From positions 1 through 64,000 of the forward strand of contig NZ_OZ034915.1 in assembly GCF_964030655.1 (NCBI RefSeq): 64,000 bases of DNA. Reading direction: 5' to 3'. The position numbers and the translations under genes are program-made. This DNA is from Spiroplasma endosymbiont of Poecilobothrus nobilitatus (GTDB lineage Bacteria > Bacillota_I > Bacilli_A > Mycoplasmatales > Mycoplasmataceae). Positions 1-64,000 of this stretch are shown one piece after another. The notes under the pieces were generated by a model. It made no database searches and was not told where the DNA came from. It saw nothing but the letters and a program-made list of their open reading frames with translations. Position 1 is the stretch's first letter. Each line of letters opens with the position of its first letter.

Positions 1-1352
1 TGAACACAAAAGAATTATGGATTGAAGTTAAAGAAATATTATCTCGTGATGAATCAGTTTCCCCAGAAATTTACAACTACTATATTAGTGACACAAACTT
101 ATATACTGTATCTGATAATAACTGCTTAATTACAACAAAATCAGAAATTGCAATTGGTATTTTTGAAGCAGGATTAAATGAAAAAATTAAAAATATCTTA
201 AAAAAACTGACTGGAATCCAATATAATATTTCTTTTGAATTAGAAAAAAATATTAATAAGCAAGCATCTGTAATTAGTAAAATTGATACATTAACAGAAA
301 ACAATAACATTGCTTATTATGAAAATTATACTTTTGAAAATTTTGTTCGTGGTGATTCTAATCACGAAGCAATGCAAGCAGCTTTAGCAGTTGCTTTAGA
401 TCTTGGAAAAAAATGAAATCCATTATTCATATATGGAGACTCTGGACTAGGAAAAACACATTTATTACACGCAATTGAAAATAAGGTGAATGAAATTTAT
501 AAAACAAATAACCAAGTAAAATATTTAAAAGCCGATGAGTTTGGAAAAATTGCTATGGATATTTTAAACCAAGGACATGAAATTATTGAAGCTTTTAAAA
601 CATCTTATGATATTTACGACTGTTTATTAATTGATGACATACAATTATTAGCAAAACGAAATAAAACAAATGAATTGTTTTTTCATATTTTTAACTCATA
701 TATTGAAAAAAATAAACAAATTGTAATTACTTCTGATAAATATCCTGATGATCTAGGTGGTTTTGAAGCTAGAATTATTTCTCGTTTTTCGTATGGTTTA
801 AGTATTGGCTTAGATTCACCAGATTTTGAAACAGCTCTTAAAATATTAGAACAAAAACTAAAACATCAAAATAACTTAGGATTATTTTCAGAAGAATCAC
901 TAGAATTTATTGCTTTAAATTTTAACAGTGATGTTAGAAAGTTAGAAGGAGCAATTAAGCGATTATTATTTTTAGCTGTTATGAACAAAAAACCAAATGA
1001 AATTATTACATTAGCTGATGTTGAAAAAGCATTTAAAAATGCCCCTCTGCAAAACAATGAAAAAATTACCCCTAAAAAAATTAAACAAATTGTTGCTGAT
1101 AATTATAATATTACTATCAAAGCAATGATGAGCAAATCACGAGTTAGTAATGTAATGCAAGCACGACAATTAACAATGTATTTTTGTCGAACATTATTAG
1201 ATGAACCCTTTACAAGAATTGGAAATGAGTTTGGTGGTAAAGACCACACAACTGTTATGAATAGTGTTAAAAAAGTTGAAGCACATATTAGCACAAATAA
1301 AGAATTTAAACATTTAGTAAATGCAATTCGTATAAAAATTGAAGGAAAATAG
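1..1352 (+). CDS. dnaA: Chromosomal replication initiator DnaA (first base missing)
   Basis: DnaA binds origin boxes and opens the DNA. The reading frame starts with the TG of a presumed ATG whose A lies just before the window, so the replicon was probably linearised here. About 450 residues, normal for the family. Walker A GDSGLGKTH is near residue 146, preceded by a Trp written as TGA; Walker B LLIDDIQLL near 209; the C-terminal box-binding signature ends in DHTTVMNSVKKV near 415. It is followed by the oriC-like spacer and dnaN, the standard order. Translation past the TGA at about 414 is the first proof of genetic code 4 in this window. Confidence 0.98.
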
Positions 1353-1520
1353 CACAATGTTTTCCACGATTGTTTTTTAATAAAAAATAATATTATTTAA
1401 AACTTTATCAAGTTTTCCACATTTTCTACATTATAATAATAATAAATAAAAAACAATATTTTAACAATGGTATATAATTATTTATATATTACAAAATATA
1501 CTAAAGTAAGGAGTAACAAA
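1353..1520. promoter_or_regulatory. oriC-like dnaA-dnaN spacer with DnaA boxes
   Basis: The spacer holds box-like 9-mers TTTTCCACG (1360-1368), TTTTCCACA (1413-1421) and directly adjoining TTTTCTACA (1422-1430), followed by a very A+T-rich run (about 1431-1470) that could unwind. A perfect TTATCCACA lies just inside dnaN at 1871-1879. Position between dnaA and dnaN and the box cluster support an origin; the boxes depart from consensus at one or two positions, so exact limits are inferred. Confidence 0.7.
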
Positions 1521-2639
1521 ATGATCGTAAACATTAAAAGAGATAAAATATTAGATGAATTATTGAAAGTAAGTCGAATAATTTCTCAAAAGACTTTAAT
1601 TCCTTCACTACTAGGAATTTTATTTGAAGTTAAAAAAAACAAAATTACTTTTACTACTTCTGATGGTGATACATCAATTAAATCAGAAATTATGGGCAAT
1701 GTTTTAAGTATTACTCGAATTGGAAGTGTCTTAATTAAAAATAAATTTATTGTTGAAGTTATTCGTAAAATTGAAGATGAATTTATTACATTGGAAGTAG
1801 TTGATGGTAATTTAATTAAAATCAAAGCAAGTAATTTTGATTCAATTTTAAATACATTAAACTCAGCAGATTATCCACATTTATCATTTGAAACAGAAGG
1901 TAAAGAAATAAATTTTACAAGTACAGTATTAAAAGAAATTATTTCACAAACAAGTTTTGCAATTGGAGAAAAAGAAAAAAGAATAGTTTTTAATGGTTTA
2001 AATGTTAAAACAGATCAAAATAATAAAGAATTAATAATTACTGCCACTGATTCATTTCGATTATCATGTAAAAAGATTGCCTATAGTAATAATTATAATT
2101 TTGATGTTATTATTCCTGGAAAATTTATTAATGAAATTGGCCGTTTAATTTCAGAAAATGACCAAGAAATTAAAATGAAAATTACTGATAAGTCAGTTAG
2201 CGTTATTATTAATAATACAATTGTTCAAACAAAAATTATTGAAGGAAAATATCCTGATACAAGTAAAGTTATTCCAACTTCCTTTAATACTTCATTAACA
2301 ATCAATAATCGTGAACTAATTAAAATTATTGAGCGAGCTAGTATATTATCAAATGAGGCGATGACAACAATTGTTACATTAAAAATAAAAGAACAAAAAG
2401 TTTTAGTTACTTCATTTACGAAAGAAATTGGTAAAACAGAAGAAGAAATTAAAGATTTTAAAGTTGAAGGAGCAGACCAAACAATTTCTTTTAATTCAAA
2501 GTATATTTTGGATGCTTTAAAAGCCTTTAAAACAAAAGAAATTACAATTAAAATCATTGATGAAACAAAACCATTAATTATTACTGCTAATGATGATCCA
2601 ACATTACAACAATTAGTTTTACCAATTCGGTCATATTAA
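1521..2639 (+). CDS. dnaN: DNA polymerase III beta sliding clamp
   Basis: Encodes the ring-shaped processivity clamp for the replicative polymerase, 372 residues, the usual size. The start at 1521 is chosen because AAGGAG (1508-1513) sits seven bases upstream; an in-frame upstream ATG at 1467 lacks a ribosome binding site. The C-terminal end reads LVLPIRSY, matching the conserved M/LPxR clamp terminus. Three-domain length and position after dnaA leave little doubt. A hairpin terminator follows directly. Confidence 0.97.
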
Positions 2640-2661
2640 AAACTCATTACTGAGTTTTTTA
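2638..2661 (+). terminator. Intrinsic terminator after dnaN
   Basis: Stem AAAACTCA / TGAGTTTT around a four-base loop, followed by a T run, starting within the dnaN stop codon. Confidence 0.8.
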
Positions 2662-2678
2662 TTTTATAACTTTTTTAT

Positions 2679-2752
2679 AGGGTTAAATTAGACACTAAAA
2701 ATATAAAAATATTTTTTAGAATATTTAAAAATATATTTGATAATTTAGCCCT
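2679..2752. repeat. Inverted repeat in the gyrB leader
   Basis: The 12-mer AGGGTTAAATTA (2679-2690) is matched by TAATTTAGCCCT (2741-2752), one G-U type mismatch, with 50 A+T-rich bases between that themselves contain smaller palindromes (AAAATATTTT types). It lies between the dnaN terminator and gyrB and could form a long cruciform or mRNA hairpin. Function unknown. Confidence 0.55.
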
Positions 2753-2787
2753 AAAATTAGGTAATAATGGTAAAATAAAAAAAGTAG

Positions 2788-7203
<4,416 letters not shown>

Positions 7204-7205
7204 AA

Positions 7206-8477
<1,272 letters not shown>

Positions 8478-8497
8478 AATGTTTCACGTGAAACATT
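8478..8497. other. parS centromere site
   Basis: TGTTTCACGTGAAACA at 8480-8495 is the exact 16-bp ParB/Spo0J binding palindrome known from Bacillus, here extended by AA/TT to a perfect 20-bp palindrome. It sits right after the serS stop, about 8.5 kb from dnaA, where parS sites are expected. ParB and ParA are not in the window, so use as a partition site is inferred from sequence identity. Confidence 0.88.
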
Positions 8498-8515
8498 GCG
8501 GTTTTTAATAAAAAG

Positions 8516-9665
8516 TTTTAATTTTGTAGAAAACTCTTGATGAAATAAAAAAAATCATCAATATGATAACTTTAAAAGAAAATTATATAAACTTTTAATA
8601 TTGTTATTTAACTTTTTTATACGTTAAAATATAATACCGATGATTGTTTGTTTGGCGTTAAACCTTTATGCTGGTATTTTCATTTTCAGTGATTTAAATA
8701 ATTTTGAATGTTCGTGAAACCTAAGCCATGATAATGAATTAAGGATTCTTTAAGATTTGATTGTAATTTACTAATTTTATTTAACTTTCGATAACTAGCA
8801 TCAGAATTTGCACTAGTTTTAGTTGCTAATAAAATAGAATTTGTTTGTTTTGCTACTAATAAATATAATGGTTGCATGTCAGAAATAATAATTGAATTTT
8901 CTTTGATTAATTGTTTATTAATATTTTCAATAATTCACTGTTTTTGTAATCGTTTTGTGTTGGTTGATTTAACATAAATATTATTATTGCTATCAACAGC
9001 CATTTGAATACAACATTTAGTGTTGGTTGAAAATGAATCAAGATGAATTTTTCTTTTATCAAATTTATCTTTAAAATTACCTTTGTAGATTTCTTTAATA
9101 AATGTTTCATCAATTTGAATTTGGCCATTTAACGTTTTAAATTTTAATTGGGTGTTTTCTAATTGTTTTGATTTAATTATTTTTTGGCGATTATATCAAG
9201 CTGTTTTCGGTGATGTTTTAATAAAGTGGGAAATCATTTTACTAGATTGGCCTAATAATGAAATTTGAATCAATAAATTTCACTGTTCATAATTTAAATG
9301 ACTTCAATACGTAAAATGATCACGAAAAGCATCAAAACTAGCACGACATTTTTTGCATAAATATTTTTGTTTTCCTTCAGGATTATGACCATTTTTAACA
9401 CAATAAAAAGATTGACAATTAGGACATTTAATACTTTTATCCCTAAATTTTTGATCAATTTCATTTAAGCGTTTTTGTTTTTTAATTAATTCTGCTTCTT
9501 TTTTGACTTTTTCATGAAATTATAAAAATTGATCATCTGTTAAACTATTTATTAATTCTTCAATTATTTTTTCCATTAATTATTCACTTCTTATATTAAA
9601 AATATACCTAATTTTAGGTATATTTTATAAATATTAAATATCAAGAGTTTTCTACAAAATTAAAG
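8516..9665 (-). mobile_element. ISa copy 1 (zinc-ribbon DDE insertion sequence)
   Basis: An 1150-bp element with terminal inverted repeats starting TTTTAATTTTGTAGAAAACT and an 8-bp target duplication ATAAAAAG (8508-8515 and 9666-9673). It carries one transposase gene on the minus strand, inactivated by a stop codon. A palindrome ATACCTAA-TTTTAGGTAT (about 9604-9621) precedes the transposase start, possibly limiting read-in transcription. It sits 18 bp from the parS site. The 8-bp duplication and the zinc-ribbon enzyme suggest IS1595- or IS1-like relatives; family placement is not certain. Confidence 0.93.
8617..9576 (-). pseudogene. ISa transposase, ochre stop early in gene
   Basis: The reconstructed protein has 319 residues: an N-terminal helix, a four-cysteine zinc ribbon (CPNC ... 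CKKC), then a DDE-like core with QIDETFI and IIISDMQPLY as candidate acidic residues. In this copy the codon for Glu in QFLEFHEK (about residue 22) has become TAA at about 9518, so full-length enzyme cannot be made. The rest is open if TGA is Trp. No good in-frame restart lies before the zinc ribbon. Confidence 0.85.
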
Positions 9666-9694
9666 ATAAAAAGAATATGCAAAATAAAATTCTA

Positions 9695-9703
9695 TGATAT
9701 AAT
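9695..9703 (+). promoter_or_regulatory. Extended -10 promoter of SRP RNA
   Basis: TGATATAAT, a TGn-TATAAT extended -10 element, ends seven bases before the start of the SRP RNA stem. No convincing -35 is needed for this class. The same TGATATAAT occurs before the gene at 43564. Confidence 0.75.
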
Positions 9704-9709
9704 TACTTA

Positions 9710-9795
9710 TGTCATTACAATAGTTACATTTGAAACTGGTCAGGACCGGAAGGTAGCATCCATAAGACTAAGGACTATGTGTAATGACATTTTTT
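9710..9795 (+). ncRNA. ffs: Signal recognition particle RNA, small 4.5S type
   Basis: The RNA component of SRP, which binds Ffh and targets membrane proteins. The conserved domain IV appears as GGTCAGGACCGGAAGGTAGCA (9738-9758), containing the GGAA tetraloop side and the asymmetric bulge. The ends TGTCATTACA (9710-9719) and TGTAATGACA (9780-9789) are exact complements that close a stem of about 80 nucleotides, and the T run at 9790-9795 finishes an intrinsic terminator. Located before tadA and dnaX as in Bacillus. Confidence 0.93.
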
Positions 9796-9812
9796 ATGAT
9801 AAGGGTGAATTT

Positions 9813-10256
9813 ATGACAGATACTACATTAATTTTCAATAAATTATATAAGTTATCACAACGAGCATATAAGAAAAAACATGTTCCAATTTCTGCATTAG
9901 TTGTTGACCAAAATGGTAAAATTATTGCCATTGGATATAATAAAACAACAAAAAATTCAGTAACAACACACGCTGAGATTTATGCTTTAAATCAAGCATG
10001 TCGAAAAAAACGAACAAATAAAATTATCGATTATTCAATATGAGTTACTGTTGAACCATGTATGATGTGCCTAGGAGCAATAATTAATTCAGGAATTAAA
10101 GTTATTAATTATTATTTATCAAATGAAAAATATGGTTTTTTAAAGTCTAATCATACTTTTGATGTTTCAAAATTAAAAGTTCAACATGTTAGAAAACATG
10201 AGGAAAATATGATTTTAAAAGATTTAATGAAGAAATTTTTTGATAAATTAAGATAG
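9813..10256 (+). CDS. tadA: tRNA(Arg) adenosine-34 deaminase
   Basis: Converts A34 to inosine in tRNA-Arg(ACG), allowing wobble decoding. 147 residues. The zinc site is visible: HAE near residue 54 with the catalytic Glu, and PCMMCLGAI near 80 with the two cysteines. The start at 9813 follows AAGGGTGAAT; an upstream in-frame ATG at 9777 would fall inside the SRP RNA and is rejected. Two TGA Trp codons. Position between the SRP RNA and dnaX matches other Firmicutes and mollicutes. Confidence 0.93.
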
Positions 10257-10322
10257 AATATTTGTAATTAAAGGAGTAAAATAAAATTATTATAACAACA
10301 ATATTGAACGGGGGCATAAAAA

Positions 10323-12395
10323 ATGGATTATATTTCTTTATATCGTAAATATCGACCAAATAATTTTGATAAAATTGTTGGACAAATTGAAATTAGAAAA
10401 GCTTTAAAAAATGCAATTATAAATAATACATTTTCGCATGCGTATTTATTTTCAGGACCACGCGGGACAGGGAAAACTTCGATTGCAAAAATATTTACAA
10501 AAGCAATTAATTGTATTAATTTGGATAAAGGGAATCCGTGTAATAAATGTGCCAGTTGTCAGGAAATAAACCGTGCCGGAGCAGTTGATGTGTTTGAAAT
10601 TGATGCTGCTTCAAATAATGGTGTTGATGAAATTCGAGAAATTAGAAATAATGTTCAGTTACTTCCTACAATGACAAAATATAAAGTTTATATTATTGAT
10701 GAAATTCATATGTTAACTAATTCAGCTTTTAATGCATTATTAAAAACATTAGAAGAACCGCCACAACATGTTGTTTTTATTTTAGCAACAACTGAAAGTC
10801 ATAAGATTCCTGCAACAATTATTTCACGTTGTCAACAATATAATTTTCGCAAGATCTCAAAAGTTGAATTAGAAAATAATATTATTAATATTTTACAAAA
10901 AGAGGAAATTAAATATGATTTGGCTGCGATTAAAGAAATTGCTCTTTTGGCTGATGGTAGTGCTCGCGATTCATTAAGTATTTTAGAACAAGTAATTATG
11001 TTTTCTGATCGTAATGTTACCTTAGAAAGTGTAAATATTATTTTTGCAACAGTTTCAAAAACCATTAAATTAAAATTATTAAAGGATATTTTAGAATATA
11101 AAACAACAGAAGTTTTAATGGCTAGTAAAAAAATTTATCAAGCAGGTTCTGATTTTGAAATTTTAACATTAAATTTATTAGATATTTTAAAAGAAATTTT
11201 TGAGTTTAAACAAACTAATAATTCAATTTTTTTAAATTTATTATCAGAAGAACAAGCAAAAGGATTTGCTGAACAATTAAGTTCAAAAGAATTAATTATG
11301 TTACTTGATTTGTTTACTGAAGCAGCAAGAAAAATGAGAAATAGTAAAACACAAGAAATGTATTTTGAATTAATTTTATTAAAAGCTTTAGCAATCTTTG
11401 AAAATAATACTAAGAATTTACAGAATTTAAAATTAAGTGATTTAGTGATTTTAGAATATACAGAGAAAAGAGAAATTAATCATCATAAAATAGAAAAAAT
11501 TTATAAAAATATAAAAATAATAGAAAATAATTCTGAAAAAGATCAAGCGCCGCCCTTAAAAGAAGAACTTATTGTAAATAAAGAATTAAAAAACAATGAT
11601 GAAATAATTCATTTAAAAGAATCAAAATTGCCTAATAACCAACCATTATTTCATAATTTTTCATTATTTAATAATGAAGAACCTAATGATAGTTCTTTTA
11701 GTAACATAGAACCACAACAAAATAAAATAATAGTAGATAAAAATGATCTTCAAACTAATTTTGAACAAATAAAGGAAAAAGAAAGTTTTGAATCAATTGG
11801 ACCAGAGCAAATTTCTTATGGAAAAGAATTAGAAGGCATAACTGACTTACAAAAATATCGTGACGATATTAAAAATAAAGTTAATATTTATGAATTTTCT
11901 AATATTAATTATTCTAATAATCAAATTTTTAATATTTTAATTAAAGCTAGTAAAGAAGAACGAGAAAAATTTAAAAATAAATTTATGGAATTAATTAACG
12001 AAAAAGGTAAAGTAGTTCAATTAGATAAATTAATTAGTTTCTATGATGTTAAATATGCGGCTGCATCAGAACAAGGACTGATTATTGTAACTAATACAAA
12101 ACCAGAAGCAAATTGAATTAGTTTTGAAATGTGTGATTGAGAATTTCGTAATAAGATTTTCCAAGCATTTGATTTTGATTTTATTATTATTTCCTTAAGT
12201 GAAACTGAGTGAACTAATGTTCGCAATGATTATGTTAAAATTAGACAAGCAAATAAATTATCAAAATCAACATTAATTGATGTTGAAGAGTTTTACCGAA
12301 ATTTATTAGTTAAACAAATTGATAACTATGAAGAACATAAAGATGTTCTTGAAACTGGTAAACAAATTTTTGATAACATTAAGATAGTTGAATAA
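10323..12395 (+). CDS. dnaX: DNA polymerase III subunits gamma/tau (clamp loader)
   Basis: ATPase of the clamp loader that places DnaN on DNA. 690 residues. Walker A GPRGTGKTS near residue 45, a four-Cys zinc module (CNKCASCQE) near 75, DEIHML Walker B near 127 and the SRC sensor (IISRCQQ) near 168. A long Asn/Glu-rich linker (about 390-520) leads to the tau-specific C-terminal region, read through TGA codons from about 12114. Starts after GGGGGCAT. recR follows 17 bases later, then tmk and holB, so this is a replication and repair operon. Confidence 0.96.
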
Positions 12396-12412
12396 TTGAT
12401 TGGAGATTTGAA

Positions 12413-12994
12413 ATGAACTATGAAGAATTAATTATGGAATTAAAAACTATTTTAGGTGTTGGTAAAAAGACTGCGGAAAGGATTTTTAATAAATTAATTA
12501 TTAAACCATCATTATTGCAATCATTAGAACATGTTTTTAATGAAATTAAAAATAATTATCATCAATGCTTAATTTGTTCAACATTAATGCAAAATAATGT
12601 TTGTTTGTTTTGTCATAACAATTTACGTGATCAAACAAAGCTTTGTGTTGTTAGCAATTTTTTTGATATTATAAAAATTGAAGCAACAAAAGTTTTTAAT
12701 GGAGTTTATCATGTTTTAAATGGTGAAATTAATGTAAAAAATGGCGTTACACCAGATAAATTGACTTTTTCTGCGTTAGAATCCCGAATGAATGATAAAA
12801 TTATAAAAGAAGTGATTATTGCTGTTGGTGCTACTTTTGAAGGAGAAGTAACAGCTCAATACTTAAAAACATTTTTGCAACCTTTTGATATAAAAATATC
12901 ACGTTTAGCCCAAGGGATACCAATTGGTGGTTCCTTAGATTATATTGATGAGGTAACATTAAAACAAGCATTAGAGGGACGTAAAGATGTTTAA
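12413..12994 (+). CDS. recR: Recombination mediator RecR
   Basis: RecFOR pathway protein that helps load RecA on gapped DNA. 193 residues. The N-terminal helix-hairpin-helix reads [11 protein letters not shown], the zinc finger is CLIC...CLFC near residues 55-68, and the Toprim domain carries [10 protein letters not shown]. At the position normally held by an acidic residue of the Toprim strand (VVE) the sequence reads VVS. Starts with GGAGATTTGAA just ahead of the ATG. Between dnaX and tmk, as in many Firmicutes. Confidence 0.95.
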
Positions 12995-13008
12995 GAACAG
13001 GGAGTGTA

Positions 13009-13656
13009 ATGATGCTATTTATAACATTAGAAGGAATTGATGGTTCTGGGAAAACAACAATTTCAAAATTATTAAAAGAAAAATTACGGTCAGAAGGATA
13101 CCAAGTTGTTTTAACACGAGAACCAGGGGGCAATGAAATTGCTGAGCAAATTAGAAATGTTATTTTAAGTAAACATAATTTAGGGATGGACCCATGAACA
13201 GAAGCTTTATTATATATTGCTGCTCGTAGGCAACATGTTGTTGAAGATATTTTGCCGGAGTTAAAACGAGGAGAAATTGTAATTTGTGATCGTTTTATGG
13301 ATTCCACTTCAGCATATCAAGGATATGCTCGTGGATTAGGAATTCGAACATTGGATGAAGTACAATCAATTGTTTTGGGCACAACAAAGCCAGATTTAAC
13401 TCTTTTTTTTGATATTGAACCAACAATGGCAAGTGAAAGAATGAAAGTTCGAAATGAGGTTGAAATGAACCGTCTTGATTTAGAAAAAAATTCGTTTCAC
13501 AAGAAGGTATATGAAGGGTATCAAGTTTTAATTAGTGAAAATGCAGATCGCATTAAGGTTATTGATGCTAGTAAACCAGTTAATGAAGTATTAGAGCAAG
13601 TATATTATTATGTTGATGAAATTATTCAAAAAATAAAGGACAAAGAAAATGGATAA
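13009..13656 (+). CDS. tmk: Thymidylate kinase
   Basis: Phosphorylates dTMP to dTDP. 215 residues. P-loop GIDGSGKTT near residue 10, the DR(Y/F) motif as [13 protein letters not shown] near 92 with the substrate-binding residues, and the TREPGG motif near 39. One TGA Trp at 13195. ATGATG start; the first ATG is chosen but 13012 is equally good with GGGAGTG upstream. The last 8 bases overlap holB, indicating coupled translation. Confidence 0.95.
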
Positions 13657-14485
13657 TTTATTTACAAAAAATTATGTTGAGAAAATGACACTATTTAAAA
13701 ATTTAATTTTAAAAAATAATTTATCAAATCAACTTTTGATTTCTTGCAATAATAAAGTTAAGTTAGAAAAATTTACAACAGAAATTATTAAATTTTTATT
13801 GTGTTTAAAAAAACAAGGAGCAGATTGTGAATGTGATATTTGTCACCGCATTAATAATAAAACTTATTATGATTTAAAAATTAAAGGTGATTTTGAAACA
13901 ACAATCAAAAAAGAAGCAATTCAAGAAATTATTCAAACCTTTAATTATTCTGCGTTAGAACAAACAGGAATAAAAGTATATGTTATTAATGGCATTGATT
14001 TATTAACATTAGAAGCTGCTAATTCATTATTAAAATTTTTAGAAGAACCTAGTCAAAATACATATGCTTTTTTATTAACAACTAATAAAACAAATGTTAT
14101 TGATACTATTAAATCACGTTGTTTAAATATTATTTTAGAAAATACAACTGTTTTATTAGAAGTTGATGATTTTAAAAATGAATTTATTTGTACCTTTTTT
14201 AACAATTTTGCAAGTAACTCGACAAATAACTTTATTCATATTCGCCAGTTAAATAATTATGATAGTGTTGAATGTCGCCAATTTTTTTTAGCAATTGCTA
14301 ATGTTTTAAAAAATAAAGAATGAGAAAAATATCAAATTACAAATCAAGATTTAATTCAAAAATTAAATCATAAAAATAGCAAGTTAATTGAAATTTGTTA
14401 TACTATTGCAAATTTATTATTGGAAAATTTAAATAAAGAATTAATTTTAGAAAATGGATTGATTGATTGATATAACGAGGTGTAA
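13649..14485 (+). CDS. holB: DNA polymerase III delta' subunit
   Basis: Clamp-loader subunit partnering DnaX. 278 residues when TGA codons at 14321 and later are read as Trp. It shows a degenerate P-loop region, four cysteines (CLKK...CECDICHR) like the DnaX zinc module, and AANSLLKFLEEP near residue 115 with the downstream SRC motif (IKSRCLNII), all typical of HolB. Overlaps tmk by eight bases and is followed at once by the trmN6 gene, the same arrangement as in Bacillus. Confidence 0.92.
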
Positions 14486-14486
14486 A

Positions 14487-15209
14487 GTGAAAGTTTTAAA
14501 TGATTTATTAGAATATGAGGGAATTAAAATTAACCAACGAACTGATATGTTTAATTTTTCATTGGTTACAGTCTTATTGGCTCGTTTTGCAACATTAAAT
14601 ACAAAAATAAAAAATATTTTAGATATTGGTACTAATAATGCGGCAATTCCGTTAATTTTATCAACTTTAACTTCAGCAACAATTACTGGAATTGAATTGC
14701 AAAAAGAAGCTGTGCAATTAGCAGAAGAAAATGTTGTATTAAATCATAAAACTGAACAGATTAAAATTATTCATAATGATATTAATGAATATGTTAAAAC
14801 TAATGCTAATGTTAAATATGATTTAATTGTATGCAATCCGCCGTTTTTTAAAGTTAATGGAGCAAAATTAAATGAAAAAAATAAATTATTAATTCCAGCA
14901 CGCCATGAAACAGATGTCACATTAGAAGAGATTATTTTTGCTGCTAAGAAATTAGTTGCAAATCGAGGGTATTTTGCGATTATTCATTGCACAACAAGAT
15001 TATTAGAAATTACTGCATTATTAATTAAGTATGGTCTTAATATTAAACGACTACAATTTATTCATCCTTTTGTAGAAAGCGAAGCAAATAATGTTTTAAT
15101 TGAAGCTCGTTTTCAAAGTGGTGCAGGCCTTATTATTGAAAAGCCAATCATTGTTCATAATAAGAATTATCATTATACAGAAGAAGTTTTAAAATTATTT
15201 CGAAAATAG
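14487..15209 (+). CDS. tRNA1(Val) adenine-37 N6-methyltransferase-like protein
   Basis: SAM-dependent methyltransferase of the TrmN6/YfiC/YabB type. 240 residues. The SAM-binding motif is LDIGTNNAAIPLIL and the base-binding catalytic motif NPPFF (IVCNPPFFKVNG), which marks N6-adenine enzymes. The start GTG at 14487 is preferred because GAGG lies seven bases upstream, although the frame is open from 14463. One base separates it from holB. Substrate assignment is inferred from family and location; another RNA target is possible. Confidence 0.82.
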   Translation: MKVLNDLLEYEGIKINQRTDMFNFSLVTVLLARFATLNTKIKNILDIGTNNAAIPLILSTLTSATITGIELQKEAVQLAEENVVLNHKTEQIKIIHNDINEYVKTNANVKYDLIVCNPPFFKVNGAKLNEKNKLLIPARHETDVTLEEIIFAAKKLVANRGYFAIIHCTTRLLEITALLIKYGLNIKRLQFIHPFVESEANNVLIEARFQSGAGLIIEKPIIVHNKNYHYTEEVLKLFRK

Positions 15210-15218
15210 GTGATAGAA

Positions 15219-16520
15219 ATGGAAACTAAACTTTTAAAACAGAATGAAAAATATGTTATCGGGGTGTCTGGTGGTCCGGATAGTATGTTTTTACTTGACA
15301 ATATTTATAATAATTCAGAGTTAGATATTAATAATTTCATTGTGTGTTTGGTAAATTACCAGAAGCGAAAAGAAAGTGACTATGATGAACAAATTGTTGT
15401 TGAATATTGCCAAAAACGAAATATTAAGGTCCATGTAAAAAAAGTGACAGCGAAAGACTATGAACAGTATCAGACTAATTCTCATAATTTTCAAGCAGTC
15501 GCTCGTGGCATACGATATGATTTTTTTTTACAAATTAGTGAAAAATATTGTTGCCAGGGTGTTTTAATTGCCCATAATTTGACTGATTATATTGAAACAT
15601 ATATTTTACAAAAACAACGAAATGGAATTGTTGAATATTATGGTCTAAATAAAACTAGTTATTATTATTCTCAATTGTTCGACAAAAAACTAAAAGTGTT
15701 GCGGATTATATTAGAAATATCAAGAGAAGAAATTATTGAATATTTATTTCATCAGCAAATTAATTATGCGATTGATTCAACTAATATTTTAGCGATTTAT
15801 AATCGAAATATTATTCGTAATGAAATTCAGGATATTAATTTACAAGATATGTTATTAGAAATTGAGGAAAAAAATAAGAAAAATGAACAATTAAAGTTAA
15901 TTGCAAAAAATTATTTGATTGAAAATTTTGGACAAATTAATGTTACTAGTTTTAATGCTCTTAATAATATTCAGTTGCAAAAAATTATTATTTTTAATTA
16001 TTTTAAAACTAATAAGGTTGTTTATTTAATTAGGAATAAAAAAAGAAAGTTTTTAGATGAAATAATTAAGGAATTAAAAAGTTTAAAACCAAATATTATT
16101 CTTAAAATTAATTCAAGATATTCTTTAATTAAATCATATGATAATGTTGAAATTGTTAATAATGAACTTTTAGAATTAACAACAATTCAAATGACACCAA
16201 CAACTGGATTACCAATAAAATGAAAAGAAAATATTATTAATTGGGGAACTAAAAATAAGCATGATTTTAAGTTAACAGCAGCACAATGACCAATCACAAT
16301 TACAAACGATTTATCTTTGCTAAGAAATGTAATAATTAATAAGATGCGTTTAAATCGTTGATTTATCAAAAATAAAGTACCTCTTTTAGCAAGAAAAAGT
16401 TATTTTGTGTTAGATAAGAATAATAACCTTATTTATGCGAACAATTTAGTTGATTTAAAAATTAATAAATTTATTAATAATACTTTAGTGGAAAAATACA
16501 ATTTATTTTTTTTATGATAA
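15219..16520 (+). CDS. tilS: tRNA(Ile)-lysidine synthetase
   Basis: Adds lysine to C34 of the CAT-anticodon tRNA-Ile so that it reads ATA. 433 residues with TGA as Trp. The PP-loop is GVSGGPDSMFLL near residue 15. ATG at 15219 has AGGTG just upstream (overlapping the previous stop); GTG at 15210 is a weaker alternative. The C-terminal half is divergent, as is usual for mollicutes. ftsH and hslO follow, reflecting the tilS-ftsH-hslO cluster of Bacillus without hpt. Confidence 0.9.
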
Positions 16521-16555
16521 AATAGTCTAGAATTGGGTTATTATTTTAAATAACC
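16515..16555 (+). promoter_or_regulatory. ftsH promoter and leader hairpin
   Basis: Extended -10 TGATAAAAT (16515-16523) overlaps the tilS stop. A hairpin GGTTATT/AATAACC (16536-16555) follows in the leader without a T run, so it is not a terminator. Confidence 0.5.
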
Positions 16556-16598
16556 GAAAAAGATTAATTTTAAAAGTCTTAATAGAGAGGAAACAGTT

Positions 16599-18617
16599 AT
16601 GAATAAAAAAAGAATGTGATTTGCAATTATAAGTTCGTTAATTTTTATTGGTTTGATTATTTTAACAATTGTATTATGAACAAAATCAGATATTACAAAA
16701 ATTAGCGAAGGTGATATGCAAAAAATTGGTAATACTCAAAAGTATAACGATCAAAATATTAATGAAATTACTATTAAGGCTAATGTTGGTAAAAATACTG
16801 TAGTTATGGAAGGAATCATTAGATATTCTGAGAATGGTGTTATCAAAACTGTTCTCTATAGTTCGGAATGAAACCGAGAAGGTTTTAGAACTTATACTTA
16901 TAAGGACGGAATAGCAACAAATACATGACATGAAAATTTTAAAAATAAATTAAAAGGTGGTCTTGTTTCATTTGACCGTGAATTTGTTCCAATGTGACAA
17001 GCAATGTTAATACAATTAGTACCATGATTATTAATAATGGGAATCGCTGTCTTTATGATTGCTCGTTTATCAAAAATGTCTGGTGGGATGTCGGGCGCTA
17101 ATCCCTTTTCAATGGGGAAAAATAAAGCACGTCAAATTCAATCAACTGTTAAATTTTCTGATGTTGCAGGAATTAATGAAGAAAAAACAGAGTTAGTTGA
17201 GTTAGTTGATTATTTAAAAAATCCACAGAAATATTCAAGTATGGGTGCTCGTGCTCCAAAAGGAGTTCTAATGGAAGGGCCACCAGGGACAGGAAAAACT
17301 TTATTAGCAAAAGCTGTTGCTGGAGAAGCTGGTGTGCCATTCTTTTCAATTTCAGGTTCTGAATTTGAAGAAATGTTTGTTGGAGTTGGTGCTTCAAGAA
17401 TTCGCGAAATGTTTATTGCAGCTAAAAAAGCAGCACCATGTATCATTTTTATTGATGAAATTGATGCTGTTGGTCGAAAAAGAACTGTTTCAATTGGAAG
17501 TGGTGCTAATGAACAAACATTGAACCAGTTATTAGTTGAAATGGATGGTTTTGGAACTAATACGGGAGTTATTGTTATGGCAGCAACAAACCGAGTTGAT
17601 GTATTAGACTTTGCTTTATTAAGACCAGGGCGTTTTGACCGCCAAATTCAAATTTCATTACCAGATATTAATGAACGAGAAGCAATTTTAAAATTACATG
17701 CCCGAAATAAAGCAGTTTCAACAGAGGTTGATTTTAGACGAATCGCTGAAAGAACGCCAGGATTTTCTGGAGCCCAATTAGAGAATGTTTTAAATGAAGC
17801 AGCAATTTTATGTGTTCGTAAGAATTTAAAAATTATTACTGTTAATATTATTGATGAAGCGATTGATCGTGTTGTTGGGGGGCCAGCAAAAGAATCACGT
17901 AAATATTCAGTAATGGATAAAGATATTGTTTCTTATCATGAAGCTGGTCATGCCCTAATTGGTTTACGTTTACAAGCAGCTAGCAAAGTTCAAAAAGTTA
18001 CTATTATTCCACGTGGACAAGCAGGTGGTTATACAATTATGACACCAAAAGAAGAAACAATGTTTCATAGTAAAGAGAACTTATATTCGACAATTACTGG
18101 TTATTTAGGTGGGCGTGCATCAGAAGAAATTATTTTTGGAAAAACAAAAATAACAACAGGAGCACATGATGATTTAGAAAAAGCAACTAATATTGCGCGT
18201 CATATGGTTACTGAATATGGAATGAGTTCTTTAGGATTAGTACAATTTGAATCACCAAAAGATGAATATACTGGAACAAGAAAACGTTATTCAGAAAATA
18301 TTGCAGCTAAAATTGATACTGAAGTTCGTAAAATTTTAGATGATTGTTATGTAACAGCAAAAGCATTAATTTCTGAAAATCGTAGTTTATTAGATTTAAT
18401 TGCTGAAAGTTTAAAAATATTAGAAACAATTACGGCAGAACAAATTGAATATATTGATAAATATCATAAATTACCTGATGAAGTAATTCATGAAAAAGAA
18501 CGTGCAGCAAAGCATAAAGAAAAAAAAGCAAAAGGTGAAATTTTAGAAGTTAAACCAAAAGAACGAAAAAAAGATCACCCAGAAGATGATAAAAATAATG
18601 ATCCAAATAAGAAGTAG
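16599..18617 (+). CDS. ftsH: ATP-dependent membrane zinc protease FtsH
   Basis: Membrane-anchored AAA+ protease that removes damaged membrane and regulatory proteins. 672 residues. Two membrane segments flank a small external domain: about residues 5-27 and 130-155. Walker A GPPGTGKT near 228, Walker [13 protein letters not shown] near 283, second region of homology LLRPGRFDR near 343, and the zinc protease motif HEAGH near 448. The tail is Lys/Glu-rich. Ribosome binding site GAGAGGAAA. Several TGA Trp codons lie in the N-terminal part, so the true start is upstream of the longest standard-code frame. Confidence 0.97.
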
Positions 18618-18644
18618 ACTAATTAAGTATACTTCTTGTTTTAC
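18609..18644 (+). terminator. Probable terminator after ftsH
   Basis: AAGAAGTA (18609-18616) pairs with TACTTCTT (18630-18637), overlapping the ftsH stop, followed by a T-rich stretch. The T run is interrupted, so strength is uncertain. Confidence 0.55.
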
Positions 18645-18704
18645 TTTTAACGATGATTATACTATAATTGCAAAGGAAAGAAATTTATAAAGGAGTTTAA
18701 AGGA

Positions 18705-19568
18705 ATGGACAAAGTAACAAAAGCAATTAGTAATGTTCATAATGTTAAAATGACAGTTGTTGATGCAACTAAATCATTAAACGATATTATTAAATTACAT
18801 GCAACTAATCCGCTCGCAACAATTGTGTTGTCAAGAGTTGTTCTAGCCACTATTTTAATTGGTAGTGATATGAAAAATGCAACTGATAAAATGACAAGTA
18901 TTATTAATGGAAATGGCCCAATTGGAACGATTATGGCAGAATATACTGGTCATAAAGTACGAGGATTTTGTGCTAATACACAATTTGATGTTGAACAAAT
19001 TAAACGTGAACACAATGTTATTTCCCAAGTAGTTGGTACAAATGGTTATTTACGCGTAATGAAAGATTTAGGAATGAAAGAAAGTTTCTCAGGTCAAATT
19101 CAATTAATTTCTGGTGAAATTAATTTAGATTTTACCTATTATTTAGCACAAAGTGAACAAATTAAATCAGTTATTGCATGTTCAATTAAAATGAATGAAG
19201 ATAACACAATTGAAAAAGCAGTTGGTTTTTTCGCGCAGTTGTTACCAGAACATAAAGAGGACAATATTGACTATTTAGAAGAAAAAATTGAAAATCTAGA
19301 AAACATTAGTCATAAATTAATTGCTGAAGATAATTTAATTAATATTTTTAAACTCATTGATCAAAATGCAAAAGTATTAGAAGTTGATGAAGTTAAATTT
19401 GAATGTAGTTGCTCATACGAAAAAGCTTTAGAATCAGCAAAATTATTAGGTGATGAGCAACTTAATGAAATTTTAATAAATAATGGCGAAATTGAAATTG
19501 CATGTGATTTTTGCCGCAAAAAATATCATATTAGAGCAAGTGATTTAAAAAGTTTACTTAAAGAATAA
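18705..19568 (+). CDS. hslO: Redox-regulated chaperone Hsp33
   Basis: Holdase chaperone activated by oxidation. 287 residues. The C-terminal zinc switch is complete: CSC near residue 235 and CDFC near 268, giving the CxC...CxxC arrangement. The N-terminal domain contains the family pattern VSRVVLATILIGSDMK and NGNGPIGTIMAEY. Starts after AAGGAG. It stands after ftsH as in Bacillus. With the NADH oxidase-like gene at 28335 broken, oxidative-stress protection in this cell may rest more on such proteins; that link is inference. Confidence 0.95.
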   Translation: MDKVTKAISNVHNVKMTVVDATKSLNDIIKLHATNPLATIVLSRVVLATILIGSDMKNATDKMTSIINGNGPIGTIMAEYTGHKVRGFCANTQFDVEQIKREHNVISQVVGTNGYLRVMKDLGMKESFSGQIQLISGEINLDFTYYLAQSEQIKSVIACSIKMNEDNTIEKAVGFFAQLLPEHKEDNIDYLEEKIENLENISHKLIAEDNLINIFKLIDQNAKVLEVDEVKFECSCSYEKALESAKLLGDEQLNEILINNGEIEIACDFCRKKYHIRASDLKSLLKE

Positions 19569-19683
19569 GGGCAAGATATCTTAAATAAGTTGATAAAATT
19601 ATAATAATTTTGTTATGGTATTATTATGATAAAAAATAATTGTAAAATTTATTTTAGTATTTAAAGAGGGGGCACAACACAAG

Positions 19684-20625
19684 ATGGCTGAAATTAAAGA
19701 TGTACCTAGTACAGGCCAAACAAAACCACATGGGAAAGAAGCTAAAACAAAAAAACCAAATGACAAGGAACCAAAAGAAAAAGTTGATTATACTGCCGTT
19801 AAAGAATTTAAACAAAAGTTAAAAGAACAAAAGAAACAAACAAAGTTATATTCAAAACGAATTTTAAAAGGGGAAATTATCTCAACAACAAATAGTAAAC
19901 CAGATACAAGTAAATATGTAATTGAACTAGTTAATGTTAAAAAATCATATATTACTGGGGAAGTTGAAACACCAGTTTTAAAAGGAATTGATTTAAAATT
20001 AGAAAAAGGAGACTTTATTGTTATTTTAGGTCCTTCTGGATCAGGAAAAACAACATTACTAAACATTATTTCAGGTTTAGATAAAGTTTCAAGTGGTGAT
20101 GTTTTTGTTATTGGCTATAACTTATCGTTATTAAAAGATGTTGATTTAACAAAATTTAGACGAGATAATGTTGGTTTTATTTTCCAACAATATAATTTAT
20201 TAACTAATTTAACTGCTAAAGAAAATGCTGAAGTTGGGGAAAATTTAAGTAAAAACAAAAATAAAGATATGACAATTAAAAATATTTTTGAGACAATTGG
20301 AATGGAAGAACAAATGAACAAATATCCTCACCAAATGTCAGGGGGACAGCAACAACGGGTTTCAATTGCTAGAGCATTAGCAAAAAATCCAGATATCTTA
20401 TTTGGTGATGAACCAACAGGAGCTTTAGATGAAGAAATGGGTCGAAAAGTACTTGAAATTTTAGTTGATGTTAATAAAAAATATAAAACAACGGTTATTA
20501 TTGTTACGCATAATCCAAATATTGCTGATATTGCTAATACAGTTATTCATGTTCGTAATGGATTAATTGACCAAATTAAGAAAAATACACATCCAAAGAA
20601 ACCAAACAAAATTGATTGATCTTAA
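19684..20625 (+). CDS. ABC transporter ATP-binding protein, MacB/LolD type
   Basis: Soluble ATPase of an export- or lipoprotein-release-type ABC system. 313 residues. Walker A GPSGSGKTT near residue 117, signature SGGQQQRVSIARAL near 219, Walker B ILFGDEPTGALD near 240, H-loop VTHN near 276. Unusual is a Lys-rich, likely disordered N-terminal extension of about 75 residues before the ABC fold (VELVNVKKSYITG). No permease gene adjoins it, so its membrane partner is elsewhere. Ends after one TGA Trp. Ribosome site GAGGGGG. Confidence 0.9.
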
Positions 20626-20628
20626 TTT

Positions 20629-20660
20629 GTAAAACGCTATTATGTGTTTTATATTTTTTT
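20629..20660 (+). terminator. Terminator after the ABC ATPase gene
   Basis: AAAACGC/GTGTTTT stem with one G-U pair and loop TATTAT, followed by ATATTTTTT. Confidence 0.6.
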
Positions 20661-20729
20661 ATTAATATTAGAAATATTTTTTAAAATAATAAAATAATTT
20701 TAGAATATCTTTAATGAATTATTAAAATT

Positions 20730-20738
20730 TGTTACAAT
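20730..20738 (+). promoter_or_regulatory. Promoter of the small cysteine-rich gene
   Basis: TGTTACAAT fits an extended -10 (TGn then TACAAT), about 80 bases ahead of the start codon. No strong -35 is seen. Confidence 0.5.
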
Positions 20739-20816
20739 TAAGAAGAAGTTATCGTTTAACTATTTACTTACAAGTAATAATTTATTAAATAATAATTTTG
20801 TAAGGAGGAAATTTAT

Positions 20817-20927
20817 ATGACAGATTGTAGTTTATCTTGCCATGCATACCAATGTTCATGTTCAGGTACAAACAGTGACCATAAATGTTTTGAATGTGAT
20901 TGTAACAAACCATATGGCCGAAAATAA
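20817..20927 (+). CDS. Small cysteine-rich protein, 36 residues
   Basis: Not recognised. A short frame opens with ATG at 20817, seven bases after a near-ideal ribosome binding site (TAAGGAGGAA), and ends at TAA. The product has seven cysteines (positions 4, 8, 13, 15, 24, 27, 29), three His/Asp-type potential ligands and ends in NKPYGRK. Patterns CxC and CxxCxC resemble small metal-binding or metallothionein-like peptides. It has its own promoter-like element and a strong terminator, so it is a single-gene transcription unit. Metal binding is inference; a redox buffer or an antimicrobial-type peptide is possible. Confidence 0.8.
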   Translation: MTDCSLSCHAYQCSCSGTNSDHKCFECDCNKPYGRK

Positions 20928-20933
20928 TATTTT

Positions 20934-20960
20934 GTTTCTCGTTTTCGAGAAACTTTTTTT
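20934..20960 (+). terminator. Strong intrinsic terminator
   Basis: Perfect stem GTTTCTCG / CGAGAAAC with a TTTT loop, followed by seven T, seven bases after the cysteine-rich gene. Confidence 0.93.
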
Positions 20961-21083
20961 GAAATATCATATATGAACTATAATAAGGAATAATTAACCT
21001 TAAAAATAGTTTTTTATTGAATTTATTGTTATTTTTGATTAAGATTTATCTAATGACTGTTAATTAAAGAAGGAATTAGAAAA

Positions 21084-22083
21084 ATGAGAATTGGAAATAT
21101 AAATATTGAAATCAAAGGGCAAGTTTTTTTAGCACCAATGGCCAGAATTACGAATGAAGCATTTCGAATTATTTGCCATTAATTAGGAGCAGGATTGGTT
21201 TATGCTGAAATGGTTAGTGATAAAGCAATTTTTCAAAAAAATGAACGAACTTTACAAATGATTAAGGTAAATAAATTAGAACATCCAATTTCAATGAAAA
21301 TTTTTGGAACAGATATTGAAACTTTTGTTGCAGCAGCAAAATATGTTGTTCAACATAGTGGTTGTGATATTATTGATATTAATATTGGTTTGTCCTGCAC
21401 CAAAAATTGCAATTAAGTCACAAGCGGGGTCATATTTATCAAAACATCCCCAACGCGTTTACAAAGTTGTTAAAGCAGTGGTTGAAAATGTTGCTAAACC
21501 AGTAACTGTTAAAATTCGAATTGGCTGAGATGAAGAGAATATTAATTGTGTTGAAATTGCAAAATATTGTGAACAAGCAGGAGCACAAGCAATTGCAGTT
21601 CATGCTCGAACACGAAATAAATTTTATTATGGAAAAGCTGATTGAAATTGAATTAGGAAAGTAAAATAAAATGTTGCAATTCCAGTAATTGTAAATAGTG
21701 ATGTTTTTACTTGTGAAGAAGCAAAACGAATGTTAAAAGAGACTGGTTGTGATGCAATTATGTTAGCACGAGGAGCACAAGGTAATCCATGAGTATTTAA
21801 ATAGATTAAACATTTTTTAGATACTGGTGAAAAAATTGAGCAACCACAATTAGATGAATGACGGAATATTATTTTCCGCCATGCAGAATTATTATTAAAT
21901 TTAAAGGGAGAACAAATTGCAGCGAGTGAAATGCGGAAAAATTTATCCTTTTATTTTAAAGGAAAGCCAGAAGCTATTAATTATAAAATTCGGTCAACGC
22001 AAATAAATACAATATTTGAGTTAAAAATGCTTGTTAATGAATATATTGCCTATTATAATAGTAATATTAGTGTTGCTAAATAG
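21084..22083 (+). pseudogene. dus: tRNA-dihydrouridine synthase, broken
   Basis: The frame pieces reconstruct a DusB-like flavoenzyme that reduces uridine in tRNA D-loops: FLAPMARITNEAFR start, GAGLVYAEMVS, then the active-site region that should read GCPAPKIAIKSQAGS, and AIAVHARTR and DAIMLARGAQGNPW later. It is broken by TAA at 21180, one extra T near 21389 just before the catalytic cysteine, TAA at 21667 and TAG at 21802. The start ATG still has AAGGAATT upstream. Four independent lesions make it a certain pseudogene unless the assembly is poor here. Confidence 0.92.
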
Positions 22084-22100
22084 TAAAAAGGAGAATTAAA

Positions 22101-23603
<1,503 letters not shown>

Positions 23604-23611
23604 GTGATTGT

Positions 23612-24804
23612 ATGGTATTTGGTATTGAAATTGGTTATAGTTCAATTTTAACATTACGTTAAACAGTAGAAGCAATTAGTCTAATAAAACGTGAATTAGT
23701 TCGTCGTTTTATTATTAAATTTAATTTATTAAAAGTTGATGCACCTTTAATTACTACGGAAGAAAAAGGGTTTAATGATGATTTTTGAATGACAGAACGG
23801 CCAATTGATTTTGATATTTCCCCAACTAAATTAGTTGGGGAAATATTACAGTCACACAATAAATGACGACGAAATGCAATTAAACAATATGAATTGTTAG
23901 AAAACGAAGTAATTTTAACAACGGCAATAGTTTTATGTCGTGATATTAAGCAATCAAATAGCCAAGCAGTAAGTTTTAGTGAAATTGGATTTGATTTATT
24001 ATTGGAAGAAAAAGACATTACATTATTAAAAATTAAACAAACAATTGATAAAGCAACTAATATTGTTAGTGATGTAGAAGATATTTTATTATTAAAATTT
24101 CCGCAATTAAATAAGAAATTTAAGATAGTAAGAAAAAAGTTGAGGTTTGTAAGTATAACAAACAAAATTAAATTTACTTATTAATTAAGTAATGCAAAAA
24201 AAATGCTTAATATTAGGTTTTTAGTAAATTTATTTAATTTGTTTAGTTGTTTTTATTTATATTTTTTTGTAAAATCTCAACTTTTGTAATGCTATCAAAT
24301 TTAAGAAAAAATTAAATTGAACAAGTCAAATGTAATTACAAAAAGCAATGCGATTATTAAGTTATTAAGTTATCAAGAACGCTTGAATCGATATACAAGA
24401 GAAAATGATGCTACAATTCTATATGGTTTAAAAAAAGTATTACTAATAATACGATTGAAATTAGTGAATCGCAAGATGTTTTTAATTGGGAACTCTATGC
24501 GAAAATTTTTGTTTATGATTTTGTGTTAGAAAAAGCTATTTGTATTGGTTATTGTGCTGCTACTGTTAATCATGATGTTTTAAAAAGTCAATTAGCAGTA
24601 ACAAAAGAAACAAGTAAATTAAGAACAGAATATGATGCAAAATTAGCAACAAATGACTTATCAGTGACACTTTCGTTTGGACTTTTTAAGTCACAATTAG
24701 ATTTATTTTTATTAGAAAAACAACATATTGGTGAAGTTATTGCTTCGATTTGAAGTGATGATTTTTTAGAATATGTTAAGAAAAATGGAATTGAAATTTT
24801 ATAA
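23612..24804 (+). pseudogene. asnA: Aspartate-ammonia ligase, heavily decayed
   Basis: Asparagine synthetase A remnant. The N-terminal part shows LTLR-(stop)-TVEAISLIKRELV, DAPLITT, GFNDDF, TERPIDFDI and NKWRRNAIKQY, matching AsnA. The end still shows SFGLFKSQLD and HIGEVIASIW, corresponding to the AsnA GGGIGQSR and HIGEV-SVW motifs, with the catalytic glycines changed. Lesions: TAA in place of Gln at 23660, a stop at 24182, and a frame change at a run of seven A (24430-24436). The cell should therefore need asparagine from its host; this is inference. Confidence 0.8.
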
Positions 24805-25491
24805 ATGAAAAATTATACGGTAATTATTGTGGCAGCTGGGAAGTCATCACGTTTTAATCAGAAGGACAATAAGTTGCTATATCAACTTGATAATAAACAA
24901 ACTATTATTGAGCAAACATTAATGTTATTTTTAAGTGATCCACTTTGTACTGAAATTATTGTTGGTGTTAGTGAAGAAATTTTAACTTTTTTATTGAAAA
25001 AAAATTACCAAGAAAAAAATATACAATTTATTATGGGAGGAATAAAACGAGTTGATACGATTTATCAATGTTTAATTAATCATAAAATTAGTAATGAAAT
25101 CATAATGATTCATGATGGTGTGCGTTGTTTTACTAGTTTAACTTTTATTAATCAATTAAATCAAGTTTTTCAACAAAAAAATTATGAAGTGTTAATTCCA
25201 ATTTTACCAATTACAGAAACCCTTAAAAAGGTTAAAAATAATTTTGTTGAAAAAACATTACCTCGAGAAGAATATTTTACAATTCAGACGCCACAAATTT
25301 TTAAAGCAAGATTATTATATCAAGTTTATGACGCATATTTTCAGACTAAAAATAGAACAATAATTTATGATGATAGTTATTTAGTAGAGTTATTTTCACC
25401 AGAAACAAAAATTCATACAATTTATGGTGAAAAACAAAACATTAAATTAACTTATGTTGATGATTTAAAATTATTAAAATTATTAAAATAA
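24805..25491 (+). CDS. ispD: 2-C-methyl-D-erythritol 4-phosphate cytidylyltransferase
   Basis: Third step of the MEP isoprenoid pathway, transferring CMP to methylerythritol phosphate. 228 residues. The nucleotide-binding start reads IIVAAGKSSRFN (AAGxGxR type with Lys), followed by DNKLLYQL, then IMIHDGVRCF (the DAxRPF position) near residue 107 and IQTPQIFK near 161. It starts one base after the asnA remnant stop, without a clear own ribosome site. If the other MEP genes are present in the genome the pathway is complete; only ispD is seen here. Confidence 0.9.
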   Translation: MKNYTVIIVAAGKSSRFNQKDNKLLYQLDNKQTIIEQTLMLFLSDPLCTEIIVGVSEEILTFLLKKNYQEKNIQFIMGGIKRVDTIYQCLINHKISNEIIMIHDGVRCFTSLTFINQLNQVFQQKNYEVLIPILPITETLKKVKNNFVEKTLPREEYFTIQTPQIFKARLLYQVYDAYFQTKNRTIIYDDSYLVELFSPETKIHTIYGEKQNIKLTYVDDLKLLKLLK

Positions 25492-25494
25492 CTC

Positions 25495-25523
25495 TTACAA
25501 TTAAAGGAAATATAAGGTATAAT
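25495..25523 (+). promoter_or_regulatory. rpsF operon promoter
   Basis: TTACAA (25495-25500), 17-base spacer, TATAAT (25518-25523). It starts four bases after the ispD stop. Confidence 0.8.
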
Positions 25524-25529
25524 AATTGG

Positions 25530-25600
25530 CGAGTTAATAATGCTTGAATTATAATTATTAGCTCCTTGTCCGAATAGGACCTAGACCAAAAGAAAGAAAA
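25530..25600 (+). promoter_or_regulatory. Candidate S6:S18 autoregulatory leader
   Basis: The untranslated leader of rpsF-ssb-rpsR contains GTCC-GAATA-GGAC (25568-25580) flanked by CTCCTT and CTAGACC, so a CCG sits at a hairpin and an ACC downstream. A CCG/ACC hairpin motif in rpsF leaders is known to bind the S6:S18 complex in several bacteria. Match to that motif is by eye. Confidence 0.5.
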
Positions 25601-25604
25601 TAAA

Positions 25605-26054
25605 ATGCGTAAATATGAAATTATGTATATATTAAATCCCGAAGCAACTAATTTTGATGAATTAGAAAGTAAATTACACCAAATTTTAGAAGCTAATGGG
25701 GGGAAAATAGAAGAACACGGAAAATGATGAATTAAAGACTTAGTATATCCAATTAAAAAGAAAACAAAAGGATATTATGGAGTATTAATTGTTAATACAA
25801 CATCAGAAAACATTGATGAATTTGTTCGAATTAGTCATATTGAACAAGATGTGTTACGAATTTTAGTAATTAATACAGAAAAAGAAAAAGGATATATTCA
25901 ATCAACTGTTTATGCAAAAACAGAAGTTAAGAATGATAAACCAGACCGTGATCGTAGACCAGGGAATAAAAAATCTGATTATAAACGTCATGAACAACGT
26001 TCAGAAGGTGAAGAAACAAAACCAGAAAATGCACCAACTGAAACAAAAGAATAA
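25605..26054 (+). CDS. rpsF: Ribosomal protein S6
   Basis: Small-subunit protein S6, which pairs with S18. 149 residues, longer than the usual 95-100: the S6 fold (MRKYEIMYILNPEA... through VLRILVINTEKEKG) is followed by a charged C-terminal tail of about 45 residues rich in Lys, Asp, Arg, Glu. Two adjacent TGA Trp codons near 25727 read KWWIKDL. First gene of rpsF-ssb-rpsR with its own promoter and leader. Confidence 0.94.
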
Positions 26055-26077
26055 AAAATTAGGAGCGTGCAAGAGTT

Positions 26078-26524
26078 ATGTTAAATCGAGTTTCATTAGT
26101 AGGAAGACTAACCCGTGATTTAGAATTAAAAAATTCTGTTAATGGTAAACCATTTGTTGCTTTCACATTAGCAGTAAATAATAGTTTTAATAACCAAGCT
26201 TCGTTTATTCCTTGCTTTGCTTGGAATAAGGCGGCAGAAAATATGGCCCGTTATTTAAAAAAAGGATCATTAATTGCATTAGATGGACGTTTACAAACGA
26301 GAAGTGATAATGTTAATGGTCAAGTTGCGACAATTGTTCAAGTAATTGCTGATATGGTTTCTTTTTTAGATTCAAAAGGCGCTAGTGATGGCACTAACAT
26401 TGGTGGTCCATCAATGCCAATTGCTAATGATTTTTCTAACACAACTTTTGAACAACCAGAACCACAAGATGATAATAATAATAGTATTACTTTTGATGGC
26501 GATGATGCAATTTTATGAGATTAA
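26078..26524 (+). CDS. ssb: Single-stranded DNA-binding protein
   Basis: Coats single-stranded DNA at forks. 148 residues. The OB-fold starts MLNRVSLVGRLTRDLELK and contains FTLAVNN and IPCFAWNKAAENMARYLKKGS, as in all bacterial SSBs. A Gly/Asn-rich linker follows. The acidic tip ends DGDDAILWD, where Trp-Asp takes the place of the usual terminal Pro-Phe; the last Trp is TGA at 26516. Lies between rpsF and rpsR as in Firmicutes. Confidence 0.96.
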
Positions 26525-26530
26525 AAAGAA

Positions 26531-26767
26531 ATGAAAAAGAAAATGAATCCAAAATTTAAACGTTTTAAAAAACAATGTTATTTTACAAAAAATAAAATAA
26601 CATACATTGATTATAAAGATATTGAATTATTAAAAAAATTTATTTCTGGTAATGGTCAAATTTTGCCAAAACGAGTTACAGGAACAACTGCCAAAAACCA
26701 AAGAATGTTAGCAACAGCAATTAAAAGAGCTCGTCAAATGGCTTTATTACCATTTGTTATTGATTAA
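26531..26767 (+). CDS. rpsR: Ribosomal protein S18
   Basis: 78 residues. S18 signature [19 protein letters not shown] and [16 protein letters not shown] are intact. Basic throughout. It sits seven bases after ssb and ends the operon at a strong terminator. A cysteine (KKQCYF) remains at the N-terminal position often found in zinc-type S18, but no other ligands are present. Confidence 0.97.
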
Positions 26768-26797
26768 AAAATACTTACTTTTGTGAGTATTTTTTCT
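26765..26797 (+). terminator. Terminator of the rpsF operon
   Basis: AAAAAATACTTAC / GTGAGTATTTTTT stem with a TTTT loop, overlapping the rpsR stop codon. Confidence 0.88.
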
Positions 26798-26872
26798 TTT
26801 TTCGTGTAGAATTAATATTATATATATCATAGGCAGTAAAAAATAGAATGGCAACACTTTTTAGGACACTTT

Positions 26873-27652
26873 TTATATAGACATTTGTTTTCTAAAAGTA
26901 ACTGGAGATAAATAATTTAAACTGCCATGAATTCGAATATTGTTATATCAATGCACAAAATCAAAAAGTTCGTATTTTAATTGTGTTAAATTTTTAAATT
27001 TTTTACCCTTAATAAATTCAGTTTTAAAAGTTTTGTAAGTTGTTTCAGCCACAGCATTATCATAAGGGTAGCCTTTATTGCTTAATGATCTTTTAATATT
27101 AAAAGTTATTAAAATTTCATCAATGATTTTATTTTTAAACTCATTACCACGATCAGTATGAAATAGAGTTATTTGATTTAATGGTCGTGTTATTTTTTGA
27201 AAAGCTTGTTGGACCAGTTCGGTTGTTTTATTCGGCCCAGCACTATAACCAATTATTTCACGATTAAACAAGTAAATTAATAAACAAATATAATGTCATT
27301 TAGCGCCAACTTGAACATATGTTAAATCACTAACAATAACTTCATTAGGTTTTTTGTTGTTAAATTGACGATTTAAAATATTATTAATTTGGTCATTATT
27401 GACTGTTGTTTTATGATTATGATATTTTAATTTGGTGTATTTATAAACCAAATTATTTTTGATCATAAAGAATCTGATTTTTCGCAGCGATAAGATGATA
27501 TCTTTTCTGTTTAAAATAACTTTAATTTTGCGAGCCCCATAAATTTTGCGACTTTTTATTAAAGGCACTGATAATTTCTTGTTAATAATTATTAACTTGC
27601 TTGTTAATACATTTATTAGTTTGATAATAATACGTTGATTTTTATAACCCAA
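26873..27652 (-). CDS. ISb OrfB, IS3-family integrase
   Basis: DDE recombinase, 259 residues from a TTG at 27652, though in IS3 elements OrfB is normally made as a frameshift fusion with OrfA. The catalytic triad is visible: SDLTYV, HTDRGNEF and the Glu in DNAVAETTYKTFK. Two TGA Trp codons split it under the standard code. Residues about 2-33 read as a shifted frame (GYKNQRIIIKL instead of GLSKLTYYYQT) because of two compensating single-base changes. The enzyme core is otherwise complete. The matching orfA lacks its start, so expression is doubtful. Confidence 0.82.
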
Positions 27653-27709
27653 AATCTTACATATTTTTCTTACTGAATATTTTGTTTTGTTGTTATTAAT
27701 TATTGTTAT

Positions 27710-27916
27710 TTTTTGGCCATTATCAGTGCGGCTTGCTTTAAAATGTCATTTTCCATTTTCAAGTCTTTAAGTTCTTTTCGTAAAGTTATTATTTCATTTT
27801 CTTCTAGTGTGCGATTGTCTTTTGCTTTAAATGAACCAGAATTATTATAATTTTTAACTCAACTATAAATAGTTTGTTTTGGTAAATTATATTCTTGCCC
27901 TATATTAATAACACTT
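27710..27916 (-). pseudogene. ISb orfA, 5'-truncated
   Basis: C-terminal part of OrfA: helix-turn-helix remainder [18 protein letters not shown] and a leucine-zipper-like stretch [15 protein letters not shown], ending ALIMAKK before TAA. The first about 30 codons are displaced to the neighbouring inverted fragment. Confidence 0.75.
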
Positions 27917-28081
27917 TGGATAGGCTACAATTATTAGGATCATAATTATATAGACTTCAAAATTAGATAAAATTATTAAGAAAGAAGGAATATAAAAATG
28001 GGAAATAAAACTTCATACTCTGAAGAATTTAAAAAACAAATTGTCATGCTATATAAAAATGGTAAAAGTGTTGCCATTCCA
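27917..28081 (+). mobile_element. 165-bp ISb deletion derivative
   Basis: Begins with the ISb 5' end (TGGATAGGCTACAATTATT), runs through the orfA start (ATG at 27998) to GGTAAAAGTGTT and then jumps directly to the ISb 3' end GCCATTCCA. The junction falls in AAAGTGTT, a string present both in orfA and at the 3' end, so deletion between short repeats explains it. Both ends are kept, so it could still be moved in trans. No 3-bp target duplication is visible. Confidence 0.8.
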
Positions 28082-28257
28082 TATATTGTTTTGCTACTAT
28101 TCAACAACTTTTTTGTTTAATTTCCTCAATGATTTTTGTTCTAAATTCTGATGTATATTTGTTATATTTTTGTCCTTTTTTTGCCATATAAAAATGCACC
28201 CCCTATAAAAATTTAACAAAATCTTTTTTTATTTTACTTACTTTTTGGGGTGCAGTC
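28082..28257 (-). mobile_element. Remnant of a different IS3/IS150-like element
   Basis: On the minus strand a frame from 28187 reads MAKKGQKYNKYTSEFRTKI and on, a typical OrfA N-terminus, cut off at 28082 by the ISb derivative. The outer end carries TGCACCCC near 28251 preceded by AAAAAGTAAG, resembling IS150-type ends (TGxACTGCACCC). Only the 5' part remains. Confidence 0.6.
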
Positions 28258-28334
28258 TTAAGGCTTAGTCCTTTATTTTTATTTTAATAATCTAAGGTTA
28301 TAATATTATTATAGAAGAAAGAGAGTTGAAAAAT

Positions 28335-29675
28335 ATGAAAGTAATAGTAATTGGTGGTTCAACAGCTGGTGTGACAGCAGCAAGTAAATTAAAACGTATG
28401 TTAAAAAATGATGTTGAAATTATTGCTTATCAAAAGTTTAAATATTCATCATTAGGAGCTTGTGGAATTCCTTATTATGTTGGAAAACATTTTGACAATG
28501 CAGAAAGAATGATTGTGCGAACTGTTGAATAATTTCAAAATCGGGGGATTCTTGTTAAAAATAGTTGTAAAATAACACGCGTTGATTTTAAAACAAAAAC
28601 TATTTACGGAATTAACTATAATACAAACCAAGAATTTATTGATAATTATGACAAATTAATTATTAGTGTTTGAGCAACACCACGTCGTTTAAATTTAGCA
28701 GGAGAAGATGCAATAAATTTTTTTACAGGGACAACCTTAGAAGATGCTGTTGAATTACGTTCACGTTTAAAAAAAGTAAAAAATGTTACTATTATTGGGG
28801 GAGGTTTTATTAGGTTAGAATTTTGTGAAAGTTTTGGCTTGGCAAGAAAAAAAATTACATTAATTGAAGCTGACAAATGAATTTAACGAAAATTGTTTGA
28901 CGAAGATATGGCACATTTATTAGCAAATGATTTATAAAAAAAAGGAATTAAAATTAAAACAAATACCAAAGTAACAGAGCTTGTTGTTGAAAATAATAAG
29001 GTAACAAAAATTAAATTATCACCACAAGAAGAAATTGCAACAGATTTAGTATTAGTTGCAATTGGGGTTACTCCGGCAACAAATTTTTTAAAAACAACAG
29101 ATTTAAAAATGAATGAATTTGGAGCAATTTTAGTGAATAACCAATTTGAAACAAATATTAAAGATGTTTATGCTGTAGGTGATTGTGTGATGACAAAAAA
29201 TATTATTGATAATAAATTAAATTATATGTCATTAGCAACAATTGCAGCCAAAAATGGTAAGGTTCTAGGCAATATTTTAGCGGGAAAGAAGAATCATTTT
29301 CCTGGTGCAATTGGAACAAGTATTATGCAGGTTTTCGAAAGTGAAATTGATAGAACAGGATATACAAAAGAACAAACAATTTTTAATTGTTTTAATGTGA
29401 AAGAGGTTGTTGTAAATGGAACAGATCATACACACTATGTTGCTGATGCGAAGCCAGTAACAATTAAAATCATTTATGACCAAAAAGCCAGAATTATTGT
29501 TGGAGCACAAATTTTTGGTTATAATAAGGCCAGTTTAAGAATCAATGCTTTAATCCCAATTATTTGAACAAAAACTAAAATTGGTGAAATTGAGTATTTA
29601 GATCTACCATATTCACCTCCTTTTGCAAAAAGTGTTGATGTATTAAAAGCTGCTTTAACAAAAATTAATGAGTAA
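28335..29675 (+). pseudogene. NADH oxidase / CoA-disulfide reductase-like flavoprotein, broken
   Basis: A 446-codon frame for a pyridine nucleotide-disulfide oxidoreductase: FAD motif VIVIGGSTAGVTAASKLKR, redox-active cysteine in LGACGIPYYVG near residue 43, NAD motif VTIIGGGFIRLEF, and VYAVGDCVM near 280. In Spiroplasma relatives such enzymes remove oxygen or reduce CoA disulfide. Three in-frame TAA codons at 28530, 28884 and 28935 break it without any frameshift; each fits a single change from CAA, GAA or AAA. Trp codons are TGA. Confidence 0.88.
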
Positions 29676-29703
29676 TAAAAATTAAAGTAAATAATAATAT
29701 TAA

Positions 29704-30378
29704 ATGACAGTAAAAAATGCAATTAATTGACGAAAAACTATTAAAAAATATAATAGTGAAAAAGTAATTAATCATGAAGATTTAACAGTAATACTTGAAG
29801 CAGGGCGCTTAGCACCTTGTTCATTAGGAATTGAAGTAACTAATGTTGTTAGTATTACAAATCAAGAATTAAAAAAGAAATTTGCTGATGAAGCAATGCT
29901 TGGATGAAATCAAGAAAAAGTGAAAAATGCTAGTTGTATAATGCTTATTACGGTTACTAATCCATCTTATTTAGTTTCAACTGAATTTTTGACAAAACGC
30001 TTAAAACGAGTTATTAATCAAGCAGATGATTTAGAAAAGACAATTAAAAAATATCAAACTTTTTTACAACAAAAAGAACATCTTTTTGCATTTGTTTCAG
30101 AACAAGCCCATATTGTGACTAGTTTTATTACAATTCAAGCTGCTGATTTAAGAATAGGAACTACTATTATGGGTGGTTTTGATGCAAAAAAATGTGATGA
30201 GTTATTAGCGAAACATTGTTCGTTTGATCAAGAAAAATATCATACAGTCTTAGCTTTAGCGTTAGGATACTATGATGAAGATGATGATAAAGCAACAATG
30301 CCGCGTGTTAGAATTGATTTTAATGAATTTGCAAAGATTATTTGGGTGAATAAAAAAGATACGGGTTTTTGTTTTTAA
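29704..30378 (+). CDS. Nitroreductase-family flavoprotein with transposon-derived C-terminus
   Basis: FMN-dependent NAD(P)H oxidoreductase family, 224 residues. The N-terminus TVKNAINWRKTIKKYNSEKV and LEAGRLAPCSLGIEV match the FMN-binding start; FSEQAHIVTSFITIQAADL-like and GYYDEDDDKATMPR close the fold. Substrate unknown. The last 11 codons (30344-30376) and the stop come from the 108-bp inverted-repeat element inserted here. Removing the element and one 8-bp duplication restores an ancestral stop immediately after ...NEFAKII. Two TGA Trp codons; the Trp made by the insert is TGG. Confidence 0.88.
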
Positions 30379-30451
30379 ATGTTATTTAGTTCAATAAATT
30401 AAGGATATTTTTTTATTGTTTTTATAAAATCCGTAAAAAATTTACTCGCCC
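30344..30451 (+). mobile_element. 108-bp MITE copy 1
   Basis: Left end GGGTGAATAAAAAAGAT, right end TTTACTCGCCC; the ends are imperfect inverted repeats of about 26 bp that both reach ACGGGTTTT-type cores. Flanked by the 8-bp direct repeat GATTATTT (30336-30343 and 30452-30459). No transposase inside. It overlaps the 3' end of the nitroreductase gene and ends 16 bp before the rpmE -35 element. Confidence 0.9.
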
Positions 30452-30467
30452 GATTATTTAATAATCT

Positions 30468-30495
30468 TTGTTTTTATTTAAATATGTGTTATCAT
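30468..30495 (+). promoter_or_regulatory. rpmE promoter
   Basis: TTGTTT (30468-30473), 16-base spacer, TATCAT (30490-30495) preceded by TGTGT giving an extended -10. Lies just after the MITE target duplication. Confidence 0.65.
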
Positions 30496-30547
30496 TATTT
30501 ACGTGCAAATAATATGCAGTCATATTATTAAAAGTGAGGTGAGTTAT

Positions 30548-30853
30548 ATGGCAAAAGAAGGAATCCATCCAAAATATTTTGATACTAAAATTATGTGTAC
30601 AACTTGTGGAGCCGAGTACATAAGTGGTTCTACTAAAGGAGAAGAATTAAAAGTTGATACTTGTTCTTCATGCCATCCCTTTTATACAGGTAGTCAACAG
30701 TTTGCTAATGCAGCTGGACGTGTTGAACGATTTAAATCTAAATTTAATAAAAAAGAAGAGTTAGTAAAACAAGCAGAAAAAGCATCAAAAGCACAAAAAG
30801 AACTTAACAAAAAAACAGCGAAACCAAAATCTGATGAACAAAAAGCAGAATAA
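30548..30853 (+). CDS. rpmE: Ribosomal protein L31
   Basis: Large-subunit protein L31, zinc-binding type: CTTCG near residue 17 and CSSCHPFYTG near 37 supply the ligands. 101 residues; the L31 core (about 70) is followed by a Lys/Ala-rich tail as in other spiroplasmas. The start at 30548 follows GTGAGGTGAG; the in-frame upstream ATG at 30503 is rejected because it lies in the promoter region. Its conserved partners tdk, prfA and prmC are found further right, separated here by ISa copy 2 and two other genes. Confidence 0.95.
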   Translation: MAKEGIHPKYFDTKIMCTTCGAEYISGSTKGEELKVDTCSSCHPFYTGSQQFANAAGRVERFKSKFNKKEELVKQAEKASKAQKELNKKTAKPKSDEQKAE

Positions 30854-30857
30854 TTGG

Positions 30858-30892
30858 TAAACCTTTATCTTTTAAAGATAAAGGTTTTTTTG
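30858..30892 (+). terminator. Terminator after rpmE
   Basis: AACCTTTATCTTT pairs with AAAGATAAAGGTT, followed by seven T. Confidence 0.92.
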
Positions 30893-30994
30893 ATATTTTG
30901 TAATGTAATTTTATTAAATTAGAAACATAATTTTTCAAAAATTAGTGTAAATATAAGTTTAACTTAACAATAACTATTTTTTATTATTTTTATT

Positions 30995-32138
30995 TTTTAA
31001 TTTTGTAGAAAACTCTTGATGAAATAAAAAAAATCATCAATATGATAACTTTAAAAGAAAATTATATAAACTTTTAATATTGTTATTTAACTTTTTTATA
31101 CGTTAAAATATAATACCGATGATTGTTGGTTTGGCGTTAAACCTTTATGCTGGTATTTTCATTTTCAGAGATTTAAATAATTTTGAATGTTCGCGAAACC
31201 TAAGCCATGATAATGAATTAAGGATTCTTTAAGATTTGATTGTAATTTACTAATTTTATTTAACTTCCGATAACTAGCATCAGGATTTGTACTAGTTTTA
31301 GTTGCTAATAAAATAGAATTTGTTTGTTTTGCTACTAATAAATATAATGGTTGCATGTCAGAAATAATAATTGAATTTTCTTTGATTAATTGTTTATTAA
31401 TATTTTCAATAATTCACTGTTTTTGTAATCGTTTTGTGTTGGTTGATTTAACATAAATATTATTATTGCTATCAACAGCCATTTTAATACAACATTTAGT
31501 GTTGGTTGAAAATGAATCAAAATGAATTTTTCTTTTATCAAATTTATCTTTAAAATTACCCTTTGTGGATTTCTTTAATAAATGTTTCATCGATTTGAAT
31601 TTGGCCATTCAACGTTTTAAATTTTAATTGGGTGTTTTTTAATTGTTTTGATTTCATTATTTTTTGGCGATTATATCAAGCGGTTTTCGGTGATGTTTTA
31701 ATAAAGTGGGAAATCATTTTACTAGATTGGCCTAATAATGAAATTTGAATCAATAAATTTCACTGTTCATAATTTAAATGACTTCAATACGTAAAATGAT
31801 CACGAAAAGCATCAAAACTAGCACGACATTTTTTGCATAAATATTTTTGTTTTCCTTCAGGATTATGACAATTTTTAACACAATAAAAAGATTGACAATT
31901 ATGACATTTAATACCTTTATCCCTAAATTTTTTGTCAATTTCATTTAAGCGTTTTTGTTTTTTAATTAATTCTGCTTCTTTTTTGACTTTTTCATGAAAT
32001 TCTAAAAATTGATCATCTGTTAAACTATTTATTAATTCTTCAATTATTTTTTCCATTAATTATTCACCTCTTATATTAAAAATATACCTAATTTTAGGTA
32101 TATTTTATAAATATCAAGAGTTTTCTACAAAATTAAAG
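30995..32138 (-). mobile_element. ISa copy 2
   Basis: 1144 bp, same inverted ends as copy 1, with an 8-bp target duplication TTTTTATT (30987-30994 and 32139-32146). It sits about 100 bp behind the rpmE terminator. Transposase frameshifted. Confidence 0.93.
31096..32056 (-). pseudogene. ISa transposase, frameshifted
   Basis: Same protein as copy 1, intact through the zinc ribbon and the W-rich linker. An extra C in the CCC run near 31560 shifts the frame inside the first acidic motif region (around IKEIHKGNFKDK), giving a span of 961 instead of 960 bases. One zinc ligand region reads CHNC rather than CPNC, and an NGH is changed to NCH. Non-functional as a single protein. Confidence 0.87.
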
Positions 32139-32183
32139 TTTTTATTTGGGTATAATAAAATTAATTGGGAGCGTGGTATTTTA

Positions 32184-34109
32184 ATGGGATTGAAAATTAA
32201 TAATTTAAAGTATAAACGATATAAAAAAGTTATTTTTAGTGATTTAAATTTTAGTGTTGATAGTCAAGAAGTTTTGGGGACTCATTTTGAGAATAAGTTT
32301 TCACAATTATATTTTTTAAAATTGTTATTGGGAAAGAAAAAACCACGTAATGGAAAGATTTATTTAAACAATATGAATATTACAACTTTATTACCAAAAG
32401 AACGTAGAATTGGTTATGTATCACCCGCCCAATTAAGATTAGCTTTTTTACCAACAAAATTACGTTTGGCTTATCATATTTTAAAAACACCAAAATTTTT
32501 ACATGATAGTTCATTAAAATATAATAAAAATAAATATTTTTATAAAAATTTAGTTTTTATTGGTAATGATTTAAATAAACAAGATTTAATATTAAAAATA
32601 GATAAAATCATTAATGAATATTTTAATAATTCAATTCATATTAAAGAAGAATGAATTGAGACTTATTTAACTCAAATTAGTGAATTCCATAAAAAAGAAA
32701 TTAGTAAAATTTTAGATGATGATAAAGATTCAATTTTAATTCAAAGTTTACATACTTATACTTATAAAAGAGAAGAAATTCGTGTATATGAAGGTTATCT
32801 TGCATTTTTACAAGCTTTATGAGATAAAATTTATTATATTTCTGACTTAGATTATTTGTGTGATTGTTATGAAATTGCTAAAAAAAGAAAACTTAAAGAT
32901 AAAAGTTTTGGTTTTATTGGGGCAAAATTAGTTTGTGAAAAGTATTTAAAAATATTGCAGACTAAAATTACATATGAACGTTATCTTTTAATTAAAGCAC
33001 GAAAAGCATTAAAAAAATATCGTCTTAATGTTATAAATATGGTTTTAAAAGATGGCAAACATAAGAGTGTTATTAAAGGAATTTTAAATAAAAGTAATTA
33101 CGCAAATATAATTACTTGAACAAAATTATCAGAAGATCAATGATTTAACTATAATCAAAAACAAGAACAATTAATTGCAAATTTATTACCAGATGAAGCA
33201 ACAATTATTAAAGGAAAAGTTTTAGAATATTTTCATAAATATCATTTAGAATTATTAAATAATACATTAGAAACTCGTAAAAAAGATAATTCACTTGCTA
33301 TTGAAGAAGCAAATGAAAAAGTTGTAACAGTTTATAATCAAGCTTTCGAAGAAGTTAAAAAATTAATGAGTAATTTAAATATTAAAATGAATTGATTTAA
33401 ACTTACTAAAAACTTAAGTAGTTTTGATCATACTAAAATTAGATTTATTAATGCCATTTTAAGTAAGAAAGAATTAATTATTTTACATAATACTTTTGAC
33501 AATTTAACTCATAATGAAGCAAATGAATTAAATGAAATTTTACTTAGTTTAAAAAACTATAATCCACAGTTAACTTTTTTAGTTTTAACAAAGAACATTG
33601 AGAATATTAAAAATTATGTTACACAATTATTATTTTTTGATAAGGATAATAATTACAAATTAATGTCAAAAAATCATGCTGAATTTTTACCTAATACAAT
33701 TAATTTATATCAAATAATGTATAATAGTTCAGAAAATGTTTTTAGCATGAAATATTCTATAGCAGAAAATGTTTTAGAAAATGAAAAAATTAAGATTAAA
33801 TTACCCAAAGGAACTAAATTAATTGATCAAAAAGAATATTATTTAGCAATTAATCCAAACTTAATCTCATTCCAAAAGACAAAAGAATTTAACAAAGATT
33901 TACATTTATTTTATAAAGGACATGTTAAGTCAATTAAAAAAGTCATTAAATCAATTGTTTGCTTTTTTGAAGTTAATGATGAAGTTATTTTTAAAATTTT
34001 AGTGTCAGAAAAAGAACTGAATTTAAAAAAAACAACAATAATATATTTTGAAAAGAATGCATTATTAGTTTATGATAAAGTTAACAGTAATTTAGTTGCT
34101 AACATATAA
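32184..34109 (+). CDS. PotA-like ABC protein lacking all ATPase motifs
   Basis: 641 residues with TGA as Trp. The scaffold of a spermidine/putrescine-type ABC ATPase is clear: NNLKYKRYKKVIFSDLNFSV start, LLLGKKKPRNGKIYLNN-like strand order, PKERRIGYVS before the Q-loop, and a C-terminal TOBE-like domain (about 530-640; YYLAINPNLISF). Yet every catalytic motif is gone: Walker A reads GTHFENKFS, the signature LSSFDHTK, Walker B LIILHNTFDN (Asp-Glu replaced by His-Asn), and the switch His is Lys (VLTKN). A helical insert fills about residues 110-400, reminiscent of mollicute PotA inserts. The frame is fully open, so the protein is kept for a non-ATPase role. Starts after GGGAGCG. Confidence 0.72.
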
Positions 34110-34122
34110 GTGAGGAAAACAA

Positions 34123-35085
34123 ATGCAATATTTAAAAGAAATTATTTTACAAAAAATTAAAGATTATAAGACAATTATTTGTTTACGTCATATTTCACCA
34201 GATGGTGATGCATATGGTTCGGCATTTGGATTAGCACAATTCATTAAAGATAATTTTCCAAATAAGAAGGTATTAGTTGATGGTGCACAAAATGATTTTT
34301 TAGCCTTCTTAGCAACACCCGATCTTCTTCAAACAGAAAATTATGAAGATGCATTAGTAATCGTGACTGATACAGCCAACATTGAACGAATTGATAGTAA
34401 ATATTGGCAGAAAGCGAAAGAAGTTATTAAAATTGATCATCATCCTAATGTTGCGCCATTTGGTGATATACAATGAATTGATGAAACTAAAATTGCAGTT
34501 TCAGAAATGATTGCTGAGTTGGTTTTAACATCAAAATTAATAGTAACACCAGAAGCAGCCAAATTAATTTTTACTGGAATTGTAACAGATTCAAATCGTT
34601 TTATGTATAGTAAAACTTGCCACAATACTTTTATGTTAGCAGGGCAATTAGTTGCGACAGGTTTTGATTTGCAATCAATTTATCAAAATTTATATGAAGA
34701 ATCATGAGCTAATGTGCGCTTTAAAAATTATTTGTTATCGCAAGTAGTTATTTATGATAAAGAAATTAGTTATGTTAAGATAACTGACGAAATGTTAAAA
34801 GAACATAATATGAGTTACGAGACTGTTAAACCATGAGTTAATATTATGAGTAATATTAAAGAATTTAAAATTTGAATGTGAGTAATTGAAAATAAAGCAG
34901 AGGGTTATATAAATATTAGCATTCGTAGTAATACTTATATTATTAATAAAGTAGCAGAAAAGTACTGTGGTGGTGGTCATCAGTTAGCAAGCGGCGCAAA
35001 AATTTATCAGTGAGAAGATTTAGAACTAGTTTTAAAAGACTTAAGTTTTGTAATTAAAAATAACATTAAATATATGGGGGGTTAA
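34123..35085 (+). CDS. nrnA: DHH-family bifunctional nanoRNase/pAp phosphatase
   Basis: Degrades short RNA oligonucleotides and dephosphorylates pAp. 320 residues. DHH-family motifs: HISPDGDAYGS near residue 24, TDTANIERID, IDHHPN near 106 and the DHHA1 motif GGGHQLASGA near 286. Six or more TGA Trp codons split it under the standard code. Ribosome site GTGAGGAAAA. It lies 13 bases after the PotA-like gene and two bases before tdk, so the three are probably one transcription unit. Confidence 0.92.
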
Positions 35086-35087
35086 GA

Positions 35088-35672
35088 ATGTATTTTTTAA
35101 ATAGTAAAGCTCAAATAGGATGAATAGAAGTTATCACTGGTTGTATGTTTGCTGGAAAAACCGAAGAGTTTATTCGTTGTTTAGTTCGCCTAGGTTATGC
35201 TAAATTTGAAATTCAAGTTTTTAAACCAACAATTGATAATCGTTATAGTGAAAACCAAGTTGTTAGTCATAGTAAAAAAGCAGTTGAAGCAATATCAGTT
35301 AAGGATTCTGAGGAGTTATTAACAAACCTTAAATCAACAACAAATGTTGTTGGGATTGATGAAGTCCAATTTTTTGATAATAATATTGTTAAACTTGCTG
35401 ATTCTTTAGCAGATAAAGGAATTATTGTTATTGTTAATGGCTTAGATAAAGATTTTCGAGGCGAAGCTTTTATTAATGTTGAACAATTAATGACACGAGC
35501 AGAAGAGGTTAAGAAATTGCATGCAATTTGTGTTAAATGTGGAAATTTAGCAAATAGAACCCAACGTTTAATTAAAGGGAAACCAGCTAATTATTATGAT
35601 CCAATTATTTTAATTGGTGAAAAGTATAAATATGAAGCTCGCTGTCGTCATTGTCATGAAGTAACATATTAA
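35088..35672 (+). CDS. tdk: Thymidine kinase
   Basis: Salvages thymidine to dTMP, feeding Tmk (13009). 194 residues. P-loop ITGCMFAGKTEE near residue 16 (family norm GPMFSGKT), Walker B-like GIDEVQFF near 86, and the zinc-binding cysteines CVKCG and CRHC near 148 and 187. The start at 35088 is two bases after nrnA with GGGGGG upstream; a TGA Trp at 35121 lies before the longest standard-code frame. Fits a cell that imports nucleosides through the ABC operon at 47.8-53.8 kb. Confidence 0.95.
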
Positions 35673-35686
35673 TGTAGGAAGAAAAA

Positions 35687-35886
35687 ATGTTAAGAAAAAG
35701 TGGATTAAATGCTTAAGTTTACTTTATTATAAATAGTAAGCCAAAAAATATAAAAAAAATTAAAGCTTATTTTGTTGAAAACTTACCAATTAATTCTAAA
35801 ATTATTATTTTAGAAGACTTATTAATTAAGGAAAATGACAATGTGATTGTTAATGGTAATGTTTTTAAAATTAGTCAAAAAATTAT
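35687..35886 (+). pseudogene. Unrecognised gene fragment cut by ISa
   Basis: After GTAGGAAGAAAAA an ATG opens MLRKSGLNA then TAA; past the stop the frame continues as VYFIINSKPKNIKKIKAYF and more to the ISa end at 35887. Probably the 5' part of a small Lys/Ile-rich protein between tdk and prfA, first stopped by an ochre codon and then truncated by the insertion. Function unknown. Confidence 0.55.
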
Positions 35887-36289
35887 TTTTAATTTTGTAG
35901 AAAACTCTTGATGAAATAAAAAAAATCATCAATATGATAACTTTAAAAGAAAATTATATAAACTTTTAATATTGTTATTTAACTTTTTTATACGTTAAAA
36001 TATAATACCGATGATTGTTGGTTTGGCGTTAAACCTTTATGCTGGTATTTTCATTTTCAGAGATTTAAATAATTTTGAATGTTCGCGAAACCTAAGCCAT
36101 GATAATGAATTAAGGATTCTTTAAGATTTGATTGTAATTTACTAATTTTATTTAACTTCCGATAACTAGCATCAGGATTTGTACTAGTTTTAGTTGCTAA
36201 TAAAAATTTGGATAGGCTACAATTATTAGGACCATAATTATATAGACTTCAAAATTAGATAAAATTATTAAGAAAGAAGGAATATAAAA

Positions 36290-36568
36290 ATGGGAAATAA
36301 AACTTCATACTCTGAAGAATTTAAAAAACAAATTGTCATGCTATATAAAAATGGTAAAAGTGTTATTAATATAGGGCAAGAATATAATTTACCAAAACCA
36401 ACTATTTATAGTTGAGTTAAAAATTATAATAATTCTGGTTCATTTAAAACAAAAGACAATCGCACACTATAAGAAAATGAAATAATAACTTTAAGAAAAG
36501 AACTTAAAGACTTGAAAATTGAAAATGACATTTTAAAGCAAGCCGCACTGATAATGGCCAAAAAATAA
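36290..36568 (+). pseudogene. ISb orfA with internal stop
   Basis: 92-codon frame: helix-turn-helix KQIVMLYKNGKSVINIGQEY, then [16 protein letters not shown] and a leucine-zipper stretch. Codon 61 is TAA (36470) where other copies have GAA (RTLEENEI). Ends in GCC AAAAAA TAA, the place for the -1 frameshift into orfB. Confidence 0.8.
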
Positions 36569-36621
36569 CAATAATTAATAACAACAAAACAAAATATTCA
36601 GTAAGAAAAATATGTAAGATT

Positions 36622-37401
36622 TTGGGTTATAAAAATCAACGTATTATTATCAAACTAATAAATGTATTAACAAGCAAGTTAATAATTATTAACAAGAAAT
36701 TATCAGTGCCTTTAATAAAAAGTCGCAAAATTTATGGGGCTCGCAAAATTAAAGTTATTTTAAACAGAAAAGATATCATCTTATCGCGGCGAAAAATCAG
36801 ATTATTTATGATCAAAAATAATTTGGTTTCTAAATACACCAAATTAAAATATCATAATCATAAAACAACAGTCAATAATGACCAAATTAATAATATTTTA
36901 AATCGTCAATTTAACAACAAAAAACCTAATGAAGTTATTGTTAGTGATTTAACATATGTTCAAGTTGGCGCTAAATGACATTATATTTGTTTATTAATTG
37001 ACTTGTTTAATCGTGAAATAATTGGTTATAGTGCTGGGCCGAATAAAACAGCCGAACTGGTCCAACAAGCTTTTCATAAAATAACACGACCATTAAATCA
37101 AATAACTCTATTTCATACTGATCGTGGTAATGAGTTTAAAAATAAAATCATTGATGAAATTTTAATAACTTTTAATATTAAAAGATCATTAAGCAATAAA
37201 GGCTGCCCTTATGATAATGCTGTGGCTGAAACAACTTACAAAACTTTTAAAACTGAATTTATTAAGGGTAAAAAATTTAAAAATTTAACACAATTAAAAT
37301 ACGAACTTTTTGATTTTGTGCATTGATATAACAATATTCGAATTCATGGCAGTTTAAATTATTTATCTCCAGTTACTTTTAGAAAACAAATGTCTATATA
37401 A
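36622..37401 (+). CDS. ISb OrfB, IS3-family integrase
   Basis: 259-residue DDE integrase core, open with one TGA Trp at 36979 and one near 37324. Catalytic motifs SDLTYV, HTDRGNEF and VAETTYKTFK present. Residues 2-33 are in a shifted frame relative to the copies at 54-56 kb: one base is missing near 36626 and one extra A near 36719 restores the frame. The frame is open back to the A6 run, so it can be joined to OrfA by -1 slippage. Confidence 0.83.
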
Positions 37402-37430
37402 AAAGTGTCCTAAAAAGTGTTGCCATTCCA

Positions 37431-37750
37431 AATGAAATTTGAATCAATAAATTTCACTGTTCATAATTTAAATGACTTCAATACGTAAAATGATCACGAA
37501 AAGCATCAAAACTAGCACGACATTTTTTGCATAAATATTTTTGTTTTCCTTCAGGATTATGACCATTTTTAACACAATAAAAAGATTGACAATTATGACA
37601 TTTAATACCTTTATCCCTAAATTTTTGATCAATTTCATTTAAGCGTTTTTGTTTTTTAATTAATTCTGTTTCTTTTTTGACTTTTTCATTAAATTCTAAA
37701 AATTGATCATCTGTTAAACTATTTATTAATTCTTCAATTATTTTTTCCAT
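37431..37750 (-). pseudogene. ISa transposase, N-terminal part only
   Basis: Start at 37750, zinc ribbon (CHNC...CKKC) intact, then joins ISb sequence at 37430 after about 106 codons. Belongs to ISa copy 3. Confidence 0.8.
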
Positions 37751-37915
37751 TAATTATTCACCTCTTATATTAAAAATATACCTAATTTTAGGTATATTTT
37801 ATAAATATTAAATATTAAATATCAAGAGTTTTCTACAAAATTAAAAAATTAAATTAATCATTATTATTTAAAATATATTATAATTGTTAAGTGTCTAAAA
37901 AAAGAGGTTAAGCAA

Positions 37916-38992
37916 ATGAATCAAAAAACAATTGAACGATTACAAACGATGTTAAAGCGGTGAAATTTAATTAATGAAGAATTAACGAAACCAGAAATAG
38001 TTAATGATGTAAAAAAGTTAACTAGCTTATCAAAAGAACAAGCACAATTAGAGGAAACCGTTGCTTTATACTTAAATTATAAAAATGTTTTAAATAATAT
38101 TAATGAAGCAAAATTAATTTTAGAGACAGAAAAAGATTATGAGTTAATTGAATTAGCAAAAGAAGAATTAAAAACCTCGGAAATAAGAAAAGAACAACTT
38201 ACAGCAGAATTAAAAGTAATGTTATTGCCAAAAGATCCTAATGATGATAAGAATGTTATTTTTGAAATTCGTGGAGCAGCAGGTGGCGATGAAGGAAACA
38301 TTTTTGCTGGTGATTTATATCGAATGTATATAAAATATGCAGAACAACAACATTGAAAAGTAAAATTAATTGAAGCAAATGAATCAGAAGCAGGTGGCTT
38401 TTCTACAATTTCGTTTATGGTTAAAGGAGATCGTGTTTATTCAAAAATGAAATTTGAGTCAGGAGCACATCGTGTTCAACGAATTCCAAAAACAGAAAGT
38501 AAAGGTCGAGTACATACATCAACAGCAACCGTCGCTGTTTTACCAGAAATTGAAGAATTTGATTTTGAAATTAAAACTGCTGATTTAAAAATTGATACTT
38601 ACCGTGCTTCAGGAGCGGGGGGGCAACATGTTAATACAACTGATTCAGCTGTTCGAATTACTCATTTACCAACAGGAGTTGTTGTAACTTCCCAAGATGG
38701 CCGTAGTCAACATGATAATAAGGCATTAGCAATGCAACATTTACGAAGTAAATTATATGAAGAACAACAACGTAAAATTAATGAAGAGCGTCGAACATTA
38801 ATAAAAGATGCAGTAGGAACAGGTGACCGGAGCGAAAAAATTCGAACATATAATTACCCTCAGAATCGGGTTACTGATCATCGTATTAATTTAACACTAC
38901 AAAAATTAGACCAAATTATGGAAGGTAATTTAGACGAAATTTTAGTAGCATTAATTAATGAAGAACAAAGATTGAAAATGGAAGGAAATTAA
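37916..38992 (+). CDS. prfA: Peptide chain release factor 1
   Basis: Releases peptides at TAA and TAG, the only stops used here; RF2 is not needed in code 4 organisms. 358 residues. The GGQ catalytic motif is [16 protein letters not shown] near residue 230. Ribosome site AGAGG. TGA Trp codons at 37960 and 38353. Followed by prmC, which methylates the GGQ glutamine, with the stop and start codons overlapping (TAATG). Confidence 0.96.
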
Positions 38993-39852
38993 TGACAGTT
39001 AATGAATTAATTCAAAAGTCAGAAGATTATTTGAAAGACTCGAATAATGCTAATTATCTTGCCGATATTAAAATTTTAATAGCATTTTTTATGAAAACTT
39101 CGTTAGCAAAATTATATGCAATTCAAAATGATAGAATTAATTTTAAGATTGATGATTATTGACAACAGTTAATGGCATATCGTAATGGAAAACCAATCCA
39201 ACATATTACTAATTTACAAAATTTTTATGGATATGATTTTTATGTTGATTATAATGTCTTAATTCCTCGATATGAAACAGAAGAATTAGTTGATAATATT
39301 AATATTATAATTGATGAAATATTGCTTAATAATGGTGATAAACCATTAACTTTAATTGATATTGGAACTGGGAGCGGAGCAATTGCAATTAGTTTAGGCT
39401 TAGAAAATCCAAATTTAACAATTTATGCTAGTGATATTTCAACTGAAGAATTAAAAGTAGCAAAAAGAAATATTAAGCAGTTAAATTGCAAAAATGTTAA
39501 ATTATTGGAAGGTGATATGCTAGAACCATTTATTAAAAATAAGATTAAAGCTGATCTTCTAGTTTGTAATCCACCTTATATTCCAAAGAATCAAAATATT
39601 AGTCATCGTGTTAAAAATTATGAACCGCATGTCGCTTTGTTTGGTGATACTGATGGCCTATATTTTTATCGAGAAATTTTTAAAAATTGACAGAAGGTTG
39701 TTAAAAAAAATGGCATTTTATGTTTTGAACATGGTTATGACCAAAAAAAAGATTTAGAAAAATTAGTAAAAGAATATTTTCCAAATCAGAAATATTATTT
39801 TCAAAAAGATATAAATAAAAAATGAAGAATGTTATTTATTAATATTTTGTAG
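38992..39852 (+). CDS. prmC: Release factor glutamine methyltransferase
   Basis: Methylates the Gln of the release-factor GGQ motif. 286 residues. SAM motif LIDIGTGSGAIAISL near residue 120 and the Gln-binding NPPYIP near 192. Its ATG overlaps the prfA TAA by one base, so translation is coupled. TGA Trp codons at 39160 and near the end. Gene pair prfA-prmC is conserved in Firmicutes. Confidence 0.95.
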
Positions 39853-39887
39853 TAAAATAAAAGAAACTTAAGTGTGAGGTGCAAAAT

Positions 39888-41312
39888 ATGGAAGATAAAC
39901 TTAAAAATATTAAAAGAACTCGCATTATTAGTATTGCTTTTTTATTAGTTCTATTTATTATGGTCCCATATTTTACTTTTATATATGTATCACATAGTGA
40001 TCAACTTTTAAAAAAATACTTTAATTTTATTGCAACAGTACCTAAGGATGTGTTAGCAACATTTACAACACTTAATCTACCAAATGAGTTTTTAATCTTT
40101 GGTTTGCCATATATTGCGTTAGTAACATTAGCGGGTGCCATTATTAGCAGTGTTTTTTACATTCATCATCAAAAACGAACAATTAATTTTAATAATAGAA
40201 TGTTGTTAATTGGAACAGTTTTTATTATCTCTTTTTTATTTAGTGTTTGTTTATTATTTTCGCTTGCAGAATATTATTATGATTTATTTACAGAGTGATG
40301 TCGTTCTTTAAGAGGTGGTTATACTGGACCTGAGTTTGTTAAAAATATTCAAGATATGATTCATAAAGATATTCCAAATCGAGATGCAATTGTTAAAGCA
40401 TTAATTAATTTAGCAACAGGACCTGGAACAAACAATAAATATCCATTAACATGAATTGGCCTTAATTCTATTTGATGAATTACAGGATTACAAATGATTT
40501 TTATTATTTTTATTATGTTGAAAGTTAGTTTTAAATTAGAATGATTATTAAATGATAATATTAATCCAACTAAAAAAGAAGAATTATTTGTTTTAAAAGA
40601 TACATTTAATCAAAGTCGTCTTAAAAAGTTTATTAGTTTATATTTAATTCCAAATGAATTTAATATTTCACTATGAGTCGTTTTTTTTTCAAGTATGGTT
40701 TTTATTCCACAATTTGTTTATACAATTATTATTGGTAGTAGTTTTACTGATGCAAACCGGTTTTTTTTATTTTCTTACTTTTATCCACAATTAACAATTA
40801 ATGCTATTATATCAAATACAACTAGTATTTTGGATCAGCCAAATATTGATTATTTTAAGATGACAATGAATATGCCAGGGTCAGGAATTTTTATTAGTGT
40901 TGTACCAATTGTTTCTTCTTCTTTAATTATTTCAATGTTATTTGCATTTACCTTTGTAATATTGAAAAAACCAAATTTAACTAAAAAAGGTTTTATTAGT
41001 TTTTATGTTAGTTTTTTAATTGTAACTGGGACTTCACTAGTAATGTTTCTGGTTTCTCAATATGAATTAACAAAAGCAGTTGATTATTGAAATAGTCAAA
41101 GTGATAATTTTAAAGAAAAAGTAATGAAACCACTTTTTAAAACAACACATTTAGATTACTTTTGACTACAAGGAAATGAATTATTAGCAAGTGGTATTCT
41201 ATTATCTGCTTTCATTACTGTTTTATCAATTATTGTTCTTTCACATATTTCAAAAATTAAAAGTAATCATATTAGCAATGAACAAATTAAATCAAATTCA
41301 AAGAGTTCATAA
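39888..41312 (+). CDS. Multi-pass membrane protein, unknown function
   Basis: Not recognised. 474 residues with about eight hydrophobic segments: near 15-37, 62-87, 102-130, 190-213, 260-285, 338-362, 372-395 and 440-462. Many TGA Trp codons near 40300, 40455 and 41160. The start at 39888 has GAGGTG nine bases upstream; the GTG at 39879 is possible. Located between prmC and tsaC, where Bacillus has other genes. Loops are short and carry Asn, Lys and Tyr; no transporter motif is seen. Confidence 0.75.
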
Positions 41313-41331
41313 GAAAGGAGGATAATTATAT

Positions 41332-41871
41332 ATGAAAGTATATACTGTAAAAGAATGCAAAGAGATTATTGCTGGTTATTTAGCAGAAAAAGTTATTATT
41401 GTTCCAACAGATACTATTTATGGAATGACGTGTATTATTAGCTCACCAGTAGCAAAAGCGAGAATTTTTAAAGTTAAAGGACGATCAGAAAAAATGTATT
41501 TATCAGTTATTGTTAGTTCAGTTAGTATGGCGAAGAATTTTATTGACTTGCCACGTGATGATTTAAAACTCTTTAAAAAGAATGAAACTATTACTATAAT
41601 AGATAACATAAAAGATGATATTAATAAGCTTTATAACATTACAGAAGATAATACAATTGGGATTAGAATTACAAAATCAAAATGATTAAAAAAAATTATT
41701 AATAAGGTTGGGCCAATTTATGGGACAAGTGTAAATATTAGCGGTCAAAATTATGCTAAAGAATTTAATGATCTTCAAAAATTTAATGTTGATATTATTG
41801 TTGACGCTGGTTATTTAGATAATCTTCCTTCAAAGATTTATAATTCTTTAACAAAAGAATTTATTAGATAA
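41332..41871 (+). CDS. tsaC: Threonylcarbamoyl-AMP synthase, Sua5/YrdC family
   Basis: First step of t6A formation on tRNAs reading ANN codons. 179 residues, a short YrdC-only form. Motifs: VPTDTIYGMTC near residue 25 for nucleotide and threonine binding, KxRSEKMYLSVIV (the KxRP...L position), and GTSVNISGQ near 132. AAAGGAGG precedes the ATG. Near prfA-prmC as in Bacillus (ywlC). Confidence 0.92.
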
Positions 41872-41882
41872 GGAGGTAAAAA

Positions 41883-42244
41883 ATGGCAAAAAAAATAAAT
41901 AAAAAACAATGATCATGATATCGAATTATTAATGTTGTTGTTTTATGTATCTTAATTTTGTTAACATGTATTTTTACTGTTTTATTTATTATTAACCAAG
42001 AAAAGTATACTGTTGCTTTCTTAATTACAATCTTATTTTTAGGTGTCTGAGTTATTGGCTACTTTATGGGACATTTCTTTTTTATGAATAAAGATAATCT
42101 TCGAATTGGGGCAAGAAAAATAATGAGGGACTATCGTAAAAAAAAGATGATGATGGCAGCAATCCACCATTAGAAAACAAGGAAGAAAGAATTAAACAAT
42201 TAGAACAAGAACTTGCTGATTTAAAGAAAGAACACAATAGTTAA
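41883..42244 (+). pseudogene. Two-TM protein with coiled tail, frameshift at A8
   Basis: ATG at 41883 after AAGGAGG opens a protein with two membrane segments (about residues 14-37 and 42-65). The frame stops early at 42171. A one-base change at the run of eight A (42138-42145) joins it to a natural ending DDDGSNPPLENKEERIKQLE and a charged helix ending at TAA 42242. Either the gene is broken, or the run is variable, or there is a sequencing error. Function unknown. Confidence 0.65.
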
Positions 42245-42268
42245 TTTTATGAAAGAATAATATCATAC

Positions 42269-42296
42269 CAAATTGCATTTCATAATGCAATTTTTC
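42269..42296 (+). terminator. Terminator whose T tract was hit by ISa
   Basis: AAATTGCATT / AATGCAATTT hairpin followed by a T run. The ISa copy 4 target duplication CAATTTTT lies in its 3' arm and T tract. Confidence 0.75.
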
Positions 42297-43375
42297 TTTA
42301 ATTTTGTAGAAAACTCTTGATATTTATAAAATATACCTAAAATTAGGTATATTCTTAATATAAAAGGTGAATAATTAATGGAAAAAATAATTGAAAAATT
42401 AATAAATAGTTTAACAGATGATCAATTTTTAGAATTTCATGAAAAAGTCAAAAAAGAAGCAGAATTAATTAAAAAACAAAAACGCTTAAATGAAATTGAC
42501 CAAAAATTTAGGGATAAAGGTATTAAATGTCCTAATTGTCAATCTTTTTATTGTGTTAAAAATGGCCATAATCCTGAAGGAAAACAAAAATATTTATGCA
42601 AAAAATGTCGTGCTAGTTTTGATGCTTTTCGTGATCATTTTACGTATTGAAGTCATTTAAATTATGAACAGTGAAATTTATTGATTCAAATTTCATTATT
42701 AGGCCAATCTAGTAAAATGATTTCCCGCTTTATTAAAACATCACCGAAAACCGCTTGATATAATCGCCAAAAAATAATGAAATCAAAACAATTAGAAAAC
42801 ACCCAATTAAAATTTAAAACGTTAAATGGCCAAATTCAAATCGATGAAACATTTATTAAAGAAATCCACAAAGGTAATTTTAAAGATAAATTTGATAAAA
42901 GAAAAATTCATCTTGATTCATTTTCAACCAACACAAAACGATTAAAAAAACAGCAAATTATTGAAAATATTAATAAACAATTAATCAAAGAAAATTCAAT
43001 TATTATTTCTGACATGCAACCATTATATTTATTAGTAGCAAAACAAACAAATTCTATTTTATTAGCAACTAAAACTAGTGCAAATCCTGATGCTAGTTAT
43101 CGGAAGTTAAATAAAATTAGTAAATTACAATCAAATCTTAAAGAATCCTTAATTCATTATCATGGCTTATGTTTCACGAACATTCAAAATTATTTAAATC
43201 TCTGAAAATGAAAATACCAGCATAAAGGTTTAACGCCAAACCAACAATCATCGGTATTATATTTTAACGTATAAAAAAGTTAAATAACAATATTAAAAGT
43301 TTATATAATTTTCTTTTAAAGTTATCATATTGATTATTTTTTTTATTTCATCAAGAGTTTTCTACAAAATTAAAA
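42296..43375 (+). mobile_element. ISa copy 4, internally deleted
   Basis: 1080 bp, ends CTTTAATTTTGTAGAAAAC and its complement, 8-bp target duplication CAATTTTT (42288-42295 and 43376-43383). Only this copy lies on the plus strand. Shorter than the others because of a 63-bp in-frame deletion in the transposase. It is only 10 bp from MITE copy 2 duplication. Confidence 0.93.
42378..43274 (+). CDS. ISa transposase with 21-residue deletion
   Basis: 298 residues, fully open with TGA as Trp, the only uninterrupted ISa frame in the window. Zinc ribbon CPNC...CKKC, then IDETFI and ISDMQPLY motifs. Compared with the 319-residue form it lacks 21 residues (the stretch around CCIQMAVDSNNNIYV) between two copies of TCAACCAACAC, so a core beta strand of the DDE fold is probably missing. 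Also Gln replaces Trp just after. Activity is doubtful. AAAGGTGA precedes the ATG. Confidence 0.85.
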
Positions 43376-43393
43376 CAATTTTTTATAATTTTT

Positions 43394-43501
43394 GGGCGAG
43401 TAAATTTTTTACGGGTTTTATAAAAACAATAAAAAAATATCCTTAATTTATTGAACTAAATAACATTTAAAAACAAAAACCCGCATCTTTTTTATTCACC
43501 C
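43394..43501 (-). mobile_element. 108-bp MITE copy 2
   Basis: Inverse orientation to the other two: starts GGGCGAGTAAATTTTTTACG and ends ...TTTATTCACCC. 8-bp target duplication TAATTTTT (43386-43393 and 43502-43509). Ends 18 bp before the extended -10 of the gene at 43564, so it occupies the -35 side. Confidence 0.9.
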
Positions 43502-43519
43502 TAATTTTTTTTAGAAATA

Positions 43520-43528
43520 TGATATAAT
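43520..43528 (+). promoter_or_regulatory. Extended -10 promoter
   Basis: TGATATAAT, identical to the SRP RNA promoter element, 35 bases before the start codon at 43564 and just after MITE copy 2. Confidence 0.7.
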
Positions 43529-43563
43529 TTAACTATAAATAAACGAAGCAGGAGGACTACACG

Positions 43564-44563
43564 ATGTACATCAATCCATTCGAAAGAATAAAAAATTTAA
43601 AATTAAATACTGATGAAACAAATACAATAAATATGAAAGGTAATGACCGAAATATAAATTTATTACAAGGAAACAATGAAGATAGGGAACTGACAGGAGA
43701 CTTTCTAAAGAATAATAATCATAATATTAAAACTGATGAACTTAAGATTGATGGAATTACATTATCAAGTTTTGAAATTATTCGTGATTTAATGAAAATT
43801 TTTAAAGAAAAAAATAACGAAATGCAATTTTTCTTAGCAGTTATGGATAAAGAAAATTGTGATTCAATGTCTGAAATTGCTACTTCATTTTTTTCAATGC
43901 CGCTTGTTAATATCGATTTATTACGTATTGAGTTATATGTTTCACCATTTTTATTTTTACTTAAAAAAATTATTAAAGGACTACCAAAAGTTAGTTTAGA
44001 AGATAAAAAAGTTTTATGATATCGTGTTAAATTATTTGTACGAACTTTAAAACAAAGTGAATCATTAGAACAAGTTAATGATTCTAATTCAATTGTAATT
44101 GTTAATGAGTTAGAATTTGATGATCCATTAGATTATATTAGAAGAGAATTTGAAGAAATTTTACGTGCTTATGACATCACAGAAAATATTGTAGTAATTT
44201 TTAATAATATTGATTTAGTGGGATATGTCAAATTTAAACAAATATTTAGCTTAGTACAAGCTATTTTTAAAGGAATTTTACAGTTTAAATTTATTGCTGG
44301 ATTAAATCCACTTTTAATTGAAACTTATGTTAAACAGATGTATGGCAATTATGCAACAGACCAATTGGTTGCGCATGAAGTTAGTTCTTATAACAAACGA
44401 TATATTATTAAAAATGAGAATGATAATGTCGTTACTAAAGAACCAACAAAATAAGCAGTTGATTCTTATCATCCAATGTCAGATTTTGCTTCTGTTGAAA
44501 CAGAAGATGAGGATGATGAAACAATTGGCTTTGATTATTGAGCTATGCGCGGTGGAAAGTAGA
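43564..44563 (+). CDS. Hypothetical protein with ochre stop before its acidic tail
   Basis: Not recognised with confidence. The open part (43564-44454) gives 296 residues: a polar, Asn-rich N-terminus, then mixed helices. NIVVIFNNIDLVGYVKF near residue 213 has the look of a Walker B strand as in KAP-type P-loop NTPases (VVFIDDLDR), but acidic residues are mostly replaced and no Walker A is seen. After TAA at 44452 the same frame continues for 36 codons with an acidic end (SVETEDEDDETIGFDYW) to TAG at 44563, so the stop looks recent. AGGAGG lies upstream. It shares a transcript with the membrane protein at 44582. Confidence 0.65.
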
Positions 44564-44581
44564 TAGAAGAGGATAATTAAA

Positions 44582-47521
44582 ATGTTTGTGTTTTTAGTAA
44601 CATTAGGGTGAAGTCTAATTATAATTGGAGCGATAGTTCAAATTTTTACTGCTATTTTAAACTTTTTGGTAATACAATCTGTTGCGCTTCCATTATTTTT
44701 AAATTCAATGAATGATATTTTTCAAACATCAATTTTTAAACAAGAACAAATTTTAAGTTATTTAACAGGAGATATTTGAGGATACACAATTATTGCTTTA
44801 ACAATTTTTGTTGCATTATTTGTTATTACACTAGTATCAGTTCAACTGCATCGTGTTAAAAAAGGACAATTAATTGCAAAACCATATATTAAAATGATAT
44901 TTGTTACATTAATTATTGCGGCATTAATTTATGGAAAAGTAGCAGTATTAATATTAGCAGCATTAATGTTTATTGGTTTATTGTTCATTGAATCATCATT
45001 ATTTGATGTTGAGTATTTGCAAAATTTTGTTGAAGAACGAAATATGATTGTTATTTACCACCAAGATAAAAAACTTGAAAGAGAGGTAAAAAAAGAGGGA
45101 AAGTATCATGTAAGCGCAACTTTGGGAGTTGACGCGACTATCGCAGGGATCGGAGAAACCGAAAGAGATTTCAAAAACAATGATTACGCAAGAGAGGATG
45201 ATAGTAAAAAATTATCTCATCAAAAATCAAATTCAATTTTTTCATCAAATAAATTAAATAATTTATTTAATTCTAATAAAAATGATGTTGATGAACATGA
45301 ATTAGCAAATTTAATTAATGATATGACACAAACTATGAAAAATCCGCAGAAACCAGCGGTTTTTGAAACAAAATCAAATACAACGGAAACTGATTTAAAA
45401 CAAAGTGAATCGAAAAAATTATCAAAACCACCAGTTGTTAATGAAGTTAAGCAACAAGAAAAATCAAACTTGGGATTATACCAATTAGAAGATCAAAACT
45501 CATCAAATGATGCTCCACAAAATGAACCAGTTGAGGAAATTCCTGCTCCATTCTTGGATGCAAAACCAAATGCTGATTATAAGTTTAATGCTGATATTAA
45601 AGGTTTTTCTGATAAAACAAGCGCTGTAAACGAAAATGCTGATTTTAATGAAGCAGAAGATGAAAAACCAAATTTTTCTTTTTTAGATGATGAATTTTTG
45701 AATTCATCATGAACATCAGAGAAACCAATGATAAGAAAACAAAAAAAACTTTATAATAAATGAAGTGAAATGCATCAACAAGCACTTAATATTAAACAAA
45801 TGATAGAAGAAGAAGTGGAAATAGCAGAAGTAAAAGCTAAATTCATTAAAAAGAAAGCTAAAATTTATAATGTTCTTGCTAAACAAGCAAATGGATTAGT
45901 AATAAAATTAAAGTTAGGACCAGAGCATGAATTAAAATTAATGCGTATTGCTGAAATATTTAGTAATAATTCACAAGCCACAGTTGATTTTCTTAATGAT
46001 CAAATTTTAGCAACAGATAATAATGTAATTGATAATGTCTTGAATGACAACATTAATGAATCATCAGAAAATATTAGTTTAGAAATTAATACTTTTAATA
46101 ATGTTGTAGATAATGATAAAACAAAAAAAGAGATAGAAATTATGAACAACAATATTAAACTAGTGAACCAAGAATCACAACGGACAGAAATTATATTTAT
46201 TCCATCTGATCATAATATTGATAAATTAAAAGGAGAATTATTACCTGATATTAAAACATCAGATGATGAAGAAACAAAAACAGATAATGTTCCAGATAAT
46301 TATGATTACCCTTTTGCTGAACTAGCGGGGTTAGATGATTCACAAGCTGGGCATCTTGATGAAATTGATTCAGTTGCAAATGAAGATAATTATGATGATG
46401 AAATACAATTTTCTGAAAACAATGAGCTTTCAGACCTATCAGTTGAACAACAAACAGTAGAACAAATAGAAAACAATATGGCAGCGCTAGTTGAAGATGA
46501 AATCTTAAGAAATAATGAAGTAAAACCCGAACATGAGGTAAAAAATGATGCAATTAATTTAGAATTAACTCCTGAACCACTAGATACAACAGAACCAAAC
46601 AATGTGGGAACAGATATTTTTAATATTCCAATGAATGAAAAAGAAAATACTATTTTAACAGAAACAGAAGATAGTGCACCTGCAGAAATATTTGCAACAG
46701 ATGTTAAAGGAACAAATGAATTAGAAGTTAAGGCAGATGAATCAAATAAAAATAAAGTAGAAGATCATCAAGACCAATTATTACATGATATTGTTGCAAA
46801 TGAAACAAATAAATCGTTGCAATCAGAAATTAGACCAATTTTAAAAGACGAAGTGTCATATAGTTTAGATGAATTAGATGATAAAATTATGAATGGTGAT
46901 TTTTCAAATTTAGATGATGAAGTAATTGAATACTTTAATCAGGAAAAGCCAGAACCAATTAAGGAAACACCATTTGTAGAAGAACCACCATTACAACAAG
47001 TTATTTCAAATGATTTTGAATGTCGTTTTGAAAAGATTGAAGAATTAATTAAAGATTCAATTAACTTACACACAACACACACAAAAACATTAGGAGAAGT
47101 ACAAAATCACTTAAAAACTTTAACTTTAAAAGTTGAATCGTTAGAAGTAAAATCAGCTGATTTTGCAAAAAAAATTAACGATGTTGAAACTAAAAAACAT
47201 ATTAAACATCACAGTGTTGTACCAATTGATCAGTTTTATCCTCAAATTAGTGATATTAATTTAGTATCAACACGTTATAATTTATATAATAAAAAAGGGT
47301 ATTCTAACACATATGGCGTTGCTAACTCGAGTGAAAGTTCATATGGTTTGGTCAATTATTATCGAACTAAAAATAGTAGTTCATCTCAAGAAGAAATAAG
47401 AACAAATAATAATCAATTTGCTGATTATAATCACCTTAATTTACATAATATTTCCAAATATACTAAACAAGATATTCCTTTTGAAACAAATTGTCCATTT
47501 TGTAAAAAGAATAACAAATAA
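44582..47521 (+). CDS. Large membrane-anchored acidic protein
   Basis: Not recognised. 979 residues with TGA as Trp. About four hydrophobic segments lie in the first 145 residues (near 3-35, 60-80, 93-112, 113-135). The rest is a long, mostly disordered cytoplasmic region rich in Glu, Asp, Asn and Lys, with a coiled section near 820-865. The C-terminus ends CPFCKKNNK, a single CxxC. Architecture suits a scaffold tied to the membrane, possibly cytoskeleton-linked; this is inference. A 60-base patch at 45111-45170 has far higher G+C than its surroundings. GAGGATAATTAA precedes the start. Confidence 0.75.
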
Positions 47522-47562
47522 AAATTATTATTTTATTGGTTAATATTATAAATAATTTTATT

Positions 47563-47602
47563 AAAAAAGTTAAATTTAGGTTGATTAAATTTAACTTTTT
47601 TT
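47563..47602 (+). terminator. Terminator after the large membrane protein
   Basis: AAAGTTAAATTTA pairs with TAAATTTAACTTT, then a T run. Confidence 0.88.
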
Positions 47603-47787
47603 ATTTAGAAAGTAATTTTTTTTCTTTTCATTCGTTTAAAAATATGTTAAAAATAAATTAGCAATGAGATATTACATTGTTAGGGCATTAAAAATAGTAA
47701 TTTAAGTATGAAAGGAAATATTCAATTGCCGAATAATAATTAATTAAGAAATATAATTTATTAGTAGTAAACGGGAGGAAATAAACA

Positions 47788-49191
47788 ATGAGAAAATTGC
47801 TCAGTGTTTTTGTAGCAGCAACTTTGCTAAATGGTTCGAGTTTTTTTCTTGTTGCATGTGCCAAAAAATATTATTTTGATAGTAATATTTGAGTTATTAC
47901 CGATGCTGGTATTGTTACCGATGCATCGTTTAATGAATCAGCATGAGATGGAGCAAGTAAATATGTCATTTCACAAAAGGATAAAGAAATTTTACCATCA
48001 GAGTGAAAAAAAAGTCACCATCGAGCTAGTTATTATGAACCAGCAAGTCAAACACCATCTGACTTTAAAACGGCTTATTTAACAGCATATATTGCTAGAA
48101 CAAAAACATTAATTTTACCAGGTTTTGTTCACGGTAATACAGTTGGATGAGGTGCAGAAATAGTTGATAATTTAATTTATATTGATGGAAGTAGCCAAAA
48201 TATTCATTTAGGAATGGATCCCAAAAAACCATTAGCAACAAATGTTGTTGGAATAAGTTATGAAGCTGAATCATCGGGATTTTTTGCAGGAATTGCAACA
48301 TCATTATGATTAAATGCTAATCAAAGCAAATATCGTTCAGGTTTAAAAATATCTACATATGGTGGAATGGATAATCCTGGCGCTGTTTCAAATTATATGT
48401 GAGGATTTTTAGCGGCTGCTGATATTTTTAATGCAATCATTAGTAACAGCAATTTTCCAAACTTATTTAACATTAGAACAGATCTTTTAGCACAAGTTCA
48501 AAAAATGAATCCAGCAATAACTGCTTTACAAAAAATTGAAAAAGTACAAAATGTTATAAAAAATAATGAATCATGATTTTCACAATCATTTGAAATTGGA
48601 CATGGGAAAGATATTTCAGATGAATTACTTTCTCGTGGAGCAAGTATTATTTTCCCTGTTGCAGGTCCACAGACCCAAGATACTATTGGTCGAATTAAAT
48701 ATAATAAATCACCAGCTAAAGTTATTGGTGTGGATACAGAACAATCTAAAATTTATGGAGAAGACATAATCGTAACAAGTGTCTTAAAAGAAATTGCAAC
48801 TTCAACTCAAGAAGCTCTCAAGAATATTTATTCAGATAAATGTGGTTATTCATCTAATAATAATACTTGAGACAATAATCAAGTGACGCCGGAATGTTGA
48901 ATTAATACTGACCAATCATCAATTCAGCATCCAACTTGGACAGGGATTGAAACAACAAAGTCAATTAATGAAGATACTGTTAATTTTATTCATAATAAAA
49001 CTGATGATTTAACAAAGGATACAGCATTTGATAAAATTATTAAAGTATTACAAGATGTTTATTCCCGAGGAATTGGTGATGTCCCTCCTGCAGCAGCAAA
49101 GGTATTTACAACAACATTATCAAATACTTATCAAAATAGTGATACATTGAAAACTTATATTTTAAATGCAATTGAAGCCGCTTTGCAATAG
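47788..49191 (+). CDS. BMP-family nucleoside-binding lipoprotein
   Basis: Substrate-binding lipoprotein of a purine nucleoside ABC importer (BMP/PnrA family). 467 residues. The signal peptide has MRK, a hydrophobic core and the lipobox LVAC with Cys near residue 23. BMP-type start WVITDAGIVTDASFNESAWDG, and VVGISYEAESSGFFAG and GGMDNPG follow, with LSRGASIIFPVAGPQT near residue 285. Very many TGA Trp codons hide it in standard-code tracks. AGGGAGG-like site ACGGGAGGAAA precedes the ATG. First gene of the four-gene importer operon. Confidence 0.9.
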
Positions 49192-49207
49192 AAGGAAAGG
49201 ACATAAT

Positions 49208-50773
49208 ATGAAAAACAATAATGAATATGTAATAGAAATGAACAATATTACCAAGGTCTTTGGTGATTTAATTACAAATAATGATATTACCTTAAAAGTT
49301 AAAAAAGGTGAAATTCATGCTTTAATTGGAGAAAATGGAGCAGGAAAATCAACATTAATGAGTATTTTATTTGGTTTGTATGAACCAACAAAGGGAGAAA
49401 TCATTATTAATGGAAAACCAGAATATATTAATAATCCTATTAAAGCAAATCAATTAGGAATCGGTATGGTTCATCAACATTTTAAATTAGTTGATATTTT
49501 TACTGTACTTGATAATATTACATTAGGATATGAACAGTTAAAAGGGAAAGTATTTTTAGATCGTCCAAAAGAAGCTCGTGATATTGCTCAAATTGCAATT
49601 AAATATAATCTGCAAGTTGATTTTGGTTCAAAAATTGCAAATATTTCAGTTGGAATGCAACAACGAGTTGAAATTTTAAAAATTTTATACCGTGGAGCAG
49701 ATATTTTAGTTTTTGATGAACCAACAGCTGTTTTAACGCCACAAGAAATTGAAGGCTTATTAAATATTATGTTAGATTTAAAAAAAGATGGGAAAACGAT
49801 TATTTTTATTTCCCATAAATTAGATGAGGTGAAAAAAATTGCTGATCGGGCAACAGTTATTCGACGTGGAAAAGTTGTTGAAACTTTTAATGTGCAAGAT
49901 AAAAATGAGAAAGAAATTGCTGAAGCAATGGTTGGCCGTAATTTAGTTGAAATTAAAAATTCAGGGCAAGAACCACGAGAAGAAGTTTTATTAAGAATTG
50001 AAAACTTATCAGTAAAGAAAAGAGGCCTAACGCGTTTGATGGCTTTAGATGATTTTAATTTAACCGTTCATGCAGGAGAAATTGTTGCAATTGCTGGAGT
50101 AGAAGGAAATGGGCAGACTGAATTAGTAAATGTTTTAACCGGATTAGAAAAAGGAGCCTCTGGGGAAATAATTTTTAATGATATTAATGTGACCAAAAAA
50201 AGTATTTATGAACGCTATCAAAATGGAATGTCTCATATTCCTGAAGATCGTCATAAATATGGTTTAATCTTAGAATTTAATGTAATTGATAATGTTGTTT
50301 TACAAAATATTAATCAAAAACCATTTTCAAATTATGGTTTATTAGATAAAGGAGCAATTCAATTATATGCTCAACAAATTGTTAATAAATATGATGTACG
50401 CGGTGCAAATTCTGGATTTGCTGTTACACGTAGCTTATCAGGAGGTAATCAGCAAAAATTAGTTATTGGGCGAGAACTATCACGACAACATAATATTTTA
50501 GTTGTTGTCCAACCAACAAGGGGCTTGGATGTTGGAGCAATTGAATATATTCATAATAAAATTTTGGAAGAAAAAGTACAAGGGAAAGCAGTCTTATTAG
50601 TTTCATATGAATTAGAAGAAATTATGAGTTTAGCTGATCGAATTGTTGTTTTACATAATGGGCGCATTACTGGTGAAGTTACTGGCAATAAAGTTAAACG
50701 TGAAGAAATTGGCTTAATGATGGCAGGAAGATATCATAAGAAAGGAATAAAAATTAATGCAAACACAAATTAA
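49208..50773 (+). CDS. Nucleoside ABC importer, double ATP-binding protein
   Basis: 521 residues with two fused ABC domains, as in NupA/YufO/RbsA. Domain 1: Walker A GENGAGKST near residue 42, IGMVHQH Q-loop, signature SVGMQQRVEILK, Walker B ILVFDEPTAVL near 180. Domain 2: degenerate Walker A GVEGNGQTE near 300, signature LSGGNQQKLVIGREL, Walker B replaced by ILVVVQPTRGLDVG. Asymmetry of the two sites is usual for this family. The start at 49208 follows AAGGAAAGG. Its end overlaps the permease gene by 17 bases. Confidence 0.95.
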   Translation: MKNNNEYVIEMNNITKVFGDLITNNDITLKVKKGEIHALIGENGAGKSTLMSILFGLYEPTKGEIIINGKPEYINNPIKANQLGIGMVHQHFKLVDIFTVLDNITLGYEQLKGKVFLDRPKEARDIAQIAIKYNLQVDFGSKIANISVGMQQRVEILKILYRGADILVFDEPTAVLTPQEIEGLLNIMLDLKKDGKTIIFISHKLDEVKKIADRATVIRRGKVVETFNVQDKNEKEIAEAMVGRNLVEIKNSGQEPREEVLLRIENLSVKKRGLTRLMALDDFNLTVHAGEIVAIAGVEGNGQTELVNVLTGLEKGASGEIIFNDINVTKKSIYERYQNGMSHIPEDRHKYGLILEFNVIDNVVLQNINQKPFSNYGLLDKGAIQLYAQQIVNKYDVRGANSGFAVTRSLSGGNQQKLVIGRELSRQHNILVVVQPTRGLDVGAIEYIHNKILEEKVQGKAVLLVSYELEEIMSLADRIVVLHNGRITGEVTGNKVKREEIGLMMAGRYHKKGIKINANTN

Positions 50774-52916
50774 AAATTATGGATGATTATTAAAACAAAA
50801 AACAAGAATTTTCTTTCGTTCAAATGAATTTAAAACTAAAATGGATTATTTTAATGCATCTATTTGTGCAATTATTGCAGGAGTTCTTCTTAGTTTTATT
50901 ATTATCGGTGCAAATGCATCAGATCCATTATTATTTTTTAGTTATGTTTTTCAACTAGCTTTTCACCCATTATTAAAAGATTCGACATTAACTTATTGAG
51001 CAATTTATATTGTTGCGGGATTATCTGTTGCGGTTGGTTTTAAAGCCGGATTATTTAATATTGGTGTTCCTGGACAAATGTTATTAGCGGGTAGTATGAC
51101 AATTGTTTTAGGTTTAAAGAATCCAACAATTAGTCAAGGTGCTGGCGTAATTGGAGCTTTATTTATTTCAATTCTTGTTGGTGCAGTGTTAGCAGCAATT
51201 GCTGGAGCATTAAAAGCTTATTTTAATATTCATGAAGTTGTTTCAACAATTATGCTAAATTGAATTGTTTGGTATGTTATGAAATGAATGTTTATGAATC
51301 CAGCGCATGGGATGTGAAATTCAAATCAAAATTCAACAATTGATATTGTTACAACAGCCCCAAATTTTAATTTAGTATTGAATGGGCAATTATGAATTAT
51401 TCCGTTTATTATTGCAATGTTATTATTAGGAATAATTATTTTTATTATGAATTATAATGTTTTAGGTTTTCGAATTAAAGCGGCTGGAAAATCAAAAAAT
51501 GCTTCTTTATACGCTGGAACAAATGTTAAAGCATATACTATTGTTTCAATGGCATTATCAGGTGCTTTAGCAGGCGTGTTAGGAATGTTATATTATATGA
51601 CACAATCAACAGTATTACAATTTACAACCGATGCATTACCAGTTGTCGGTTTTGATGCAATTACTGTTGCATTAGTTGCTTTTACAAATGGGTTTGCTAT
51701 TTTACCAATTGCTTTATTATGAGGAATTATTAAAACAGCTGCTTTGCAAGCAACGCAATTACCTGATTTTCAAATGTCAAAACAAATGGGACAATTGATT
51801 TTCGGAATTATTATTTATATGTCTGCAATTTCTACATTATTTATTTACTTTAAACCAATCTTTTGATTGCGTCGTTGATGAAATATTCAACACAATGTAG
51901 AATGAAAGCAAGAATATAATAAATATCAAAAACAAATTAAGGACTATCAAAAACAAATTAAAAATACGAATAAAATGTATCGAATTAAAATGCAAGAATT
52001 AAAAAAACAAGTAACTAAAGAAGAAATTAAAGCATATCGGAATGAAATTAATGATCAATTAACTTTATATGCTGGGAAAATTACCACTTTAAAAACAGAA
52101 ATTATTTTTTTTGAAAATTTAAAATATAAGGAAGCAACAAAAATTGGACAACGTGGTCTTAAAACAAAATATAAATTAGCAACATTTATTGCCCTTGGTT
52201 CGGAATTAGACCATTTTGTGCAAGTGAAAAATGAATATTTATTAAAAAAACAAGAAATTAGTTTTTTAAAAAATAATTATTATCAAGCAGTATGAAAAGT
52301 AAAAGGGCGAGCAAAACAAGAATTATTACAGTTTTATAATTTGCCAAAAAAAGAATTGTATGATAAATTATCACATTTACAGTCGCAATATGGTTATTTA
52401 GTGCTAAAGCAAGAGGAAACTATTAAAAAATTACGTGAAAGTTATTATCCTGTTTTTAATCAAATTCAACAAAAATATGGAAATGATTTTAAAAGATTGC
52501 AAAGAGAAGAAACACTGATTACTAAAAAATTAAATCAAGAAATTAAAACATTAAAATGCCAACAACATCGTGAAATGTATCAATTTAAAATAGCAAATTA
52601 TCAAAGTGAGAAAAAAATTAAACGGGAATTAAGAATAATTAATAGACAAGTAAAAGCAGATGTTAAGATTCAACAGGAAGTGGCCATGTTAAAACAAAAT
52701 TTAAAACTGCAATTAAAAGAGATGAAACAACAATTTAATCTTGAATATCAATCTATGCGTAAAAAACATAAAAGAGAGATGCCACACTGGAAAAAGGAAT
52801 TAAATCAAAAATTAAAGCATATTCGAAAAGTTGTTTCAGAAGATAATAAAATTTTAAAAGCAGAATATCATCGTCAAAATGCCGCTTTTCAAATGCAAAA
52901 AGGAGGAAAAAAATAA
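50757..52916 (+). CDS. Nucleoside ABC permease with long coiled-coil tail
   Basis: 719 residues. The first about 375 are a BPD_transp_2-type permease (NupB/YufP): some eight to ten membrane segments, with AGSMTIVLGL, VVSTIMLNWI, GFRIKAAGKSKNASLYAGTN and ALSGALAGVLG. From about residue 378 it changes to a highly charged Lys/Gln/Glu-rich helical region of about 340 residues with heptad-like spacing and no membrane segment, presumably cytoplasmic. That tail is absent from ordinary permeases of about 350 residues. Start overlaps the ATPase gene; stop overlaps the next start (TAATG). Confidence 0.88.
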
Positions 52917-53830
52917 TGGAAGCAGTTTCACAATTATTTGCTAATGGTTCAATTCTTTTTGCAGTATTATTAATTGCGGCAATGGCTAGTTTGTATTCAG
53001 AACGCGCAGGAGTTGTTAATATTGCTATTGATGGAATGATGATCATTGGTGCGTTAGTTTATGCGTTGCTTGGTAAAGTATTATCAGAATATGGTAATGG
53101 AATGCAAATTATTGCTTTATTAATTGCCACAATTTGTGGTGGGACATTTTCCTTATTACATGGTTTTGCTTCAATTACTTTAAAAGCACAACAAGTAATT
53201 TCTGGAACGGCGTTAAATTTATTAGCAACTGGAATCGGATTATTTTTTGTAAGCATTCCTTCCTTAGCGGCTGGAAATATGATTCAAACAGGTTTTAGTA
53301 CAATTGGGATTGATTCATATCAAATTATTAATATTTTCTTAATTATTGCAATTGCTTTAGCGGGTTTTACCTTTATTTTCTTTAGATTTACAAAAACAGG
53401 ACTGCGCTATGTTGGATGTGGTGAGAATCATAATGCAGTTGATGCAGCTGGAATTAATGTAATTAAAACAAGATATAAGGCAGTTATTATTTCTGGATGC
53501 TTAGCAGGGCTAGCGGGGGCAATGTTTACTCATTATGTTTCTGGGCAATTTCGTGGTGATGTCCAAGGACAAGGATATATTGCCTTGGCAATTATGATTT
53601 TTGGGCAATGACGAATTCAATATATTACATTGGGAGCAGTCTTATTTAGTTTTTTAATTGCTTTAGCAGGAACATTATGACGTTTTGCGGGCTGAAATAT
53701 TGCTGATCCATCAAATCAGTTATTAAAAATTTTACCATTTGTCTTTGCATTAATAACAATGGTTATTTTCTCAAAATATTCAAAAGTACCAAAAGCATCC
53801 GGAATTCCATTTGATAAGTCATTACGATAA
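52916..53830 (+). CDS. Nucleoside ABC permease, second subunit
   Basis: 304 residues, NupC/YufQ-like, all membrane: RAGVVNIAIDGMMIIGALVY near residue 25 is the family mark, followed by GCGENHNAVDAAGINV near 175 (the coupling-loop region) and GLAGAMFTHYVSGQF. AGGAGG within the end of the preceding gene is its ribosome site, and the start overlaps that gene stop by one base. Completes the importer: lipoprotein, ATPase and two permeases. Confidence 0.93.
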
Positions 53831-53857
53831 AAACAACCGATATTGGTTTTTTTATTT
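53831..53857 (+). terminator. Terminator of the nucleoside importer operon
   Basis: AACC-GATA-TTGGTT type short stem followed by seven T, directly after the stop codon. Confidence 0.7.
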
Positions 53858-53933
53858 ACATTTTCTTATTTTTTTCTATAATTAATGTATTCTGAGGATA
53901 TATTCTGTAAAAAATAAGGGGAAAAAACTATTT

Positions 53934-54272
53934 ATGAAAAAACTATTCATTATTTTTAGTGTTGTCGGATTATTTGCCATTGGGATAACTAGCAAAATTA
54001 CAAGTTGTCGAATGATAAAATATCGTGATACTAATTATACTAATTCAAATTTACAAAATGATATGTTGATTTGAAAAAAATTGCCAGTGATGTTAGTAAT
54101 AAGATAACAAATTATGATAGCAATGGAAATATCAAAAATTCAAACGAATTTCCATAATTAAATCAATTTTATGTTTTAGTTAATCAACATAACCAGTCAG
54201 TTGTTCTTGACCGTTCAAATACGCAGATTAATTTAGGATTAAAAAAATTTCAAAATGAATTTAAAGAAATAT
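53934..54272 (+). pseudogene. Lipoprotein gene fragment, cut by ISb
   Basis: MKKLFIIFSVVGLFAIGIT and then SKITSC gives a signal peptide with a lipobox-like ITSC. The frame shifts at the A run near 54075, meets TAA in the second frame near 54157, and is cut by the ISb end at 54273. It follows the importer operon, so it may once have been an accessory surface lipoprotein. GGGGAAAAAA precedes the ATG. Confidence 0.75.
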
Positions 54273-54302
54273 TTGGAATGGCAACACTTTTTAGGACACT
54301 TT

Positions 54303-55082
54303 TTATATAGACATTTGTTTTCTAAAAGTAACTGGAGATAAATAATTTAAACTGCCATGAATTCGAATATTGTTATATCAATGCACAAAATAAAAAAGTT
54401 CGTATTTTAATTGTGTTAAATTTTTAAATTTTTTACCCTTAATAAATTCAGTTTTAAAAGTTTTGTAAGTTGTTTCAGCCACAGCATTATCATAAGGGCA
54501 GCCTTTATTGCTTAATGATCTTTTAATATTAAAAGTTATTAAAATTTCATCAATGATTTTATTTTTAAACTCATTACCACGATCAGTATGAAATAGAGTT
54601 ATTTGATTTAATGGTCGTGTTATTTTATGAAAAGCTTGTTGGACCAGTTCGGCTGTTTTATTCGGCCCAGCACTATAACCAATTATTTCACGATTAAACA
54701 AGTCAATTAATAAAAAAATATAATGTCATTTAGCGCCAACTTTAACATATGTTAAATCACTAACAATAACTTCATTAGGTTTTTTGTTGTTAAATTGACG
54801 ATTTAAAATATTATTAATTTGGTCATTATTGACTGTTGTTTTATGATTATGATATTTTAATTTGGTGTATTTAGAAACCAAATTATTTTTGATCATAAAG
54901 AATCTGATTTTTCGCCGCGATAAGATGATATCTTTTCTGTTTAAAATAACTTTAATTTTGCGAGCCCCATAAATTTTGCGACTTTTATTAAAGGCACTGA
55001 TAATTTCTTGTTCATAATTATTAACTCGCTTGTTAATACATTTATTAGTTTGATAATAATACGTTAATTTTGATAAACCCAA
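54303..55082 (-). CDS. ISb OrfB of outer copy
   Basis: 259-residue IS3-type integrase, reading GLSKLTYYYQTNKCINKR at its start, which is the unshifted form. DDE motifs SDLTYV, HTDRGNEF, VAETTYKTFK are complete. TGA Trp at 54723 and 54378. Its orfA is split by the inner element and also carries an early ochre (near 56617), so the normal fusion protein cannot be made from this copy. Confidence 0.85.
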
Positions 55083-55329
55083 AATCTTACATATTTTTCT
55101 TACTGAATATTTTGTTTTGTTGTTATTAATTATTGTTATTTTTTGGCCATTATCAGTGCGGCTTGCTTTAAAATGTCATTTTCAATTTTCAAGTCTTTAA
55201 GTTCTTTTCGTAAAGTTATTATTTCATTTTCTTATAGTGTGCGATTGTTGGATAGGCTACAATTATTAGGACCATAATTATATAGACTTCAAAATTAGAT
55301 AAAATTATTAAGAAAGAAAGAATATAAAA

Positions 55330-55609
55330 ATGGGAAATAAAACTTCATACTCTGAATAATTTAAAAAACAAATTGTCATGCTATATAAAAATGGTCAAAA
55401 GTGTTATTAATCTAGGGTAAGAATATAATTTACCAAAACCAACTATTTATAGTTGAGTTAAAAATTATAATAATTCTGGTTCATTTAAAGCAAAAGACAA
55501 TCGCACACTAGAAGAAAATGAAATAATAACTTTACGAAAAGAACTTAAAGACTTGAAAATGGAAAATGACATTTTAAAGCAAGCCGCACTGATAATGGCC
55601 AAAAAATAA
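55330..55609 (+). pseudogene. ISb orfA of inner copy, multiply broken
   Basis: Starts MGNKTSYSE then TAA, then an inserted C (GGTCAAAAGTG) and GGG TAA later. The first ochre and the inserted C are shared with the outer copy, the second ochre is not. Ends at the A6-TAA slippage site (55601-55609). Confidence 0.85.
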
Positions 55610-55662
55610 CAATAATTAATAACAACAAAACAAAATATTCAGTAAGAAAAATATGTAAGATT

Positions 55663-56442
55663 TTGGGTTTATCAAAATTAACGTATTATTATCAAACTAA
55701 TAAATGTATTAACAAGCGAGTTAATAATTATGAACAAGAAATTATCAGTGCCTTTAATAAAAGTCGCAAAATTTATGGGGCTCGCAAAATTAAAGTTATT
55801 TTAAACAGAAAAGATATCATCTTATCGCGGCGAAAAATCAGATTCTTTATGATCAAAAATAATTTGGTTTCTAAATACACCAAATTAAAATATCATAATC
55901 ATAAAACAACAGTCAATAATTACCAAATTAATAATATTTTAAATCGTCAATTTAACAACAAAAAACCTAATGAAGTTATTGTTAGTGATTTAACATATGT
56001 TAAAGTTGGCGCTAAATGACATTATATTTTTTTATTAATTGACTTGTTTAATCGTGAAATAATTGGTTATAGTGCTGGGCCGAATAAAACAGCCGAACTG
56101 GTCCAACAAGCTTTTCATAAAATAACACGACCATTAAATCAAATAACTCTATTTCATACTGATCGTGGTAATGAGTTTAAAAATAAAATCATTGATGAAA
56201 TTTTAATAACTTTTAATATTAAAAGATCATTAAGCAATAAAGGCTGCCCTTATGATAATGCTGTGGCTGAAACAACTTACAAAACTTTTAAAACTGAATT
56301 TATTAAGGGTAAAAAATTTAAAAATTTAACACAATTAAAATACGAACTTTTTGATTTTGTGCATTGATATAACAATATTCGAATTCATGGCAGTTTAAAT
56401 TATTTATCTCCAGTTACTTTTAGAAAACAAATGTCTATATAA
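55663..56442 (+). CDS. ISb OrfB of inner copy
   Basis: 259-residue DDE integrase nearly identical to the outer copy (GLSKLTYYYQT form), with SDLTYV, HTDRGNEF and VAETTYKTFK. Two TGA Trp codons. It is open back to the A6 slippage site. Without a usable orfA it could only act as OrfB alone. Confidence 0.85.
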
Positions 56443-56722
56443 AAAGTGTCCTAAAAAGTGTTGCCATTCCATGTCTTTTGCTTTAAATGAACCAGAATTA
56501 TTATAATTTTTAACTCAACTATAAATAGTTGGTTTTGGTAAATTATATTCTTGCCCTAGATTAATAACACTTTTGACCATTTTTATATAGCATGACAATT
56601 TGTTTTTTAAATTATTCAGAGTATGAAGTTTTATTTCCCATTTTTATATTCTTTCTTTCTTAATAATTTTATCTAATTTTGAAGTCTATATAATTATGGT
56701 CCTAATAATTGTAGCCTATCCA

Positions 56723-56992
56723 CTTCAACAATTTTAATGTATTGAATTAATTCTTCTTTTGTCATTGCATTAAAATCAATTTTTTTGGTCGACCTGATCT
56801 ACGAATTCCTTTAGATTGTTCCCCATTTCCTGGTTCTAAAGCAGCATCTCCTTTAATAACAAGTTCTCTTTTTCATCTAATTAATGTTGGATCTGCAATG
56901 TTAAATTTTTTAAAAGTTTTTGACCACCCATATTCTCAATAATATTTTAGAATATTTAATTTTTCTTCTTTTGTAAATCATTTTCCTCCCAT
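56723..56992 (-). pseudogene. N-terminal part of another transposase
   Basis: From ATG at 56992 (ribosome site GAAAGGTG further up) 90 codons read MGGKWFTKEEKLNILKYY and on through a helix-turn-helix with WKRELVIKGDAALEPG and RRSGRPKK, then run into ISb at 56722. This looks like an IS3-type OrfA or related transposase N-terminus, different from ISa and ISb. A candidate outer end is the TGACACA...TGTGTCTA region near 57020-57048. Confidence 0.6.
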
Positions 56993-56999
56993 AATAAAA

Positions 57000-57181
57000 A
57001 CACCTTTCAATAAAATTATGACACAATCCTATTTTTTATGTGTCTATTTTATTTTGGGTGTTCAAAAAACTATTTTTTACTTTTTTATTGTATTTTATTT
57101 TTAATTTGTTATAATTCTATTAACTTTTTATGGTTTAGTTTTACAGTATACAATGATTTGGATACATTATATTATTTATGA
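57000..57181. other. A+T-rich gap with possible upstream coding
   Basis: The left part is probably the leader and end of the transposase remnant. From about 57101 the frame of the next gene is already open and reads protein-like (FSFTVYNDLDTLYYLW), with no ATG in that frame, so the gene 5' end may be lost here. Confidence 0.4.
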
Positions 57182-57820
57182 ATGGGAAATTTTACACAAG
57201 AACAAATGGAAGGAAATTTAAATATTGTTAAAACTCTTTTAATTGAACATAATAAATTAATTAATTTAAAAAGCTTATTAATTTATTTAAATAATTTAGA
57301 ATTAGATTTTAGTACAAATCATATTTCGCTTGTTCAAAATTTTGTTTGTAGTGTTCCTGAGCGAATAGCAATTATGACTGATTTTCCTAAATTAAAATGA
57401 ATAACAATTAAGCAACATTATGGTTTATTAGTTCAAATAAATGATTTTTATGTTGATGTTAAAAGCAGAACAACGATAATTTACCAGCGTAGTACAAAAG
57501 ATCTTTTTAAATTAAATTATGGTTGGATTAATTGTCAAAATATCTTTCAACAATATCTTAATTATAATTTTAATGTAATGTTACCTGTTTCAGATTTAAT
57601 AACATTAATTCCAAATTTATGTCAAAGGATATGATAATCATATAAAATAAAAGCACTTTGCCTTGAAAAAGGTCTTTTTTCAGAAGTTGTTATAACAGAT
57701 TATGAGAAAGCAATGGCAGGATTTCTTTTTTTATCGCAAAAAATTAAAACAGTTGTCCAAAAAAAGTTAACAATCGGGAATAATAATTATGAAATTTTAA
57801 CAAAGGTTAAAAAAGAATAA
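57182..57820 (+). pseudogene. Unrecognised gene with ochre stop
   Basis: Reads MGNFTQEQMEGNLNIVKT onward for about 150 codons to TAA at 57635, then continues in the same frame for 60 more codons (KALCLEKGLFSEVVITD, EILTKVKKE) to TAA at 57818. Mixed alpha/beta composition, no membrane segment, no motif I recognise. Its true start may lie upstream of 57182. Probably a decayed cytoplasmic protein. Confidence 0.55.
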
Positions 57821-57929
57821 AAATATGGTATTAAGTTTAAGTTATGATATGAAATTTAGAGAAATTAATTAAAATATTTATATTCTAATAAATATTTTAA
57901 TTTTATGCATACATAAAATCAGAAAAGTT

Positions 57930-58037
57930 GGGTGAATAAAAAAGATACGGGTTTTTGTTTTTAAATGTTATTTAGTTCAATAAATTAAGGATATTTTTTT
58001 ATTGTTTTTATAAAACCCGTAAAAAATTTACTCGCCC
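57930..58037 (+). mobile_element. 108-bp MITE copy 3
   Basis: Same orientation as copy 1 and nearly identical to it: GGGTGAATAAAAAAGATACG ... TTTACTCGCCC. 8-bp target duplication GAAAAGTT (57922-57929 and 58038-58045). Ends 12 bp before the rpsU -35 element. Confidence 0.92.
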
Positions 58038-58049
58038 GAAAAGTTTGTT

Positions 58050-58078
58050 TTGTTAAAAAAAGTGTGATAAGATAATAT
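58050..58078 (+). promoter_or_regulatory. rpsU promoter
   Basis: TTGTTA (58050-58055), 17-base spacer, TAATAT (58073-58078), 35 bases before the start codon. GATAAT at 58071 is an alternative -10. Confidence 0.6.
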
Positions 58079-58112
58079 TGTTAATTTATATAGTTTTAGG
58101 AGTTGAAATATT

Positions 58113-58277
58113 ATGGCTACTGTTGTTGTCAAAGCAGGAGAACCGCTAGACAAAGCGTTAAAACGATTTAACAAGGTTTCTTCAGTTAAAAGAAAAGAAG
58201 CCCGAAAACGTGAACACTGAATGAGCAAAAAAGAAAAAAGACGTTATAAACAAGAACAATCACGTAGTTTTCGTTAA
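58113..58277 (+). CDS. rpsU: Ribosomal protein S21
   Basis: 54 residues, too short for a 60-residue cutoff. MATVVVKAGEPLDKALKRFN and the strongly basic SVKRKEARKREHWMSKKEKR are S21. The Trp is TGA at 58219. TTAGGAG lies seven to thirteen bases upstream. Own promoter and strong terminator make it a single-gene unit. S21 acts in initiation on the 30S subunit. Confidence 0.95.
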
Positions 58278-58307
58278 AAAAATCCCATTTTAAATGGGAT
58301 TTTTTTA
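58278..58307 (+). terminator. Terminator after rpsU
   Basis: AAATCCCATTT / AAATGGGATTT stem followed by a T run, directly after the stop codon. Confidence 0.92.
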
Positions 58308-58315
58308 AAAATTAC

Positions 58316-59458
58316 TTTTAATTTTGTAGAAAACTCTTGATGAAATAAAAAAAATCATCAATATGATAACTTTAAAAGAAAATTATATAAACTTTTAATA
58401 TTGTTATTTAACTTTTTTATACGTTAAAATATAATACCGATGATTTTTGGTTTGGCGTTAAACCTTTATGCTGGTATTTTCATTTTCAGAGATTTAAATA
58501 ATTTTGAATGTTCGTGAAACCTAAGCCATGATAATGAATTAAGGATTCTTTAAGATTTGATTGTAATTTACTAATTTTATTTAACTTCCGATAACTAGCA
58601 TCAGGATTTGTACTAGTTTTAGTTGCTAATAAAATAGAATTTGTTTGTTTTGCTACTAATAAATATAATGGTTGCATGTCAGAAATAATAATTGAATTTT
58701 CTTTGATTAATTGTTTATTAATATTTTCAATAATTCACTGTTTTTGTAATCGTTTTGTGTTGGTTGATTTAACATAAATATTATTATTGCTATCAACAGC
58801 CATTTGAATACAACATTTAGTGTTGGTTGAAAATGAATCAAGATGAATTTTTCTTTTATCAAATTTATCTTTAAAATTACCTTTGTGGATTTCTTTAATA
58901 AATGTTTCATCGATTTGAATTTGGCCATTTAACGTTTTAAATTTTAATTGGGTGTTTTCTAATTGTTTTGATTTCATTATTTTTTGGCGATTATATCAAG
59001 CGTTTTTCGGTGATGTTTTAATAAAGTGGGAAATCATTTTACTAGATTGGCCTAATAATGAAATTTGAATCAATAAATTTAACTGTTCATAATTTAAATG
59101 ACTTCAATACGTAAAATGATCACGAAAAGCATCAAAACTAGCACGACATTTTTTGCATAAATATTTTTGTTTTCCTTCAGGATTATGACCATTTTTAACA
59201 CAATAAAAAGATTGACAATTAGGACATTTAATACCTTTATCCCTAAATTTTTGATCAATTTCATTTAAGCGTTTTTGTTTTTTAATTAATTCTGCTTCTT
59301 TTTTGACTTTTTCATGAAATTCTAAAAATTGATCATCTGTTAAACTATTTATTAATTATTCAATTATTTTTTCCATTAATTATTCACCTCTTATATTAAA
59401 AATATACCTAATTTTAGGTATATTTTATAAATATCAAGAGTTTTCTACAAAATTAAAG
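58316..59458 (-). mobile_element. ISa copy 5
   Basis: 1143 bp, same ends as copy 1, 8-bp target duplication AAAATTAC (58308-58315 and 59459-59466). Inserted between the rpsU terminator and the 3' end of guaC. Transposase stopped at codon 7. Confidence 0.93.
58417..59376 (-). pseudogene. ISa transposase, ochre at codon 7
   Basis: The same 319-residue enzyme, complete in length (960 bases), but GAA at codon 7 is TAA (near 59357). The rest, including CPNC...CKKC, IDETFI and ISDMQPLY, is intact and uses TGA as Trp. No in-frame ATG occurs before about residue 108. Confidence 0.87.
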
Positions 59459-59460
59459 AA

Positions 59461-60417
59461 AATTACTATCTTTTAAAATTACATAATAAACTTTTTTAAT
59501 GGCCGAAAGATCTTTACCACCAGCATATGAAATTAATGATTGCAAATCTTCTGTCATTTCACGTAATGTTTCAAAAATGCTGCCACGAATTTCAATTAAC
59601 TCTTTTTTAACTTCAACATAACGTTTTTCACCTTTATTATATTCACTTGCTGATCCAAAATATTCTTTATATTTAATACCATTATTTTTAACTTGTTTCC
59701 CAGGTGATTATTGGTGAGCAGCAAATAAACTACCAATCATGCACATTGTTGCACCCATTCGAATTGATTTCGCAATATCACCATTAACTCGTAATCCACC
59801 ATCTGCAATAATTGGTTTTTAACTACCTTTACTACATCATTTAACAGCCGATAATTGTCATCTACCATTACCAAAACCAGTCTTTAATTTAGTAATACAG
59901 ACTTTTCCGGGCCCAATGCCAACTTTTGTTGCATCAGCGCCTCATTGTTCTAAATCACGAACAGCTTTTGGTTTTCCGACATTACCTACAATAATAAATG
60001 TTTCATGACCTAAATGGCTGCAAATATGTTCAATCATTTTTTTACACTAAAAGCATGACCGTGAGCAATATCAATTGTGATATAGTCAGGTACTAATTGT
60101 TCTTTTTTTAATGTTTCAATTAATGCAAAATCATCTGGTTTAACACCAACTGAAATTGATGTAACCAAGTTTTTACTTTTCATATGTTTAATAAACTTAA
60201 CTTGATCTACGTTAAAACGATGCATGATGTAAAAATAATTTTTTTCTGCTAATTTTTCACATAATTCTTCATTCACTACCGTTGCCATATTTGAAGGTGC
60301 GACAGGTAAATTAAAAGTATGTTTTCCTAATTTAACGGTTGTATCACATTCTTTTCGAGAATTAACAACACATAATTCTGGAATTAATTGAATGTCTTCA
60401 TAATAAAATGATTTCAT
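59461..60417 (-). pseudogene. guaC: GMP reductase, broken
   Basis: Would convert GMP to IMP with NADPH. Start at 60417: [20 protein letters not shown], then [23 protein letters not shown]; after the break GADATKVGIGPGKVCITKL (active-site Cys loop), [17 protein letters not shown] and [15 protein letters not shown], all GuaC. Lesions: one base lost in an A run (60037-60043), TAA at 59819 and TAA at 59708 in place of the Glu of HEESPG. The 3' end abuts ISa copy 5, which may have cut the last residues. Confidence 0.9.
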
Positions 60418-60492
60418 TTTTTTAATTGGTCGTATAAAGAAAATAAGGGGAAAAACACGAGCTTTCTTTTTAAAAAAGAATAAAAAAATATC

Positions 60493-60521
60493 TTGTAATC
60501 ATATTAAAACCGGCATATAAT
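60493..60521 (+). promoter_or_regulatory. Promoter of membrane protein at 60560
   Basis: TTGTAA (60493-60498), 17-base spacer, TATAAT (60516-60521). Confidence 0.75.
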
Positions 60522-60559
60522 TAATTATGTAATTGTAGAAAGGAATAGTGATTATACAA

Positions 60560-61501
60560 ATGATGACAAGAAATTTTGGTTTTACTAGATTTTGAATTGT
60601 GTTGTCAAGTGTTATGGGTATTGCGGGGATGGCAATAGCAGGAGGGGCTTACTTTTATTATTTAGGCCGATATAACAATGGAACTTTTCCCGGTGATATC
60701 AACGCTGCAAATACTTGATTAATGAATTCATATGCTGATTTAACAAGTGTTAAAGTTATACTTTTACTAGTAGTGATTTTTTCATTTTTTACAACAATAA
60801 TTTGTAATATTGGATTGATTCGTTATGCAATTAGCAGTACTGATGCCGAATTATGTGCAAACAAATGAAGTTTAGCCATATTATCGTTATCAATTGGTGG
60901 TTTTTTTGCACCATTTGCATTAACATGATTACCAGATACTGATGTTAAAGCAACAAAAAATTCTCGCGTTGTTATTGTCATTTATTTAGGAACTGCTTGA
61001 TTAGTATCAGCTCTTGCTAGTATTGTTGCAATTATGATTTTTTATAACAAGGCAACAGATAAAACTTGAGTTGGAGACTCAAAACAAAATTTTGCCATTA
61101 TGATGGGAGTTTTATCTGCTGTTAGTGTTTTAAGTTTAATTTTTGTCCCTGGCTTTTATAGTAATAAAGTTGTTGCTAATATGATGGCTGAAGCTTCTTA
61201 TGGAAAATGATTACGTTTCGTTTCAACTGTTTATACTATTTTAGTAACAATAATGTTAGTGATCCAAATTATTACAGCGTTATTAAAACTAATTGAAGCA
61301 TTTGGCCGTATTTTCCAAAAAGGACAAAATGGACTAGCAATTTTTGCTAATATTTTAAACTTTACTGCAACATTAATTGGAACAATCTTTATGATTTATC
61401 TAATTACAAAAGTAATTAAAGGATTATGACGTCGTGAAGATGGTTATATGATTAACATTCCACAATATAAAGCATCTGAACATATGCAACGTCGTTATTA
61501 A
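60560..61501 (+). CDS. Six- to seven-TM membrane protein, unknown function
   Basis: Not recognised. 313 residues, hidden in standard-code tracks by many TGA Trp codons. Hydrophobic segments near residues 8-33, 72-95, 111-133, 149-172, 184-205, 217-245 and 262-285; C-terminal tail positive with RRED and QRRY. Alternating short loops contain TxWL and NKW motifs. It has its own promoter and terminator. GAAAGGAATAG lies upstream of the ATGATG start. A general Spiroplasma membrane protein is the safest call. Confidence 0.72.
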
Positions 61502-61510
61502 TAAGAGTTT

Positions 61511-61546
61511 TAAAATGGATTTTATAACATTAAAATCCATTTTTAT
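61511..61546 (+). terminator. Terminator before the tRNA cluster
   Basis: AAAATGGATTTTA / TAAAATCCATTTTT stem and T run. Confidence 0.88.
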
Positions 61547-61601
61547 TAGTTATTTTAGATAATATAATATTCTTTAAAAAATAAAATTAATAATATTTTA
61601 A

Positions 61602-61630
61602 TTGACAAAAATTATTGTTTTATATAAAAT
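61602..61630 (+). promoter_or_regulatory. tRNA cluster promoter
   Basis: Consensus TTGACA (61602-61607), 17-base spacer, TAAAAT (61625-61630); TATAAA at 61623 is an alternative. 36 bases before tRNA-Val. Confidence 0.8.
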
Positions 61631-61666
61631 TAAAAAGGTTTCAACACAATACTTACATTGTGTCAT

Positions 61667-61742
61667 CGGGTGTTAGCTCAGTTGGGAGAGCGCCTGCCTT
61701 ACAAGCGGGTGGTCAGCGGTTCAAGTCCGTTACACCAGACCA
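61667..61742 (+). tRNA. tRNA-Val (TAC)
   Basis: Cloverleaf with anticodon TAC in CTTACAA, D-arm TAGCTCAG, T-loop TTCAAGT and encoded CCA. The acceptor stem CGGGTGT / ACACCAG has a G-A mismatch at 2:71, unlike the other tRNAs here. Confidence 0.93.
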
Positions 61743-61754
61743 TTAATGATTCCT

Positions 61755-61830
<76 letters not shown>

Positions 61831-61836
61831 TTCTTT

Positions 61837-61920
61837 GGAGGGGTAGTGAAGTGGCCAAACACATCTGACTGTAACTCAGCTCCTTCGGGTTCGGGGGTTC
61901 GAATCCCTCCCCCTCCACCA
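61837..61920 (+). tRNA. tRNA-Tyr (GTA)
   Basis: Class II tRNA with a long variable arm (CTCCTTCGGGTTCGG region), anticodon GTA, acceptor GGAGGGG / CCCCTCC, CCA encoded. 84 bases. Confidence 0.95.
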
Positions 61921-61935
61921 TCTTTATGCATATTT

Positions 61936-62010
61936 TGGGCTATAGCCAAGCGGTAAGGCAAAGGACTTTGACTCCTTCATGCGCTGGTTCAAATCCAGCT
62001 AGCCCAGCCA
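61936..62010 (+). tRNA. tRNA-Gln (TTG)
   Basis: Anticodon TTG in CTTTGAC; acceptor TGGGCTA / TAGCCCA, with the weak U1-A72 pair typical of glutamine tRNAs; CCA encoded. Confidence 0.95.
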
Positions 62011-62014
62011 TTGT

Positions 62015-62090
<76 letters not shown>

Positions 62091-62106
62091 TTTATAAAAA
62101 ATATAT

Positions 62107-62193
62107 GCCCGAGTGGCGGAATAGGTAGACGCAACGGACTTAAAATCCGTCGGTTTTACAACTGTACCGGTTCAAGTCCGGTCTCGGGTACCA
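62107..62193 (+). tRNA. tRNA-Leu (TAA)
   Basis: Class II tRNA, 87 bases, anticodon TAA in CTTAAAA, long variable arm, acceptor GCCCGAG / CTCGGGT, CCA encoded. Confidence 0.95.
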
Positions 62194-62212
62194 TTTATTT
62201 TATTTAAAAAAA

Positions 62213-62242
62213 TTGACATTATGTTAAGAAAGTGGTTATATA
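62213..62242 (+). promoter_or_regulatory. Promoter of tRNA-Gly
   Basis: TTGACA (62213-62218), 18-base spacer, TATATA (62237-62242). It separates tRNA-Gly from the six-tRNA unit. Confidence 0.7.
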
Positions 62243-62277
62243 TTACTGTAGTTTAGTATAAAATTTAAAATTAAAAT

Positions 62278-62351
62278 GCAAGTGTAGTTTAATGGTAGAA
62301 CTTCAGCCTTCCAAGCTGGCTGTGAGGGTTCGATTCCCTTCACTTGCTCCA
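62278..62351 (+). tRNA. tRNA-Gly (TCC)
   Basis: Anticodon TCC in CTTCCAA; acceptor GCAAGTG / CACTTGC, T-loop TTCGATT, CCA encoded. Confidence 0.95.
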
Positions 62352-62358
62352 TGATATT

Positions 62359-62384
62359 AATTGTTAGTTTAACAATTTTTTTTA
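62359..62384 (+). terminator. Terminator after tRNA-Gly
   Basis: AATTGTTA-GTT-TAACAATT stem followed by a run of T. Confidence 0.9.
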
Positions 62385-62430
62385 TGTTAAAATAAAAAGG
62401 CACGGGGCAAAAGAGGAGTTAGTGATTGTT

Positions 62431-63024
62431 ATGAAAGCCATTAAAAATGATAATAAAAAAGAGTCTACTAGTAATTGAAAACATTTACCACCAGAAATGC
62501 AACATGATTTAGAATTTCATGCTTCACGCACAGTATTTTGAAAAAGTTTTTTATTTTTAATCATTGAAGCAGTAGGGCCATTTTTATTATTGTTTTTTTT
62601 AACTTCTCCTGACTTAAGTTTTGCCTACCATTATGATGTTGGTATTGGAATTGGTTTTGGTTTAACAATGGTTTTTAGTGTTTTTTTATTAACTTGTTTA
62701 GGCTTTTATTTTCATTTTCATCAAGCCGACCAGTTTACCTATACTATTGCATTATCTTGAATGTTATATGGAATTTATTTAACTGGATATTGATGAGGAT
62801 GAGATAAGATTTTATATCGTTGCTTAGTATCATTTCTTTTTTTATTAATTGCTATTTTTGTTGGTACATTTATGACCGTATGAATGCGTAATCTTCGTGG
62901 ATATTTTCAAATAAAAAAAGGTAAGAAACAATCGGAACCACCAGTTATCAATGAAAAAGAAAACAATAATTCACCAGTCGATTCATCAGTAACAAAAAAA
63001 AGAACCTTAATTATTTTTTTGTAA
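62431..63024 (+). CDS. Four-TM membrane protein, unknown function
   Basis: Not recognised. 197 residues with TGA as Trp. A charged start (MKAIKNDNKKEST) is followed by about four hydrophobic segments, near residues 37-58, 71-93, 105-122 and 129-152, and a polar cytoplasmic tail (KKGKKQSEPPVINEKENN). AGAGGAG about 15 bases upstream; a GTG at 62422 is possible. The 3' end overlaps the convergent LicA-like gene by 18 bases. Confidence 0.72.
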
Positions 63025-63795
63025 ATTAGTTAATTTTAAATCAATAATTTTTAAGAAAATTTTTTGTTTTGTTTGTTCATACATGTAATTAGCTCAGTAA
63101 ATTCATAGAATGTTTTGGTAATACATTCATGCTACTACTTTTTCTTGTTGTTGTGATGTTAAATTAAAAAGATTAAATCAATAAGTTTGTTCAGCTTTTG
63201 CTGTTAATGTTTCAGAAACAAATGAAGCAATATCAAAAAATTTATCATTTAGCATAGCATATTCAAAATCAATTAAGTAAAGCTTTTGGTTTAAAAAAAC
63301 TAAATTACCACTATTTAAGTCATTGTGGCATAAAACAAGTTCTGTTGGTTGCAATTTTAAATAATTAAGGTTCTTTTCATATGGAGCTAAATTTACCAAT
63401 TGTTTACAAATTGCTGTTTTTAATGTTATTAAAAATTGCTCAGGATTAAATGTTTTAATTTGATTATTTAAATTAATTTTAGTTTCTCATAATTGTTTAA
63501 TTATTGTAGCAACTTGATTTAAGACTTGGTTTGTAAGTTTAACCGTACTAAGTGATTGCAAAGTTGGGTAGTATGGTGTAACCAAAAAGAAATGCTCACC
63601 ATAATAGCCATAATCTACAATTGGTAATGTTAAATCGGCATTTTTAATTTGTTCTAAAACAAAAATTTCATTTTGATGATCAATGAATAAATTAGTAAAA
63701 GGATTACTATAACGGATAAAAAGATTATCAATACTTTGATAATTTTGGTTAGTAATACCTAAATTTAATTTTGTTTTAATTTGGTATTTCATCAT
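63007..63795 (-). CDS. LicA/choline kinase-like phosphotransferase
   Basis: Small-molecule kinase of the aminoglycoside phosphotransferase/choline kinase fold. 262 residues. Catalytic loop LCHNDLNSGNLVF (HxDxxxxN) near residue 158 and the Mg-binding LIDFEYA near 178 are clear; the N-terminal lobe is short. Start at 63795 is chosen because GGAAG lies eight bases upstream; 63810 is possible. Many TGA Trp codons near the end. Likely substrate choline or ethanolamine, by family; not shown by sequence. Divergent from rdgB. Confidence 0.85.
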
Positions 63796-63878
63796 ATTTC
63801 TGACTTCCATTCTGTATGTTATATATTATTAATTTTATTATACAATATATATAGTTAAGAAAAGCGGGGAAATAAAAA

Positions 63879-64000
63879 ATGGATGAAATTTGAATTGCTA
63901 CTAGTAATAAGAACAAAGTACGAGAATTTAAAGAAATGTTTGAAGGTATTAATATAATTGTTAAATCATTATTAGATTTAACATTACCTGTGCCTGAAAT
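63879..64000 (+). CDS. rdgB: RdgB/HAM1 XTP/dITP pyrophosphatase, partial
   Basis: Removes inosine and xanthosine triphosphates from the nucleotide pool. Only the first 40 codons are in the window. MDEIWIATSNKNKVREFKEM carries the SNxxKxxE signature of the family. GCGGGGA lies upstream. The gene continues past the right edge. Confidence 0.88.

Follow-up and report, generated by a model that had tools for sequence, protein, structure and literature searches.

A 108-bp miniature inverted-repeat element of Spiroplasma with ends shared by phage-like elements

The 108-bp element and its insertion sites

A non-coding segment of 108 bp, found three times in a 64,000-bp stretch of the genome of a Spiroplasma endosymbiont (the window), raises the question of what it is and which transposase moved it. 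An earlier note, made from the letters of the window, took the segment for a non-autonomous transposon with its transposase outside the window, and left the driver open. Direct reading together with a whole-genome search places the element, here MITE-A, where the note had it, at 30344–30451 on the forward strand (copy 1), 43394–43501 on the reverse strand (copy 2) and 57930–58037 on the forward strand (copy 3). Each copy is flanked by a perfect 8-bp target duplication, in forward-strand positions GATTATTT at 30336–30343 and 30452–30459, TAATTTTT at 43386–43393 and 43502–43509, and GAAAAGTT at 57922–57929 and 58038–58045 respectively. The motif GGGYGARTAAA, read by the note as the element's end, matches exactly at both sides of the three copies, and the terminal repeats are indeed imperfect and of about 26 bp. 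In copy 1 the left repeat, GGGTGAATAAAAAAGATACGGGTTTT, spans 30344–30369 on the forward strand and the right repeat, which reads inward as GGGCGAGTAAATTTTTTACGGRTTTT, spans 30426–30451 on the reverse strand; at 30371–30402 (forward strand) lies the core common to three MITE families, a part of TTTTTRTTTTTAAATGTTATTTAGTTCAATAAATTAA. Short, non-coding and bounded by terminal inverted repeats, MITE-A belongs to a known class, the MITEs.

Neighbouring features of the window include a nitroreductase-like ORF (29704–30378) that runs into copy 1, the insertion replacing its stop and adding WVNKKDTGFCF. Transposases of the IS3 family (36622–37401, above the cut-off) and of an IS1595-like family (8617–9273, just below the cut-off) are also encoded; ORFs of the same lengths recur in the window, and these may be the insertion sequences that the note called ISa and ISb.

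The genome holding the window, G000, is a single contig of 1.43 Mb and contains eight copies of MITE-A with identities of 96–100%. A perfect duplication of fixed length, 8 bp, accompanies seven of the eight; outside the window these are TATTTTTA (twice), AAATAAAT and ATAATTAA, the two TATTTTTA copies being a single site duplicated along with the DNA around it. In the eighth copy (G000:1073579) the last C and the duplication are gone, so that the pattern seen in the window holds genome-wide with this one exception. A perfect 8-mer repeat would arise by chance at a single site with a probability of about 1e-4, by our own estimate for this base composition, which excludes chance as the source of the duplications. 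The left flank of one copy (L003) carries a repeat of about 67 bp, near 1426296–1426362 of contig C1, with some 20 copies in G000 and many in the genomes G013 and G008.

Empty sites were sought for three of six MITE-A sites (copy 1, copy 3 and the L003/L004 site). The joined flanks of copy 1 are contiguous over 300/300 bp in five congeners, at 96–97% identity, and those of copy 3 are contiguous in four congeners at 93–97%; the empty sites for these two window copies, the alleles that the note had proposed looking for in related strains, hold the 8-mer once. The L003/L004 site has empty paralogs within G000 itself at 98–99%. The empty sites in relatives and the empty paralogs identify the copies at these three sites as real insertions. 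A search of 60 relatives with the 108 bp gave no full-length match, though it did yield matches to the element's end in one congener, G005; since the close relatives are empty at these sites and no full-length copy turned up in the 60, the spread of MITE-A has been recent and local. Searching plasmid and phage collections with the same sequence gave no match, and comparison with RNA families only a chance match, below threshold.

A candidate autonomous partner among phage-like elements

In G005 the first 27 bp of MITE-A are matched at two places, 26/27, and both are left ends of longer elements, of about 19.1 and 19.0 kb. The two elements are 91–96% alike, begin at the same base, start with GGGTGAGTAAAAAAGATACGGGTTTTT, terminate in an inverted relative of that end and are flanked by different 8-bp duplications, GTTAAAAC and ACCTGTTC. 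Between MITE-A and the G005 element the left ends agree at 25/26 positions, as they do for copy 1, and the right ends at 20/26, while the best match of a MITE-A end anywhere inside the element is at most 18/26. Neither the exact end pattern nor the transposase described below was found in the collections genome_contigs and viral_contigs.

The transposase encoded beside the right end of the G005 element belongs to the UPF0236 / Mbov_0401 family and is intact in one of the two element copies. It matches NF046004, the curated p-MULT 5 / Mbov_0401 profile, with 243.6 bits against a cut-off of 162, and PF06782 is also matched; the cut-off of the ISLre2 profile is missed (82.7 vs 200 bits). The D-D-E residues are invariant across 16 aligned relatives of the transposase. 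A transposase of the ISL3 family was also considered as the driver of MITE-A, and none is present in G000.

The element further encodes a terminase-like protein, assigned from weak profile matches: Terminase_3 is matched in four of the five aligned members (best 1.4e-4; the G005 member, at 0.00097, is below the Pfam cut-off) and a PHROG terminase in one distant member of the aligned set (7.4e-10), and the protein had no match among solved structures. It also has a block of genes in common, at about 50–80% protein identity, with elements in G003, G013 and G000 and, for the terminase-like gene, in the congener G002; among these, the G013 element has ends that match each other's pattern and is flanked by a perfect duplication, AAAAAAAC. 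The A-type phage, known from sequence alone, may be able to form particles.

In G000 a decayed transposase at 451.2–452.2 kb, 73% identical to that of G005, was found; the right end of this remnant, ...TTATTCACCC, is an A-type terminus, and part of a phage-element protein is encoded immediately upstream of the transposase. In the transposase tree the row for this copy, translated in a wrong frame, was disregarded. Ends like those of MITE-A are present both on the G005 elements and as a decayed cognate end in the genome that carries MITE-A. A prophage at about 1347–1367 kb of G000 has the G005-type backbone with a transposase from another subfamily, and the same structural genes with different transposases and ends are seen at L055/L054 (G005), L150 (G013) and L072/L075 (G000). 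This suggests that the transposase and ends form a module exchanged among phage elements. The A-type transposase was found in G000 only as decayed copies, none intact, so that present mobility of MITE-A is unproven.

The Spiroplasma phage MaM-2019a (OL689226, OL689227) resembles the G005 element in its length of about 19 kb, its GG...CC ends and the family of the transposase at its right end, but the transposases are only 27–29% identical, the terminase-like protein of G005 has no match in it and its ends are of the MITE-B/C type rather than the A type. Its contigs were put together from the DNA of phage-like particles of S. poulsonii (Ramirez et al., cited in PMC12453411), and particles have been published, as cited there, for the MaM type only. 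In both MaM-2019a records (L081 and L082, positions 1–150) the two element ends meet across a 5-bp spacer (ATTTT and ATAAT), an arrangement that resembles a circular transposition intermediate; in circular forms of mycoplasma integrative conjugative elements (ICEs) and their relatives the ends are reported to be 6–10 bp apart (PMC3942029, PMC6813540). Prophages of G002 have MaM-type ends and 8-bp duplications, TAAATTTA and TAATTTAT, and their transposases lie at zero branch length from those of the MaM phages in the tree; a congener's prophage with P2-type ends and an 8-bp duplication is placed in this way with MaM P2.

The mycoplasma ICEs (ICEA/MICE, p-MULT 5) have a transposase of the NF046004 family, as does the G005 element, and according to PMC3942029 and PMC6813540 they share the 8-bp duplications, the transposase gene beside one end and, with MaM-2019a, circular forms with a short coupling sequence. 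They differ from the A-type elements in being conjugative rather than phage and in an insertion reported as random (PMC3942029), and the passages of the ICE literature consulted describe no 108-bp derivatives.

It would seem highly likely that MITE-A is non-autonomous, related through internal deletion to a transposable Spiroplasma prophage, and moved in trans by the prophage transposase, mostly to promoters. The Mutator-like DDE transposase (UPF0236 / Mbov_0401) would bind the 26-bp ends of MITE-A in trans and excise or copy the 108-bp element, which would then be reinserted with formation of the 8-bp duplication, for the A-type subfamily usually so placed that the -35 box of a sigma-A promoter lies 15–16 bp downstream. 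The note's reading of a non-autonomous transposon driven from outside the window gains support from the empty alleles and from the longer elements sharing its ends, and the driver, which the note did not name, is very probably a transposable prophage that encodes a Mutator-like transposase, not an ordinary insertion sequence.

It is unlikely that MITE-A derives from, and is moved by, a small insertion sequence of that Mutator-like family, made up of a transposase and ends alone, with the prophage doing no more than use the same module. The copies at 451 kb and 1067 kb of G000 are mostly transposase with little phage sequence nearby, and ISLre2-type insertion sequences with related transposases exist (PMC3942029), which would fit such an origin, but among complete elements A-type ends occur only on the phage-like ones of about 19 kb, the 451-kb remnant has the phage-protein fragment upstream of it, and the search of the 60 relatives with the 108-bp sequence gave no short A-type insertion sequence. 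Far less probable still, and contradicted by the empty sites, is an immobile dispersed repeat, regulatory or REP-like, conserved at promoters. Most MITE-A copies do lie near promoters and a weak hairpin is possible; against this, the fold is not significant (z -1.4), the relatives' counterparts of the two window sites lack the repeat at 93–97% identity, with a single 8-mer, and the L003/L004 site has its empty paralogs in G000.

Spacing between the insertions and promoters

Copy 1 is followed by the L31 gene (rpmE, ORF 30548–30853), whose putative promoter, the putative target, is at 30467–30495 on the forward strand with its -10 box, TATCAT, at 30490–30495, 38 bp from the element end. Downstream of copy 3 is a putative promoter, TTGTTA-17-TAATAT (58050–58078, forward strand), with the -10 at an offset of 35 bp from the element end, followed by a gene at 58113–58277 that we read as that of ribosomal protein S21; no terminator was found at this copy. 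Copy 2 is an exception, with TATAAT only 21 bp away.

When the best promoter-like sequence was sought up to about 90 bp to each side of the element, the -10 lay in the offset window of 36–39 bp for five of the seven distinct MITE-A sites, at 37–38 bp from the element end with the -35 starting 15–16 bp away, and likewise for one of the two G005 phage-like insertions. Random intergenic positions give such an offset in 6% of cases, or 1.9% with a strong promoter score; the probability of five in seven is 1.5e-5. The offset window was picked after inspection, and correction for some 17 possible windows raises the value to about 3e-4; the sites are few. For MITE-B and the G008 relatives the spacing is seen in 2/12 only. 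The random insertion reported for mycoplasma ICEs (PMC3942029), a trait that does not define them, is not matched by the spacing at five of the seven MITE-A sites, a small sample.

The spacing could instead be a by-product of insertion into AT-rich intergenic DNA, or of selection against harmful insertions, with no targeting. The small sample and the post hoc choice of window, as well as the lack of such spacing in MITE-B or the other phage types, leave some room for this; the excess over the null after correction weighs against it, as does the identical spacing published for TnGBS/ISLre2, and we consider it rather unlikely. TnGBS/ISLre2 elements (p-MULT 3) are described in PMC3942029 as inserting at sigma-A promoters, about 15–17 bp ahead of the -35 box, with duplications of 8 or 9 bp; the G005 transposase differs from theirs in falling under the ISLre2 cut-off. 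The spacing in MITE-A would presumably be caused by recognition of RNA polymerase or of the promoter.

Sister families with a common core

Two further families share the interior of MITE-A. MITE-B has about a dozen copies of 108–112 bp in G000 (L009–L020, e.g. 451098–451208), and a third family has two copies in G008 (L052 and L053). The core differs at 1–3 of 40 positions among the three families, and the outer 19 bp are more divergent, with 3–7/19 differing. Some copies of the sister families have 8-bp duplications, e.g. GAATAATA, GAATTAGT and AAAAAGTT, which are imperfect or missing in others. The ends of the three families resemble those of three phage types, G005, MaM P2 and MaM P1, and the phages show the same pattern, P1 and P2 being nearly identical directly inward of their differing ends. 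None of the phage elements examined contains the MITE core, so that MITE-A is not demonstrably a plain deletion product of a known phage, and its origin by internal deletion is a proposal. It is conceivable, if improbable, that transposable phages have the MITEs as miniature satellites: a conserved core of about 37 bp would be kept because it serves some selected function, perhaps in replication, packaging or transposase regulation, the ends would be swapped to match the transposase of the resident phage, and the phage would spread, and possibly package, the element.

Like bacterial MITEs generally, MITE-A is short and non-coding, with terminal inverted repeats, target duplications and many near-identical copies; it differs from them in having a prophage as its probable autonomous partner and in being one of three families with one core and differing ends. 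The note's reading of a MITE was right, and the promoter spacing, the prophage partner and the shared interior were unforeseen by it. The phage partner, the promoter spacing and the common core with different ends appear to be new. A bacterial MITE is here linked to a phage that apparently uses a Mutator-like transposase instead of an integrase, which connects MITEs with mycoplasma conjugative elements and Spiroplasma phages. Promoter-directed insertion is suggested for a family branch that had been reported to insert at random, and one interior with three sets of ends offers a natural comparison for the joint change of transposases and the ends on which they act.
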